Assembly (NCBI RefSeq): GCF_964355755.1
Contig: NC_092678.1
Span: forward strand, 18,510,922 to 18,574,921
Length of the DNA stretch: 64,000 nucleotides
Source of the DNA: Antedon mediterranea
Lineage: Eukaryota; Echinodermata; Crinoidea; Comatulida; Antedonidae
Direction of reading: 5' to 3'
A program made the position numbers and the translations under genes. This document shows positions 1 through 64,000 of this stretch, piece after piece (position 1 is the stretch's first letter; every line of letters begins with the position of its first letter). The notes below the pieces were generated by a model, which was not told where the DNA came from, did not search any database, and saw nothing but the letters and a program-made list of their open reading frames with translations.

Positions 1-97
1 AATATGGTAGTGATATGACATCATCATGTCTATATATGGGCACATCACATTTGTTTGTCACATAAAGTTTGATAGTGTAGACAGAGCTTTAGTTATG
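1..97 (-). repeat. MITE-like family B, truncated copy
   Basis: The segment ends in AAAGTTTGATAGTGTAGACA followed by GAGCTTTAG, the same terminus as the complete family B copy at 16395-16559. It shares the internal 'tatgggcacatcacat' block with that copy and with the one near 59.1 kb. The other end lies outside the window. No coding capacity is visible; it is probably a non-autonomous DNA transposon. Confidence 0.6.
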
Positions 98-1320
98 TTA
101 ATTCTTATAGTGTCAAACTCTCTGATAATGTAAAGTGACATTATACAGTGTGCACAATACAATTACACAATTAAATTAATATCCAATTGGAATGTTTGTA
201 ATATATTAATAATAATGTATCAAATTTGTGATATTGTTAACTAATACTTAATAAAGTTCACAGTTAATAATCACTGTAAACAAAACTAGCATTAGTAGTA
301 CTTTATATCACATGACAGAAAACCTCTTTATAGACATAATGATACGCATTTTTAACTGGACAGTCGTGACTAAGCCAATCCAAACCAGCATATGGCATAA
401 TAGGTTTGAACTGAACAGCATTTGACCCTTACAAAATTATGCATATTATAAGAGTAATTGAGATAGTTTGAAATAATAATTTATATGTCCATCATTGAAT
501 GTCTGTCTGGTGTACCAGTATCTGTACATAAAACAATAACATAGAAAATGAGTAATGAGGATAAGTATGTGTGACCTTTAACCTGTATAGTTACAGAAGA
601 TATATTATTCCAATTTGATCATACACATCTTCAGTAATTATTTGGGTATTTGGGTATTTGGGGACAGTACCTTGAAGCCTTGAAAAGTTGCCTAATTTCA
701 AGATAGTATGGGCTTCTTTTCAAGGTAGTATGGGCTTCTTTTCGAGACTTTATTTGAATGTCAAATGGATAGAATAGCATGTTTGTTCCTACCGAACGCA
801 TCGGTACACATGAGGTATATCGAAATGACTGCTTTGTATTACTGCATTGTATTGGACAGTTTTATTATGACATTTGAATATTATCCGCCATATTTGGTCA
901 AACATAACTGCCAAAATTGCACCTAAATTTCCCCACTTGGTCCATTTGTTTGTTATTTTTTTGCATATAAACACCAAACCCAGATTTTTCCCAAGATTCC
1001 AGTTTTTTTTCCAGACTTTTTGATCTTAATAGTATCAATGTTTAAGTTTATTTATCAATGGTATGTCTATACAGTACAAAACTGGTCTGTCCTTTAAAAT
1101 GGCTTATTTATTCTTTAAAAATGTCATATGAAGCCTGAAAGAAATCTAAATGGTTGGAGTAAAATATGCTTACAAGTAAATATTAGTATTAACATACAAA
1201 CGAAAATCGGACCGATTTTGGCGTTTCACTCTTCACTCACTGTATTAGTGATTACAATTTTTTCATGTAATTCTAACTGATCTCTATCGTTAAAGGATTA
1301 TTATTGTTTCTTTTTTTCAG
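98..1320 (+). other. Intron upstream of the 1321 exon
   Basis: AT-rich sequence without a convincing exon. It ends in a strong 3' splice site (a long T tract then CAG at 1318-1320). A short duplication of 'gtatgggcttcttttc' occurs at about 706-742. I read it as the last intron of the gene whose terminal exon follows. Confidence 0.5.
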
Positions 1321-1767
1321 AATCGTGAATTTGTAGAAACAGAATATACGTACAATGGCATTCCGTTTGCACGTACGTTGACGCCTCACCATGATACACC
1401 ACATTCGCTGTCAAATAGTCCAACAGATAACACTACACAAGAATTCCAAGGAAATACGATATGTTGCAATCGTTCAGGTAAACGTTACATGCAAGCAAAC
1501 ACGACGGAAGACGGCACGGAACTGAACGAAATCCATATCCGGCAGCCGAACAGGACAAGAGCGGATCTGAACACAAACAATCCGAGGGGTAATTGTACAC
1601 CAATGGTGACAACGACAATTGTGACTCTAAGCACGCCAACATCCCCGTTAGATTCAGACTCTATCCATTCCCGTCACTCTGCGTATTCAACGCATTCAGC
1701 AAATAGTTCAAACTCGGAGGGCGATGCATTTGATAACAGCTGTATTATGCGAGTTTCGGCCTTATAG
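1321..1767 (+). CDS. 3' terminal coding exon, Ser/Thr-rich tail with PDZ-ligand-like C-terminus
   Basis: A polypyrimidine tract and CAG precede an open frame of 148 codons that begins NREFVETEYTYNG and stops at 1765-1767. The frame is open from the first base of the exon, so the protein continues from an upstream exon outside the window. The tail is rich in Ser, Thr, Asn and His, includes the low-complexity run IHSRHSAYSTHSANSSNS, and has no recognisable fold or membrane segment. It ends in V-S-A-L; S-x-L at the C-terminus fits a class I PDZ ligand, which would suit the cytoplasmic tail of a receptor or channel. That role is inference; I do not recognise the family. GC content is higher than the flanks, which supports coding. 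The 3' UTR follows. Confidence 0.6.
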   Translation, partial: NREFVETEYTYNGIPFARTLTPHHDTPHSLSNSPTDNTTQEFQGNTICCNRSGKRYMQANTTEDGTELNEIHIRQPNRTRADLNTNNPRGNCTPMVTTTIVTLSTPTSPLDSDSIHSRHSAYSTHSANSSNSEGDAFDNSCIMRVSAL

Positions 1768-4700
1768 CAGCTGTTTATAAGTAACCTGATTTATGCAAAG
1801 TGGACTCAAGTCACGTAACATTATGCTTGCCAATTAAACTTCCATGCCTTTCGTACATAGATTTTCACCCTCAGTTTCGCTCATGGTAAGACGAGATAGA
1901 GATACTGCCCCAGGCATTAGGTACGTGACAATTAAGCGTGTTGTTTATTTGTGAGCGTGAAAAGTTGTTCTTCCATTTAATTGTGTGTTCATTTCGATTC
2001 GTGGTATTCAAAAGGCAAACATTCTGAACAAAGCTCATACATCTTGATAGCGCAACCATTATAGTGTAGTGTGTTTCTACACCAAGGTACAAACATGAAA
2101 TATTAACAGAAAGATAGAGTCAGATGGGCTCGACCAACAAGCTCAAAATATGTCATTTTTTCAATTGTGTTTTAACAATATTATAATAATGCATTTTTCT
2201 TTCTTTTTTTTAATGGTTTTTTTATGCTTTTGCTGTTTTGTATGTCCAAACTTGCTTTCAAATAACTATTAGTCGATGTAGAATTAAAAAAAAATTTTTT
2301 TTTTTATATTAATGTGAATCATAGTTTTAAAAATACAATTGCAAGTAAAAGAAAAAAGTTTTCAGTAGCTGTAATGACAAGATTACATCTCTATAAACGT
2401 TCAATTGGTACACATGTATATCAAATTCTGATTGGTTGAAATTAAATCGCGTAATTACAGTTTTCCACCAGTTACATCACGCATCACATATCGATAACAA
2501 TTGAATACTGGACCAGTAAACTACTTCATTGCAACTTGTAACTTTTCTATTATTTTTCTTTCTGTATTTATTGAACATTCTTCGTCAGATGATGGTGTAC
2601 ACGTTCTATCCTTGGTTACTCGTGAACGAATATTGCAATATGTTTACGTGCAAAAGTTATATATTGTCTCTCTTATATTTGACATTTTTTTATCTATATA
2701 ATATATATATATATATTTAACGTATATTTTATTATTATGTGTGTACATATACAATTATATTATATAATTTTCTATATACTATAATATATTGTATATGTAT
2801 ACAATTTGTTCATCTTTCACATCGTTCAGTACAAACTAACTTATTTGTTGTTAATTTATTATTTTTTTCTTAATTGTGTATTGCATGCAAGTCTCGACAT
2901 TGGGGTTAATATAACGTTTATAAAGTGTGTTTGAATGGGGTTTTTTTTATTTTATTTTACATTCGTCTTATAAATATAAAGCAAACTAAGACATTTTATA
3001 TTGTACATAAAATAGGGTTAAGTCTATAGCTGTTGCCAATATGGGTATTTGTTTATGATAGTAAAGACATTAACAATTTTGTTTTTCATTCATTAGTGTA
3101 GTATATACAAGTCTGCTACGTGTGTGTACATTTAGCTTTGCTACTAAACTCGCATGAATGATTTTATATCTATATGATTTAGTTTCAGTTTTTGCATTTT
3201 GTAAAAAAAAAAGAAAATTCAATGAAAATACATTCTCTTCAAACAGTGTGTAGAATCGAAGGTGAGGGGTTGGGGAGATTTATTATTTATTTTTAAGAAT
3301 GAATGAAAAGCCATGACAATTATATTAAATACATATTTATATTTTATATTCTACCAAAAAAGGTCTCTATGCATTTATGGCTATTGTAATATTAACTGAG
3401 AGAATTCCTAAAGTGATCATGTCAAAATCAGTCTACTGCATTTACTGCAGTAACTACATAATTTTATTTCAATATGATACAAGGTTGTTCAAATAAACCT
3501 TAAATAAACAGTGTGTATATGATTAGACATAAATACTTGGTAAATAATTTCATAACCTTGTTATGAGTAAACAAACTGCAGTTACTGCAGTAGAATAATG
3601 TTGACGTGGTACCTAAAAGGATTTTATTCAATACTCATGTGAACATTTTTGTTGAAAAGCTACTGTATATCATTATAATATCATATTAAATGTGGCTTAG
3701 CTAAATTTACCTACATGAAGCAGTCATATGTATAGATATTATATTATTGACTAATCTATTAATATATGATAATCATATTTTTACCCAAATGTTAAATTAT
3801 ACCTATTGATACTACAAAAATTGTAAATAAATCTGCATATGTTGTATATTATGATAAATAATTAACATAATTTGTATAGTTTTCCATTCATAAATGGCAA
3901 AAAAAAAATTGTATTTTACATATTTTCCGAAAGGATTTCTTCGAGCTGATAAAGTCAACATTTGTACATAATGTAGGTTATTCTCAAAGAAACATTGTTT
4001 ATCATATCCGGCATATCATATTCCACATGACCACACTAAATCCTTAGAAATTACTAACCAAAAATAACTGAAGATTAATAGATTGCACTTAAATTTAAAT
4101 TTGGTTAAATTTAAATGCATTCCAATATTATGATCTTCAACTTTTGCAATGTTTAATATAATAAAAGATATAATATAATAGTAATAATGATGATAATAAT
4201 TATATTTAAAGCATTTTCTTTTTTTTTTCTTTCTCCTATCTAACCATTTTGATACAAGTTCACATGTTGCTTTTCAGATTGTGTTATTGATCTTAAATTA
4301 TTTATTAAACTATCTTTTGTACTGTAAATAACTCTATGGACAAATAATAAGTAAAGAAGAATATTAATATACGGATAGGATAATATTTGTAGGAGATTAG
4401 TGTATATTTAGTCGCTTATTTGAGTTTTTGTTTGCGATTATTTTTAATTTAATGATATTCATCTTATTCTGTCTGTAATGTTTTGTTTTATGTTGTTTAT
4501 TTTGTAGGTGAAAATTCACGCAGCATCATTCAAACAAAAGACAATCTATATAATATTTGCATAATATTGTAGACCACCTGTTGATCTCCCCAACACATGC
4601 GATGCTCATAACTCATCACTATCCACCTGCAAAACTCTATTCATTTGCATATTTAAATAAGGTATATATAATAATCAGGGAATCTTATTTTAACATTGAT

Positions 4701-5640
4701 ATTCAGATATGGGTAAGTCATCATCTAGATATTACCATAACCTTAGAAACGTCCACCTTGTAATTTGCATATTTCAGGTAGTTCATTTAAAGTACTAAAC
4801 TTTATCACCTTCGTTCTTGTCATATTTTTATTTAAATATTTTCATCAATCTATCAATTTTTCTTACTGACTAAAATAGTCTTAAATGAGCATTATCTTCT
4901 GCAGTTTCCAATGTACAAGTGTGTCCAAAGTTCCAAAAATATTTGCCTTTTTTTTCATCTATTTATGGATTAGTTTTTAATACACTTACAGAATGAAATG
5001 TGGAAATAATGGCTAACAGATTTTTTTCTACAGAAAATAAATGAAATTAGAAATCTTTTGAAGAAAATAATATTTTTAAAAATCTATTCAGATGACATAA
5101 TGATCAATTGAAAACGATTTTGGTGTTTTGTACAGATCATGACGGTGTCATTTCAGCATAGGCCTATTTGCGAAACTCTTATTTTCATCGAAGAAATGAC
5201 ACATGGTTATTTTATAGTTTAGAATGAATCCATTTTCTATTTTCTTTGTATTGACACTTGTCATCGTGCATAATATGAACAGACCTCTATTTCTGGAATA
5301 TTTTTTAAAAATCACTAAAAGATAATTGTACAAATAGAACGAGGACATTCAAGAGAAAAAACCTTTAGTAATTATTTTATTCTTTGAATAATTATTTTGC
5401 TTTTAAACATATGGAAATTCTGTTGCTGAATATAGCTGGAGGTAGTTTAAAATATTGTATTTTCCAATTACTAATTAATTTCATTTCTAATATAATTTCC
5501 ATAAAATTATCAGTTGATATTGATTAATTACAAATAAATTAGTTAAATAATGATTTTATAATTACGTAAGTGAAGTAATTACTATTCATTTAGAGGGTAG
5601 CGCTTGGTTCGTGCTGTTAAAATAGAGATTTGAAATAGAG
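1768..5640 (+). other. Probable 3' UTR and AT-rich intergenic DNA
   Basis: No supported exon was seen. The first part is presumably the 3' UTR of the 1321 exon, but several AATAAA-like hexamers occur and the true end cannot be chosen. An (AT)n tract lies at about 2699-2716. The motif 'ctgcagtaac' or its inverse recurs near 3436-3460 and 3578-3596. The rest is AT-rich and featureless. Confidence 0.4.
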
Positions 5641-5654
5641 ATTTGTAATTGTGA

Positions 5655-5836
5655 GATCTTTTGACAGATTAAAAACATATATATTCCTGAAATTTTTCTG
5701 TAGGAAAAAACCCCAACAAATCATGTTTTCAGTTATGAAAGACAAAAATGGTTTAATTCAACAAAAAACCACATTGGCTGCCGTAGCCAATTTGAAGATT
5801 TTATTGCCCTTTTTTCAGGTAAATAATTTTTTTTAA
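5655..5836 (+). repeat. MITE-like family C, internal fragment
   Basis: Contains the order of blocks diagnostic of family C: 'gtaggaaaaaa', 'ttatgaaagacaaaaa', 'ttcaacaaaaaacc', a 'ggctgccgtagcc' palindrome, then 'ttttttcaggtaaat'. The copies at 8868, 13243, 33515 and 42005 share this order. Both ends are missing. The short open frame across it is fortuitous. Confidence 0.5.
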
Positions 5837-5839
5837 AGT

Positions 5840-7030
5840 ATGTTTTCTGGTGACAATATCTCTATAAAAACATCCTTATCAATTTTACTTTTGGTGAATT
5901 TAATCCGTCATCTGCCTTAACATTTACGAGTCATAGTAGAGTATGATCGAATGATTAGATTATCCTGAGTTACCCGAGAATGAGTAGTCAATTAGACTTG
6001 CGTTTACACTGATCATCTCATTGTTTACTCTCATTGCCGTGACCGCTTTCGTTATGTTAGCTTTTTGTATGGATGGATTACCGTTGCGAACTCAATCACT
6101 GAATGGACGTGGATAAATGATGTGGATGTTAATTAAAAGAAGTCCATCAGTCATGTTGTTTTCAGTAGAAAAATTGAAAAGTAAATGTTTAGCTTCGTTA
6201 TCATTCAGTTATTTATAATATTAATTTTTTTTTCATACTATAAAAATCCCAAGGCCGCCAGTTAGGGTCCTTAAGACAGGGCCTTCAGGCCTCATGCATC
6301 ACTGATAGTAATATCAAAGTCAACACAATTCACTTCGAACACTCTCATCTACAAAATATGTTTGATGTGAACACATACTGTACCTACAGAACACAACCCT
6401 AATTCATTAATGTTTCAGTGTTTATCAATGGCTTTAACTACACTGTACTACATTTAATAATCTAATAATTTATCTTTATCTTCAGTTATGTTTCTCATTT
6501 CATTCATGTATTTTTTAGTTTCTTTGAATTTAAAATTTGAAGTCTTTTTGTAACAGATTTGGATGATATATCATTAAATTAATTCTAAATTAAAAAAATA
6601 TAGTTTTTGTTGTAGTTAGAATTTGAAAATAAAAATATAAAAAATGTATGAATAAAAAATTCAACTTTGTTCATTTTGAACCGAGTGTATACTCCAATTT
6701 GCATAATATTTGCATAACATTTGCATAATAGCTCTGGCTCTGTAGTAAACAATTCTCAATATCACAGTTGATACATTATTTAATGGCCGTTGATGTGAGT
6801 TTTATTCTTCTACCCCTATATCGATAAATGCTTTGGTCTACCTGTGTAAATAATAACAAGTTTTTTATGTATAAAGGTCTAAGAGCCATATTGGTTGTGT
6901 AAAGAATATAAAACAAAATATTATGTAAAAATTTATGCATTATATCTTTTGGGGGTATTTTGATTCTGGTTATCCATTTCTTTTAACCCACTAATATTAA
7001 CCAATTGTATACTGCTATGTTCTATAAGTT
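5840..7030. other. AT-rich DNA, no gene seen
   Basis: No supported exon. Three close copies of 'atttgcata' lie at about 6700-6730, and a short GC-richer block at 6250-6300 contains a GGCCTTCAGGCC palindrome. Nothing else stands out. Confidence 0.4.
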
Positions 7031-7860
7031 GTAATTGTACATGCCATATGTCATATTTAAACATATGTCATATATGTGCCATCTATCATGATTCTGTATA
7101 TCTATTACATATGTCATGTATCTACTGTGTATCATACATCCATGTCATGCCATATATGTCATATGTCACCTATGTAAACATATGCCATATATGTCATATG
7201 TCACCTATGTAAACATATACCACATATGTATCTATATCATACATCTATGCCATATCTATGCCATATATGTAGATGGCATATGTCATATATAAACATATGC
7301 CATATATGTACCATCTATCATGATGTATATATATTACATATGGCATTTATCTGTATCATACATCTATGCCATATATGTACATGCCATATGTCACCTATGT
7401 AAATATATGCCATATTATGTGCCACCATCTGTCATGATGATGTATATATATTACATATGGCGTTTATCTGTATCATACATCCATGCCATATATGCATATA
7501 TGTACATGCCATATGTCCCTATGGAAACATGCCATTGATGTGCCATCTGTCATAATGCTGTATATCTATTACATATGGCATGTAAACATGCATACCATAT
7601 GCCATATACGTACATGCCATATGTCATTATATGGTCATATATCATGTAGACATATGCCATGCCTAATATATCATTATTTGTATGCAACGACATGTGCTTC
7701 ATCAGTACATGTCTATGATGTATATTTCATATACTGTAGCTATGCATATATGTATTATATATATATACAGTATGTGTGCCATATACTAAATATATGTGTA
7801 TGTGTGCCATATACTAAATATATGTGTAAAGGTATGGCATATAAATTACATAATATCTAT
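7031..7860. repeat. Degenerate CATATG/CCATATATGT simple-repeat tract
   Basis: About 0.8 kb of irregularly repeated units such as 'catatgccatatatgt', 'gtcatatgtcacctatgtaaa' and 'catctatcatgatgtatat'. The unit length varies, as expected for a decayed cryptic satellite. The open frames over it, made of Tyr, His, Met, Ile and Cys, are products of the repeat and not genes. Confidence 0.7.
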
Positions 7861-8865
7861 TATACTGTTATTGTATGAAGGTTGTTTATTATACATCTTT
7901 GATCAAATATACAGCAGACATGTTTATACTAAAGTAGGTATATGTTATATATTGTTATATATCTTGCATACGATAGACGTATCATGCACAATGCAGTATA
8001 CATAGCATGTTAAGGCTAGACTATTTACCCAGGTAAAATAGTTTCATGGACATATATTGCTAAGAAATTACCCGGATAAATCGCTACGCCTAAACGGGCA
8101 CATAGTTAATATATATGTATACAATATGAATGGTTGTTTTGGTTTCAGGTTTTCATTGTTTTTAGCTATTTAAAATGTTTTTTTTTTCAGAACATATCAC
8201 ATAACCATTTGGGTTTTATTGACATTATTGAATACATAGAAGTGACTATTCAATATGTTTTATTGTGTTTTTGTTCATTTTAATATAATATTTTACATTT
8301 ATTATCATTTGTCATAAAATTACATGCACATCACGTAATAAATTAAGCACATAATAATTGCACTACGCGCCAACAATACGCAATAGTGAGTGTGAACAAG
8401 TCTGCGCATGTTCACACCGTGACGTTGACGTCTTCTGTGTGGAAGTCGAGAAGCTGTCGTGCGTGTTATTGTCATTGCACCCGATAAACTTGCTGTATCA
8501 TGACTAGCAACAATAAACATCATACAGTATCGCGTCTTTTGACAGCAACTGTCATCCTATGTGAGATATTGTATATCCTCTTGACATGATATCGTAAAAT
8601 ATACGAGTCGTTGACATTTAGAATTAACATAATCACTGACGTCATAATCTCATCTCGTCAGCCATCTTCTTTTTAATTCACAATAACAGTTTATCATTAT
8701 GAATATAAATATCATTGTTATACTATTTCAAACCACTAATTTGTATAGGCCTAATGCCATCACCATGTTATATTTTCCTCGTCAAACATATCAAGTTACC
8801 ATCGGCGGTTCTGTCTTCTACAAAATCAGTTAATGCTACACTAACAAACATTAAAGTTGTATTGT
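7861..8865. other. No gene seen; small CpG-containing block
   Basis: Mostly AT-rich. A block at about 8360-8540 has more CpG than its surroundings (including 'gacgttgacgtc') but no exon structure that I can support. Confidence 0.3.
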
Positions 8866-8867
8866 AA

Positions 8868-9182
8868 AAATGAAGATTAATTAAATCAGACTTTGAATAA
8901 GTTTTTGTAGTTTTAATAAGTTAATCATTTCCGTAGAAAAAAAAAACAAAAATGAAATGTTTTTACTCATAAAATAACATAATAAATGGTTAAATTCAAC
9001 CAAAAATGTATTGGCTGGCAGCCAATTTTACCCTTTTTTGCTTTAAATTACATTTTTTCAGGTAAATAAATTTTGTTTAGATCCAATTTTTGGTCGAAGT
9101 GGATACCTATTATGTAACAACAAAATGGCATATTAAAAAAAAAATTGTGAAAAATATTTTCAGGGGAACAATACATCTTTAA
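8868..9182 (+). repeat. MITE-like family C copy
   Basis: Shares with the other copies 'aaaatgaagattaat', 'ccgtagaaaaaaaaa', 'attcaaccaaaa', 'ttttttcaggtaaat' and 'atttttggtcgaagtgga'. It ends in 'ggggaacaatacatcttt', a variant of the family terminus. A short palindrome 'ttggctggcagccaa' lies near its middle. No coding capacity. Confidence 0.6.
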
Positions 9183-9272
9183 CACATTGTTTAGTTTGCT
9201 CAATCTTGCTATAGAGTGACTTTTGCACAGTTGTTTTCCACCCGATACGGTACCTGAAGTGCTGTATTTATA

Positions 9273-9395
9273 CATACTATCTATTTCCGAGGTATCATAG
9301 AACTATTTTGGTAATACAGTCTCATTTTACACATGTGATGTATTATTATCAAATATATCCACTGTATCATACCTCAGAAATTGATACAGTACCGA
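9273..9395. repeat. Imperfect inverted repeat (stem-loop)
   Basis: 'tatttccgaggtatcatag' at about 9281-9301 is the near inverse of 'gtatcatacctcagaaatt' at about 9363-9382. A related segment, including 'gagaatcggct', recurs at about 15880-15960, so it is probably part of a dispersed element. Confidence 0.4.
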
Positions 9396-10200
9396 GAATC
9401 GGCTGTGCTTTTTTACACTTTGTCATGAGCAAACTTTGACAAAACTTTGTAGAAAAACTAGGAGTTTCCTGGAGTTTATAAATAACATTAATTTTTCTCA
9501 AGACTAGACTTAACGCACATTATAACGCAAATTTGTACCAGTTTTCAACAGTACTAACAACCGATTCGAACAACAGCCTTCACTAATTTTAAGCACGTTG
9601 CACCTGTTTTTGACGTATTGCACATTCCCATAAATATTTCAAACCTAGGCAATTTTATCAAACATAAATTTACATTTGAACGTTTTGATTTTAGTTGAAG
9701 ACATAAAACACGATGGTAAGTATGTGTATTGACCTGTTAATAAGTGTCCTTTATCCTAGCTCATTTATTATAGATACTGTAATTCTGTTTATTATGAAAC
9801 GGAATAATACAGAAAGAGACAGAAGAGTATAAAAGGTTTTTTTTTTCTCTTAGGGTTTTTTGATAGAAGTTCAAAATACCAAACACAGTTTCTACACTGG
9901 AAAAGAAAACACTCTACTGTTTTATTTTATAAACTTTTGCACATTTCCTGTTTTTGTATGTTTGTTAAAATGCAAATATGTAACTTCTTAAGTTTAAAAA
10001 TCATTTTATTTTATAGGCCTATATTTCATATCTTATTTATACTGTTTTTTGTATTCACACTGTAGGATAGAAACGAATTAAAGTTATGTTTAGGTGACGG
10101 TATGAAGTGGTTTAGTTGCTCTGAATAGGCCTACACACAATAGACAAGACTGCAAGAAGATCGTGTTGGAAAAAATGATAACAATGAACAAGAAAACCGT
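9396..10200. other. No gene seen
   Basis: AT-rich DNA with homopolymer T tracts and no exon-like segment that I can support. Confidence 0.35.
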
Positions 10201-10600
10201 ATAGGTTGGCTGGTACTTTGTAGCTCTTTTATTTATCTATTTGGTATGGTCCAAAATGAACATTATTAAAACCCCTTTTAAAGGACCATTATTATTTATT
10301 ATATTATTAACATTCGTATTATTTTTTTTATTAATTGCTATTAATTTGTTTTAACAGATTGAAAAAAAAATATTTTAACTGGAATTTCCTCCCGGATTAA
10401 CAAAAAAGGTATGATTGGTCTGGTAATTTGCAGCTTCTCTTTTAGTTATATGGTAAAAAATGAACATCATTAAACAATCTTTTAAATGACTATTATTATT
10501 TATTATATTATCTTTTTTAAATATTATTATTTTTTGATATTTTTTATAGGCCTAACGGATTGAAAAAAAAAGTTTCAAACTGGAATATCTTTCCGGGAGC
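10201..10600 (+). repeat. Diverged ~205-bp tandem duplication
   Basis: The block 10201-10402 ('ggttggctggtactttg' ... 'aatgaacattattaaa' ... 'gattgaaaaaaaa' ... 'actggaatttcc') is repeated, diverged, at about 10409-10600 ('gattggtctggtaatttg' ... 'aatgaacatcattaaa' ... 'gattgaaaaaaaa' ... 'actggaatatc'). No coding content. Confidence 0.5.
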
Positions 10601-11318
10601 TTATTCTAGGAAAATGAGCGCATTACTGTATTGAAACATTCCACGTGCTTGAAGCTTACATCATTGATATCAATAGGCGGCGCACTATTTCCGTTTGAAT
10701 TCAAGTTTGCGAAGATGACGTCATTGTGTATGAATATTAAGGATTGTTTTTATTCAATTTTTAAAGATACAAATATATATTTTTTCAATTTTGAAAATGA
10801 TGATCAAAGCGATGAACTGATTTCTTTCGAAATTAAAGCTGATGATGATGTTCGAAATTAAAGCTGATGATGATGACGTCATTGTGTATTATGAATTAAG
10901 CGCCTGTATTTGTCTGTATCTACCTGGTTGTTACTGTGTTGTTTCTTATATATAGGCGTCCTCCAAATTAGTTAGTGTGAGGATGACGTAATTGTGCATA
11001 TATTATTAAGTGTCTATGTAATTTATTTTTTTTAAATTAAATTGTTAATGATTAGATTATTTTTTAATACAGCCGTCCTCTCAGGTGGAGTTTCTTGTTC
11101 ACCTTTGTCATTCAATCTACATAATTCAGAACTCTATGAACGTTTTTCCATCAACCGTAACAACTTTGAATGTCGTAATTGTAAGAGTATTAGTAGGCCT
11201 ACATTCTGGTCATTGATCCAAAATTAGTGAAAGCCTAGTATTCGTCACTGGCAATTTACCAAAACCAAATTATAAATTAATATATGTACCAACTAAATAC
11301 TGTACGAACTAGGCCTAC
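10601..11318. other. No gene seen; short direct repeat
   Basis: 'gaaattaaagctgatgatga' is repeated directly at about 10830-10876. 'gatgacg(t)cattgtgtat' recurs at about 10713, 10874 and, diverged, 10982. The open frames here look fortuitous. Confidence 0.35.
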
Positions 11319-11672
11319 TAAAGCTTGGTTCCCACAAGCAACGCAACGCAACGCAACCGATGCAACGTAAGGAAATGCCATTCCAATAATTGTGTTTTCA
11401 CACGCCTGCGTGGAATCAAACCTCCTTATTGCGCGTTAACGTTAGCATGCCGTAAACCTTGACCTGGTTCACTCGGCGTACGTGCTCTACTATGTTTTCC
11501 AGTGTTCTTTTGCCTTGCGTGGTTGCGTGAAATCAAACTGATTTGATTTCCCGTAGCGATGTTTGCAGCACTGTTGCGTCGTCGGTTCCCACTTGTGATT
11601 ACGCAATGCAGCACTTTGCTTCGATACGTCACTGCCTTAAGTTTCGTTGCGTTCTAGTGGGAACAACGTTTA
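11319..11672. repeat. MITE-like family A, long subtype
   Basis: Begins 'aaagcttggttcccac' and ends 'gttctagtgggaac', inverse copies of the family A terminus. Repeated 'gcaacgcaacgcaac' lies inside the ends. The interior ('gcgatgtttgcagcactgt', 'gtcggttcccac', 'gattacgcaat') matches the copies at 16207-16395 and 59537-59750. No open frame of significance; a non-autonomous DNA transposon is likely. Confidence 0.7.
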
Positions 11673-11790
11673 AAGCGTGGTTCCCAGTAGGACGCAAGTG
11701 AGTTGGCCAATCACAACAATCGGTAGTTCGGATGATTTATCGCGTCGCGATCGGTCAAATTACTTACGGCGCTTGCGTTACGTCTAAAGT
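11671..11790. repeat. MITE-like family A, short subtype, truncated
   Basis: Starts 'taaagcgtggttcccagtag' immediately after the preceding copy and carries the subtype interior 'ttggccaatcacaa' and 'gatcggtcaaatta' then 'cgcttgcgttacgtc'. It lacks a clean right terminus. Confidence 0.6.
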
Positions 11791-13242
11791 GAGGAAAAAG
11801 ATTCTCGAAGTAAATGTAATTTTGGATTTTAGATATATTGAACTGAAAAATATTTATTTTGGTGGCCCGTCGTATCGACATCTGAAGATATTACTAAAAA
11901 TAGTTTACCGAAAGTAGGGCATTTTCGAGATTGTTGACGACATAAGTAAAGAGAAAGACCTACAGGCACGTATAGTACCCATTTTAGGAAAATGGCAGAA
12001 TTGCAAATTCCTACAAACGTAATGACGAGTGAAGCCAGAGAGAGGTCACAGGGGAAGGTGACAGCATAATACGCCAACGGTATCCAGCCTCAGGACCCGC
12101 GTGACGTCAATGATTACTATTCCCAATAACGTATAAACTTGTCTGCTGGTAACCTTCGGCCGAAAGCACTTTAGCTCGGTAAATCAATGGTCCATCTCGT
12201 TTATGTCTAGTTTAACCATTTATGAGAAAACGAGTATTGTGTAAACATGCTCAAACATTACGTTTGTAATTATTACAGCACAGATACTATGATTACCCCG
12301 ATTGTGAACATTTATTATGTTTAATTAACCTTTGGTCTTTAACAAACTGGGCTCATCTTAAGCTTGGTTCCTACAAGCGACAGTTCGAATAATCTATCGT
12401 TTGTGATTGGTCAAACCATTGTGTTACGTGAAAACCAAACATTGGTTTCAAACGTAGTGGCAAATATTTTCCCGCTTCCTTATCGTTAACTTTGAAATCT
12501 TGTGTTGTGACGTCAAGGAGCAGAAAGGTTACTGTATATTAGGTAACCGGTTCCTTATCCTACGACCTTGACATACAGACCGACAGACAAAGAGACAGAC
12601 GCTCTTTAATCAACTATGAAAGAAAAACATTGACTTCGTACGGTTAAAAGGTCGTTTATTTTAGTTCGAAATGATTACAAAGCATATTATTACGGTTGGT
12701 TTTAAAATACATTTGGGAATTCATAGAATAATTAGTTAATAAAGGCTAGTATAGCAATTTTTCTGTCGTTTGTGCCTATAACATTGATCGAGAGACACAG
12801 GCTGGTGCGCGTAAACATAGTCGTATCAATTTCTATCCGGTTAAGTTGAATATTGATAAAGTTATATAGTTGAAATCAATTGCATAATCGGGTGCATAAT
12901 ATAGCCTATATGTGTGTATTTGATTGAAGAACAGACTTACAGAATACGTATAACTATTACAGAATAGCTAACGTACTCTGGCTCGGCTACGAGTTTGTAT
13001 GTTTAAATCGTAAAGCAGACATTTTGCATTTTCTAACTAATTAATTGAAACATTGTGTAATTGAAATTGCTCGTCTGGGAGGCTTGATGTCTAAGTCATT
13101 TATTAAGAATATAAGTTATATATAACAAAGAGCTGCACCAGGTTGACGTACGATAGATCAAACTAATTATTTAGTTTTTATTTATTTAGTGGATAACGCG
13201 TAGAAATGGTAAGAGAAAAAATAAAACTGAAACATTTATACA
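11791..13242. other. No gene seen; family A remnant
   Basis: A family A left-end remnant lies at about 12359-12430 ('aagcttggttcctacaagcg', then 'gtgattggtcaaa'). The remainder shows no exon-like segment. 'gacagaccgacagacaaagagacagac' near 12574-12600 is a small simple repeat. Confidence 0.4.
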
Positions 13243-13519
13243 TTTACTTTCCCCAAATACATGAAAAATGAAGATTAATAAAAAAAAAAGATTTTTATTA
13301 GACCATTTCGCAGTTTTGATAACATTCGTAGAAAAAAAAATAAAAAATGCTTTTATTTATAAAAAGACAAAATAAACGATTACATTCAACCAAAACCCCA
13401 TTTACTTCCAATCTATTTCTTCAGGTACATATTTTTTTCGATCTAATTTTTGGTCAAAGTGAATAACAAAAAAAAGAAAATAAAAAAATGTTTTTCCAGG
13501 TAAACAATATATCTTTACA
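13243..13519 (+). repeat. MITE-like family C copy
   Basis: Carries 'aaaaatgaagattaata', 'gtagaaaaaaaaataaaaaatg', 'acattcaaccaaaa', 'cttcaggtaca' and 'aatttttggtcaaagtgaata', ending in 'aacaatatatcttta'. The block order matches 8868-9182 and 33515-33842. Confidence 0.65.
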
Positions 13520-13734
13520 ATTGTATTTAAAAGTCAGTTGTTTTCTGTAGTACAACAATTGATAGTTAACTAGGTTTCTTCTAGAAGAAGTAATACATTA
13601 TAATTTGTCCAAAATTGTCATCGACTAAAATTATCAATATCTATTATATTTCTTACACCAAAAAAAAAAAAAAAAAAAATTGCATACAGAATCGACGAAA
13701 TTAAGTCCGACGATTTTGAACACATTTGCCAAAC
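13520..13734. other. No gene; 18-20 base A tract
   Basis: The only notable feature is a long A tract at about 13661-13679. Confidence 0.4.
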
Positions 13735-13905
13735 CAAAATCTAACGAACGCATTCGTCGCAAAGTTTGGATTCCACTATGGATGCAACGCAATAACGTAG
13801 ACGTGATGCAAATGACGAATAGACCAATGACAGATACCAGTAAATAATGACTGGTGATTGGCCAAATCGCTCTTACGTTCTTGCGTTGCGTACTAGTGGG
13901 ACATG
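13735..13905 (-). repeat. MITE-like family A remnant
   Basis: The right part 'ggtgattggccaaatcgct' followed by 'acgttcttgcgttgcgtact' and 'agtgggac' matches the family A right end; the left end is diverged. The open frame across this stretch is explained by the repeat. Confidence 0.5.
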
Positions 13906-14262
13906 TGATTATAGATGTTAGCTTCAAAATTTATTTGTGATTTCATAATTAATTGTATTAGCTTAATTTGAACCAATAATTACATAGGGAACAGTAGAAA
14001 TTCATGCATATAATACATACATTATAAATGTATAGTCTATAAAAACAACTATTTAAACTGTGGCACATTGAATTCGGTTACCAGCAACTTTAATAATTCC
14101 ACTTTCATTGCATCTAGTGAATTGATTTTAGAATAATTAAGACATTTAAGGCGATGGGCAACACTGATTTGATTTGGGAAATAAGAAAAAATTACGAACA
14201 GAAAATTACATTATAAAGATTTTCCAGCAGGATAGCCCAAACAGCTTATTTTCATTGGGATT
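13906..14262. other. No gene seen
   Basis: AT-rich spacer between two family A copies, with no exon-like segment. Confidence 0.35.
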
Positions 14263-14263
14263 C

Positions 14264-14416
14264 TTAAGCTTGGATCACATCAAAGTTTACAAATATGTAA
14301 TTTGACCAATCAAAATGCGATAGATCATCGAAACTCTCGTTTGTGGTTGGCTAAACTTGCTTGCGTTGTGCCTGTCTACGTCTTTACGTTTGTTGCAGGT
14401 ACGTGGGAACCAAGTT
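14264..14416. repeat. MITE-like family A copy
   Basis: Begins 'ttaagcttggatcacatc' and ends 'gtgggaaccaagtttta', with the internal 'ttgaccaatcaaaatgcgat' and 'ttgtggttggctaaac'. Ends and interior match the short subtype, somewhat diverged. Confidence 0.65.
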
Positions 14417-14542
14417 TTAATATCCTCACGACAAATACGTTTACTTTAATTATAGTATGTCATGCCCCCATTTTCACGATTACACATTCAATTTTCAGGT
14501 TGTGCCTAAACAAAATACTGTGTCGTTTTGTTGAAACGAGAA

Positions 14543-14628
14543 ATTGAGGTTCTTACGTATTAATGTGCATACTTTGTTTTACAGGTGTAGAAATCCGGTC
14601 ATGTAGGACAAACAGTGTATCGTCTGGA
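14543..14628 (+). repeat. Left arm of an 86-bp inverted repeat
   Basis: This arm ('attgaggttcttacgtatt' ... 'tatcgtctgga') is the near-perfect inverse of 15328-15413; I see one mismatch, in 'acaggtgtag' against 'acatgtgtag'. The arms enclose about 0.7 kb including family A copies. Confidence 0.8.
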
Positions 14629-15004
14629 AAGCACGTGGAAGCAAATACATACAAAATCGCAGCCAGTTTGTGCTAGCTTAATCATAGACGAGGACTGAAC
14701 GTTCCTATTGTGTGCGCCACTCGATTACATTGTTGTTACGTTTAAATAGCAGTACAGTAAAGAAATATCGTTCGGTTAGTATAATTTTCAGCAAGTAATT
14801 AATTGACAATATCGTATTTAATGACAATATTTTTTAATCAAATAAAGTGATATCAGATTATTAGTCTGTAAACGTTAAATACGGTCTTATTTCGTATCCA
14901 CCAATCAACACTGAGACTTTGATTGAGTAGATTTAACGTTATCAAATACGTACTTATTTACCGATTTCATTATCAGACTATACAACATAAAAGTGGTTGT
15001 CGGA

Positions 15005-15100
15005 CTAAAGCTTGGTTCCCACCAGGACGTAACACAAGGTAATAGACCTAACGTATGCCGCAAGAACATGGCATTGCGTGTTACACGTGGGAACCGACTA
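15005..15100. repeat. MITE-like family A, short internal-deletion copy
   Basis: 'taaagcttggttcccacc' opens the copy and 'gttacacgtgggaaccga' closes it. The interior is much shorter than in other copies. Confidence 0.5.
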
Positions 15101-15160
15101 CTATACGTAAGCACGGTGGTGCCGAGACGTATTCAACACCATTTCTGCTTTCCGTACGTA

Positions 15161-15327
15161 AAGCGTGGTTCCCACTAGCGACGCAACGCAAGGACGTAAC
15201 GCAACGCAAGTGAATTGACCAATCACAAGCGATTGTGATTGCCAACTGTCTATAACTTCGTTTGTCATTGGTTAAATCACTTGCGTTTCGTTTACGTCCT
15301 TGTTACGTTCTAGTGGGAACCAAGCTC
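15161..15327. repeat. MITE-like family A, short subtype, near complete
   Basis: Starts 'taaagcgtggttcccactag', then 'gacgcaacgcaaggacgta', 'gaattgaccaatcacaagcg', the inverse 'gtcattggttaaatcac', and ends 'gttctagtgggaaccaagct'. It is one of the clearest copies and closely resembles 34086-34273. It abuts the right arm of the 86-bp inverted repeat. Confidence 0.75.
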
Positions 15328-15413
15328 TCCAGACGATACACTGTTTGTCCTACATGACCGGATTTCTACACATGTAAAACAAAGTATGCACATTAATACG
15401 TAAGAACCTCAAT
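15328..15413 (-). repeat. Right arm of the 86-bp inverted repeat
   Basis: Inverse copy of 14543-14628. Its outer edge is directly followed by remnants of family B. Confidence 0.8.
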
Positions 15414-15431
15414 GCGAAATTGATAGAAGAG

Positions 15432-15578
15432 TATTTAAGGTCTGTCTACAATACCTACACTACACTATCATTGACTACAAAAAAGTGTGATGTGCCCAAA
15501 CTATGGTAGTGAAAAGACATAATTGTGTGATACATTATTTTTTGTCACATAAAGTTTGAGAGTGTAGACAGAGCTTTA
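15432..15578 (-). repeat. MITE-like family B copy
   Basis: Opens with a damaged 'aaggtctgtctacaatacc' and closes with 'cataaagtttgagagtgta' followed by 'gacagagctttac'. The internal 'gtgatgtgcccaaactatgg' matches the other family B copies. Confidence 0.6.
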
Positions 15579-16206
15579 CGTCGCGTCATTATATTGCGTT
15601 GCGGCAGGTTTTTGTTTATACTGGCAATGGTTGCCAGCGTTACGTAATTACATAAGGCTGCTTCGTTGTATGTCCCAGTATAATATACGATTCTCAAACG
15701 CAGTACGATTGGATGGACAGATCTTTAAAATAAATGAATACTAACTTATCGGTACTTCATCTATAAACACCGCATTAAATTACATTCACAATAGTTCCTA
15801 TGTATCCTGCAAATATAAACAATATTTTAATTTACCCTAAATACAGCGCTTTTATGTGACATTATCACTGTACATTATTCAATTACACATGTGACGATGT
15901 ATTATTGAACAATCTACGATACTGGGTAAATTGCAGATACAGTGTGGAGAGAATCGGCTCTAAAATAATATAGTTCTATCGGGTTCAAGGTTATTATTGC
16001 CAATGTAACTATGTTTTACGACATGTAAAGGAATTATTATTTCTATGTGATATTAGACATTCAACCGGGCGCCATTATAGACACACGGGACTAAAGCAAA
16101 TCAATTAAACATAATGTGATGAACGTAATAACTCAATGCACTGTCAAACTAATTATATGAGGCGTGTTCATGTATCAAATGTAACCAAGTATCATCAATT
16201 TCGTTT
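15579..16206. other. No gene seen
   Basis: No exon-like segment. The segment near 15880-15960 resembles the stem-loop element at 9273-9395. Confidence 0.35.
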
Positions 16207-16395
16207 CTTAAGCGTGGTTCCCATTAGAACGCAACGCAGCGACGTATTGACGCAGAGTGATGTATTGCGTAAGCAGTGGGAACCGACGATGCAACAGTAC
16301 TGCAAAGTCGCAGGTTTGTTTTCACGCAGGCGGGGGCAAACACAATTATTGAAAGGGCATTTTCTTAGGTTGCGTCGCTAGTCGGAACACAGCTT
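16207..16395. repeat. MITE-like family A, long subtype
   Basis: Inverted relative to 11319-11672: 'ttaagcgtggttcccattag' opens it, 'cagtgggaaccgacgatgca' lies inside, and it ends 'gtcggaacacagcttta'. It abuts a family B copy at 16395, so the two elements share a junction. Confidence 0.65.
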
Positions 16396-16559
16396 TAAGC
16401 TCTGTCTACACTATCAAACTTTATATGAAAATGTGATGTGTTGATAATAGGGAAATAGTGATGTCATAATTATCACTAGCATGTTTAAGCATATCACAAC
16501 CATATCTGGGCACATCGCATTTTTTGTCAAACTACTTTGATAGTGTAGACAGAGCTTAA
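16395..16559. repeat. MITE-like family B, complete copy
   Basis: The left end 'taagctctgtctacactatc' is the inverse of the right end 'tttgatagtgtagacagagc' plus 'tta', giving terminal inverted repeats of at least 20 bases. The total is about 165 bp with no coding capacity. This copy defines the family; others are at 1-97, 15432-15578 and 59132-59235. Confidence 0.8.
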
Positions 16560-16934
16560 AAATGCAATTACTGAATCATAACATGCATGTCCATTGCCTA
16601 CCAAAGATACGCTGGTGTAGTCTTGAATATTTCATGTTTCATACAGTACATGTAACTTCTTTTTCCTAACCTACGTTTCCAAATGTTAATGTCAAATTTC
16701 AAAGCGTTAACAGCTGACTGTCCTTTGGCTAATTGTTTTCAATCATTTATTTTTATATTAGATTAGACCTTCTGGAAGAACTTCCTATCTGGAAAACTAT
16801 TCCAGGAAAAGGCAGATACCGAATAAGAATAGCCAGAGGAACAAACTTGAGAGGAATGAACGAATTTAGGAAGGCACAATGGAGAAACAGAAGAAATGGC
16901 AACTGGGAAAAAGTTATGTTGTACAATAAAGATG
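16560..16934. other. No gene supported; lead-in to the 100-bp array
   Basis: An open frame spans 16733-17002, but its second half falls inside the tandem array and its composition matches the array. I treat it as fortuitous. Confidence 0.35.
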
Positions 16935-17740
16935 GAACGACAGGAGGACAATTGGTGATAAATACACGTAGTGAAGACATGACACGAGATAAATGGCAAT
17001 AACTAGATAGGAGTTAAAGAAGTAAACAAAAATAGATCGACAGGAGGACAATTGGTGATAAATACACAAAGTGAAGAGAGGAAACGAGATGAATGGCAAT
17101 AACTAGACAAGAGTTAAAGAACTAACCAGAGATAGAATAACAGGAGGAAAATTGGTGATGAATAAACGAAGTGAAAAAATGAAATGAGATGAATGGCAGG
17201 AACTGGACGAGAGTTCAAGAACTAAACAGAGATAGAACAATGACGAGAGGACAATTGGTGATGAATACACGAAGTGAAGAAATGAAACGAGATGAATGGC
17301 AAGAACTGAACAAGAGTTAAAGAACTAAATAGAGATAGAACCACAGGAGGACAAACAATTGGTGATGAATACACGAAGTAACTAAAAATAAAACTGGATG
17401 AATGGCAAGAACTGGGAAAGAGAAGAGTTAAAAAACTAAATAGAGATAGAACAACGACGGCAGGACAATTGGTGATGAATACACAAAGTGAAGAAATGAA
17501 ACGAGATGAATGGCAAGAACTGGACAAGCATTAAAGAACTAAATAGAGATAGAACAACAGGAGGACAATTGGTGATGAATACACGAAGTGAAGAAATGAA
17601 ACAAGATGAATGGCAAGAAAGAACTGGACAAGAGTTAAAGAACTAAATACAATTGGTAATGAATAAGACGAAGAGAAGAGAGGAATGAATGGAAAGGAAG
17701 ATTGAAGAAATTAAACGAGATTAATGGAAGGAGGAAGATT
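16935..17740. repeat. ~100-bp minisatellite, about 8 units
   Basis: 'aggacaattggtgat' recurs at about 16946, 17046, 17146, 17250, 17355, 17463 and 17562, that is, roughly every 100 bp. It is followed each time by 'gaa(t)acacgaagtgaag' and 'gagatgaatggcaa'. Units vary by small indels, so no frame is maintained across the array. The purine-rich + strand generates Ser/Phe-rich frames on the other strand, which are artefacts. Confidence 0.8.
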
Positions 17741-19242
17741 GGTGATGAAATATTAAGTGAAGAGAAAAATAACAAACACAAGAGAAAAACAGGATTTGTG
17801 AAAGTCGGCTTGGCACATGCTTTTCGCTCACCACCTTCGATGTCTACATCTAGGCTTGTGATGATGAGGCTGATCTTGATCACTTCAATCACTTGTACAA
17901 CTCTGTATTCCATTGGTATTACCGATAACTTAGGCTGTTTCCAATTATGGTAAGACCTTAGATTTTCTTACTTTTTTTTGCTTCAATCCAGATAATCACT
18001 AAATGGGGAAAAATGCTTTATTTATAAAACCAGTGATGTTTATCTTCCAATTTTTAATTTCTTTGGCGTAGAAGATTATTGAGAATGGAAAATAGAATAC
18101 CGTAAGAAGACCAAGAAGCAAGAAATCTATAAATATACAGTAGTAGGCCTTAACATTAACACCTTTTTACTCAGGTAAGCCATATGGTGTTATTGAACAA
18201 ATGTACATTAAAACACAATATATGATTCATAAACCTTTTACCCTTTAGTTAAAATTTTAAAACCTAGGCTGACAAAATACATAACAAAAGCCTAGCTATT
18301 CTACTGACATTTGGGGATATATTATGTTAAGGAGGCATCGTGCCATTTCGGCAAACCACAGCAAATGGAGCGTGCTTATGCCTTTTAAACGGCATTATAA
18401 TCCAGAAATGAGTTAATAACTTCCGCACTCATTTGCCGACGTGCCGTTACCACGGACTATGTTCGCACAAAATCATTGTGTTGTTTAAAACGCGTTAAGA
18501 AATTTGACGGTTGGTGGCCTGCTAATAACAAACAGCCATGAACCTTTAGCAGACATACACGTTTTTCGCGCCCTTTTAAGTCGCATCGTCTACTGTCCAC
18601 GCTGCATATATTTTGTACGCATTGCGAAGTTTCGTTTCATTTCAGTGCGCTTATGACGCACTAACCTCTGGCACGTGAAACCCAAAAATATATTTACGAG
18701 CCGGATGTACAGATAACGAAGTAATAAAAACAAATTGACCTACTCAATCAAATCAATTATGTTGGTTATTATTATAATTAAATTTCTTTTATTTCGGAAA
18801 CATTTAATCAATATCTAATAAATTTAAAACAGAAAACAAAGAAAAAGCATCAGTTAGATTATAATATATTACTTCAGAAGTAACTTAACTGCAGCGCCAA
18901 TTTATTTTTAACGAACCAGTACTTTGTGGAATCTTTCGTAACTTGTAATTTATTAAAATGTCCTTGAAAAGAAAGAGAAATAATTAATGTGTGATTGTCT
19001 AATAAACTTCTCGAATGAGCTGATTAAAATTATTATTTATCTTTATACCTAAATGACTTCCAAATGGACAAATCGGCAAATTGACAATAATCAGACTCAA
19101 ACTCACGCAATATAAATATGTCAAACGCTAACCTATAGTATTTAGTACTACTTCCAATTTCTAAGCTAATTATATAAATAAATGGTATACGCTATCTGTT
19201 TTTAGAATTTATGAATGAATCTGCATTTAAAAAAAAACGTAA
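17741..19242. other. Intergenic DNA, GC-richer block at 18330-18720
   Basis: No exon can be supported. The block at about 18330-18720 has more GC and CpG than its flanks ('ttgccgacgtgccgttac', 'tttttcgcgcccttttaag') and may be a regulatory region or a decayed repeat. Confidence 0.3.
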
Positions 19243-19584
19243 TTAACTGGAACCAGGAAAGTCACTCTTCCTTGACTGAAACTCACGAATATCATTCACT
19301 GGGTCAATGAACCATTGCATTGAATCTAATCTAGCTAGTTCGTCAAACGATGATTTCTGTACTAAACAGTACCGTGCAGCATTGCTTTTACCATAATCGA
19401 ATTGTTTTGAACAATAGCGATCATTTCCAAAAAAAGTTTTCAAAAGTTTGCTGCAGTAGTGTAGACTAGTTGATAAACAGTAAACTGTGCCTCTGTCTTG
19501 GTTGTTCTCTGAGCAAGGTAAATGTGTTTCTTGCTCCTTTGTTTGGTCACCTAGGTAGGACCGCGACAAGACGAAAACGTCCAA
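19243..19584 (-). CDS. Cys-rich open frame, possible exon of unknown gene
   Basis: The frame has a non-repetitive, protein-like composition with Cys in the order C-x11-C-x7-C-x13-C-x14-C, for example the stretches HLPCSENNQDRGTVYC and YGKSNAARYC, and ends FPGSS before a stop. The apparent first codon is TTG, so the real beginning is either a splice acceptor (one candidate is the 'cctacctag' just inside the frame) or further upstream. It lies about 180 bp beyond the FHIT stop codon on the same strand, past a likely FHIT polyadenylation signal, so it is probably not part of FHIT. Several paired Cys suggest a secreted domain, but I recognise no family. It could also be a chance open frame. Confidence 0.3.
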   Translation of the reverse strand: MDVFVLSRSYLGDQTKEQETHLPCSENNQDRGTVYCLSTSLHYCSKLLKTFFGNDRYCSKQFDYGKSNAARYCLVQKSSFDELARLDSMQWFIDPVNDIREFQSRKSDFPGSS

Positions 19585-19628
19585 AGAAATTGCATTTTAT
19601 CTGTCAGGAATTTGTATGATTTTGTTTT

Positions 19629-19634
19629 TTTATT
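19629..19634 (-). terminator. Candidate polyadenylation signal of FHIT
   Basis: TTTATT on the + strand reads AATAAA on the - strand, about 130 bases after the FHIT stop codon. It is the first canonical hexamer I see downstream. Confidence 0.45.
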
Positions 19635-19764
19635 TTAAATGGGCCTTGAGCACTCTTGAGTGGTGTGTTCGCTATAAAAATCTTGTTATTATTATGTTAT
19701 TATCACTCACATTCCTGAGTATTTAAAGAGATAGTAATATACAACGGCCAATAAATTAATTACT

Positions 19765-22700
19765 TTATATATTTTGGGTATGTATTTTATCAAATAGATT
19801 TCTCAGTGCAGAAGCTTCCTCTGCCATGTCTTCATCTGATCTCCATTTCCCACCTTTCTTGTCTACATGCAGTTTATTATTATGCCGTTCAATCTGAAAA
19901 GATTGAAATATTGAAAAAATATTATCATTTGAATTGGAAATATGTGATAATGTTCAATCTGAAAGGATTGAAATACTTAGCATAATAAATTATCATTTGA
20001 AGTTGAAAAATGTGATAATGTTTAATCTGATTGGATTGAAATATCAACATTATTATTTTAATGTGATAATGTTCAATCTGATTGGATTGGAATATCAACA
20101 TTATTATTTTAATGTGATAATGTTCAATCTGATTGGATTGGAATATCAACATTATTATTTTAATGTGATAATGTTCAATCTGATTGGATTGGAATATCAA
20201 CATTATTATTTTAATGTGATAATGTTCAATCTGATTGGATTGGAATATCAACATTATTATTTTAATGTGATAATGTTCAATCTGATTGGATTGAAATATC
20301 AACATTATTATTTTAATGTGATAATTTTCAATCTGAAAGGAATAAAATATCGAACATATATTTTCATTTTTATTCTATATAAACAATTGAGTTCTTAAAG
20401 TAGTGCATTGTTGTGTGTAAATAGGTATAATGCGCCAGTTTACAGAAAACCTTTTAGGCCTAACCACATACAAATCTAAAAGAAATCCATTCTACTTTAT
20501 TAGTTGATTTTTTTTAACTTAAAAGGATACTTTTCTAAGATAGCAATATCCTTAAATAAACGACGCAATTTCGGTAATTACGGTAATTACATCACTCACA
20601 AACCTAATAAAATAATGACAACATCCTTATAATGTGATTGGTGCAAATTACACCACCTACGGAAAAAACTGTAAAATGCACACGCTATCACATTTTTTTT
20701 ATGTTACCACTATACAAGTGAAAGACATCACGACCATACCAGGATATTTTACAACTCTAATTAGAACAGCAAAACATTGATAATTATTGGAATGAATCTG
20801 GAAAAGGTCAGGCTATTGTTGTTAATAAGCGACATAAAGTTGAACTCTAAATGCACGACTGCATTGCAATGGGTTTCTGGAAATGATGGTCATTATGATT
20901 TTTTCAAGGTTTTCAAAGGGTAGATACAGGTTAAACAATTTACATTATTTTAAATGCAACATTTGAAAAAAAAAAGTTCAACAAAAGCAGTGTGAATATT
21001 GTGTTCAGGACTTTTCTGTACTGTTATAAGAAAGCAATTTTACTGACACCGAGTAACTATAATAAAATTTGTATTTTTCAATGCAAATATTATAGGTAAA
21101 TATATTATATAGTTTTCCTACAGAAATATTTCTTAAGTTTACATAAATGAGGGTTAATTTTTGTGATTTTCCTAGGAAAATGGTTTGGTTTATATACTTT
21201 TGTGTGTCCTAAATTTAAATAAATAAATTAAAATGGTCAAATAGCACCACTTTTAAAGAAAAAATGGACTCTCGTCACGTCACTTGTTCTGTTTAACATT
21301 TTTCGGAAAAATGTGTTATATCTTATAATAAACAACATAGATTTTAAAGCTGGATCTATCCTTTAAGCTTTTTCCAAGAAACTGTTAATTCTTTGCTTAA
21401 ATAACTATTTTATTAATATTTATTCATTGATAATTATTTCTTAGTAAAATATTAATAACCAACCACAACAATTTACTTTCCAAGAGTAATTTCAAACAAT
21501 AATTTGATAAAACAGTTACAGTTTTAATTAGTGATGTAATTTAAAGCATGGTTGCTTTGTAATGTTTTTTCTGGAACTAAGGTTATGCACTCTCTCCAAG
21601 GTTTCTATGGAATTACAAAATCATTCATTTTTTACGTTGCCACGTACAAAGAGCTACAACGAACAGAAAAAAGCAACTATATATTTTTCTTAGCTTCGCA
21701 GCTACTGGTTTAAAATTGGTATTTCTTATTTAAAATATACACCTTTTCAACAACATAATAACCTCACTTATTTTTCGACAGCCGTGAGAAGCAGAATGAA
21801 ATTTATGAAATAATCTGTATTAGTTTGACTCAAATGTATGTGTATATATTGAGAATAATTTGATTATACCAAGTTCCCAACCAGTCATACTACATTAAAC
21901 ATTTCCTCTAGCTTATGCTTGTACCTACACATTCCAAGGTATTTTGGTTCAAATCCTGTGGGATACCATATTTGTTTTTCTTTCAATCATTATCATTAGA
22001 AAAGATTTTGTTAAATAACAAATTTATTATTGATTAATATTGAAAATTGTTATTGATCGCTATTGATTATTCTTTCTATTACGTACAACTGGAAAATGCT
22101 GTTTGATAGCTTTTGTATATATATCCTTATTATGATCATTATTAAAATATCTTAATAATATAAAACATTATTTCCAAATTCAAATGTAACATTGAAAACA
22201 TTCAATCACTTTTTTTAATAAATGTTTTCTATTAAGTAATAATAAACCAGTTTAATTTTGTGAAGAAACAAAATTATTCTGACCCAAAAACAACTATTTT
22301 GTGATTAGATAGATTGCATTTGATGATCCGTAAACACAATTCAAGGCTACTGCTGTGTCTTGTCTTAAAAAAACACATTCTTACATAGAACCATGTAGAA
22401 AAAAAAAGTATAACTAAGAATCTACCTAAAGAATAATCTAAATGTTGGTGTATTTTATATGAATCACACTAGCTAGTAAGTCTAGACAGTAAGTAGGTCT
22501 CCAATAGTGAAGTTGTTGGTAATAAAAGAGAGAAAAACTCTTTTTCCATTTCATTGTGAAAATAATCAGATTCGCACATACAGTAGGCTTCCTTTAAATT
22601 AAATCTGCATATCAATCATAAAATGTAAAGTTTGAATCTTTATTGGAGTTATTCGTCCACTATTTTTTATTTAGTTTGATGCTTACAGTTAGTGAGCAGG

Positions 22701-25394
22701 TAACTAACCAAGGAGTACTAAAGATAAAGCAATCCAGCACTGCCTGAATGAACTGGAATAAAAGAAATAGAAACAGGAGGCACGGGTTAGAATAAGAATA
22801 GAAAACAATTAAAATAGCCTACTTGGTAGATATAAACAACTTAGGAATGCAGAAATAAATAATAAAAATACATATATAATTAGAATTAGTAAAGATGGAT
22901 TGCTATGCACAAAATGTTAGCAGGACGGCACATATGCCTAAAGAGTTATATTTGGACCTACCAGAAATGACATCAATACAAAAGAGATGGATAAGTCAAA
23001 GGTGAAAAAGTTAAAGTTGACATGTTGTGGATTTGCTGAAAGAGCATACATATGCTGGATAGGAAGGAATGGAGGTCCAAATTTGAGGTCTGTCAGAAGA
23101 TTGTGTTATCTATAGAAAAAGCTTATGTTTTAATACTAGGTATAACATACTATTATTTGGTTGGCTATCAAGGAACAGCATAAAATGTAGGGCATACTCT
23201 ATGAAATGTGGCACACAATATTGATGTAATAGTTAAGGTCGTCAGATTTTAATAGTTTCGACACCTTCAAGAATTCTCATTCAGAAAACATGCCACCAAG
23301 AAAATTAGAAATTTACTTAAAACACACAGCATACTACTACAGTTGATATAATACTGTGGACTTTTCTAATTAATAATACAACATAAAAAGTAGGTCTAAA
23401 CTAATTTAGAAATATGATTTCTGGAGTGTTATACACATCTCTAGTTTATATTTCATATAATCTTCCATTTAAACTTTTCACCTTGATTTAATGGAATAAT
23501 CCAGGTCACTAACCAAAGGTTAAATACCTGTAGTAAATGATTAGTTTCAAATTAATTAGCTAATGCTTTTAATGAATAATGCTTTAAAAGAGTATATATT
23601 ATTTTTATTTAGTTTTTCTCATACATACAACTTACTCTATAAAGAAAGTTTTACTTATCTAAAAGATGCATTAATGCATTAGTACATGCTACTTTAACAG
23701 CTCCATTTAAATCGAACCCGATTATGTGTGCAGCATCTTCACATATGGCATAATTTGTCAAGGATCATATGAAAATTTTGTAATAAAATGTCCCATGTAT
23801 CACATGTAACACCTGTATTATGTTACGCTTAGGTTATGCATATGATGTCACATGTGATACTACGTGAAAATGTAAACAGAATTATAAATGTTAAAAAACG
23901 AAGAAAAAAGCTGTTGTATATAAAAAAAATCATTGCATAGCGTAAAAGCTCAGGGAAAGCATTTGCACATGTAATAATAATATCATGGATCTATATAGCG
24001 CCTAATGTTGTGAAACCTCTAAGCGCTGTACATAAACTAAAATGATGAAAGGGATTCCAACCATAACAAAAAAAAACTGAAGGGACAAACCTTCTTCACT
24101 AAGCAGTGATCGGTCTAATTAAAACCCGGTTAGCACCAGTAGGCGCCTCCTGCGCTACATGTGCTTTAGCCGCTTCTTAAACTCTGATATTGATAGGAAA
24201 TATCAATAGAGGGCAGCAAATACAAAATGTTACCTCTGAATAAACATCGTCATTCCTTTCAAAATCCCCAGCTTTTCTTGGTAAAATATGAACATGCACA
24301 TGCTGAAAGAAAGAACAACATACCATCGGATAGAGGCACTTTATTAAGTATCTGTAGACATGACAGATTTTAAGAAAGATTCTCAAGTAAGTCTAATTAC
24401 AGTTTTTTTATCAAACTAAATAAAATTCTAAAATTGTATTGATTGGTACATACCTGAACGGTTTGACCTGCCTCTTCTCCATCCTGCATCATAAACAGAA
24501 TTAAAGAAAGTTTCCAAATTTGTTGGAGATACTTATTTGTTCACTTTTTATTGTTTTTAACTTTACTTTTCCTACTTTCAAATAGATTTTTCAATAAAAT
24601 TAAAATTTCCTGATTGGAAACAAAAAAAGTGTACCTGCATAGCCATGGTGAAGGAGGAACTGCGATGGTAAGTTTGAATTTCCGTTGAAACAAGTTGCAC
24701 TACTTGGAAAAGGTCACTGACCTCATCAACTGTCATATCCCTAAATCGCTGCACCACTCGGATTGGTGACACAAGGACATCTGACAGAAATAGCATAAAA
24801 GAAAATTCCCCTTTTGATAAAAAGAAAAGACAATACACATGACACACACCCACCAAATAATGAATCAATCCTGAAGAACATTCTTTTCTTCTTTTGAATA
24901 CAATAATTACCAATGAGGAGAAAAGTTTTTGGTTCCTCACCTAATTCCAACACTCAATTAAATTAGGTGTTTTAAAACTCTGTTTTGATTAAGATTTGCT
25001 ATTTAACCAATTATTTGAAATTTGTCCTGTTTCTGCTTGCATGAAATTGGGATAATAATAATTTACCACAACCACAAGAGTTTCACCTGACATTCCTCTG
25101 CAGCCGGATGGATATGCCTTTCTCGCATCGGACTTGTCAACCACAAACGAGCCTGTGACAGACGTGGATAAACTCCTTCATAAAATCTTTGTTCGCGAAG
25201 CAAAGCCAAGAATTTGCATAAATCGGCAAATGTCAATAATTTATAGATTGATTTATGCCACTAAAGGATACGCCCTGGTAGTACAGGCTTCTTATTTACA
25301 AACGCAATCGACAACTTGGAGCGAATAAAACTTGTGATGTTTTTAAGACAAACCGACCAAATGAATAGCATGTTGATGATGCCGCAGCCATCGT
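19765..25394 (-). CDS. FHIT: Fragile histidine triad protein (FHIT), bis(5'-adenosyl)-triphosphatase
   Basis: Five coding exons on the - strand: 25272-25391 (ATG at 25391), 24635-24780, 24454-24483, 24234-24302 and 19765-19893 (stop TAA at 19765-19767). All boundaries have GT/AG and keep frame; the introns are about 490, 151, 151 and 4340 bp. The product would be about 164 residues (human FHIT is 147). Segments matching FHIT are [32 protein letters not shown], the triad [14 protein letters not shown] and the C-terminal [13 protein letters not shown]. The H-x-H-x-H triad falls at about residues 100-104 and supplies the nucleophilic His of HIT hydrolases. The Tyr of RNDDVYSE corresponds to human Tyr114, a Src-family target. 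FHIT cleaves Ap3A to AMP and ADP. The first exon appears to lack one base near 25318, so as written the frame is broken there. A splice acceptor-like TTTTTTAG just upstream of the ATG suggests a non-coding 5' exon. Confidence 0.93.
19886..20365. repeat. 51-bp tandem array abutting the last FHIT exon
   Basis: About six well-kept 51-bp units ('gtgataatgttcaatctgat' / 'tggattggaatatcaacatt' / 'attattttaat') with diverged units at both ends. Since 51 is a multiple of three, both strands carry open frames (repeated [17 protein letters not shown]-type peptide on the - strand) that are not genes. The array starts at the FHIT last-exon acceptor, and each unit carries a copy of the acceptor core. Confidence 0.9.
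20366..23970 (-). other. FHIT last intron, unique AT-rich part
   Basis: No exon was recognised on either strand. The sequence is AT-rich with scattered homopolymers. A small 'gggataccatatttg' block near 21959 and a 'ggaacagcataaaatg' region near 23170 show nothing interpretable. Confidence 0.5.
23975..24180. repeat. Dispersed repeat with 'tatatagcgcc ... aagcgctgtaca' core
   Basis: The pair 'ctatatagcgcctaat' and 'ctctaagcgctgtacata' about 30 bp apart is a common signature of dispersed repeats in invertebrate genomes. A related, weaker pair ('atattgcgcttatacaat', 'ccaaagcgctgagag') is at 57825-57870. It lies within the FHIT intron just before the HIT-triad exon. Confidence 0.4.
25312..25326 (-). 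other. FHIT: Apparent one-base deletion in FHIT exon 1
   Basis: Reading from the [17 protein letters not shown] continues the FHIT N-terminus. The homologous continuation, [15 protein letters not shown], is in a different frame. One missing T in the 'GTTTTATTCGC' stretch would join the two frames and give the residues expected for FHIT. The rest of the gene is intact, so a homopolymer indel in the assembly is more likely than true inactivation. Confidence 0.7.
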
Positions 25395-26877
25395 CTAAAA
25401 AAGTAAATTCGTGCAAATAAAAAATTATAAATTAAAATATGATTTTTATATAGGTAAAACTAATACTAGACTGAACAATATTAATTACTACTGCGGGCCT
25501 AGCTGCTGCCTAAGGCAAGGATGGATAGGTTGTTTGCTATTGCAACCTAGTGAGAATAGATTGTAGGCCTAGATAAATATATTTGACAGGTGAAGGCTGC
25601 CAAACAGTCAGACCTAGCTTATATAGACTATTACTATAGTATACTGTAACAGTAGTACTATGCCTAGGCCTATATCCTTTTTATTCATAATTGAATTTAG
25701 CATTATTAATATTATTATTACATTACGTTAAAAAAAATGTTGGCAGTATACATATTTTTAAATTAGTTAATATAATAGATTCACTATCCATACTATTATT
25801 ACTTAGTGTTAGGCCTAGATAAGCTAATAAGTTAAGGAAGGGCTGGTCAGGAGTGACAGACCTATACTAGAAGGCTATTGTATCTGGGATAGTAATGGGT
25901 AGCTAGACTAGAGGGCCTCTAGGCTAGTAGTAGTAGCCTATCTAACTACTACTACAGTACTAGTAGTAGAGGATGAGGCCTAGCAGTAGCTGGAGAGAGA
26001 GGCCCTCCTATAGGCTAGTAGTAGCTAGTACTAGGCCTACTAGGAGTACTAGTACTAGTAGCCTAGCTAGCTAGGCCTAGCCTGCTAAAAAGTTTGGCGC
26101 TAGCAGGACATTCTAGCATAACAAAATAACACCACCATAGTACTAATCATACTTCAACTTTGACAAGCAGAAACAACAATGTTATTTATTAATGTTGAAC
26201 TATATTCAGTAAATTCCCAAACGACCACATGTGTTTGTTTACATTATCGTCGATTTTTCACGTTTTAGAATAGCGCCTCCTATAGATACCTAAAATCACA
26301 AAAGTTCAGATTTATGTGTTATACGCATGCGCAGACAGTTTATATGCATTGCAAGTAGTTAAACAGAAAAAAATAAATATAATAGCACTTTACTATTATT
26401 GAAACTTACTGAAAACCATTGAACGCCCAATGTACACGTAGTGTGGCATACGTGCAAAACATTTTGTTACTGATATAGGCCTAATCTTTATTTTTTGTAT
26501 GAGAAACACACTGACTATTCGTGCCATTGAAGTCAGTATGAACATATTAACTAGTAGGCCTATTGTAGGATACTCGATATGTGTTAGGCCAGATGGTACA
26601 AAAAAATTGCCCTAATCTACATAAAAATAATATGTAAGTCTATTGTATTTCTGTAGTTGTTGTTTGAATTGTAAATAATTGTGAACAAGATACATCTTAT
26701 TCATTGTTCATGCTCAACCGCGTCCTAGTATTTGATTTGTGTGAGTTATTAAAGGAAGTCGTTTCATTTCTCTATAATTAATGTTACCAGAATTAAGCGA
26801 AGCAACGCCAGGATTTTCCGACAGACAATATTAATGCGTATTATTTTACAGAATAGAAATGTTAAAGATTTTTTATT
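25395..26877. other. Intergenic region rich in TAGGCCTA palindromes; divergent promoter zone
   Basis: Lies between the 5' end of FHIT (-) and the first PPxY gene (+), so it should contain both promoters. From about 25900 to 26090 it is dominated by CTAG/AGGCCT words ('ctagctagctaggcctagcc', 'actagtagtagaggatgagg'). 'tacgcatgcgcaga' at about 26320 resembles an NRF1 site. No TATA box is obvious. Confidence 0.4.
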
Positions 26878-27065
26878 TTATTTTTTATTTTATTTATTCG
26901 ACTTCTCACTAACTCAGTTAGTGGAAAGGATCTGGACCAACAGGTGGTAAACCCCTCTAAAATGGTCCAGTCCCAATTTGCACAGTGGCTGTGTGTGACA
27001 GTGGCTGTGTTTGTGTGGACAAGTACACCGGGGTAACCCCTACTCGTCTCGACAGATGAATCGAA
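26878..27065 (-). repeat. SINE-like fragment
   Basis: Contains 'acaccggggtaacccctact' and 'cgtctcgacagatg', the same block found at about 45450-45485 inside the tRNA-derived SINE, together with 'cagtggctgtg'. The tRNA-like part is absent, so this is a truncated or related copy. Confidence 0.5.
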
Positions 27066-27412
27066 TTTCGAACTGTAGGTCTAGGAGGCTAGGTTTAGTA
27101 CGGACAGTAATTTGAGCCGTGCTCTTCCCAAAATGTAGGCCTAAAAATATCTAGCTATCTATGTACGATCACATCAAGCAATTACTATTTGATTATCACT
27201 ACACTTTGCAGGCTAATGTTCTCATAAAATTCCAATTGTTGCTTCTAATTCTCTCCAACTAGGTGCGCCGCCGCCAGAACCAACACATTGATGTGTTTAT
27301 TGAATCTGTGGTCACAACGCTAATTCCGATTTTTCTTCTAGACGTGAATTATTCTTTTTGGAAATTATAACTTTTAATTGTTATTAATATACTGGTCATT
27401 GACAATCTTAAA

Positions 27413-27445
27413 ATGATTCCTCTAGGCATGCTGCATCGAATATGA
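27413..27445 (+). promoter_or_regulatory. Upstream open reading frame overlapping the PPxY1 start
   Basis: ATG at 27413 opens an 11-codon frame (MIPLGMLHRI then TGA) whose stop overlaps the main ATG in ATGA at 27442-27445. If transcribed, it would force reinitiation or leaky scanning and limit translation of the main frame. A splice acceptor-like 'ttttcttctag' at about 27329-27340 suggests a 5' non-coding exon beginning there, which would include this uORF. Confidence 0.45.
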
Positions 27446-28094
27446 TCATTATTGTCATAAGTGCAATTCTTTTAGTTTATTTTGTCTGTGGATTGTGTAA
27501 AATTGTTGAAATTATTACAACCCGGAAAAAAGATCGAGCCAATACAGCTACAGGTAGGAATCCATATTACATTTTGTAAACTAGTATAAGTAGGTATACT
27601 TTCTTAAGATAGACTTTTAGGGTGCCAATGAAAACATCATTAACTAAAGTACCGTAGTCAGCATGGTTTACCCTAGTCCCAGACTGTAGGGGAAAATCAG
27701 ATAATGTCCCTGCCCAATCTCAGTTAGGCCTAGAAATGCAAACTAGAATGTAATTCGTTGTTTTAATAAAGAATGATAACCAGCCATAACTATTGAATTC
27801 TAGATACTGCATGAAAATATTTCCCTAAAGTATAGGCAAGTTTAACGTGGAGAACTCGCAAACATAACTTTCGATGTTTGACCTTTTTTCTCAGAATATC
27901 AAGTCCGAAGTATTTCTTCGAATATTAATTCAAGGTTCGATGACACTTTTTCGACTTTACAAAATGATTTCCCTCCATCTTACGATGAATGCATTGTTGC
28001 AGTGTCTACGAAGATAACGTTAGATGCACGTGTTAAGGATACACCTGTGTTACCTCCGTCATATGATGATGTTATGCAACATCTGCATATTTAA
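27442..28094 (+). CDS. Small membrane protein with two PPxY motifs (PPxY gene 1)
   Basis: Two coding exons, 27442-27553 and 27895-28094, joined across a 341-bp GT-AG phase-1 intron (ACAG|gtagga ... ttctcag|AATAT), give 103 residues. Residues 2-24 (IIIVISAILLVYFVCGLCKIV) form one hydrophobic segment starting at the N-terminus. It is followed by the positive cluster TRKKDR, so the tail is predicted cytoplasmic. The tail carries FPPSYDE (PPSY at 64-67) and LPPSYDD (PPSY at 91-94). PPxY motifs bind WW domains, typically of Nedd4-family ubiquitin ligases; paired PPxY on a small membrane protein is the layout of Ndfip, WBP1/VOPP1 and PRRG adaptors, though no sequence homology beyond the motifs is evident. 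It has the same architecture as the genes at 29873 and 40271. AATAAA lies 25 bases after the stop. Confidence 0.8.
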
Positions 28095-28119
28095 CGTCAG
28101 TTTACAATGACGTCATATA

Positions 28120-28125
28120 AATAAA
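28120..28125 (+). terminator. Polyadenylation signal of PPxY gene 1
   Basis: Canonical AATAAA 25 bases past the TAA stop, in 'tcatataaataaaactttta'. The short spacing gives a very compact 3' UTR; later signals are possible. Confidence 0.55.
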
Positions 28126-29819
28126 ACTTTTATTATGCCATAACTTCGAAAAAATCGTTATCTATTACATGTATTCGAAAGAATGCACTTTGCAAAAAGT
28201 AAAAACATGTATTTTTTATAAGATTAACGATTTCCATGAAATCTCTCTTTTCTCGTTGATTACGCAAAGAGGAGCCTATTATACTGATATTGTACAGCAT
28301 TTATTCATGCCATGTGATCTGCTACTAAATAATTTACAATGTTTGCTGTTTGGTTATTACCATAAACGCACATCATTACTGTAAATGAATCAGCAAAATT
28401 AACTAATAAAGATGTTTCATGGCTTTACACTATTATAGTTTATAAATATGAACTGACATCGTAGTCATAGCAAGTTACAACTACGTATTTAAGTGACTGT
28501 AACCATTTAGGCCTAGTGTAAAACATGTATGTTAAAAATACATTAAGCAGAAGACATAAGAACTATATTATCACACAGAAGAAGCGTAAAGCTCTATTAA
28601 ATTAAAATTTAATTATAAAATGAGAATTTTACAGATTACAAAATTTTGTATTTTTTTAAAAACCATATTTAATGAGGGTAATCCATCCAGCAATTGCTCA
28701 TCATTAGGGACCCTCAGAGGTTCACAAGACAAACATATACATAAGATGCTCTACATAAACAAAGTCTTATTACAAGTCTTTGTGTCAAGCTGCCATTATA
28801 TTGTTGAATACCATTTGTCAGTGAGGCTGACGAAATTATTTTGAACTTGTAAATAAAGAATCATTGTGAAATATTATCATTGTAAATTAAACTAAAATTT
28901 TGTTTGTGAATTCCCTATTATTTCTTTGTATGGCTGTTCTTATCTTATAACGGTACTCTTCATTTCTATTGCTGTGCATACGGAAAATCGTGTAGGACGG
29001 GTTAAAACAACAATAGGTGTATTATTATAATGACAATAATTGGGTAAAAGGTGGTTAGAAACGTATATATTATTGACAAGTGATAAATTGATTTTTTTGT
29101 TGACAAACGAAGATAAAAATTGAGCTTTGGACCGTTGTCTTTTCTATGCACACGTTAATTCTACGCTCTCATATAACAAACGGACACAACGAAGAGATAC
29201 TGTATACATTATTATTGCCGTTTATTGTACCAAATAAAAGCATAAATATAATTCTTATATTTTAACTACACAGGTGAGTAACGAAATCAAATAATTATGT
29301 TATATTGATCTATATAAATACTATTATATAAACTTATATATGCCTAGGCCTACTTAATTACCATACTACAGATAGTAATAATAGTTAAAAAGGTCAATAA
29401 TGTTAATATATACTTTCCTCTTCAGTATGAAATCAAAATAGTTCTCTATGCAGTATCACTTTGGTGCACATACCTGTTATTTAATTTTATTTTTTAACAC
29501 CCGTAGTTTTATTAACTACTGTAGGGACTATTAGATTAGTTTATCCGATATATTTACCGTTCAAATAGGCTTACCTGACTTCATAATGATATAATTGTAC
29601 ATTAGGCATATACGTACATAGCCTTTCAGGAATTTTACGAATGGAAAAAATTAATCTTGTTTAAGGTTACAACCTTTTTTTTATAACATTATAATTCTTT
29701 TTTAATTGGTTAGTTAAAATGTTGATGCACATGTTGTTGTTATCTGTCCAAAATAGTTTTGTTTTATATAGTATGTTTGTATGATACTATTATATTATAT
29801 TTTATATTTAGAACGTTGG
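28126..29819. other. Spacer between PPxY genes 1 and 2
   Basis: AT-rich; the open frames at 28169-28384 and 28620-28844 have no splice or composition support. It should contain the promoter of PPxY gene 2, but no TATA box or clear motif can be singled out. Confidence 0.4.
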
Positions 29820-29855
29820 ATGGCCTACACGTAAAATAAAACAACAATCATGTGA
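29820..29855 (+). promoter_or_regulatory. Two minimal uORFs before PPxY gene 2
   Basis: ATG at 29820 opens MAYT-stop (ending at 29834), and ATG at 29850 is followed directly by TGA, a start-stop element. Both precede the main ATG at 29873 and would act in the 5' leader if it includes them. Gene 1 also has a uORF. Confidence 0.4.
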
Positions 29856-29872
29856 AAGAAAGTTCTATTGGT

Positions 29873-31043
29873 ATGAACTCTGACCTTGTTGACCTACTCA
29901 TTCTAATTGTCTTCTGGGTAATATTTTTGTACGTTTTGAGAGCACTAGACAAGTGTTTATCACACATTGAAGAACGAAATAGACAAAGGCACGAACGCCT
30001 AAATACAGGTAAAAATACATTTTACATTTAATGTGAATTATAGTAACTTCAGTGTATTTTTGTTTATTATAACAATGTATGGGTTCATGACTTTTATAGT
30101 GGGACACTTTAATCTGTGATTGGAATGTGTGTACAACATCCGCAAAAAATAAACACAGCATTTACTAAAACCACGAAGCAACTGGTTGCAACATATTATT
30201 ATACATTCTTTCAAACTATTGGGGCCCAACAGGTAGGCTACCCGTTAGGTCTTCTAAATAGACATTAATGAAACAGATATCTCTTAGTATCCCATTCTTA
30301 ATTTATTCCCACGGGCATATTCTTAAACTTATCCAAAAAGACTGTTCTTTATATCTTGGGGGAATATTTCCTAGTGTTAACGTATTCACACAATCGTCCT
30401 ATTTATTTTATTTTTGTATTAAGCCTTATTTTAAAAGGATAACCCTAAATATTATATGCTGACAACCAAGAAAGAACAGTATTTGTTGTTGTTAAATATG
30501 CAATTTTAATGTCGCAAAATCGTTATTCGTTTTGATAAAAAATTAGATCGAAAAACAAATGATTTAGGCCTACCTAAAGAACTTTAATTCAAAGCAAGAC
30601 GTGTTAAATTGCCTGGAAACAATGGGTTTTGTTGAACTTAACCGTCTATTTTGTCTTTCTTTTCTTCTAAGAAATTATTAAACTGCGAAATAGCCTATTT
30701 AAAGTCTTTTTTAAAAAATGTATTAATCTTCATTTTTCACAAATTCATCTTTGACAAATTCATCTTTGACAATACATTTGATAATAAACATTATTTATTT
30801 TCTTTGAGCTTAGTTCGTGAAGTACATGTAAACTGTGTGTTTCTCCAAGAAATTGAAGAGAACAACAGTATACCGCCATCTTACGACGATGCACAAATTA
30901 TGTCGGATTCGGTATCTCTTTACTCGTACTCCACTGTTAGCCAGATGCCAATCCACAACGATGCTCCACCGGAATACGACAGGGTCATCCAAGACTGTTT
31001 TAGCAGTGGGGATTTGTCTTGGAATATTGTGACCCAGGTCTGA
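29873..31043 (+). CDS. Small membrane protein with two PPxY motifs (PPxY gene 2)
   Basis: Coding exons 29873-30008 and 30850-31043 flank an 841-bp phase-1 intron (ACAG|gtaaaa ... tttctccaag|AAATT), giving 109 residues. After MNSDLVD, residues 8-23 (LLILIVFWVIFLYVLR) form the membrane segment. A charged stretch (HIEERNRQRHER) follows, then IPPSYDD (PPSY at 54-57) and APPEYDR (PPEY at 85-88). Between the PPxY motifs is a Ser/Tyr-rich run (SDSVSLYSYSTVSQ). The intron position, its phase and the Glu created across the junction equal those of gene 1, and the order TM, basic or charged stretch, PPxY, PPxY is the same. Likely role: WW-domain adaptor for ubiquitin-ligase recruitment at membranes (inference from motifs). 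The intron holds a reversed family C fragment. The acceptor pyrimidine tract is short, so the exact exon 2 start is the least certain point. Confidence 0.75.
30479..30562 (-). repeat. MITE-like family C fragment, reversed, in PPxY2 intron
   Basis: 'ttgttgttaaatatgcaatt', 'gttttgataaaaaattagat' and 'cgaaaaacaaatgattta' correspond in inverse order to the right half of family C (compare 9060-9180). Confidence 0.4.
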
Positions 31044-31179
31044 AATGTATGCCTGGCTAGCTAACTCAGATCGTGTACTGACTGTAGGACATCATTATTA
31101 ATTTGAAAACTATTTTCAAAGAGAATAGCACAAATGTACAATCGAAGTTTGCCTAAATAGACTGGTGTTTTTTCTCAGG

Positions 31180-31185
31180 AATAAA
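31180..31185 (+). terminator. Candidate polyadenylation signal of PPxY gene 2
   Basis: AATAAA in 'ctcaggaataaataatatg', about 137 bases after the stop at 31043. Confidence 0.45.
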
Positions 31186-31799
31186 TAATATGTATATAGT
31201 AATTTAGAAACTTGTTATTAGTACAAAAGAACTATGTAAAATGTGTACTAACTCTACCGTATTTAAAAATATTCCATAATTAATCGTAAATCATATGGCA
31301 ACCAAAAATGACATTTCGTAGGAATATTCTCATAAAGAAATAAAACACAAAAGGTAGGCCTACAGTTGTGGTTTTATAACCTCTATTGAAAACATAGCGT
31401 TCCATAGTGGTGGACTTTCTTGTATTCTTTCTCGTTCGTTTCACACGAATGTGTCTTCTTAATATAGGGATGTTCTTTATTGTAACTTGTAGATGTATGT
31501 GCTTATTATAAGCAGTTCTTATTTTTATCTTAATTTATGTTTTCTAAATACATATTTAGGTCCTTTAATTACACAATTAAGTATACTAATACTCTAAGGA
31601 TATTTGGAAGTTGATAAAATAATGATTTATTATCAATTGTTATTATCAATACATTAGTACGTAATGTATTATAATATATTGTTGTTTGTGCCTGAAAATT
31701 GAATAAAAAAAAAAATATTAAACAAAATAAAATTTAAACCAACGTTTTTTCCGTATACTTTTTTCCCGGACCGTCTTTTCCGAAATTCGCCTTTGTGTA
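31186..31799. other. Spacer before the CCCAGTGGGCA element
   Basis: No exon seen. AT-rich, ending in the TA that precedes the element's left end. Confidence 0.4.
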
Positions 31800-31814
31800 C
31801 CCAGTGGGCAAAAA

Positions 31815-32850
31815 TTGGTTGAATTAACGTTAATTCAACGTTATCTGCAAACGTTGAAATAACGTTGAAAAAGTGGTTGAAAATGAAAGTTTGCCTCAAC
31901 GTAAATGTCAACGTTGAATCAACATAGAAATTATCAACGTTGAAACAACGTTAAAATAAGTAACGTTGAAATAACGTTGAAAAATGGTTGAAAATGAAAG
32001 TTTGTCTCAACGTAAATGTCAACGTTGAATCAACATAGAAATTATCAACGTTGAAACAACGTTAAAATAAGTAACGTTGAATTAACGTTGAAAAAATGGT
32101 TGAAAATGAAAGTTTGCCTCAACTTAAATGTCAACGTTGAATCAACATAGAAATTATCAACGTTGAAACAACGTTAAAATAGCTAACGTTGAAATAACGT
32201 TGAAAAAATGGTTGAAAATGAAAGTTTGCCTCAACGTAAATGTCAACGTTGAATCAACATAGAAATTATCAACGTTGAAACAACGTTAAAATAGGTAACG
32301 TTAAAATAACGTTGAAAAAATGGTTGAAAATGAAAGTTTCCCTCAACGTAAATGTCAACGTTGAATCAACATAGAAATTATCAACGTTGAAACAACGTTA
32401 AAATAAGTAACGTTGAAATAACGTTGAAAAAATGGTTGAAAATGAAAGTTTGCCTCAACAAAAATGTCAACGTTGATTCAACATAGATTATCAACGTTGA
32501 TTCAATGTTGAAATTATTAACATTGAAACAACGTAATAATCAAGTTGAAATGAAAATTTGCATCAACGTAAATTTCAACATAGATTTAACGTTGAAATTA
32601 TCAACGTTGATTCAATGTTGAAATATTAAAGTTAATTCAACATTATCCGCAAACGTTGAAATAACGCTGAAAAACTGTTGAATTAAAGTTTAAATTAAAA
32701 AAAATATCAACGTTGATCCATTGTAGAGTAATCAACCAAATTCAAGGTAGAAAAAATAACGTTCAATCAACGTATACAGATCAACGTTGATTCAGTGTAA
32801 ACACATTTTTACCGTTGATTCAACATAGAAATTATCAACATTAATTTAAC
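31815..32850. repeat. ~120-bp CAACGTTG satellite array, left
   Basis: About six well-matched units of 'aatgtcaacgttgaatcaac' / 'atagaaattatcaacgttga' / 'aacaacgttaaaataagtaa' / 'cgttgaaataacgttgaaaa' / 'atggttgaaaatgaaagttt' / 'gcctcaacgt', decaying rightwards after about 32460. Each unit holds several copies of the palindromic 8-mer CAACGTTG or AACGTT. Confidence 0.9.
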
Positions 32851-32869
32851 ACAGCAATGGTTTAGTTAT

Positions 32870-33512
32870 TAGAAGAACAGCTTATAGTAACACAACCAAA
32901 ATAAATCAAGCTGAAATCTGGCATATTTTCAATGGTAATTGATTTGTTGAATTACTATATCCAATTTGAATCAACGGTTTTAAAGTAGTTGGTAGTAAAG
33001 TTACTGTTACGTCGCAGAATCCATCAATAGAGACATTTTATAAATACTGTATATCTCACTAATCTTTAATTTCTATAAAAACATAAAATAACATTTAATC
33101 AGGTGTTATCAAATCATCAGGCAAAATCCAAGCAACAATCAAATAATGTACATCCTCACTGACAGTTCTCAGGTACCAATGTTAAGTATAAAAAATATAC
33201 TAATAACCAGTTTGTAATATGTTTGCCAACTAACATGATTGAATAACTATAAATATTGGCTGATTACAGTAAAACACAATAAATACAAGACACGTCACAG
33301 GTGCCTTGTGCTAATGTTGCAGAAGTCCAAATGATGGCAATAACACATTACTGTAATTGCATTGTTCCGATTAGTCAATAAACAGTTGCCTCGATTCCTG
33401 TGTTGACATTGTCCTATGGTTTCCAAAAGTGTGGCAATATTATTCTTCCAAACCTGAAACAAATTCAATCAAGTTACTGTAGTTTTAAACAAAAATAATA
33501 CAGTAAAAAATT
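32870..33512. other. Interior of the 7-kb element, no gene
   Basis: AT-rich sequence without exon-like features, between the left satellite array and a family C copy. Confidence 0.4.
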
Positions 33513-33514
33513 AA

Positions 33515-33842
33515 TTGAAAGATTTATTGTCCCCAAAAAACATGAACAATGAAGATTAATACAATCATACTTTGAATACCTTGCCATTTTGCAATTTTAA
33601 CAATTTAGATATTCACTTGCCGTAGAAAATAAACAAAAACAATAAAGATTTCACTTAACAAAAATACAAAATAAACAGTATATTTAACCAAAAACCAATT
33701 GTTTGTTTAAATTGTCAATTTCAGGTACAAATGCATTTTTTAAAATCTAATTTTTTGGTCAAAGTGAACAACTCTACAGTGACGGCATATTCAACAAAAC
33801 ATTAAAAAAAAAAATTGTTCAGTTCAATTATATCTTTAACAC
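33515..33842 (+). repeat. MITE-like family C, near-complete copy
   Basis: Starts 'gaaagatttattgtcccc' and ends 'caattatatctttaac', imperfect inverse ends of the family. The interior has 'aatgaagattaata', 'ccgtagaaaata', 'tttaaccaaaaacc', 'tttcaggtaca' and 'tttttggtcaaagtga' in the usual order. It is nested in the 7-kb element. Confidence 0.7.
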
Positions 33843-34085
33843 ATTGTTCAAAAATCATACTGTACATAAACAAAAATTCAATTCAGAACATCATTTCACA
33901 CTTACACGTAAAATATGCAATCAATTAAATTTATGTAAATAATATTGCAACACTGTATTAATATTTACGCCGTGGTTATAGGATTCCGGCACCGTAACTC
34001 AACTGCCCAGCGTTAGGGAATCCGACACGCTATTGCGCATGCCCAGAGCGAGGTAATCGGCGACTCTATTTTTGTCTACAACAGA

Positions 34086-34273
34086 CTAAAGCGTGGTTCC
34101 CACTAGCGACACAACACAAGGACGTAACGCAACGCAAGTGAATTGACCAATCACAAGCGATGGCTTATTCGCTTGTGATTGCTAACTGTCTATAACTTCG
34201 CTTGTTATTGGTTAAAACGCTTGCGTTGCGTTTACGTCCTTGCGTTACGTTCTAGTGGAAACCAAGCTTTACA
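34086..34273. repeat. MITE-like family A, short subtype, near complete
   Basis: 'taaagcgtggttcccactag' to 'gttctagtggaaaccaagct', with the internal 'gaattgaccaatcacaagcg' and 'cttgttattggttaaaacgc'. Very similar to 15161-15327. Confidence 0.75.
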
Positions 34274-34550
34274 GCGATGGATCATTTTAATAGCTGCGCC
34301 ACGGCGAACTAGCCGGCCTACATGCCTAATAATACTAGTAGGCCTACCAGCTAGATGTGACCATTGGGCCTATTTATTTCGTAATTAAAAAAGTCGTTGC
34401 TTCATTCATATATAAACTTTATGAATTATAATTAAATGACTAGTTTTAATTTTTATGATTTTTCAAGTACAAAATAAAAGATTTCATATAACGCATTTAT
34501 ACTGTACATAACATCATGCAGCAATCGTATACAAGTTGATTTGTTGACAG

Positions 34551-34762
34551 CAAAAAAAAAACCAGAACTGTTCGGGAGAAGTCTGTGTCGCAACGCTACG
34601 CTATTCATTTTCGTACATTTCTTGAAATACGCAAGCTGATTCTTATCAATATCATAATAATTATTTTAACGCGTGGTGTAATTATTAATTCATGTATGGA
34701 ATGGCCTAGGCCAAGTTTCATCCATCGCTCTCTCCCCAGCGTGACGACTAACTAGGCCACAG
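34551..34762 (+). repeat. Direct duplication, copy 1
   Basis: The block from 'aaaccagaactgttcgggag' through 'cttgaaatacgcaagctgat' to 'gacgactaactaggcc' is repeated nearly identically at 34980-35195, with a few substitutions and small indels. The high identity suggests a recent duplication. Confidence 0.85.
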
Positions 34763-34849
34763 AAAAGATATCTTTGGCTACGCAGTACATCCCTAGTTAA
34801 CACTCCGACTCTCGGGTAATGTGGTGCGTGGTCTGTGGCACTAGTGCAA

Positions 34850-34979
34850 GCTATAATTATTCCGCACGACGGCTGCTGTCAACAAATTTCGCCGTGGCGC
34901 AGCTATTAAAATGATCCATCGCTGTAAAACTTGGTTCCCACTAGAACGTAAAGCTAGGACGTAAACGCAACGCAAGCGG
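34850..34979 (-). repeat. Inverted copy of family A end and flank
   Basis: 'tcgccgtggcgcagctatta' followed by 'aaatgatccatcgctgtaaa' and 'acttggttcccactagaacg' is the inverse of the flank of the family A copy at about 34240-34312. A piece of that locus has therefore been copied in reverse between the two direct duplicates. Confidence 0.75.
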
Positions 34980-35195
34980 AAAAAAAAACCAGAACTGTTC
35001 GGGAGAAGTCCGTGTCGCAACGCTACGCTATTCATTTTCGTACATTTCTTGAAATACGCAAGCTGATTCTTATCAATATCATAATAATTATTTTAACGCG
35101 TGGCGTAATTATTAATTCATGTATGGCCTAGGCCAAGTTTCATCCATCGCTCTCTCCCCCGCGCGACGACTAACTAGGCCTAGGCCACAATTTAT
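34980..35195 (+). repeat. Direct duplication, copy 2
   Basis: Second copy of the 34551-34762 block. Copies 1 and 2 differ mainly at 'gtctgtgtcg' against 'gtccgtgtcg' and around 'tatggaatggcctagg'. Confidence 0.85.
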
Positions 35196-36220
35196 TCAAT
35201 TCAATATTAAAGTTAAGAACTATAAATACCAACCTTTTGTATATAAAAATATTGATCATCCATTAGATTTTTCTCGTTTAATTCACATAGAAAAGATTAT
35301 AGGCCTACATGTACTTCATTATTTTGTACTCAAGCTAGGCATAGGCCTAAAAGGGCCTTACCTTAGCTAGGCCTACAATCTGAAATAAAGAAAGCGAGTA
35401 AGTTTAACAAATAGCCGTCCTAGGCTAGCATGTGTTTGTATACTATAATACTAATAATAGCATTAGCAGCTACTGTAGAAAGCCTAGCAGAAAGCTAGCT
35501 AGGCCTAGGGCCTAGGCTAGGCCAACTAATTATATATTGTTATAGGCCTAGGCCTATTTATGTATACTTTTGGATAAATAAAGAAAGTATTGAACTAAAG
35601 GCCTAATAGTACATACCATTTTATAACCATAATAAGTACAGTACTGTAGTTATCCTTGGCAAGGCAAATGTTTGCCATTGACAGGCATGATACTAAATGC
35701 TTCCACTAGCTAGGCCTAGTGAGTGAATTCAGTTCATCAGTTTGGCAGCCTGCCTAGCCTACCTATTATAGCCTAGCTAGCTCTGCATGTGAGTGTGGCC
35801 TACTAGACTAGAGGCTAGCTATTGATAAGGGTAAAATAGTCAAGCTTATAAATTAGTAGATTACAAATAAAAAAGATTGTTTTCCTACCTGAAAACATAC
35901 TTATTTGACAATTTCAATGATGAGCCTTTTTTTTTCTACACACCACTACTACTGTAGGCCTAGCCTACGTCGAAGTAACTGAAATTACTGACACCAGTTT
36001 CAAAATTTTATCAAAACGAAACTAACCAATGACAAGCTCGTAGGCCTATCTATTCTTATGAAATTTGATCTTGCATGAAAGGATCATTCAATTTTCAACA
36101 CAACTTCTAGAACATTTTTGTATTATACAGAGACAATAATATTTGCCAATCTAAAATTCCTAAATAACCAATAATCATTTGTTTTACAATAAAGGATGAT
36201 AAAATAAACCGCCAACTGAA
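35196..36220. other. TAGGCCTA-rich stretch inside the 7-kb element
   Basis: Dense AGGCCT, CTAG and palindromic 'taggcctaggccta'-type words, especially 35330-35570 and 35700-35830. No exon seen. Confidence 0.45.
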
Positions 36221-36409
36221 ATCTAATGTTAATTTAACGTTGAAACATCAATGGCAACGCACTTAAACACATATTATTTAATATTAAACGTTAAAAACAT
36301 GTCATTTTAACCAAAGTATTAAATAGAATTTATCTTTAATTTAACGTTTAATTAACATTGAAAAACAAAAATAATAATTGTTTGAAAAAACAACATAATT
36401 TCAAGAGTT

Positions 36410-38760
36410 TTTCAACGTTGAAAACATGTCATTTGAAAATGACAATTGGATTTCAACGTTAAAATAACGTTGGAATAACATTGAAAAACAAAAATAATAA
36501 TTGTTTGAAAAAAATTACTAGTTAGAAATACAATGTTATTTCAACGTTGGATCAAAATTGATAAATTAACGTAAATTACTAGTTAGAAAGACAATGTTAT
36601 TTCAACGTTGGAGCACCATTGATAAATTAACGTAAATTTCTTATTAAAAATACAATGTTATTTCAACGTTGGACCAACATTGATAAATTAACGTAAATTA
36701 CTAGTTAGAAATACAATGTTATTTCAACGTTGGATCAACATTGATAAATTAACGTAAATTTCTAGTTAAAAATACAATGTTATTGCAACGTTGGATCAAC
36801 ATTGATAAATTAACGTAAATTTCTTGTTAAAAATACAATGTTATTTCAACGTTGGATCAACATTGATAAATTAACGTAAATTTTTAGATATAAAGACAAT
36901 GTTATTTCAACGTTGTATAAACATTGATAAATTAACGTAAATTACTAGTTAAAAATACAATGTTATTTCAACGTTGGATCAACATTGATAAATTAACGTA
37001 AATTACTAGTTAGAAAGACAATGTTATTTCAACGTTGGATCAACCTTAATAAATTAACGTAAATTTCTAGTTAAAAATACAATGTTATTTCAACGTTGGA
37101 TCAACATTAATAAATTAACGTAAATTTCTAGTTAAAAATACAATGTTATTTCAACGTTGGATCAACATTGATAAATTAACGTAAATTACTAGTTAAAAAT
37201 ACAATGTTATTTCAACGTTGGATCAACATTGATAAATTAACGTAAATTACTAGTTAAAAATACAATGTTATTTCAACGTTGGATCAACATTGATAAATTA
37301 ACGTAAATTTCTAGTTAAAAATACAATGTGATTTTAACGTTGGATCAACATTGATGAATTAACGTAAATTACTAGTTAAAAATACAATGTTATTTCAACG
37401 TTGGATCAACATTGATAAATTAACGTAAATTTCTAGTTAAAAATACAATGTGATTTTAACGTTGGATCAACATTGATAAATTAACGTAAATTACTAGTTA
37501 GAAAGACAATGTTATTTCAACGTTGGATCAACATTAATAAATTAACGTAAATTTCTAGTTAAAAATAAAATGTTATTTCAACGTTGGATCAACATTGATA
37601 AATTAACATAAATTACTAGTTAAAAATACAATGTTATTTCAACGTTGGATCAACATTGATAAATTAACGTAAATTACTAGTTAAAAATACAATGTTATTT
37701 CAACGTTGGATCAACATTAATAAATTAACGTAAATTTCTAGTTAAAAATACAATGTGATTTTAACGTTGGATCAACATTGATAAATTAACGTAAATTACT
37801 AGTTAGAAAGACAATGTTATTTCAACGTTGGATCAACATTGATAAATTAACGTAAATTACTAGTTAGAAAGACAATGTTATTTCAACGTTGGATCAACAT
37901 TGATAATAAAATGAAAATTTCTAGTTAGAAATACAATGTTATTTCAACGTTGGATCAACATTGATAAATTAACCTAAATTTCTAGTTAGAAAGACAATGT
38001 TATTTCAACGTTGGATCAACATTGATAATAAAACGTAAATTTCTAGTTAAAAATACAATGTTATTTCAACGTTGGATCAACATTGATAAATTAACGTAAA
38101 TTTCTAGTTAAAAATACAAGGTTATTTCAACGTTGGATCAACATTGATAAATTAACGTAAATTTCTAGTTAAAAATACAATGTGATTTTAACGTTGGATC
38201 AACATTGATAAATTAACGTAAATTTCTAGTTAGAAAGACAATGTTATTTCAACGTTAACTCAACATTGATAAATTAACGTAAATTACTAGTTAGAAGGAC
38301 AATGTTATTTCAACGTTGGATCAACATTGATAAATTAACGTAAATTTCTAGTTAAAAACACAATGTTATTTCAACGTTGAATCAACATTTATAAATTAAC
38401 GTAAAACATTTGTTAGAAAAACAATGTTATTTCAACGTTGGATCAACATTGATAAATTAACGAAAAACATTTGTTAGAAAGACGATGTTATTTCAACGTT
38501 AAATCAACATTTATAAATTAACGTAAATTACTAGTTAAAAAGACAATGTTATTTCAACGTTTGATTAACATTGATAAATGAACATAAACATTCTATTGAA
38601 AAGAAAATGTTATTTCAACGTTGATTCAATGTTTATTAATAAACGTAAAAAATATAGTTAGGGAAAAAATGTTATTTCAACGTTGATTCAACGTTTGAAA
38701 TACGCTGACAACATGATTTCAACAAATCAACTATATTTCAACGTTGATTCAACGTTGAAA
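36410..38760. repeat. ~61-bp CAACGTT satellite array, right
   Basis: Roughly 35 units of 'acaatgttatttcaacgttg' / 'gatcaacattgataaattaa' / 'cgtaaattactagttaaaaa' / 't'. Recurrent unit variants ('tacta' or 'ttcta', 'gatttt' for 'tatttc') alternate in blocks, which suggests amplification of multi-unit segments. Units become longer and more diverged towards the right end. Confidence 0.92.
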
Positions 38761-38783
38761 TTATGTTCTGTGCCCACTGGGTA

Positions 38784-40270
38784 CGTTTTGATAATAAAAG
38801 AAGGTCTGTATAATTGATCAAAGACAAACTATTGTGTCAAAACAAATAATAAATGAAGGAAATATTATTTCAAATAATCATTAAAAATCACATTTGTATT
38901 GTTACTTTGAGCCGCGCCTCTCCGTCTATGGAGTGCGACCGCCGCCAGAATTGTTGAGGTATACAGTATTACGAAATATAACAATGATTTGAGGAATTTC
39001 TACAAATTGATCGATGTGCATTGTCATTATAGTTTCATAACAACGTTGGTTCGTCGAGCCTGCACATACAAAGTTCAGAAAGCAGACGATTAAACAATCA
39101 AAATCTTCTAGTCATACATATCTCTTTACGTTTTCATTTGCACGTTCGACAAACCCAACGTCACATCATGATTAAACGAATAGGAGGCTCCAAAGTCCAT
39201 TTCTCTAGTGTTAAACCTATCATTAATGCATATGCCTAAGTTGTGTCTTGTTCATTCATCAGTTCACTTCCTGAGTAGGCCTATAAGCGTTAAATAGTAG
39301 TCGTAGGCCTAAACAAGTGCGAATGAATCTCCATCATGGAAAATTGATTAATTCAAATTCTATTCCCTAACGCAACAGTCTTTCCCCCGATATATCTTAC
39401 ACTGAACTGACCTCTTTGAACAAAGATAATATTTTGTCGATAAAATGACGATAAACAAACAAGGTATATCAAGCCACGTTAACAACATAAGTAGTGAGTA
39501 AATATATACAGATGTTATCCATCAAATCCGGTATGCTTACTCCGGATGTTCTCAGTTATGAGGATACATGTTTATCCTCTATAATCATTAATGTTGGCAC
39601 ACAGTAACATTGTTACCACAAGTGGAAAATGGACTGACACAGTTTAACAATCAAGGTATGGTACATCTATAACTAAGTAACTTGTATCTTATTCAACACT
39701 GGGTTATATTAACTACGGTATATACAAGGTTAGTTAACGTCAACCTACTAGTAGGTTGCGGTACCGGTATCAAATGTATTCCGGTCCCACTAAACTCTCT
39801 AAAAACCTCTCCAAAGTCGCTATAGGTTTAAGCATATAGAGGCCGAGGCCTAACCCAAATCCAAATGGAATAGATTTTTCACTATATGATACATTAATTT
39901 TCAACACTCCTTGATATTTCAGCTCAGCCTAGAGATAGTGAGGAATTCTTTCAGAATTCTGACACGATTCGGTACTCTAATGTATTAATTGTTATATAAT
40001 AGTTACGGTACTACTCTACTGATATTCTCATAAACAAATTAAATCAGAAAGCAGAAATGGAATAGTAAATTAGTAGAAGTTCAATGTTTAATTCTGTGTT
40101 TGCTACCCCAAAGAAAAAGTTTTCGAAAAAAAATAAAATATTTTTATATACTAGGCCACCACAAAATTATCTTATAAAACGATAAACACTATTACTTTTA
40201 TTATTAAAGTAACAAGTAAACGATTTATACATATAACAGTTTAATTCTTCAATACAGAAACACAGTTAGT
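38784..40270 (+). other. Upstream region of PPxY gene 3
   Basis: Non-repetitive after the mobile element. 'gtgcgaccgccgccagaa' at about 38932-38949 resembles 'gtgcgccgccgccagaacc' at about 27263-27281 upstream of PPxY gene 1, a possible shared promoter or 5' exon element. No TATA box is obvious. Confidence 0.35.
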
Positions 40271-41057
40271 ATGGCAGACTTTGTCATTTACATATTTCCC
40301 GCCATTGGAATTATGGCACTGGTGATAAGCTGTTGCTGTTCGTATGCTTCTAAAGGGAGTTCAGACATTGGCAGCGAATTAAGTAAGTAGGCCTAAATAC
40401 CATCTTAAACTTGGTTCACACTAGAAAGCAACGCAAGCGAATTGACCAATGACAAGCAACAGTTCGAATAATTCATCGCTTGTGTTTGGTCAAATTACCA
40501 GTAGTAGGCCTACTAGACATTTGGATAGATTGAATCTCTTAAGCTTGGTTTCCACTAGAAATTCATCGAAGGACGTAGAAGCAATGCAAGTGATTTTACC
40601 AATGACATGCCACCGTTCGAATAATCCATCGCTTGTAATTGGTCAAATCACTTATTGGTCAAATCACGTCCTTGCGTTACCTCTCTAGTAACCACAGCAC
40701 ATAGTTAGTCAGTAGTTTTTATCTGTAATTTTTTAGACTATCAGTTTTGTTGCGATTTATTTTTTCTTAATTTTTTTGTATCTTCTTCTTGCAGGTGACA
40801 ATGATTCTGAATTAGAAAACGGATTTACAGATTTTCATTTTCCACCACGAATAGCGTCACCAGACCCATCTACGTTTATAGTCCCACCGTCTTATGAAAT
40901 TGCCATGACGTTACGACAAGACAGTGAACAGTCTAAACTGACGACTCCGTTGTCTCCTCCACCAACCTACGAAATGGTAGTATTTGACCGTCTGATGGTA
41001 GGCCTACCAATGCTCACGCCTGAAGATCTAGGAGTAGTGACGTTTCCAGTAACGTAA
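40271..41057 (+). CDS. Small membrane protein with two PPxY motifs (PPxY gene 3)
   Basis: Coding exons 40271-40382 and 40795-41057 are joined across a 412-bp phase-1 intron (TTAA|gtaagt ... cttcttgcag|GTGAC), giving 124 residues. Exon 1 is 112 nt, exactly as long as exon 1 of gene 1. MADFVIYIFPAIGIMALVIS is the membrane segment. CCC at 21-23 just inside it is a possible palmitoylation site. The tail holds VPPSYEI (PPSY at 68-71) and PPPTYEM (PPTY at 93-96) plus a hydrophobic C-terminus ending FPVT. The TM, intron phase and paired PPxY plan matches the genes at 27442 and 29873. Family A repeats fill much of the intron. Role as for gene 1: WW-domain adaptor, by inference. Confidence 0.8.
40404..40505. 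repeat. MITE-like family A fragment in PPxY3 intron
   Basis: 'taaacttggttcacactaga', 'gcgaattgaccaatgacaag' and 'cttgtgtttggtcaaatta' identify a truncated short-subtype copy. Confidence 0.6.
40541..40697. repeat. MITE-like family A copy in PPxY3 intron
   Basis: Opens 'ttaagcttggtttccactag', contains 'gattttaccaatgacatgcc' and 'cttgtaattggtcaaatcac', and closes with the diverged 'cctctctagtaaccacagc'. It ends about 100 bp before the exon 2 acceptor. Confidence 0.65.
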
Positions 41058-41441
41058 AGGAACACTGTATTGGATTGAAGTATTTCTTTGTGGTTTTGAG
41101 AACAAAGATGGTTTGATACAGTATGAAAGATTTCAGTTACATTTTTTTTTTGCGATTCATGTTATATTTATGATACGATCTTCTGATAGTGTATGTTGCC
41201 AGCTTTATTATGCCGTCGACTTGTAAGTGTAACGTGCTAGAGAAAAAGAAGTTAGCTTAATTCAGACGTTAATAACAATGATGACGACACCTGTTACAAG
41301 CGTACTGGTGGCATTATTTTTTTCCTATGAGGTTAAGGAGGAAATCAGGAATAATTCATTACAGTACCTTAATTATTTTATATTATAAAGAATTGCAAAC
41401 TAGCTGAAATACTTCCTAAATATACTAAACCTAACCCTCTA

Positions 41442-41447
41442 AATAAA
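41442..41447 (+). terminator. Candidate polyadenylation signal of PPxY gene 3
   Basis: AATAAA in 'ccctctaaataaaaaacg', about 390 bases after the stop. It is the first clear hexamer downstream. Confidence 0.3.
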
Positions 41448-42004
41448 AAACGTTCTTGAAAGACCTCTAACCGAGAGCTCCATTGTAATAGGTTAAAATA
41501 TTTACCACTAGTCCAAACATTTCGGTTGGCAAACGCTGTTTACACAAATTATTTAATCTCTCTGCATTCTTTAGCGCCCTCTATAATGTCCCGTGTTATG
41601 TCATAATTATTCTAATGAACTATTCATGATTTCTGCCTTAACCTCATAGGGGAAAAAATAATGCGTATCGGCGTTCACTGACCATCCATACCAACAGCGT
41701 GAACACTGTTTACGCGCTTACGTAGTTTACATTACGTAACTATTCTTAAAAATTAATCGTGTATTTATGTTTTTATACATTGTGCAATAGTCGTTTAAAA
41801 ATAAATGTTAAATTAATTAGTACAAGTTTATGGTGTTTATGTTTTTCTGCGTGTGTACTTATAGATTCATATCAAAATGACGTCACCAACGCAGACAACA
41901 TAATTAAAAATGCAGCACTAGTACCAGCTTGGTTTTATAATTTCCCATCCGGAAATAAGGAAATACATGTAATGGTTTCTAAAAATATTAATTTAAAGAT
42001 ATAT
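41448..42004. other. No gene seen
   Basis: Open frames here lack splice or composition support. 'tttcctatgaggttaaggag' (41324) and 'cttaacctcataggggaaaa' (41637) form an inverted pair about 300 bp apart, suggesting the ends of a small element at about 41315-41660. Confidence 0.4.
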
Positions 42005-42330
42005 TATGAAAAACAAAACAAAACATGAAAAATGAAGATTAATAAAATTAAATTTTTAATAGGCCATTTTGTAGTTTTAATAACATGATTTCCGCACAAA
42101 AAAACGAAAAAAAAAAAATGTTTTCACTTATAAAAGACAAAAAAAAAACATAAATTCAATTTGACTATTTATTTCTTTGGATTACAGTTTTTCAGGTAAA
42201 TGATATATATTTTTTTTGATCAACATTTTTGTCAAAGTCAATAACTATTATAGAACATCAAAATAGTATACTATATTCAACAACAAAAAAAAAAAAAAAA
42301 AAAAGATTCAGAGATACAATATCTTGTATG
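42005..42330 (+). repeat. MITE-like family C copy
   Basis: 'catgaaaaatgaagattaat', 'ttttgtagttttaataacat', 'acttataaaagacaaaaaaa', 'tttttcaggtaaatga' and 'tttgtcaaagtcaata' occur in family order. The right end is degraded ('atacaatatctt'). Confidence 0.6.
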
Positions 42331-42604
42331 TTTTTTAAACAATTGTAGGTACGTGTCGATTGAACCGTTTACTAATCTCATTCACCTGTTTATGTAGCGT
42401 ATTAGTATTAATGTCACGTGTCATTTAGTGGATGATATGGATCATATATTTTAAAACATCACTTGAAATGTCAGTGTTACGTTTACTGAGACGCCTAATG
42501 AGAGACATCACGTTGCGGGGGTATAATTTCAGTTATAAAACCACTGAATCATATATTTCTAATTCATCATGTTTAGTTAATTGAACTAACAAACATAATA
42601 ACAG

Positions 42605-43095
42605 TAAGTGAACGATTATCCTCGTTTCCATAGTTTACATTATGCAAATAAACGTCAGTGGTTTTACACCTGGGCTTGTTTGTATTATGCAAATGAACAA
42701 TTTTACGTTAATGACAATGGTTTTACAGCTGGGCTTGTTTTTATTATGCAAATGAACAATTTTACGTTAATGACAATGGTTTTACAGCTGGGCTTGTTTT
42801 TATTATGCAAATGAACAATTTTACGTTAATGACAATGGTTTTACAGCTGGGCTTGATTCTATATGCAAATGAATAATTTAACGTTAATGACAATGGTTTT
42901 ACAGCTGGGCTTGTTTTTATATGCAAATTAATAATTTTACGTTAAACGTCAATGGTTTTACAGCTGGGCTTGTTTTTATATGCAAATGAATCATGTTACG
43001 TTAACGTCAATGTTTTTACAGCTGGGCTTGCTTTTATATGCAAATGAATCATTCTAAGTTTGTGTTACAGGTGGGGTAGTTTCATATGCAAATGA
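42605..43095. repeat. ~60-bp tandem array with ATGCAAAT octamer and CAGCTG E-box
   Basis: Seven to eight units of 'tatgcaaatgaacaatttta' / 'cgttaatgacaatggtttta' / 'cagctgggcttgtttttat'. Nearly every unit keeps ATGCAAAT (POU octamer), an ACAATGG Sox-like word and CAGCTG (E-box), while the linker varies. Open frames through it follow from the repeat. Confidence 0.85.
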
Positions 43096-45370
43096 GTTAT
43101 GTTTATTTCGGTGGAAATCGAGAGCTTTATAAGTTGATTTAATTGACAATAATATATTTGTACATTCATTTGTGTATTTGTCAAACTATTGCACCCTAAA
43201 TCATGTTGATCGATCCCAGTTCAGAAATTTACATGTAAATGATTGCTTTCTAATTTGGTGAGTAAAACATCAGTTTTATTGTACTCTATTATGTATTATT
43301 TTTCGTAAACGAAATCCACAATTCCGTACATCGAGTTTTGGCTACTTGGTAGAATTCATCGATGTTAAAATTATTGCGCATTAAGTATCAATCGTTTTTC
43401 CATTCCAAAACCTCTCATAATGTTTCTATTTTACTACGCGACAGGTTTGTTTAAAAATAACATTATTCTTTATTCATTTAGTCTTATATCATTATTCTGT
43501 TAGTGTTAAAAAAAACATTACTAAATATTTAATTTTGCAACTTTGATATTAAAAAAAATAATGTCCTTACAATACTTACATTGTATGAATTAAAACTGTG
43601 ATATATGTTAAGTCTGTGTTTGTCAATGGCGTAACCAATACATGGAATAGATGGACATTCGTAATAGTTCTTTGATCTTATGTCTGGCTGCGATAAAAAC
43701 CGCGAATGGATGGAAATACATTCATTTTTCCAACGTGTTTCCAATGTTGGCTGTCAACTGAACATTATGTTGTATAACAAATGTGTTTTTTAAAAATTAA
43801 AGTATATATCCGATCAAGTGGTTACCATTTGAATAACACTATAAGTTAATGAATAGTTGGGTGATTTATAAATAATGTACAACGTTGTTTTTGGGTATAG
43901 TAACAATTGTGCTAAAGTTGAATATGGACTACAATTGGCGCCATAATTCAGGTCATGTTTTTTATTCAAAGCACTCATCCACTTATGTATCTGCAGATGA
44001 CCTATGGTATGTAAATATGTATCATTTGGTCACAAAAGTTCCACATGTGATACATATGTGACACCGTATTACAGAATGTGCATATATACTGGATGAACAG
44101 TAATAGATGAGGCAAACGAAGAAATGTGTCGTTAGAGTACATGTTGTCTGTATAATTTATCTTTGCACATATAATATTGTGTTTTTATAGTTTTCCGTTA
44201 TGCTAGGGTTTAATTAGCATTAAGCCAAACCACAGATTTATTGTGTAATTGCGGAATAGTATTAATTATTCATTCTAAAATTAAACTGAAAGTTTGGTCA
44301 TCACACTGTATGCTGATAAATTGGATAAAATAATTACTGCTATATATTTTAAATGGAGTCCTTACATTGATTTTACTGAATTTTCGCTTGTAGTTGTCGC
44401 CACATCCTTGATAGGAGAGCTCTCTGCAGATGTTCGTAGTGATAATTCAATTCGCGTATTACCATCAATTTGTTGTTTATATAGACAGATAATTACAACG
44501 TTTCTGTTCTTATCTCCACTGAAACGTATCGACAACGTTGAATATACAGTGTCATGTGACAGTTATGTTTGGAGGCAGGTTGGTGAATCGATTTAAGATC
44601 TGCCAGCCTTTAAGTTTTACAAGATTTACGGATACACCGCGTATCGATCGCAGGAAATTAGGTCGTGTACGCGCACCGGATGCGCAGACAATAATGAAAA
44701 GAAACCTTAAATATATACTCTACGCTGAGTTCTAGCCTTAACAGTGAAGTGTAGTTCCGGCGTCTTCGATGAGTGATTTCTCTACATAAATAAAAGAACG
44801 AAAAATAAAACAAGAAAGAAATATTTCAATTAATTAAACTTCGTTGTGTTCCAGGTGGCTGTGAAATCATTAAATAGTCATTGAGTTGAAGGCTAAATTC
44901 GAAATAATTGATTTTATATTATGATGATTAGGATTTAAAACTTAATGCAGGTCAAAAGAAATTATAAAATTATTGATATAAATCCAAAGGCAAATTATTT
45001 AAAAATTGACAATGTTGTGGGTATCAGTAGCTAGATCTCAATGGATATACAACATTATAATAAGCAACAAGCTAAGTCAAAACGGCCAGAAAGTGCTACG
45101 CTTTTGGAAATCGCTACTACTTCGTTAGGCCTTATTATAACTATTTTTGATTCGCATTTTAAGTTTAAAATAATGGAATTATTTCATATTCCATAAGACA
45201 AAATATATAAATAACTTACTAATCTAAAATTCCTTCACTTGCACTAATGAAGGGCTAGTGTTGCCCGAAAGCTCTGCTAACTTTTCTGGCTATTTTACTG
45301 TTAGCTTTCCGCTTTTTTTTGTATCTCCATTGAGACCCAGTTACTGATAAATTGAAATTTAAATATATAT
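43096..45370. other. No gene seen
   Basis: AT-rich DNA. The region 44290-44740 has longer open frames and more CpG ('cgtatcgatcgcagg', 'cgtgtacgcgcaccggatgc') but no splice sites or protein features I can support. Confidence 0.35.
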
Positions 45371-45374
45371 TTAT

Positions 45375-45672
45375 ACTCGGTAACCTCTTCAGTCAAAGAC
45401 TGGTCTCCCAGAGGGCCCAGTTGGTGATCAGTGGCTGTGATGTACTAATACACCGGGGTAACCCCCTACACGTCTCGAAGATGTACTAGGTTCTTTAAAG
45501 TGCACACGAGCTAGTTGTGTACACTGGACCTACGGTTTATAGTCCTTATCCGAGAAGACTCGTTCTACCACCAGAACCATGGAGTGAGTGAGCCTCGAAC
45601 CCATGCCGCTGTTATGTCTACGTAATTACGGTTCCACTGTCTAAAACCGCTCGGCCACTCACTCACTCACAG
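45375..45672 (-). mobile_element. tRNA-derived SINE
   Basis: On the - strand the element starts near 45665 with GTGGCCGAGCGGTTTTAGAC, a good A-box within a type II (Leu/Ser-like) tRNA D-arm. GGCATGGGTTCGAGGCT, a B-box, lies about 55 bases later. The body runs on to the block containing 'ggggttaccccggtgta', which is also present at 26878-27065. (CACT)n repeats flank the head. The layout is tRNA-related head plus unrelated body; it is not an intact tRNA gene, since no proper acceptor stem pairing is visible. Confidence 0.7.
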
Positions 45673-46068
45673 CATTGTCATTTTTTTCTGTTATTTGCCT
45701 TTGGATTTACTTACTAAACAAACATACACATTACAGTAAAGGAATGTTTCCAACTCACTCAATTGAAACCCTGCGTTTTATAAGGAAATATTGACTCAAA
45801 CTTATGAACAGTCATTTATTATACAGAGTTTGACAGTAAAATTATATTATATTTTACATGTGACACACATGTGTCGCTTTATTTAGGAATTTGACTATGC
45901 TGCTGTATGATGAAATAGGCCTAGTGAAGATACAGCACAGTTATTTTATTTTTCAGTAATAGAAATTGCGTCGTATGAAATCGCGTTCAATTCAAGATAA
46001 ATTTGTGAGAATCAGTAAAAAATGATAATTCTCAAAACTTGTCCATTTTTATTATCCATTATTTTCAA
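45673..46068. other. No gene seen
   Basis: AT-rich spacer between the SINE and the TTAA-flanked element. 'acatgtgacacacatgtgtc' near 45858 is a short palindrome. Confidence 0.35.
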
Positions 46069-46072
46069 TTAA

Positions 46073-47113
46073 CACTTTGACTGCCAGAGGTTTTTCCAGT
46101 TAGAAACTGCCACCGCCAGCGTTTATAGCCCAATTCGATGTTTTTATCAAAGCTGATTGAAACTATGTATGTGATCTGATTTACATGTAATTTAGACTAA
46201 AATAATCAAAAAGATTTTAGCTTTACAATGGTACCAAGAACGATTTTCAAATCGCAATATGTAAATCGTAATAGTAAAATGAAAGTAACCCACTTTTTGA
46301 GTTTTTCGTAGTTTTGCGCAAGAAAGTCGAGATATACGCAATTTTGTGCAAGACATCACAATATGAAAATATCGCCCGGTGAGATCAACAAACAACGAAA
46401 AATTACTTACACGGCACCGTTAGGCCTATAAAAACAAGTTATCACTATCGAAAAATGTATTATATTTTATAAATCATAAATCTTACACCAATGTTTCGCC
46501 AAAATCCACATAGTAAAGACACCAGGCCTAGTTAACTAGGCCTAAAGTTGGTCCAGAACAGTTTTACGACTAGGCCTAGGCTATAGCCTAGTACTACTAG
46601 CCTTGCTAGTAAAATGATGATAATATTCATACCATTTCTAAACAAGTTTGTTGCGTGAAACTCGGCCACTTACAGTGAAGCACCAAAACAATTAGGGTAT
46701 ACATACAATAATAAAATTAAAGACTTCATATTGAAAATTCATCCATTATTTTTTATTCAGATAACAAACAAACATTCCAATCCACATAAACCTTTGTAAT
46801 GCTTCGGCGGCATAGCTAGCGCGCGACCGATACACAATGCGCCAAACCATTGCTGTACGCGCTACTGTGATGCGCGGTGTATGTTATTTCGACAGGTACC
46901 ATTTTGACAATCGTTCGTAACCAGATTAGTTACTTTCAAAAAGTAAAATATTCACGGTCCAGACCGAATATAGTGTCCATATTTATAGTATATACCAATA
47001 ATTAACCTATCTACCGGATTTCGTAAAAAACGCGAAAAACGAAGATCTTCGTGTTTGGCAGTCAAGCGTTGTGTTTCCAAAAACGAAGATCTTCGTGTTT
47101 GGCAGTCAAAGTG
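46073..47113. mobile_element. piggyBac-like non-autonomous element
   Basis: The left end CACTTTGACTGCCA (46073-46086) is the exact inverse of TGGCAGTCAAAGTG (47100-47113), and both are immediately flanked by TTAA (46069-46072 and 47114-47117), the target duplication typical of piggyBac transposons. The element is 1041 bp with no transposase. Near the right end, 'aaaacgaagatcttcgtgtt' plus 'tggcagtcaa' occurs twice, so the terminus is partly duplicated. The interior includes a CpG-rich stretch at about 46800-46880. Confidence 0.8.
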
Positions 47114-47117
47114 TTAA

Positions 47118-48071
47118 AAGTTACACTTGTATGTTGTTTTTTCTTTTAAATTTCAGACTTATAATCAGAATATTAAAATATTCTGATTATCATAACCCTG
47201 CCATTATTTCATCAAAAATAATTTTTAGATTTATCCTTTTTTTTAATCATTTTCAATCGTCAACCATTTTGATATAGGCATTCGGGTGTTTCCGGTACTC
47301 CTGGCATGGCCATTCATAAATGTTTAGATTTAGTTTATTGAGGTCATGTGATTATAGAAATGTCACTAGGTAGATATTAACTGACTATCGAAAGTAATTT
47401 TATTTTTATTTATACTTTGATGACAGATTATAATTTAAAATGTGTAATTATTTTGTTTAATAAAAATTATTAAACAGTGGGGTGTTCATATACAATCCGG
47501 ATTAGGGTTATAGTATTCCTTTCCACATGTTAACAAATTCCCCCATGAGAATAATTCGTATAAACGCACAAATTTTGGGACAAATCAAAAATGTTAACCC
47601 AGATTTAGTATAATGTTAAAAATACGTTTGAATGTTAATTGCTCGAAGGAATAAGATAATTAAAAAAAGGTCTGACCTTACACATATTATTATATTGTGT
47701 ATGTACAAATCCATGTCTCGTAAAATATTTTTTTGACAGAACACGGACTCATACAAGGTTTTCTTTGAGAGACACTTCCTCATTGCATATTAATATATTG
47801 ATTATAAACATAGGCCCCTAAGTAAACAAAAAAACAAAAAATCATGTCAATCAATTTATTAAAAATTTTAACAGAGCTTCTGAACGTCACCATCATAATA
47901 ATCATGTATTAAACGTCGTTCTATTCTTTATTATGGTCCAATTATATGGAATAAACTCTCCGAAAACTTGAAAAACAAATTCTCTTTAAATAGCTTTAAA
48001 CACTGCGTAAAGAAATATCTGGTCTCTGAATACAGCACTTAAGTTTCTGCAATCATTTTATTTAATTTTAT
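47118..48071. other. No gene seen
   Basis: AT-rich. 'cagaatattaaaatattctg' at about 47166-47185 is a short palindrome. Nothing else supportable. Confidence 0.4.
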
Positions 48072-48625
48072 TTAAAGATGTATTGTCCCTTTGAGTAATT
48101 CCCAAAAACATTTTTTTTTAATATTTCAAAACAAAGTCGTTATTTTGAAGTATCATGATAGTTATTAACTTTCACCAAACATTAGTTGAAAAAAAAAATA
48201 ATTCAACCGAAATACGGACGTTTTTTGGTTCAAAAAATAACTTTGACTTCCAGTCAAAGTTTTCGATCAAAACATATTCATAATGCAACGCGCTTGTTTG
48301 ACTACTCTGTATGTATAATCATAAAACTTCCTCGCGATCTGTGTGAAAACACCTTCTCAACCGCGACGAGTTGTAAACAATCCTAATTAGCATCATGCAT
48401 AATGCATACTCGTGGTTTGAAATCTTTGTTTACTTTCGCTCGTGAGATTTTCCAGATGAAATGTAATCAAATTAATTTAACTGTTAATTACGTAAACTTG
48501 TTGTTTTTGCCTCGAATTTTCGACTTAAAGTGAATAAACTTTAATATTACTTTGATATGGCCAATTTAAATTTAGAATATTTTGACCGTCATTTTTTTGT
48601 GTTTCAAGGGACAATACATCTTTAA
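48072..48625. repeat. MITE with TTAAAGATGTATTGTCCCTT inverted ends (family C terminus)
   Basis: The left end TTAAAGATGTATTGTCCCTT at 48072-48091 is the inverse of AAGGGACAATACATCTTTAA at 48606-48625. The 554-bp interior differs from the other family C copies, so it is a distinct member sharing only the ends. Inside, 'ctttgacttccagtcaaag' is a palindrome. No coding capacity. Confidence 0.85.
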
Positions 48626-48774
48626 GAATTAAAATTTAGATTAACTTTAAACTATTCTTTCAGTCATGCTTCAACTCAGTTAAAGGTGGCTATAACCTAA
48701 AGTTATTGTTTTAACGTATTATAGTATTTGTATTCAATTCCTGTGATTTTACTACACGTAGTTTGTTTACACCG

Positions 48775-49190
48775 TTGCAATAACCACTTAAACGCGATTA
48801 TACCGTTACTATAATACGTTAAATGTTATTATAATAAGTTAAACGCGTTTATACCGTTATTATAATAGGTTAAACGCGAATATACCGTTACTATAATACG
48901 TTAAATGTTATTATAATAAGTTAAACGTGTTTATACCGTTATTATAATAAGTTAAACGTGGTTAAATATACTGTTATTATGATAAGTTATACCTGTTGAT
49001 ACCGTTATTATAATAAGGTATACGCATTTATACCGTTATTATAATACGTTATACGCGTTTATACCGTTATTATAATAAGTTAAACGCGTTTATACCATTA
49101 CTATAATAACTTAAACGCGTTTCTACCGTTACTATGATAAGTTAAACGCGTTTATACCGTTACTATAATAAATTAACGCGTTGGTATGAC
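48775..49190. repeat. ~31-bp tandem array
   Basis: About 13 units of 'gttaaacgcgtttataccgt' / 'tattataataa', with GC-bearing ACGCGT (MluI-type palindrome) standing out against AT-rich flanks. Units vary from 27 to 33 bp. Confidence 0.85.
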
Positions 49191-49610
49191 CACTTTAACG
49201 TATACATACTGAGGATTACGCATTTTTTCTAATGTCTACTAACATTTTATTTTTTCAATTTAAATTAATTAAATCGACGGAAATTAATCCTTCTGTTTTG
49301 AATATTGTGTCACAAAATGACGTAGATGGCTAAATGCTTGGAACAAACAATTTACCAGTGTTTGTATCAATATTTCAACTTGTTATTTTTTTAGCTTGAT
49401 TTAATTTATTTTTTATTTCGAATTTGTCCTAAGTATCAAAATTGATGTTTAAAGGGAAGTAGAAGACATGTTATATTCATAACGTTATCAATGCAAGGAA
49501 TTATATAACTGCCTAACAAAACCCTAAAATCTCAGATAAGAAAAAATAGATCCTAAATTTGTGCAGGGTTATAACAGTATGTATATCTCCGTTACAAAAC
49601 CTGGAATTAT
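49191..49610. other. No gene seen
   Basis: AT-rich spacer between two tandem arrays. Confidence 0.4.
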
Positions 49611-49611
49611 A

Positions 49612-50235
49612 TCAGGATTGAACACTGGAGCTAGATCATGATTGAACACTGGAGCTAGATCAGGATTGAACCCTGGAGCTAGATCATGATTGAACCCTGG
49701 AGCTAGATCAGGATTGAACCCTGGAGCTAGATCAGGATTGAACCCTGGAGCTAGATCATGATTGAACCCTGGAGCTAGATCATGATTGAACCCTGGAGCT
49801 AGATCATGATTGAACCCTGGAGCTAGATCATGATTGAACCCTGGAGCTAGATCAGGATTGAACCCTGGAGCTAGATCAGGATTGAACCCTGGAGCTAGAT
49901 CAGGATTGAACCCTGGAGCTAGATCAGGATTGAACCCTGGAGCTAGATCAGGATTGAACCCTGGAGTTATATCAGGATTGAAACCTGGAGCTAGATCATG
50001 ATTGAACCCCCGGGGCTAGATCAGGATTGAACCCTGGAGCTAGATCAGGATTGAACCCTGGAGCTAGATCAGGATTGAATCCTGGAGCTAGATCAGGATT
50101 GAATCCTGAAGCTAGATCAGTATTGAACCCTGGAGCTAGATCAGCATTGAACCCTGGAACTAGATCAGGATTGAACCACCCAGGAGCTAGATAAGTATTG
50201 AACCCTCGAGCTAGATCAGGATTGAACCCTTTGAA
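49612..50235. repeat. 24-bp tandem array, ~26 units
   Basis: Unit 'attgaaccctggagctagat' / 'ca(g/t)g'. Because 24 is a multiple of three, the - strand reads as a repeated octapeptide LAPGFNPD over 49996-50289. The frame is interrupted near 50009 by extra bases, and there is no signal peptide or splice context, so coding is unlikely. Confidence 0.92.
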
Positions 50236-51310
50236 TTGGAAGGCAAGTACGTTAAGCAACGATATACAGCTCTTCCTCCATTTATCCACATTTTTTTGTT
50301 TACTAATTTCTTATTATTATAATAATTCACCATAGTGATTTATGTCTACTCTGAAAACGTTTCGTTTTTTTAATTTTTAATATAGGCCTACACACTAACA
50401 ACTAGTTGTAGTAAGCCTTTTGTTTTTATTTCAGTTAATAATGAACCTTTCATTTTTATTTTAAAACTCATAAATCATAAATTCAAAAACCTATATGTAT
50501 TTATGTATACAATATCATGCAAGTTATTATTAATAATTTGTCTCGGATATAAAACATTTATTATTCAAGTAACATGGTACGAAAGCGTAGATACTGTACT
50601 GTGGTAAATAATCCCTCGTTTATAATAAATGGGGCAGTTACATTTTGATTGATTCTGTGGTTATGTAGGTATAGACCTATATATTTATTTTAATTATATC
50701 TGTTGTTGTTGTGCATTAATTGCACTATATCATAATAGTGTAAAGGGAAGAGAACGATAGAAGGTGGTATTTGAAATTAAGCGAGTCAATTTCAGTTACT
50801 TTGACAACAAGTTAATGAATTTGAATAGTCATGTCTTATGATAACTAGTGGAACCTTTTTTGGCTTTGTAATTTACATCATATTTTGTCGATTGGGTCTG
50901 CGGGGGCCAAAGCTGAGAGAAAACGCTAATGACACAATTATATATATAAATGCACATAAGTTTTATGCCTGTGGGTTGATTAACGTAGAACAATAACAAT
51001 ACACATATGATAATCGACAACAAAAACCACAAGACTAAAGATATGTTAAAAATTTGTGACGTGATTGTTTAAATGATTCAACTCAATTGATAATTTTCAA
51101 ATAGCATCTTGTCTATTTTCCTCCAGACGTAGGAGTAAAATGATATATTATACAGTAGGCACATTGCCATCAAATATACACGTCACACAAGAAACTTTAT
51201 TTGTGAATGTTAGGCAAATACTACGAATATCTACTACAGAAAGGAGACACCCTCGGGACCCGGCAAAGTGTACCTATTTTAGGGTATCTTGATGTTCAAA
51301 AGTGTTCACA
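50236..51310. other. No gene seen
   Basis: AT-rich DNA, with no exon, repeat array or motif that I can support. Confidence 0.4.
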
Positions 51311-51322
51311 TTAACGGGTACG

Positions 51323-51960
51323 TATCCTCTTAGGGTGTCCCATTAGTAGGATAGACTGTAGTGTTGCAACATAGGCATACAATTTTATTTCATGGAAAAG
51401 TGTCTCCTTAATAAGGGTGTCCCATGAATAGGGGTTGGCTGTAGTGTAAACATGGGGCCTACAATTTCGTTCTATAGAAAAGTGTCCCCTTAATATGAGT
51501 GTCCCATGAATAGGGGTTGGCTGTAGTGTAAATATGGGACCTAGAATTTTGTATGGCTGTAGTGTTGCAACATAGGCATAACATTTTATTTTATGGAAAA
51601 GTGTCCACTTAATAAGGGTGTCCCATGAATAGGGGTTGGCTGTAGTGTAAATATGGGACCTACAATTTTGTTTTATGGAAAAGTGACCCCTTAATAAGGG
51701 TGTCCCATGAATAGTGGTTAGCTGTAGTGTAAACATAGGGCCTACAACTTCGTTTTATGGAAAATTGTCCTCTTAATAAGAGTTTCCAATGAATAGGGGT
51801 TGGCTGCAGTGTAAATATGGGGCCTACATTTTTTTTTTATGGAATAGTGTCCCCTTAATAAAGGTGTCCCATGAATAGGGGTTGGCTGTAGTATACCCAT
51901 AGGGCCTACAACTTCTTTTCATCGAAAACTGTTCCTTAAGAAGGGGTATCCCAGAAAGAC
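51323..51960. repeat. ~82-bp tandem array, about 7-8 units
   Basis: 'taagggtgtcccatgaatag' recurs at roughly 82-bp steps (about 51333, 51413, 51498, 51615, 51696, 51779, 51860, 51940), followed by 'gggttggctgtagtgtaaa' and 'ttttatggaaaagtgtcc'. One unit carries an insertion of about 35 bp. The - strand open frame of 141 codons arises from the repeat. Confidence 0.85.
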
Positions 51961-52609
51961 CTCATCGTAGAAGGTTTACTTCAGTAAAATTTAAAAAAAA
52001 ACACAATAAACAACATAACTACGTTTTCAACAAGCCGATTTGAGGTTTTTTCCCTTCATTAGAAACCAAGTGAGCGTACAAGGAGAAGCTAGGAGTGATG
52101 CATTATCTCTGTTCTGTTTCATTACCGTAGAAAAGGAAATAGGTTAAATAGATAAAGTAGTCCCTAACCATAATGACATTGAAAAAGCAGCGTCTTAGCT
52201 AGATACTAAATGAGAAAGACGTTAATTTCTACGAACCATAATGCTATACGAATTTATCGCCAATTTTATTATTTTATACTAACACATCTCTTTTTATAAT
52301 CAATATCTTATTGATAAATTATAATCACTTTCACTTATTTTTATAGACTTTTAAATTGGTAATTATGCTTAATTGAATTTATAATATTGAAAATAATGTT
52401 ATTCGTGTTGTTAGTTCTCTGGATAACTGATATTCTCTTTCAAACTGTACGGTATCAGGTAAATCCCTAAATACAGTGTCGCATTTCTATCACTGAACAA
52501 ATTAAGATATACAGCCATATGTCAAAGAATCACAATGACTTTTTCCGCATCAAAGCTAAACTTATTAATCTTACCATGCCTATTATATATTGTAAGTATT
52601 ATTGCATTA
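51961..52609. other. No gene seen
   Basis: AT-rich spacer without exon-like segments. Confidence 0.4.
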
Positions 52610-52715
52610 TAGTTACTGTGAAGCCCAACATTTTCGCGCGCCCTTTATTTTCGCGACTTTTGCAATTGAACAACGATCGCGAAAATAAAGGGCGCGCGAA
52701 AATCCCAACAATGTT
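52610..52715. repeat. Perfect 26-bp stem hairpin element
   Basis: The arm at 52631-52656 (TTTTCGCGCGCCCTTTATTT then TCGCGA) is the exact inverse of 52677-52702, with a 20-base loop. The arms are far more GC- and CpG-rich than the flanks. 'cccaaca' flanks the stem on both sides as a direct repeat. This looks like a foldback MITE. Confidence 0.85.
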
Positions 52716-53150
52716 GTGTACAGTCAATCAGGCCTAGCCTAGGCTTAGTTGACCAGGCCTAGCCTAAATAGGAAAAAAATAAATAGGCCTTCTAATTGTG
52801 TATTCTTTGAAACATTTACGAACCCTGATTTATATTGTTTTTGTTCAGGTAAAATAAAATGCAACCGACCGAAAACGCTAGCTAGGCCCTACTCAGCCTG
52901 CGCTGCATTATACCTATTATAGATCTCAATCTTCCCTGCTAGACAGTAATTCAAACTTCTTACTTATCGGTTAACTTACGATGTTTTCCAATTTATAAAT
53001 ATGATGATAATATGTCTATATATATATAGGCTTATATAAATAATACGGGTTATTTACGATGCACAATCCGGTTGACTGAAAAAAAAAGAAGATGGAAGTG
53101 TTTATAATGGCATCCTATCGTCGAGTCGTAGTTTAGGCCTACTACAACTT
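52716..53150. other. No gene seen; TAGGCCTA words
   Basis: 'caggcctagcctaggcttag' and related words at 52728-52770, otherwise AT-rich. Confidence 0.35.
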
Positions 53151-53154
53151 CCTG

Positions 53155-53295
53155 CTACAACACCTCACCCCATCCTCACCCCACCCTCACCCCATTCTCA
53201 CCCCACCCTCACCCCACCCTCACCCCACCCCACCCCATCCTCACCCCACCCTCACCCCACTCTCACCCCACCCTCACCACACCCTCACTCCAATC
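53155..53295. repeat. (CTCACCCCAC)n-type microsatellite
   Basis: About 130 bp of imperfect 10-11-base units 'ctcaccccac' and 'ctcaccccat', strongly C-rich on the + strand. Confidence 0.9.
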
Positions 53296-53691
53296 TAAAT
53301 GTACTTTAATATTGAATTCATAGTTTAGGTGGATTTTGATCTATATGATGCTTTTTTACATTACAGATTATAATCCAATATATAGCAGCCGCGCGGCAAA
53401 CCTGCCTAAGTGCTCTCATTGTGTCCATATAAACACATTTTTAAATCAATTACCACTAAGGTTATTTTCATTTTTCAAAAAATTAATCATGCTTTTGTTA
53501 CAGTTGATCCGAACATTCTACAAATGGGCGTGATGACTATGTTAAAGAACGTTTCATTATTGACCAATTTACCACGCCAGTGATTGTGGAAATCGGAAGA
53601 ATTGTTATTCTGTGTATATACCCTGATTGGTCAATCGTATTTGTGACGTGTATTCGGCTCACGTACGCTATCAATTTCCTTGCAAATAGTG

Positions 53692-53700
53692 TTTATATAG
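53692..53700 (+). promoter_or_regulatory. TATA box of the secreted-protein gene
   Basis: TTTATATAG lies about 65 bases before the ATG at 53761, which would place the start of transcription near 53725. A TGACGTGT word (CRE-like) lies near 53643. 'taaatttcag' at about 53713-53722 could instead be a splice acceptor, in which case the TATA match would be coincidental. Confidence 0.45.
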
Positions 53701-53760
53701 ATTGTGCTTGTTAAATTTCAGACACATCTCTACTAGAATACTATTATACCGACCACGAAG

Positions 53761-54135
53761 ATGTTTTTCTTAAACTTAGTTACGTTATTGTGCATCAGTA
53801 TATCTTTAATGTTCGTTGTACAGTCGACGGATACAGACAACGCTAGGCAAAAATCGAACGCCGACACTCTAGATTATCACGCGCTTTTTCGAAAATTTAT
53901 TGGTAGTAAGCCATTTCTGATACCAGACGAGCATTTTCAATTTATGAATCGGCCAGATGGCAGACGACTTAAAGACATGACGTTCTCAGGTTTCTTCGAC
54001 ACCACACCAATGCCTCTAGCAGACTCAGAAGAACCTTTTGTAAAACAGGATAACACGAGGGGATTGGGTTCGTTAAACCAGATAGATTACAATCCATCAG
54101 ATTGGAACAGTTTTGTTTTTTCGGTAAGGCAATAA
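53761..54135 (+). CDS. Secreted protein, possible neuropeptide precursor (first exon or complete)
   Basis: ATG in a favourable context (cgaagATG) opens a 124-codon frame. Residues 1-22 (FFLNLVTLLCISISLMFVVQ after Met) are a clear signal peptide with cleavage likely after the Gln-Ser. Beyond it the protein is hydrophilic with no Cys and no membrane segment. It contains basic sites Arg44-Lys45 and Gly67-Arg68-Arg69; Gly-Arg-Arg is the classic prohormone site giving a C-terminally amidated peptide, here about 21 residues (46-66). The following block contains KDMTFSGFFDTTPMP. TCG|GTAAGG at 54121-54129 is a good splice donor, so translation may continue in a later exon instead of stopping at 54133-54135. 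I do not recognise the family. Composition is distinctly coding compared with the flanks, and a TATA box lies upstream. Confidence 0.6.
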   Translation: MFFLNLVTLLCISISLMFVVQSTDTDNARQKSNADTLDYHALFRKFIGSKPFLIPDEHFQFMNRPDGRRLKDMTFSGFFDTTPMPLADSEEPFVKQDNTRGLGSLNQIDYNPSDWNSFVFSVRQ

Positions 54136-54402
54136 TCCATTTGTATACTTACTTACGGGTTACTCAGTTACCGTGCGTATTAGGCATATATACGCTACTT
54201 TGTACTTTTACTAGACTAGGCCAATTGAAAATGTTACTACGGTATTGTATGCCTACTTTGTGTTTAAATTACCTACATTTAGGAGTTAGGCCTACTCGGC
54301 CTAAACGCTCCATTTGGCTTAGTTGAGGCTTGTCCACATAAACAAACAAATGTAACAAGGTTTATTATTTCATGTGGAAAAATAAAATAAATGAAATGAA
54401 TG

Positions 54403-54535
54403 CATTTAAATAGGTATTTTTGTGACAGTTACAAAATCTAAGACCCTGTTTACATTGGAACTCGTTCATTTGAATAGGTATTTTTGTGATAGTTACAAAA
54501 TCTAAGACCCTGTTTACACTGGAACTCGTTTCCAT
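54403..54535 (+). repeat. ~67-bp tandem duplication
   Basis: 'aataggtatttttgtgacag' plus 'ttacaaaatctaagaccctg' plus 'tttacattggaactcgtt' is repeated once in tandem, with only a few substitutions between the copies. Confidence 0.85.
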
Positions 54536-54539
54536 GGTG

Positions 54540-56195
54540 TTTTGTTGGAAGAAATGTATTCTTTAGATCTTTTATTATGTGCTTTATTGCACTGTGTATT
54601 TAAAATGTTACTACGGTACTGTACTCGGTGTTCAAATCACAGTTATTGCAGTATCGTAATATATAATATGTATACGTTGTAACTTCTTGCGAAATTTACA
54701 TGTTTTGTAGTCTTAGTAGACACTTATTGTTTTATATTTATTTGTGTTTCATTGTTATATAAGTTTATGGACACACATTCACACGTTGAAGGGTTTTTCT
54801 GATACAAAAGTGAATTCCAAATAGATTATACTTATTTTTGTTTAAAAAAATTGAATGTCTAGGGTTATATTCATATAAATCTGAAACTACTTGCTTTATG
54901 ATTATTACAAATTATATCTTAACTTTAATCTTTAAGAGTATCCTTTACTTTCTTCACAAAAAAATGTATACAACCTTACTAGACTAATACAAAAATTGGC
55001 AAGAGCTAAAGGTACACTACTAACGAACCAAGGTAATTTCAAAATGCAATAAGTTTTAAGTTTATCTGTTTCAGGCAGTAGGCCCGAATCTACTAGATAA
55101 TGTTTGCGCTCAAATTTTTACTAGAAATCGTCACATATACTAGGCCTACTCGATATGTTTTTTCTGTGATTATTATTACTATTATTATATTAAAGTGATT
55201 ATTAGGAACATATTTTTCTTCAGGTAGGCCCTCTCGTAATTAATCAAATCATAGTCCTACGTGAAACTAAAAACATTAAAGAGTTGTTTTAATGTTTTTT
55301 ATTCCCAACTTGCTTATAATTTTTTTCTGGGAGCCTAGGCGTAAAGTTATTAAACTTATATATGATTTCCTTCCACACATACTATGCTTTTATTGGTTAT
55401 TATCACAAATATTTATAGTATTTATATAATTATTATTTTATGTATTTTTAATATATGTGTGGAGAACATTTATTGAATATTTATCTATGGAATATTGAAT
55501 AAACAAATCACAAATCAAATAATTTTACATATAAAATAGAAGGCCTTAAACAATATTATGTATTTGTAGAGAGTAGGAAACCTCCAGCTAAATGGCTAAG
55601 CAGAAAATTGAGTATCTTAGGGAGTCTCATTTGATTTGTTATACGTAAATATATAACTAGGTCTGTAACATAAATTACGCGATATACTCGTACTGTTGAT
55701 AAGAAAGTGTGCATAGCGCAATTAATTAATCAAACTATACGTTTGTCGATAACAAAGTGAGAAAAAACGATGCGCCGGTGAAAAAAAGTAAATTGATTCT
55801 TTATGCTATCATACGTTTAATTGCCAATTTAAATTATGCGGTGTCAGTCATTAAATCCGTAAAAAATATGTTATCAATATTAAAATTAATTTGAATTACT
55901 TATTTCAAAAGGACCTGAGAAGTTCAGGTTCTACAAAAATCAAATCGAGAAACAATATTGTAGTTGATATTCAACTCTTAAATGTACTTTACTTTATTCA
56001 TTTAGCATCCATTGAACAATACATTTAAAATACATAAACAAAGAATAGATACAACAAAAATTGGGATTTAAAAATGTATAAAATAAAGTGAATGGATAGG
56101 AGTCAGTCAGTTTATTTCCAATGGGGTCCATGGTCGTCAGTTTAAATAGGGACATTTAATTTCTTGGAATTTGTGTTCTACTAACGTTTACAATA
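54540..56195. other. No gene seen; dispersed repeat at 55640-55725
   Basis: AT-rich. 'acgtaaatatataactaggt' followed by 'acgcgatatactcgtactg' and 'ttgataagaaagtgtgca' at 55645-55715 recurs, diverged, at 57340-57415, indicating a dispersed repeat. No exon seen. Confidence 0.4.
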
Positions 56196-56197
56196 CG

Positions 56198-56330
56198 TTA
56201 AAGATGTGTTTCCCCGCTGATAAATAATTTGTTATTAAATTGTTGTTGAATATGCCAGTTTAATGTCACATAATAGTTATCCACTTTGACCAAAATTGGA
56301 TCGAAACAAAATTGATTTACCTGTAAAAAC
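56198..56330 (-). repeat. MITE-like family C, truncated reversed copy
   Basis: 'ttaaagatgtgtttcccc' followed by 'gttgaatatgccagttt', 'ccactttgaccaaaattgga' and 'tttacctgtaaaa' is the inverse of the right half of the 8868-9182 copy. Confidence 0.65.
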
Positions 56331-56397
56331 TACTGCACCGTAAGTTAAAGCAGCAACATTATCAAATTGGCTGTCAGACAATGGATTTTTCGTTTTT

Positions 56398-57005
56398 TAG
56401 TCGCGTGGATGCGACTCTATAGTTCACTATGTCGGTCGGTCTGTCGGTCTGTCGGTCCGGTATCACTATGCGTTTTATCGATTTTCTGTACTTTGTGAAC
56501 TGTTTTGATGTACAGACAATTAGTCGCGTGGGTGGACGCGACTCTATAGTTCACTATGTCGGTCGGTCTGTCGGTCTGTCTGTCGGTCCGGTATCACTAT
56601 GCGTTTTATCGCTTTTCTGTACTTTTTTTTACTGTGTTGATGTACAGACAATTAGTCGCGTGGGTGGACGCGACTCTATAGTTCACTATGTCCGTCGGTC
56701 TGTCGGTCTGTCGGTCTGTCTGTCGGTCCGGTATCACTATGCGTTTTATCGCTTTTCTGTACTTTTTGAACTGTTTTGATGTACAGACAATTAGTCGCGT
56801 CCACCCACGCGACTAATTGTCATAGTTCACTATGTCGGTCGGTCGGTCGGTCGGTCTGTCTGTCGGTCTGGTATCACTATGCGTTTTATCGCTTTTCTGT
56901 ACTTTTTGAACTGTTTTGATGTACAGAAAAGTTTTAAAGTACATTACTTTTTGAAAGTTCATTTTTTTCTGAGAGCACGCGACTTATGGCTGTTGGCCTT
57001 GTTTT
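56398..57005. repeat. GGTC/GGTCTGTC element, four tandem units of ~120-140 bp
   Basis: Units begin 'tagtcgcgtgggtggacgcg' and contain 'actctatagttcactatgtc', a (GGTC/TGTC)n tract, 'ccggtatcactatgcgtttt' and 'ctgttttgatgtacagacaa'; they start near 56398, 56521, 56654 and 56792. The array closes with 'gcacgcgacttatggctgtt' plus 'ggccttgttt', a terminus also present in the short copy at 58068-58178. At the fourth junction the unit start is inverted, forming 'tagtcgcgt-ccaccc-acgcgacta'. Confidence 0.85.
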
Positions 57006-57179
57006 TCGTCGGAAGTGATTAACTTTATTAAAACTACAGAATAACTTATTGAAAGTCCGATTTAATCAATCTTCATTTTTTATGTTTTTGTTTAAATAAA
57101 ATAGGTTTCAAACCAGAACGGTTAGCACAAACAAGATACTCATGCAGCGCTCTCGATGTATTGCTACACAATCATTACT

Positions 57180-57610
57180 TTTCCTTCTCTATCCGGCTTT
57201 CCATTTCCGTGACGATTTTGCCGCGATAATATAAAAAGAACTAATGAACGATTGGATATTTTCATTATAGGTACGTAACGTACCACAACGCGGAATTCTT
57301 TGTATGCATGCGCATATTGTATCATTTGCTTTCATATGTAAATATATAATTAGACCTATTAACATAAAGTACGCGCGATATTCTACTGCTGATGATAAGA
57401 AAGTATGTTGTATCGCAACTAAATCAACGAATAAAACGTACGTAACGTATCCCAAGGCGGATTGGTTTGTAGGCATGCGCAGATTGATGTTCGTTAGACT
57501 ATTGGTAACGGTATCGCGTCTTGCACAGAGACGATTAATTAGGCAGCAGATGCTGTATAATTTTACACAATTTTATACAGCACAAAATAAGAAAATGTGT
57601 TAACAACCTG
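57180..57610. other. Dispersed repeat remnants, no gene
   Basis: 'gtacgtaacgtaccacaacg' (57271) and 'gtacgtaacgtatcccaagg' (57438) are diverged direct copies, each followed about 30 bases on by a 'gcatgcgca' word, giving a ~167-bp imperfect tandem repeat. The middle resembles 55640-55725. The open frames on both strands are unconvincing. Confidence 0.45.
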
Positions 57611-58067
57611 TGGGAAGTTTAATCTAGGTTAAGCTATCGCATATAAAATAGTCGTAAAGCAATTAATTATTTCAGAACAACATACACAAGTACACAACAA
57701 TAATACTAAACATTCAATAATCATGATTGGAACAATGTTTTTTTTAACATTAAAAAACTTTTTATGTATTTAAGTTTGTGTAACTGTTTACATATTATTA
57801 TTTAATGTAATTTTGTTCGATTTATATTGCGCTTATACAATCAAAAGTTTGTCCCAAAGCGCTGAGAGAAAAATCAGCAAGAAATTACAAAGAAAAAGAG
57901 TGTTTTGAATGTGAAATAACTAATATATGTTTAATCAGTTTCCTTTGAAAGATAAGTGAAATATAAAATATACATACTCTCTTTTACAAGTTAAGACCTG
58001 AAAAATGAAACGAATTACGTGCATGCATTTACGATAATTAATAAATTCTTGAAATCATATTTTTAGT
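57611..58067. other. No gene seen
   Basis: AT-rich; a weak 'atattgcgcttatacaat ... ccaaagcgctgagag' pair at 57825-57870 resembles the dispersed repeat at 23975. Confidence 0.35.
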
Positions 58068-58178
58068 AGCGTGGACGCGACTCTATAGTTCACTATGTCG
58101 GTCGGTCGGTCGGTCTGTCTGTCGGTCCGGTATCACTATGCGTTTTAGCACGCGACTTATGGCTGTTGGCCTTGTTTA
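58068..58178. repeat. Short copy of the GGTC element
   Basis: 'tagtagcgtggacgcgactc', 'tatagttcactatgtcggtc', 'ccggtatcactatgcgtttt' then directly 'agcacgcgacttatggctgt' and 'tggccttgttt'. It has the same two ends as 56398-57005 with a single internal unit. Confidence 0.8.
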
Positions 58179-59131
58179 ATAAGCCAATTTCTTTGAAATT
58201 AATTTGTTTAAATCTTTGCAAAAGCGCATACGTCCTTCCTAATCGAAAGTTCAACTTTCGGCAAACTGATTTCTAATTCTATAACTAGCGTAATATTTCG
58301 ATGTTAATCCCTACAATACAATTACACAGTTCGGGGATTAGTATGGGATTAATTATGTTGTAAATACAATTTAAATTTATATCATCTCACTTGCAGACGA
58401 TAGTTTGTTCTAGTTTTATCCGACAGCAATAAAACATATTTAGATTGACTTACAGTAAACACAGAAAATAGTTTTGTATTCGTGATTCCAATTTAATCCA
58501 GTTTAATCTGGATTGATCAAGTTTAATCCAGTTTGATTTAGTTTGATCCGCATATCAACGAATTTGTATATATTGTAAATCTAGTGAGCGTTCTAACGTA
58601 ATTCTATTTTATGAGAAACTTTATGAAATCAATTTCTATGAAACTGGTCAATAAAAAAAAATCCCAAAACAAACAAATTGAAAGTTTTACAATTTTAAAG
58701 TGTAGGCGCTATATTTGGAGATGGCTATCAATGATGTTCGCCATTGATTTCTATTTTTTTTAAATTAGGTTAGTTGATAAAATATTTTATTTTTCTTGAA
58801 AATTGTATATTGTTAATTGACCAAAGTCAAACACTTTAGTAACAAAAACTTATTTCCGTTTCGGAAAACAGTACAACAGGGCCATTACATATCAGTTTAA
58901 TCCTCTTGGTTAAACTGGAAGGATTACCCTCTTTACCAGTCGTTGAATACAACCATTATATATCCCTTCTGAACTCCACGTGTTACGAAACTAACCAATC
59001 ACATTGCATGTTGTCTGAGAACATCACGATTTTTAAAATAGAAATTTAAGGAAATTATGACTTTTTCAATTCATTCACTGTGTTATAAACTGTCTTATGA
59101 TAAATAATAATAAATGAAAAAACACAGTTAA
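58179..59131. other. No gene seen; (TTTAATCCAG)n-like patch
   Basis: 'tttaatccag' and variants repeat at about 58492-58550, and related 'ggtttaatcc' words lie near 58896-58925. Otherwise AT-rich. Confidence 0.4.
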
Positions 59132-59235
59132 GCCTTGTCTACACTATCAAACTTTATGTGATGTGCCCATATGGACATGGTGATTTCATATCACTACCAT
59201 ACTTGGGCATACTACTACCATATGTGGGCACACGT
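59132..59235. repeat. MITE-like family B, partial copy
   Basis: Opens 'ttaagccttgtctacactat' and 'caaactttatgtgatgtgcc', the family B left end, then 'atttcatatcactaccatac'. No matching right terminus was found. Confidence 0.6.
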
Positions 59236-59536
59236 TGGTGCATATAATGTAAAAAACAATCCGGGTTTTGTTGTAATAGATTCAATTATTGACATTGGGG
59301 ACGTTGGATGCCTTATCGTATCAACTTCCATATTCATCAGTTTAAATCGTTTTGGAAAAATGATATTACAGACGTGACAGGCTTCGGGGTACCGTGATAT
59401 TCCATTCGGCTAGGGATTCATTACTCCATATTGACTTTCAGAAAAATCAGGACAAGCATAATGTACTTCAAATGAAATATAAAATACAACAATAATAGAA
59501 AGATTACGTAATGTTTATAATTAGAAATTATCTATC
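59236..59536. other. No gene seen
   Basis: The open frame 59171-59377 begins inside the family B copy and is taken to be fortuitous. Confidence 0.35.
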
Positions 59537-59750
59537 TAAAGCTTGGTTCCCACTAGCGACGCAACGTAACGCAACCTACGCAAGGAAAGAAAATGCCCTT
59601 CCAATCATTGTGCTTGCCCCCACCTGCGTGAAATCAAACCTGCGATGTTTGCAGCACTGTTTTGTCGTCGGTTCCCACTTGTGATTACGCAATACAGCAC
59701 TTTGCGTCAATACGTCGCTGCGTTGCGTTCTAGTGGGAACCACGCTTAAG
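59537..59750. repeat. MITE-like family A, long subtype, complete
   Basis: 'taaagcttggttcccactag' at the left and 'gttctagtgggaaccacgct' plus 'taa' at the right form inverted ends. The interior 'gcgatgtttgcagcactgtt' and 'gtcggttcccacttgtgatt' matches 11319-11672 closely. It is about 214 bp. Confidence 0.8.
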
Positions 59751-60660
59751 GACTCGCTATCACTTCAAGTGGTAGCAAAATTTAATAGTATGCATTATAC
59801 AACAATTTCCATTTGATTGGTCAATTACGTATCACCTACGTTCGGTATTATTTCTACTAAACGGAAAGTCATATTTAATGGTGATATTTAATGGCACTAT
59901 TGCACACTGGCACTATTGCACGTTCAGCTTTTAGTTAGGTTTTTAATGACCATTTCATACGTATTAGAAACAGCATATTAATACAAAAGTTTAATGTTTT
60001 GGATTTAAGAGATTGATGAGCGGAACTCTCAACCTTTAATGTTTGTATCATTCCAACTGAAGTTGGTTGATCAGGGAAAAAATGGAAATTTATCGCATTT
60101 TTTTGGTGGAATTATTGGAAACCCAATTCAAATGCAATCCATAATAGTATTCTGATTTATATTAAAAATTGTCATTAACCTAACATTTCTCACGTTGATG
60201 GAAAAGTAAGAGACTCAATCAAATGGCAATTTTATTTGCAGTTCCGTACGTTATTGTCTGATACGATTACAATTGTTTTGATAGAAATTTAAGAGAATGA
60301 TTCGCTTTTCAATCAATTCTAGCTATCATGCCTTCGTTTCACTTTGTTATGAACTAATAAATAAATATATACGTTTTTACAGCTATACTTTATCGTCAAA
60401 TACAATTCCGATTTTTTATTTAGTGTAAGGAAATATTTACTATTTCAATGACATAATGCTTTTTTTTTTAATTTCAGTTTGTTATAAACTGACTTTTATT
60501 TTAATAAATCAATACGTATTTTTGTTACGTATTTTATTGTCTGAGAACATTACAATTTTTTTCCTTCAAATTTTTCAATTTGTTATAAACTGTCTTAGGA
60601 TAATAATAAATAAATAAATACAGTTAAGCCCTTAAGCTTTAGCCTACGTAATATTGTCTG
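59751..60660. other. No gene seen
   Basis: AT-rich; 'aatttgttataaactg' words recur near 60475 and 60580 and, with 'ttataaactgtcttatgata', near 59083, a diverged dispersed repeat of about 100 bp. Confidence 0.4.
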
Positions 60661-60662
60661 TA

Positions 60663-60775
60663 AAGCTTAGTTTCCACTAGGACATACACGCAACGCAAGC
60701 GAGTAGACCAATTACAAGCGACGACTTAGGTTGCGGAACATCCATATGTTGCGTGTCTAGTGGGAGCCAAGCATT
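60663..60775. repeat. MITE-like family A, short copy
   Basis: 'aagcttagtttccactagga' to 'gtctagtgggagccaagcat', with the internal 'gagtagaccaattacaagcg'. Confidence 0.6.
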
Positions 60776-61325
60776 GCAATTTCCATTTGTGTTTTTATTC
60801 ATTCAGTTTATGCCCTTCATATTATAGATAATCTTGCGATATTCATAAGTGTATTTAGTTTCCAATTGTTGGAGAAGAGTTATTTAAATTGTAGAAATAC
60901 TGTCTTTATGAGAAGCATGCACCTCTCTCTGATCTATGAAATTAAATCTAGCGTTCGTTGATATTTAATTCTTTAGGTTAAATATTAGAGGACAAAATAG
61001 CAAATCTGTTAATAATATGCAAATATCGTATACATTTAGTAGTATAAAAACTATAATTTCCATTTTTTGGAATAAAAGCATTTTTTTATAATACTCTTTC
61101 CCATCGGTTTTTTGAAAATAATTCCGTTTGCAAAAAGTTGTGAATCTTCAATTTCACGATCAAGGATATACTGAGAAGATATTAAATATAATATTACTTT
61201 CTCAATGATCACCCTGTATCTATAGGTATTGGATTATTAGATTATTTATAACCCGACATTTGTGAAGATTAAAGGGGTGATTACACACTGTAGCCATAAG
61301 TATAACAGTTTAAATCCAATAAAAA
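60776..61325. other. No gene seen
   Basis: AT-rich spacer without exon-like segments. Confidence 0.4.
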
Positions 61326-61329
61326 AACG

Positions 61330-61470
61330 TAGTGTTCAGTAATGATATGTTTAGCCGTTTAGCCCTGTGTAGTGTGTACGGTATGTTTAGTAATGACATG
61401 CTTAGCCGTTTAGCCCTGTGTAGTGTGTATGTTTAGTAATGAAATGTTAGCCATTTAGTCCTTTGTAAAC
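61330..61470 (+). repeat. ~55-bp tandem repeat, three units
   Basis: 'gtttagtaatgacatgctta' / 'gccgtttagccctgtgtagt' / 'gtgta' is repeated three times, the third unit degraded. Confidence 0.8.
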
Positions 61471-62766
61471 AATATCTAGTCTAGTAAGGACACGTTTAAC
61501 CGTTTTCTGAGTTAAAAACGTCGGTTGGGATAACATGAATGCATCAACGTATATAAACTCGCATTTTCCACATACAATATTATCAGTCAGATGTTTGGTC
61601 CATTCAACGCGACTACACCGTTTTCGACTCGCAAACATCAATCTACGCATGCGTAGAAAGACTGCTAGATTCAAGCTAGGTCGTCATGGAAACAAATATC
61701 GCTAATTGGCCTATGCAATAATATATTCTATTGCACGCTATGTGACCCACATTCGTCCAATCAAATGACAAGAATTTATTTAGGTGTTATATAATATATT
61801 CTATCTGGAGCATACTTATATGAACTTCTTGTTAATTAATTTAAAATAAAAATAGTTTGATGAACAAGTATTGAAGTCAATTTAGACTCAATTTGTAAAA
61901 TTATTTGTTACGTAAATGATTTCTGACTTAAACACCGGTCCCCTAGGCGTTTAGTCCAATTTCTAAATGTTCCTTGCCAACTTTAACGTCAATTTAAGAT
62001 AGCGTAACTATGTATGTTACTTCTTTGAAAACTCGTTGACGTGTTTAACCAGGTATCCCAGCGAAAATTACACATACCCTTTAAAGACTAATTAATGAAA
62101 GTTGATGAATATTGACAATTGTAATCGACAGTCGTTGCTTTTATTACCGTTTGTTGATGTTAATGAATTTTGAATATAAATCATAGAATTAGTTTGAATG
62201 CCATAACATTATAAACATACACCTAATATAACATGGTACTATTTTTATTATGATTCGGTGATATCTGTTTTATGTTTAATATGTTTTGTTCTATAAAAGT
62301 TCGGCTTACGTATGCTATTTCCACCCGGCTGTATCTCCTTAACATTGTGTTATATTTTACCCAGTATCTGGGAAGAAAGGCAATCTAACAACAGAATGCT
62401 GATTTGATTAATGGTTTTATGTTTGGTTGCGACACGATCAGTTTCACGCTCCTAAACAAAAACTTGAGAATAAAGTATTCCTACTTGGTACTTTAATCGC
62501 AATTATTATGAATTTGTCGCAGCCAATCTTAAGATGAAAGGTGTTACACGTTCCTATCTTGGTTGTTAGATTGCCTTGATCTGGGCATTACACTGTAAAT
62601 TATACAGTGTAACATATCTATGTGTCGCCAATATTATGTTACGGTTGAGGTTGGTTAAGCATATGACCTAAGACAGAAGTGTGGTCAATTACATAATTCC
62701 CTAATTACGATACTCGAAAAATATATAAGATACAATATACCAATAATGTTACTGCTATTTCATACA
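61471..62766. other. No gene supported
   Basis: A - strand frame at 61447-61674 has a basic, protein-like composition (RMRRLMFASRKRCSRVEW) but overlaps the tandem repeat at one end and shows no splice or start context. The remainder is AT-rich. Confidence 0.3.
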
Positions 62767-62810
62767 AAATGAAAATATTCAATTTTCCTCAATCATGTTT
62801 TGTTTAACAG

Positions 62811-62872
62811 ATGAACAGTTACATAGATACTCAAATATAAGAAATAAAACGGAATCACTTAATAGTTGGTAG
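62811..62872 (+). CDS. Candidate alternative terminal exon, copy 1
   Basis: Preceded by 'cctcaatcatgttttgttta' and 'acag', a fair 3' splice site. In phase 1 the exon reads EQLHRYSNIRNKTESLNSW then stop. It is the first of two tandem copies (~119-bp unit 62767-62885). Tyr-Ser-Asn-Ile fits a YxxΦ endocytic motif. No upstream exon was identified in the window, so gene membership is unknown. See copy 2 for the comparison. Confidence 0.35.
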
Positions 62873-62930
62873 GCTGTAATATGAAAAAATGAAAATATTC
62901 AATTTTCCTCAATCATGTTTTGTTTAACAG

Positions 62931-63016
62931 ATGAAGATTTACTCTATAGATACTCTACTATAAGTAATGAAACGGAATCACTTGATAGTTGTTGGGCTGT
63001 AATACTCATCCTTTAA
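62931..63016 (+). CDS. Candidate alternative terminal exon, copy 2
   Basis: Has the same acceptor sequence as copy 1, and in phase 1 reads EDLLYRYSTISNETESLDSC then WAVILIL and stop. Compared with copy 1 the coding part has several substitutions and one 3-base insertion that keeps the frame, whereas the ~45 bases before the acceptor are identical. TES-L-S and YS-x-I are kept in both. This suggests duplicated, alternatively used terminal exons of a + strand gene, but a non-coding tandem repeat cannot be excluded. Confidence 0.35.
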
Positions 63017-64000
63017 CTAATAAGTTAAGTTAAATTAATGTGCCTATTCCGAATGTATCGCCTGTAGGCCAAATCTTGCGATCTCCCACAATACTTCTTT
63101 ACGCAGTCACTCCATCTGATTCAATTACACGCTGGGAAGAAATGCCCGTGGGTGTTAGATGTAAGATTATTTGTCTTGCATGCCACGGTATTAGGGTCTT
63201 TATTACTTAAATCCCACGAGCATAATGGTAACCTGCAACATTGAGTTATCAATGAGGTTGTAACTTAATTTATGTTTAACAATATGACATTAAAACAATA
63301 TTAACTTTAGCAAAACATTGATTATTCACTGAATTATCTTAAACTTTAACGATTTGGAGAAAGTTGCTTAGAACTTTCGAAAATAGCTTGATTATACATT
63401 GAAAACGATATGAGTAAATATTTGTAAGGTAGAGATTGAAATAGAGATAATTGAATAACTAAATGTGAGTGTATACATCGAAAAATTGAATAAGGAATTG
63501 ATTTTTTCTGATTTCTGTTAACATATTTAAACACAATCGTTTGATTCAAATATATTATTCATTTTCAAGAATTTGTGCCAATTAAAACAATCATTTTAAC
63601 ATTGTGGTTACATTCTGGCCAACTTAATTAAGGAACACATACTTTTACAAGATCTAAATATATATTCTTTCCTTTCATTTTTAATACATACAATAAATCC
63701 GATCTGCTATAATAATTTTCTAAAAGATATATTTTGCCTTGCAAAATTTTCTGGTATGGGCCTATGAACGACGTCAGTAGAGTGACGTAGTGTGCGTACT
63801 GTGTATTACACGCTTGTATAAATCATGTGTTTAACTTAATTAAAAATACTGTAGGCCTACTTTATAATATCACGCCATTTGTAAAAGGGTAAATTAGCAA
63901 AGTTCCGATAATCTGATTGTCTAAATTATATTTCATCAGTCTTAGACCTAATGTAGTAGGCATATTATGTTTAAATCAATCAATGAGAACATTGATTTTA
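63017..64000. other. No gene seen
   Basis: AT-rich sequence downstream of the duplicated exons. 'ttctggtatgggcctatgaacg' with CpG near 63752-63800 is the only GC-richer patch. Confidence 0.35.

Follow-up and report, generated by a model that had tools for sequence, protein, structure and literature searches.

Adaptors select the membrane proteins that Nedd4-family ligases destroy; those studied best come from vertebrates, insects or yeast. In build, membership aside, the three small proteins described here (g1, g2 and g3) resemble Commissureless (Comm) and PMEPA1. Excerpts of the published account of Comm, an insect protein (Pfam PF15957), describe a short protein with a single transmembrane (TM) segment, L/PPxY motifs in its tail and little conservation outside them, which requires the extended PY sequence GLPSYDEAL with its acidic and hydrophobic residues; homologues are reported there as not found outside insects (PMC5578492). 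The motifs of g1-g3, in contrast, are all PPxY and none is LPxY. PMEPA1/TMEPAI is likewise described, in part of a published account, as having a short extracellular part, one TM segment and two PY motifs, through which it binds NEDD4-2 and directs a target to degradation (PMC8508116); it differs in that its intracellular domain is long and contains a Smad interaction motif, and the likeness drawn here is one of description only. The STMC6 proteins (WBP1, WBP1L, VOPP1, CYYR1 and TMEM92) combine a TM segment with several PPxY motifs according to excerpts of the source, with CYYR1 binding WWP1/WWP2 and WBP1L acting with WWP1, WWP2, ITCH and NEDD4L; CYYR1 has a signal peptide and a Cys-rich ectodomain (PMC11399591), whereas none was found for g1-g3 in a scan that was partial for g1 and g3. 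PRRG1-4 are also membrane proteins with PPxY motifs, of which PRRG4 is described as acting in a Comm-like manner in flies; they carry a Gla domain (PMC5578492, in part), for which the g1-g3 models and the upstream ORFs scanned (a partial set for g1) gave no match. Ndfip1/2, which also bear PPxY motifs, are described with three TM segments, whereas g1-g3 have one hydrophobic segment each. ENTREP/FAM189A2, a further and larger PPxY membrane protein, is described, like NDFIP1, as binding and activating ITCH.

The window, by which we mean the whole 64,000-nucleotide stretch of Antedon mediterranea DNA that was analysed, contains three + strand gene models, in each of which a phase-1 intron separates a TM exon from a tail exon; they encode 103 (g1), 109 (g2) and 124 (g3) amino acids:

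27442..27553, + strand: g1 exon 1, start Met, TM residues 1-19, basic TTRKKDR, phase-1 end CAG/GTAGGA
27895..28094, + strand: g1 exon 2, presumed cytosolic tail with two PPxY motifs and stop codon; acceptor TTTTTTCTCAG/A, 11.2 bits
27972..27983, + strand: g1 PPxY motif 1, PPSYDEC
28053..28064, + strand: g1 PPxY motif 2, PPSYDDV
29873..30008, + strand: g2 exon 1, start Met, TM residues 4-22, charged juxtamembrane stretch
30850..31043, + strand: g2 exon 2, tail with two PPxY motifs; acceptor 4.6 bits
30873..30884, + strand: g2 PPxY motif 1, PPSYDDA
30966..30977, + strand: g2 PPxY motif 2, PPEYDRV
40271..40382, + strand: g3 exon 1, start Met, TM residues 4-22, Cys cluster at residues 21-23
40795..41057, + strand: g3 exon 2, tail with two PPxY motifs; acceptor 13.6 bits
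40884..40895, + strand: g3 PPxY motif 1, PPSYEIA
40959..40970, + strand: g3 PPxY motif 2, PPTYEMV

A preliminary description of this DNA had placed all three genes correctly, and its TM first exon of 37-45 codons followed by a phase-1 intron was borne out in each (37, 45 and 37 codons, each with one extra base), as were exactly two PPxY motifs per tail (PPSY/PPSY, PPSY/PPEY and PPSY/PPTY). The term microproteins that it used fits less well, with lengths of 103-124 residues slightly above the usual limit of 100 (PMC10199267, in part). Its two-exon structure may be incomplete; g2 likely has a further 5' untranslated exon, the candidate end of which is:

29274 (first intron base), + strand: candidate donor of a putative 5' untranslated exon of g2, CAG/GTGAGT, 13.4 bits

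In each protein a single hydrophobic segment is present, the runner-up 19-residue average being 0.46-1.09. The sequence AATAAA occurs 3' of g1 at 28120 and 3' of g2 at 31180.

All six motifs take the form PPxY-[DE]-x-[ACV], with an acidic residue at Tyr+1, previously noted as frequent and in fact invariant, and Ala, Cys or Val at Tyr+3. Ser or Thr precedes Tyr in five of the six, and the paired motifs of each tail lie 25-31 residues apart. PPxY is also bound by non-ligase WW proteins. When examined for the context of Nedd4-family WW-binding PY proteins, each of the six motifs was WW-compatible, and the sequence resembles an extended form in which a helix lies against a Nedd4-type WW domain. 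In the complex of AMOT PPxY1 with NEDD4L WW3, as described in excerpts, YEEAKV is helical, with Thr as the cap, and the Tyr+3 Ala sits in a WW pocket; replacing this Ala with Lys reduced the affinity 8-fold (PMC8368996). A search of PDB sequences with the tails gave nothing better than E 0.6 and one motif-only match, a PVI chain.

Could g1-g3 be chance ORFs or decayed genes? Codon usage is uneven: g3 exon 2 outscores all but 0.6% of stop-free controls, the first exons do not outscore controls, those of g1 and g3 falling below ~89% of them, and in the g2 tail a non-coding frame scores slightly above the coding frame. Two splice sites are also weak, the g3 donor (6.1 bits) and the g2 acceptor (4.6 bits), and among the alternative acceptors listed for the three introns a single competitor was found, in frame in g2 at 30814 (4.2 bits). 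We nonetheless consider this explanation very improbable, in view of how the features concentrate at these loci, the intact reading frames of all three genes and the pattern of change within the motifs. In a census of stop-to-stop ORFs of at least 15 amino acids, covering six frames of 184 kb (the window plus 60 kb on each side), ORFs with a PPxY numbered 10 vs 10.85 expected by chance. ORFs with at least two numbered three, all at g1-g3; 40 first-order Markov simulations averaged 0.025 such ORFs and never gave more than 1. A scan of both strands of the same 184 kb for an ATG, a TM segment and a phase-1 donor at codon 33-48, with thresholds chosen when the three genes were already known, returned four sites, three of which are the first exons of g1-g3. 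Among the six motif copies the third base varies (CCT/CCA/CCG, TAC/TAT, GAT/GAC/GAA) while P, P, Y and D/E are kept, and such synonymous variation within conserved motifs points to selection at the protein level.

Judged by sequence, g1 and g2 are paralogues, and g3 is tied to them by its place in the tandem, its intron phase and its build; comparison of g3 with g1 and g2 beyond the motifs did not show homology. The family of three proposed earlier therefore stands by sequence for g1 and g2 and by position, intron phase and build for g3. Likewise, of the intron said to lie at the same place, the phase is shared by all three genes, whereas positional homology of the g3 intron is not demonstrable. 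Searching the genome with each protein at E 10 returned solely the exons of the query itself and no close copy elsewhere. Rfam at gathering scores and a tRNA scan gave nothing, and g2 and g3 are separated by the following:

31799..38782, no strand assigned: mobile-looking element of 6,984 bp with inverted ends ACCCAGTGGGCA / TGCCCACTGGGT and a satellite interior

Without this element the g2-g3 spacing is 2.2 kb, vs 1.8 kb between g1 and g2.

The trio looks like real genes of a familiar kind that fit none of the families tested. At E 10, no Pfam family reached its cut-off with g1, g2 or g3, and the sub-threshold matches included both TM-plus-PPxY and unrelated families. Six controls in which the g1 tail was shuffled still matched WBP-1 (2/6), TMEM51 (2/6) and DUF728 (one, at E 0.0015), so these sub-threshold matches mostly reflect build or chance. 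For WBP-1 (PF11669, cut-off 28.1 bits), g1 scored 14.2 bits against 14.7 for the best shuffled control, and g2 and g3 gave no match. The best Pfam score of g1 was to TMEM52 (PF14979; 19.7 bits, E 0.00084, residues 3-99), a family listed for none of the six shuffled controls; this is below the cut-off of 26.4 bits, g2 and g3 did not match, and none of the TMEM52 matches in the genome lies in the window. The Comm profile PF15957 (cut-off 27 bits) matched none of the three proteins at E 10, and its 11 sub-threshold places in the genome all fall outside the window.

Candidate ligases are present in the genome. At 7.117-7.131 Mb of contig C8, a C2 domain, four WW and HECT exons follow in order on one strand, and contigs C11 and C1 each have WW exons close to HECT exons on the same strand. 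Less favourably, all four WW domains of this C8 ligase carry, in our own alignment, Tyr in place of the NEDD4L WW3 Phe that receives Tyr+3. Reading frames on C11 contain FFINH at a WW match and FFIDH in an exon not scored as WW.

Our combined findings suggest, with a probability of roughly 0.6, that g1-g3 are three tandem, small, single-pass membrane adaptors that would recruit Nedd4-family C2-WW-HECT E3 ligases through paired extended PY tails. The observed part of this model comprises the gene anatomy, the number and context of the motifs and the genomic WW and HECT exons of such ligases. From these we infer the parts concerning expression, topology, disorder, WW binding, activation and cargo. 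The proteins would have almost no luminal part and a cytosolic tail that is probably disordered. Their topology is predicted as N-out/C-in from the position of the TM segment and, in g1 and g2 only, the basic stretch past it; it is less certain for g3 due to the net negative segment there. Each tail would present its two motifs to WW domains of these ligases, and binding may bring the ligase to the membrane and relieve its autoinhibition, after which a membrane partner, the adaptor itself or the ligase would be ubiquitinated and enter endolysosomal sorting. Lysines past the TM segment are scarce (g2 has one, at position 27), which would limit self-ubiquitination. PPxY membrane proteins of like build are described as binding, relocating or activating such ligases, as for CYYR1 with WWP1 (PMC11399591, in part), ENTREP with ITCH and PMEPA1 with NEDD4-2 (PMC8508116, in part).

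The tails may instead bind non-ligase WW proteins of the YAP, WWOX or MAGI/KIBRA type, making g1-g3 membrane anchors for signalling rather than ubiquitin adaptors. Many of the 25 WW matches in the genome lie away from the listed HECT exons, and tandem WW domains are described in KIBRA, YAP and MAGI (PMC6744271, in part). Against the adaptor model itself, Nedd4 binding by Comm is reported, in excerpts, as dispensable for its best-known midline action (PMC5578492), so a PY membrane protein need not work through a ligase. Yet the membrane proteins closest in build whose partners are described act on Nedd4-family ligases, and we regard such anchoring as rather unlikely. The preliminary description had also named budding sites. 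In such a reading, PPxY would recruit Nedd4, and thereby ESCRT, for extracellular vesicles. Binding of PPxY to NEDD4L does function in virus release (PMC8368996, in part), but none of the three proteins contains a P[ST]AP motif or an assembly domain recognised by Pfam, and there is no viral link: a profile of the three proteins on viral contigs gave 35 pattern stretches, 0 confirmed. Nothing in our data favours budding sites in particular, and this reading is distinctly improbable; Nedd4-family membrane adaptors, also proposed in that description, remain the best reading, made more specific by the motif context.

We also considered that g1 and g3 represent no more than the TM and tail part of ectodomain receptors, with their upstream exons overlooked. 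In the same genome, clusters on contigs C2 and C8 contain TM-PY tails that follow LDLa exons (L024, L025 and L026) or an SRCR exon (L055), the TM exon of L024 likewise has an ATG just before the TM segment, and both g1 and g3 have an AG after the upstream stop and ahead of the ATG. However, the acceptors above g1 and g3 score just 3.2 and 5.8 bits, respectively. In g2, the in-frame TAA at 29837, 12 codons above the ATG and with no usable acceptor between, makes a preceding coding exon unlikely. The nearest in-frame stop above the g1 ATG is the TAA at 27409. Pfam scans at E 0.1 found no extracellular domain in 17/17 + strand ORFs of at least 30 amino acids in the 2.2 kb that precede g3 once the element is set aside, or in all 23 such ORFs with at least 3 Cys at 12.4-27.4 kb, above g1; together they gave just three chance-level matches, with 18 Cys-containing ORFs at 7.4-12.4 kb, ORFs with fewer Cys and exons below 30 amino acids outside their scope. 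These scans replaced a regular-expression screen that recognised 1/5 known ectodomain exons and hence carries no evidence. Judging by the stop above g2 and, for g1 and g3, by a partial Pfam scan, the trio seems to lack an ectodomain, and we consider receptor ends an unlikely explanation.

Extended PY tails recur in this genome and are not unique to the window trio. The pattern PPSY[DE]x[AV] occurs at 18 non-repeat places, 12 of which fall in four TM-gene clusters, and some genes in these clusters carry LDLa or SRCR exons. LDLRAD4 is an LDLa-bearing relative of PMEPA1. A speculative and rather doubtful extension is that the tail is a module joined repeatedly to different membrane parts in clustered, fast-evolving genes, among them LDLa and SRCR receptors, a protein with two TM segments and the ectodomain-free trio. 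The trio would then act as stand-alone adaptors that draw on the same ligases as the receptors and adjust receptor turnover; this would amount to a Comm-like layer of control that evolved outside insects. An ectodomain-free, tandem and strongly diverged set of adaptors in another animal, whose genome has like-tailed receptor clusters, would show how adaptors originate. The trio also offers short tails for measuring WW specificity, and short-exon genes of this size easily escape annotation. Among the receptor-type tails, that of L024 scored 17.4 bits with the Comm profile PF15957 and that of L025 19.3 bits with WBP-1, each below its cut-off.

Three + strand genes had been proposed in the preliminary description of the window (C9:18510922-18574921, in a genome of 354 Mb on 18 contigs), and all three were found at the positions given there. 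Exon 1 encodes a transmembrane (TM) segment and exon 2 a tail with two PPxY motifs.

g1, 27442-27553 and 27895-28094, + strand: 103 aa, phase-1 GT-AG intron
g2, 29873-30008 and 30850-31043, + strand: 109 aa, phase-1 GT-AG intron
g3, 40271-40382 and 40795-41057, + strand: 124 aa, phase-1 GT-AG intron

As also described earlier, each protein has one TM segment: the top 19-residue hydrophobic segment of exon 1 has a mean hydropathy of 2.9 (g1), 2.6 (g2) and 2.5 (g3), beginning at residues 1, 4 and 4, respectively, and no second segment scores above 1.1 by the same 19-residue measure. A purine occupies position -3 at all three starts. An AATAAA begins 26 bases downstream of the stop in g1 and 137 in g2, and the first one for g3 is 385 bases off. 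Unspliced, the frames hit stops after 45, 52 and 39 codons.

We searched 184 kb (the window with 60 kb of flank on either side) in six frames for PPxY motifs in open reading frames (ORFs) of at least 15 aa. Ten ORFs carried at least one motif and three carried at least two, these being the g1-g3 tail exons. In 40 first-order Markov simulations of this DNA the means were 10.85 and 0.025; single motifs are thus at chance level, whereas double motifs are above it. We also scanned both strands of the 184 kb for an ATG leading into a TM segment, with a phase-1 donor at codon 33-48. Three of the four sites obtained are the exons directly 5' of the tails; because the thresholds were set with g1-g3 known, this shows rarity (one other site in 184 kb, both strands) and not blind discovery. 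Among the six motif copies, P, P, Y and D/E are constant while third codon positions vary. A codon-usage model trained on 1,620 codons from the same genome gave a mixed picture: only 0.6% of 2,477 stop-free controls were not exceeded by g3 exon 2, and the g1 and g2 tails scored above 82% and 89% of these controls, an alternative frame of the g2 tail scoring slightly higher; exon 1 of g1 and of g3 scored under ~89% of 6,594 controls. Overall, we consider g1-g3 very probably real genes.

Kinship was assessed from pairwise scores against shuffles in which motif residues were held fixed and the remainder shuffled. The tail score was reached by 5% of shuffles for g1-g2, 64% for g1-g3 and 19% for g2-g3, and the first-exon score by 0/500, 24% and 58%, respectively. 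Across the donor site, g1 and g2 have 26 bp of DNA in common (85%, E 0.008; the remaining matches of that comparison start from E 0.03). Because of the shuffle results and this DNA similarity, g1 and g2 are probably paralogues. The "family of three" proposed earlier holds to that extent, while g3 is tied to the pair only by lying next to it on the same strand and by sharing its intron phase and build.

None of the three proteins reached the cut-off of any Pfam family. The top score was TMEM52 for g1 (19.7 bits against a cut-off of 26.4, E 0.00084), with no TMEM52 match in g2 or g3. TMEM52 was listed for none of six tail-shuffled g1 controls; because a different family was matched at E 0.0015 by one of these controls, the link stays a lead only. 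The proteins are similar in build to Comm and PMEPA1. A tested feature is lacking for Comm and for STMC6/WBP1 (a profile score above the Pfam cut-off) and for Ndfip (three TM segments, against one hydrophobic segment in each protein); a partial Pfam scan showed no Gla domain of the PRRG type. g1-g3 would lie outside every family that could be tested. Leading matches in the literature on small PPxY membrane proteins and expanded PPxY families included no such cluster, a weak hint of novelty; proteins of this kind are already known.

As a less likely alternative, g1 and g3 could be the TM-tail ends of ectodomain receptors. Both could in principle have a further coding exon upstream, since an AG is present between the stop and the ATG, with acceptor scores of 3.2 bits (g1) and 5.8 bits (g3). 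A Pfam scan of + strand ORFs of at least 30 aa at E 0.1 gave no extracellular domain and three chance-level matches among all 17 ORFs in the 2.2 kb that precede g3 once the element is left out and 23 of the 41 ORFs with at least three Cys in the 20 kb upstream of g1 (all from 12.4 kb on; 160 ORFs there altogether), a partial scan that would miss small or Cys-poor exons. A regular-expression screen recognised one of five known ectodomain exons, and we give it no weight. For g2, an in-frame TAA lies 12 codons upstream of the ATG, with just two AG in between, and by eye neither has a pyrimidine tract. The strong donor at 29274 points to an untranslated exon at the 5' end.

Read as short membrane proteins, g1-g3 carry PPxY-[DE]-x-[ACV] in all six motifs, with Ser/Thr before Tyr in five; the following Asp/Glu, earlier called frequent, is present in every one. 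In the AMOT-NEDD4L complex, the after-Tyr residues of YEEAKV are reported to form a capped helix in the WW3 groove with Ala at Tyr+3 in a pocket, and Ala to Lys at this position to weaken WW3 binding 8-fold (PMC8368996). Comm reportedly requires GLPSYDEAL, its Nedd4 binding being described as dispensable at the midline and necessary at the neuromuscular junction (PMC5578492). The genome is predicted to encode suitable WW/HECT partners, with WW exons together with HECT exons among matches on contigs C11 and C1, and the following locus.

C8:7.117-7.131 Mb: candidate ligase, with exons for C2, four WW domains and HECT following one another in that order (Pfam), taken as one gene

In our own alignment, the C8 WW domains have Tyr in place of the pocket Phe of NEDD4L WW3, while on C11 a frame at a WW match reads FFINH and one not scored as WW reads FFIDH. 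On this basis the C11 ligase is the better guess as partner. CYYR1 (PMC11399591), PMEPA1 (PMC8508116), ENTREP and NDFIP1 are described among membrane PPxY proteins that activate such ligases or bring them to endosomes, and by analogy g1-g3 would do the same. The ligase-adaptor reading of the preliminary description thus appears likely (probability about 0.6), given the six extended motifs, the WW/HECT exons and these known proteins.

Searching the genome with each protein gave no close copy of g1-g3 elsewhere. A DNA pattern encoding PPSY[DE]x[AV] had 41 matches genome-wide, against 9 for a reversed control. Nineteen are a short repeat on C4:16.27-18.80 Mb (in the two loci read, short ORFs give NPPSYESV; the others were assigned by their 20-mers), and four belong to a single repeated multi-TM protein (three of them identical, the fourth assigned by 20-mer only). 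Of the remaining 18, all read except C4:20548368 and C9:3345901, twelve fall in four clusters, the trio and three others.

L023-L026, C2:19.75-19.80 Mb: four places; TM plus PY tail and LDLa exons in L024, L025 and L026
L053-L055, C8:24.710-24.735 Mb: three tandem copies; TM part plus PPPSYDVV tail
L028 and L029, C2:34.76-34.77 Mb: tandem pair; PPSYDDV...PPSYNDV tail and a TM exon, which by eye holds two TM segments

L023 looks decayed, with a stop inside the TM exon. An SRCR exon lies upstream of L055, the only one identified in its cluster, and all three copies there have an in-frame TGA between TM part and tail, for which read-through, isoforms or tail loss are possible. The L028/L029 tail sits behind an apparent phase-2 intron, and the L028 protein, spliced by eye, had no Pfam match at E 0.1. 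The score of the g1 tail against the L028 tail beyond the motifs was reached by 0/300 shuffles (best of 15 comparisons), a likeness that may reflect homology.

Between g2 and g3 lies a high-copy, mobile-looking element.

31799-38782, 6,984 bp: inverted ends ACCCAGTGGGCA / TGCCCACTGGGT, satellite interior (AACGTTGA)

Its left end recurs at 98-100% identity in at least 33 other places among the matches listed, their start points agreeing to within a few letters. GTAC spans both boundaries and was not taken as a target-site duplication. Since the intergenic spacings without the element are 1.8 kb (g1-g2) and 2.2 kb (g2-g3), the trio was probably compact before its recent insertion. Two + strand ORFs in the window had no Pfam match at E 0.01: 53737-54132, whose first part includes a signal-peptide-like stretch (MFFLNLVTLLCISISLMFVVQS), and the Ser/Thr-rich 157-codon ORF at 1294-1764. 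A dispersed repeat has diverged inverted copies at 30482-30739, in the g2 intron, and 42026-42290, and by eye the L028 intron seems to hold a similar stretch. In the same 184 kb, TAGGCCTA occurs in 82 copies and AGGCCT in 113, against ~14 expected for the latter from an assumed base composition.
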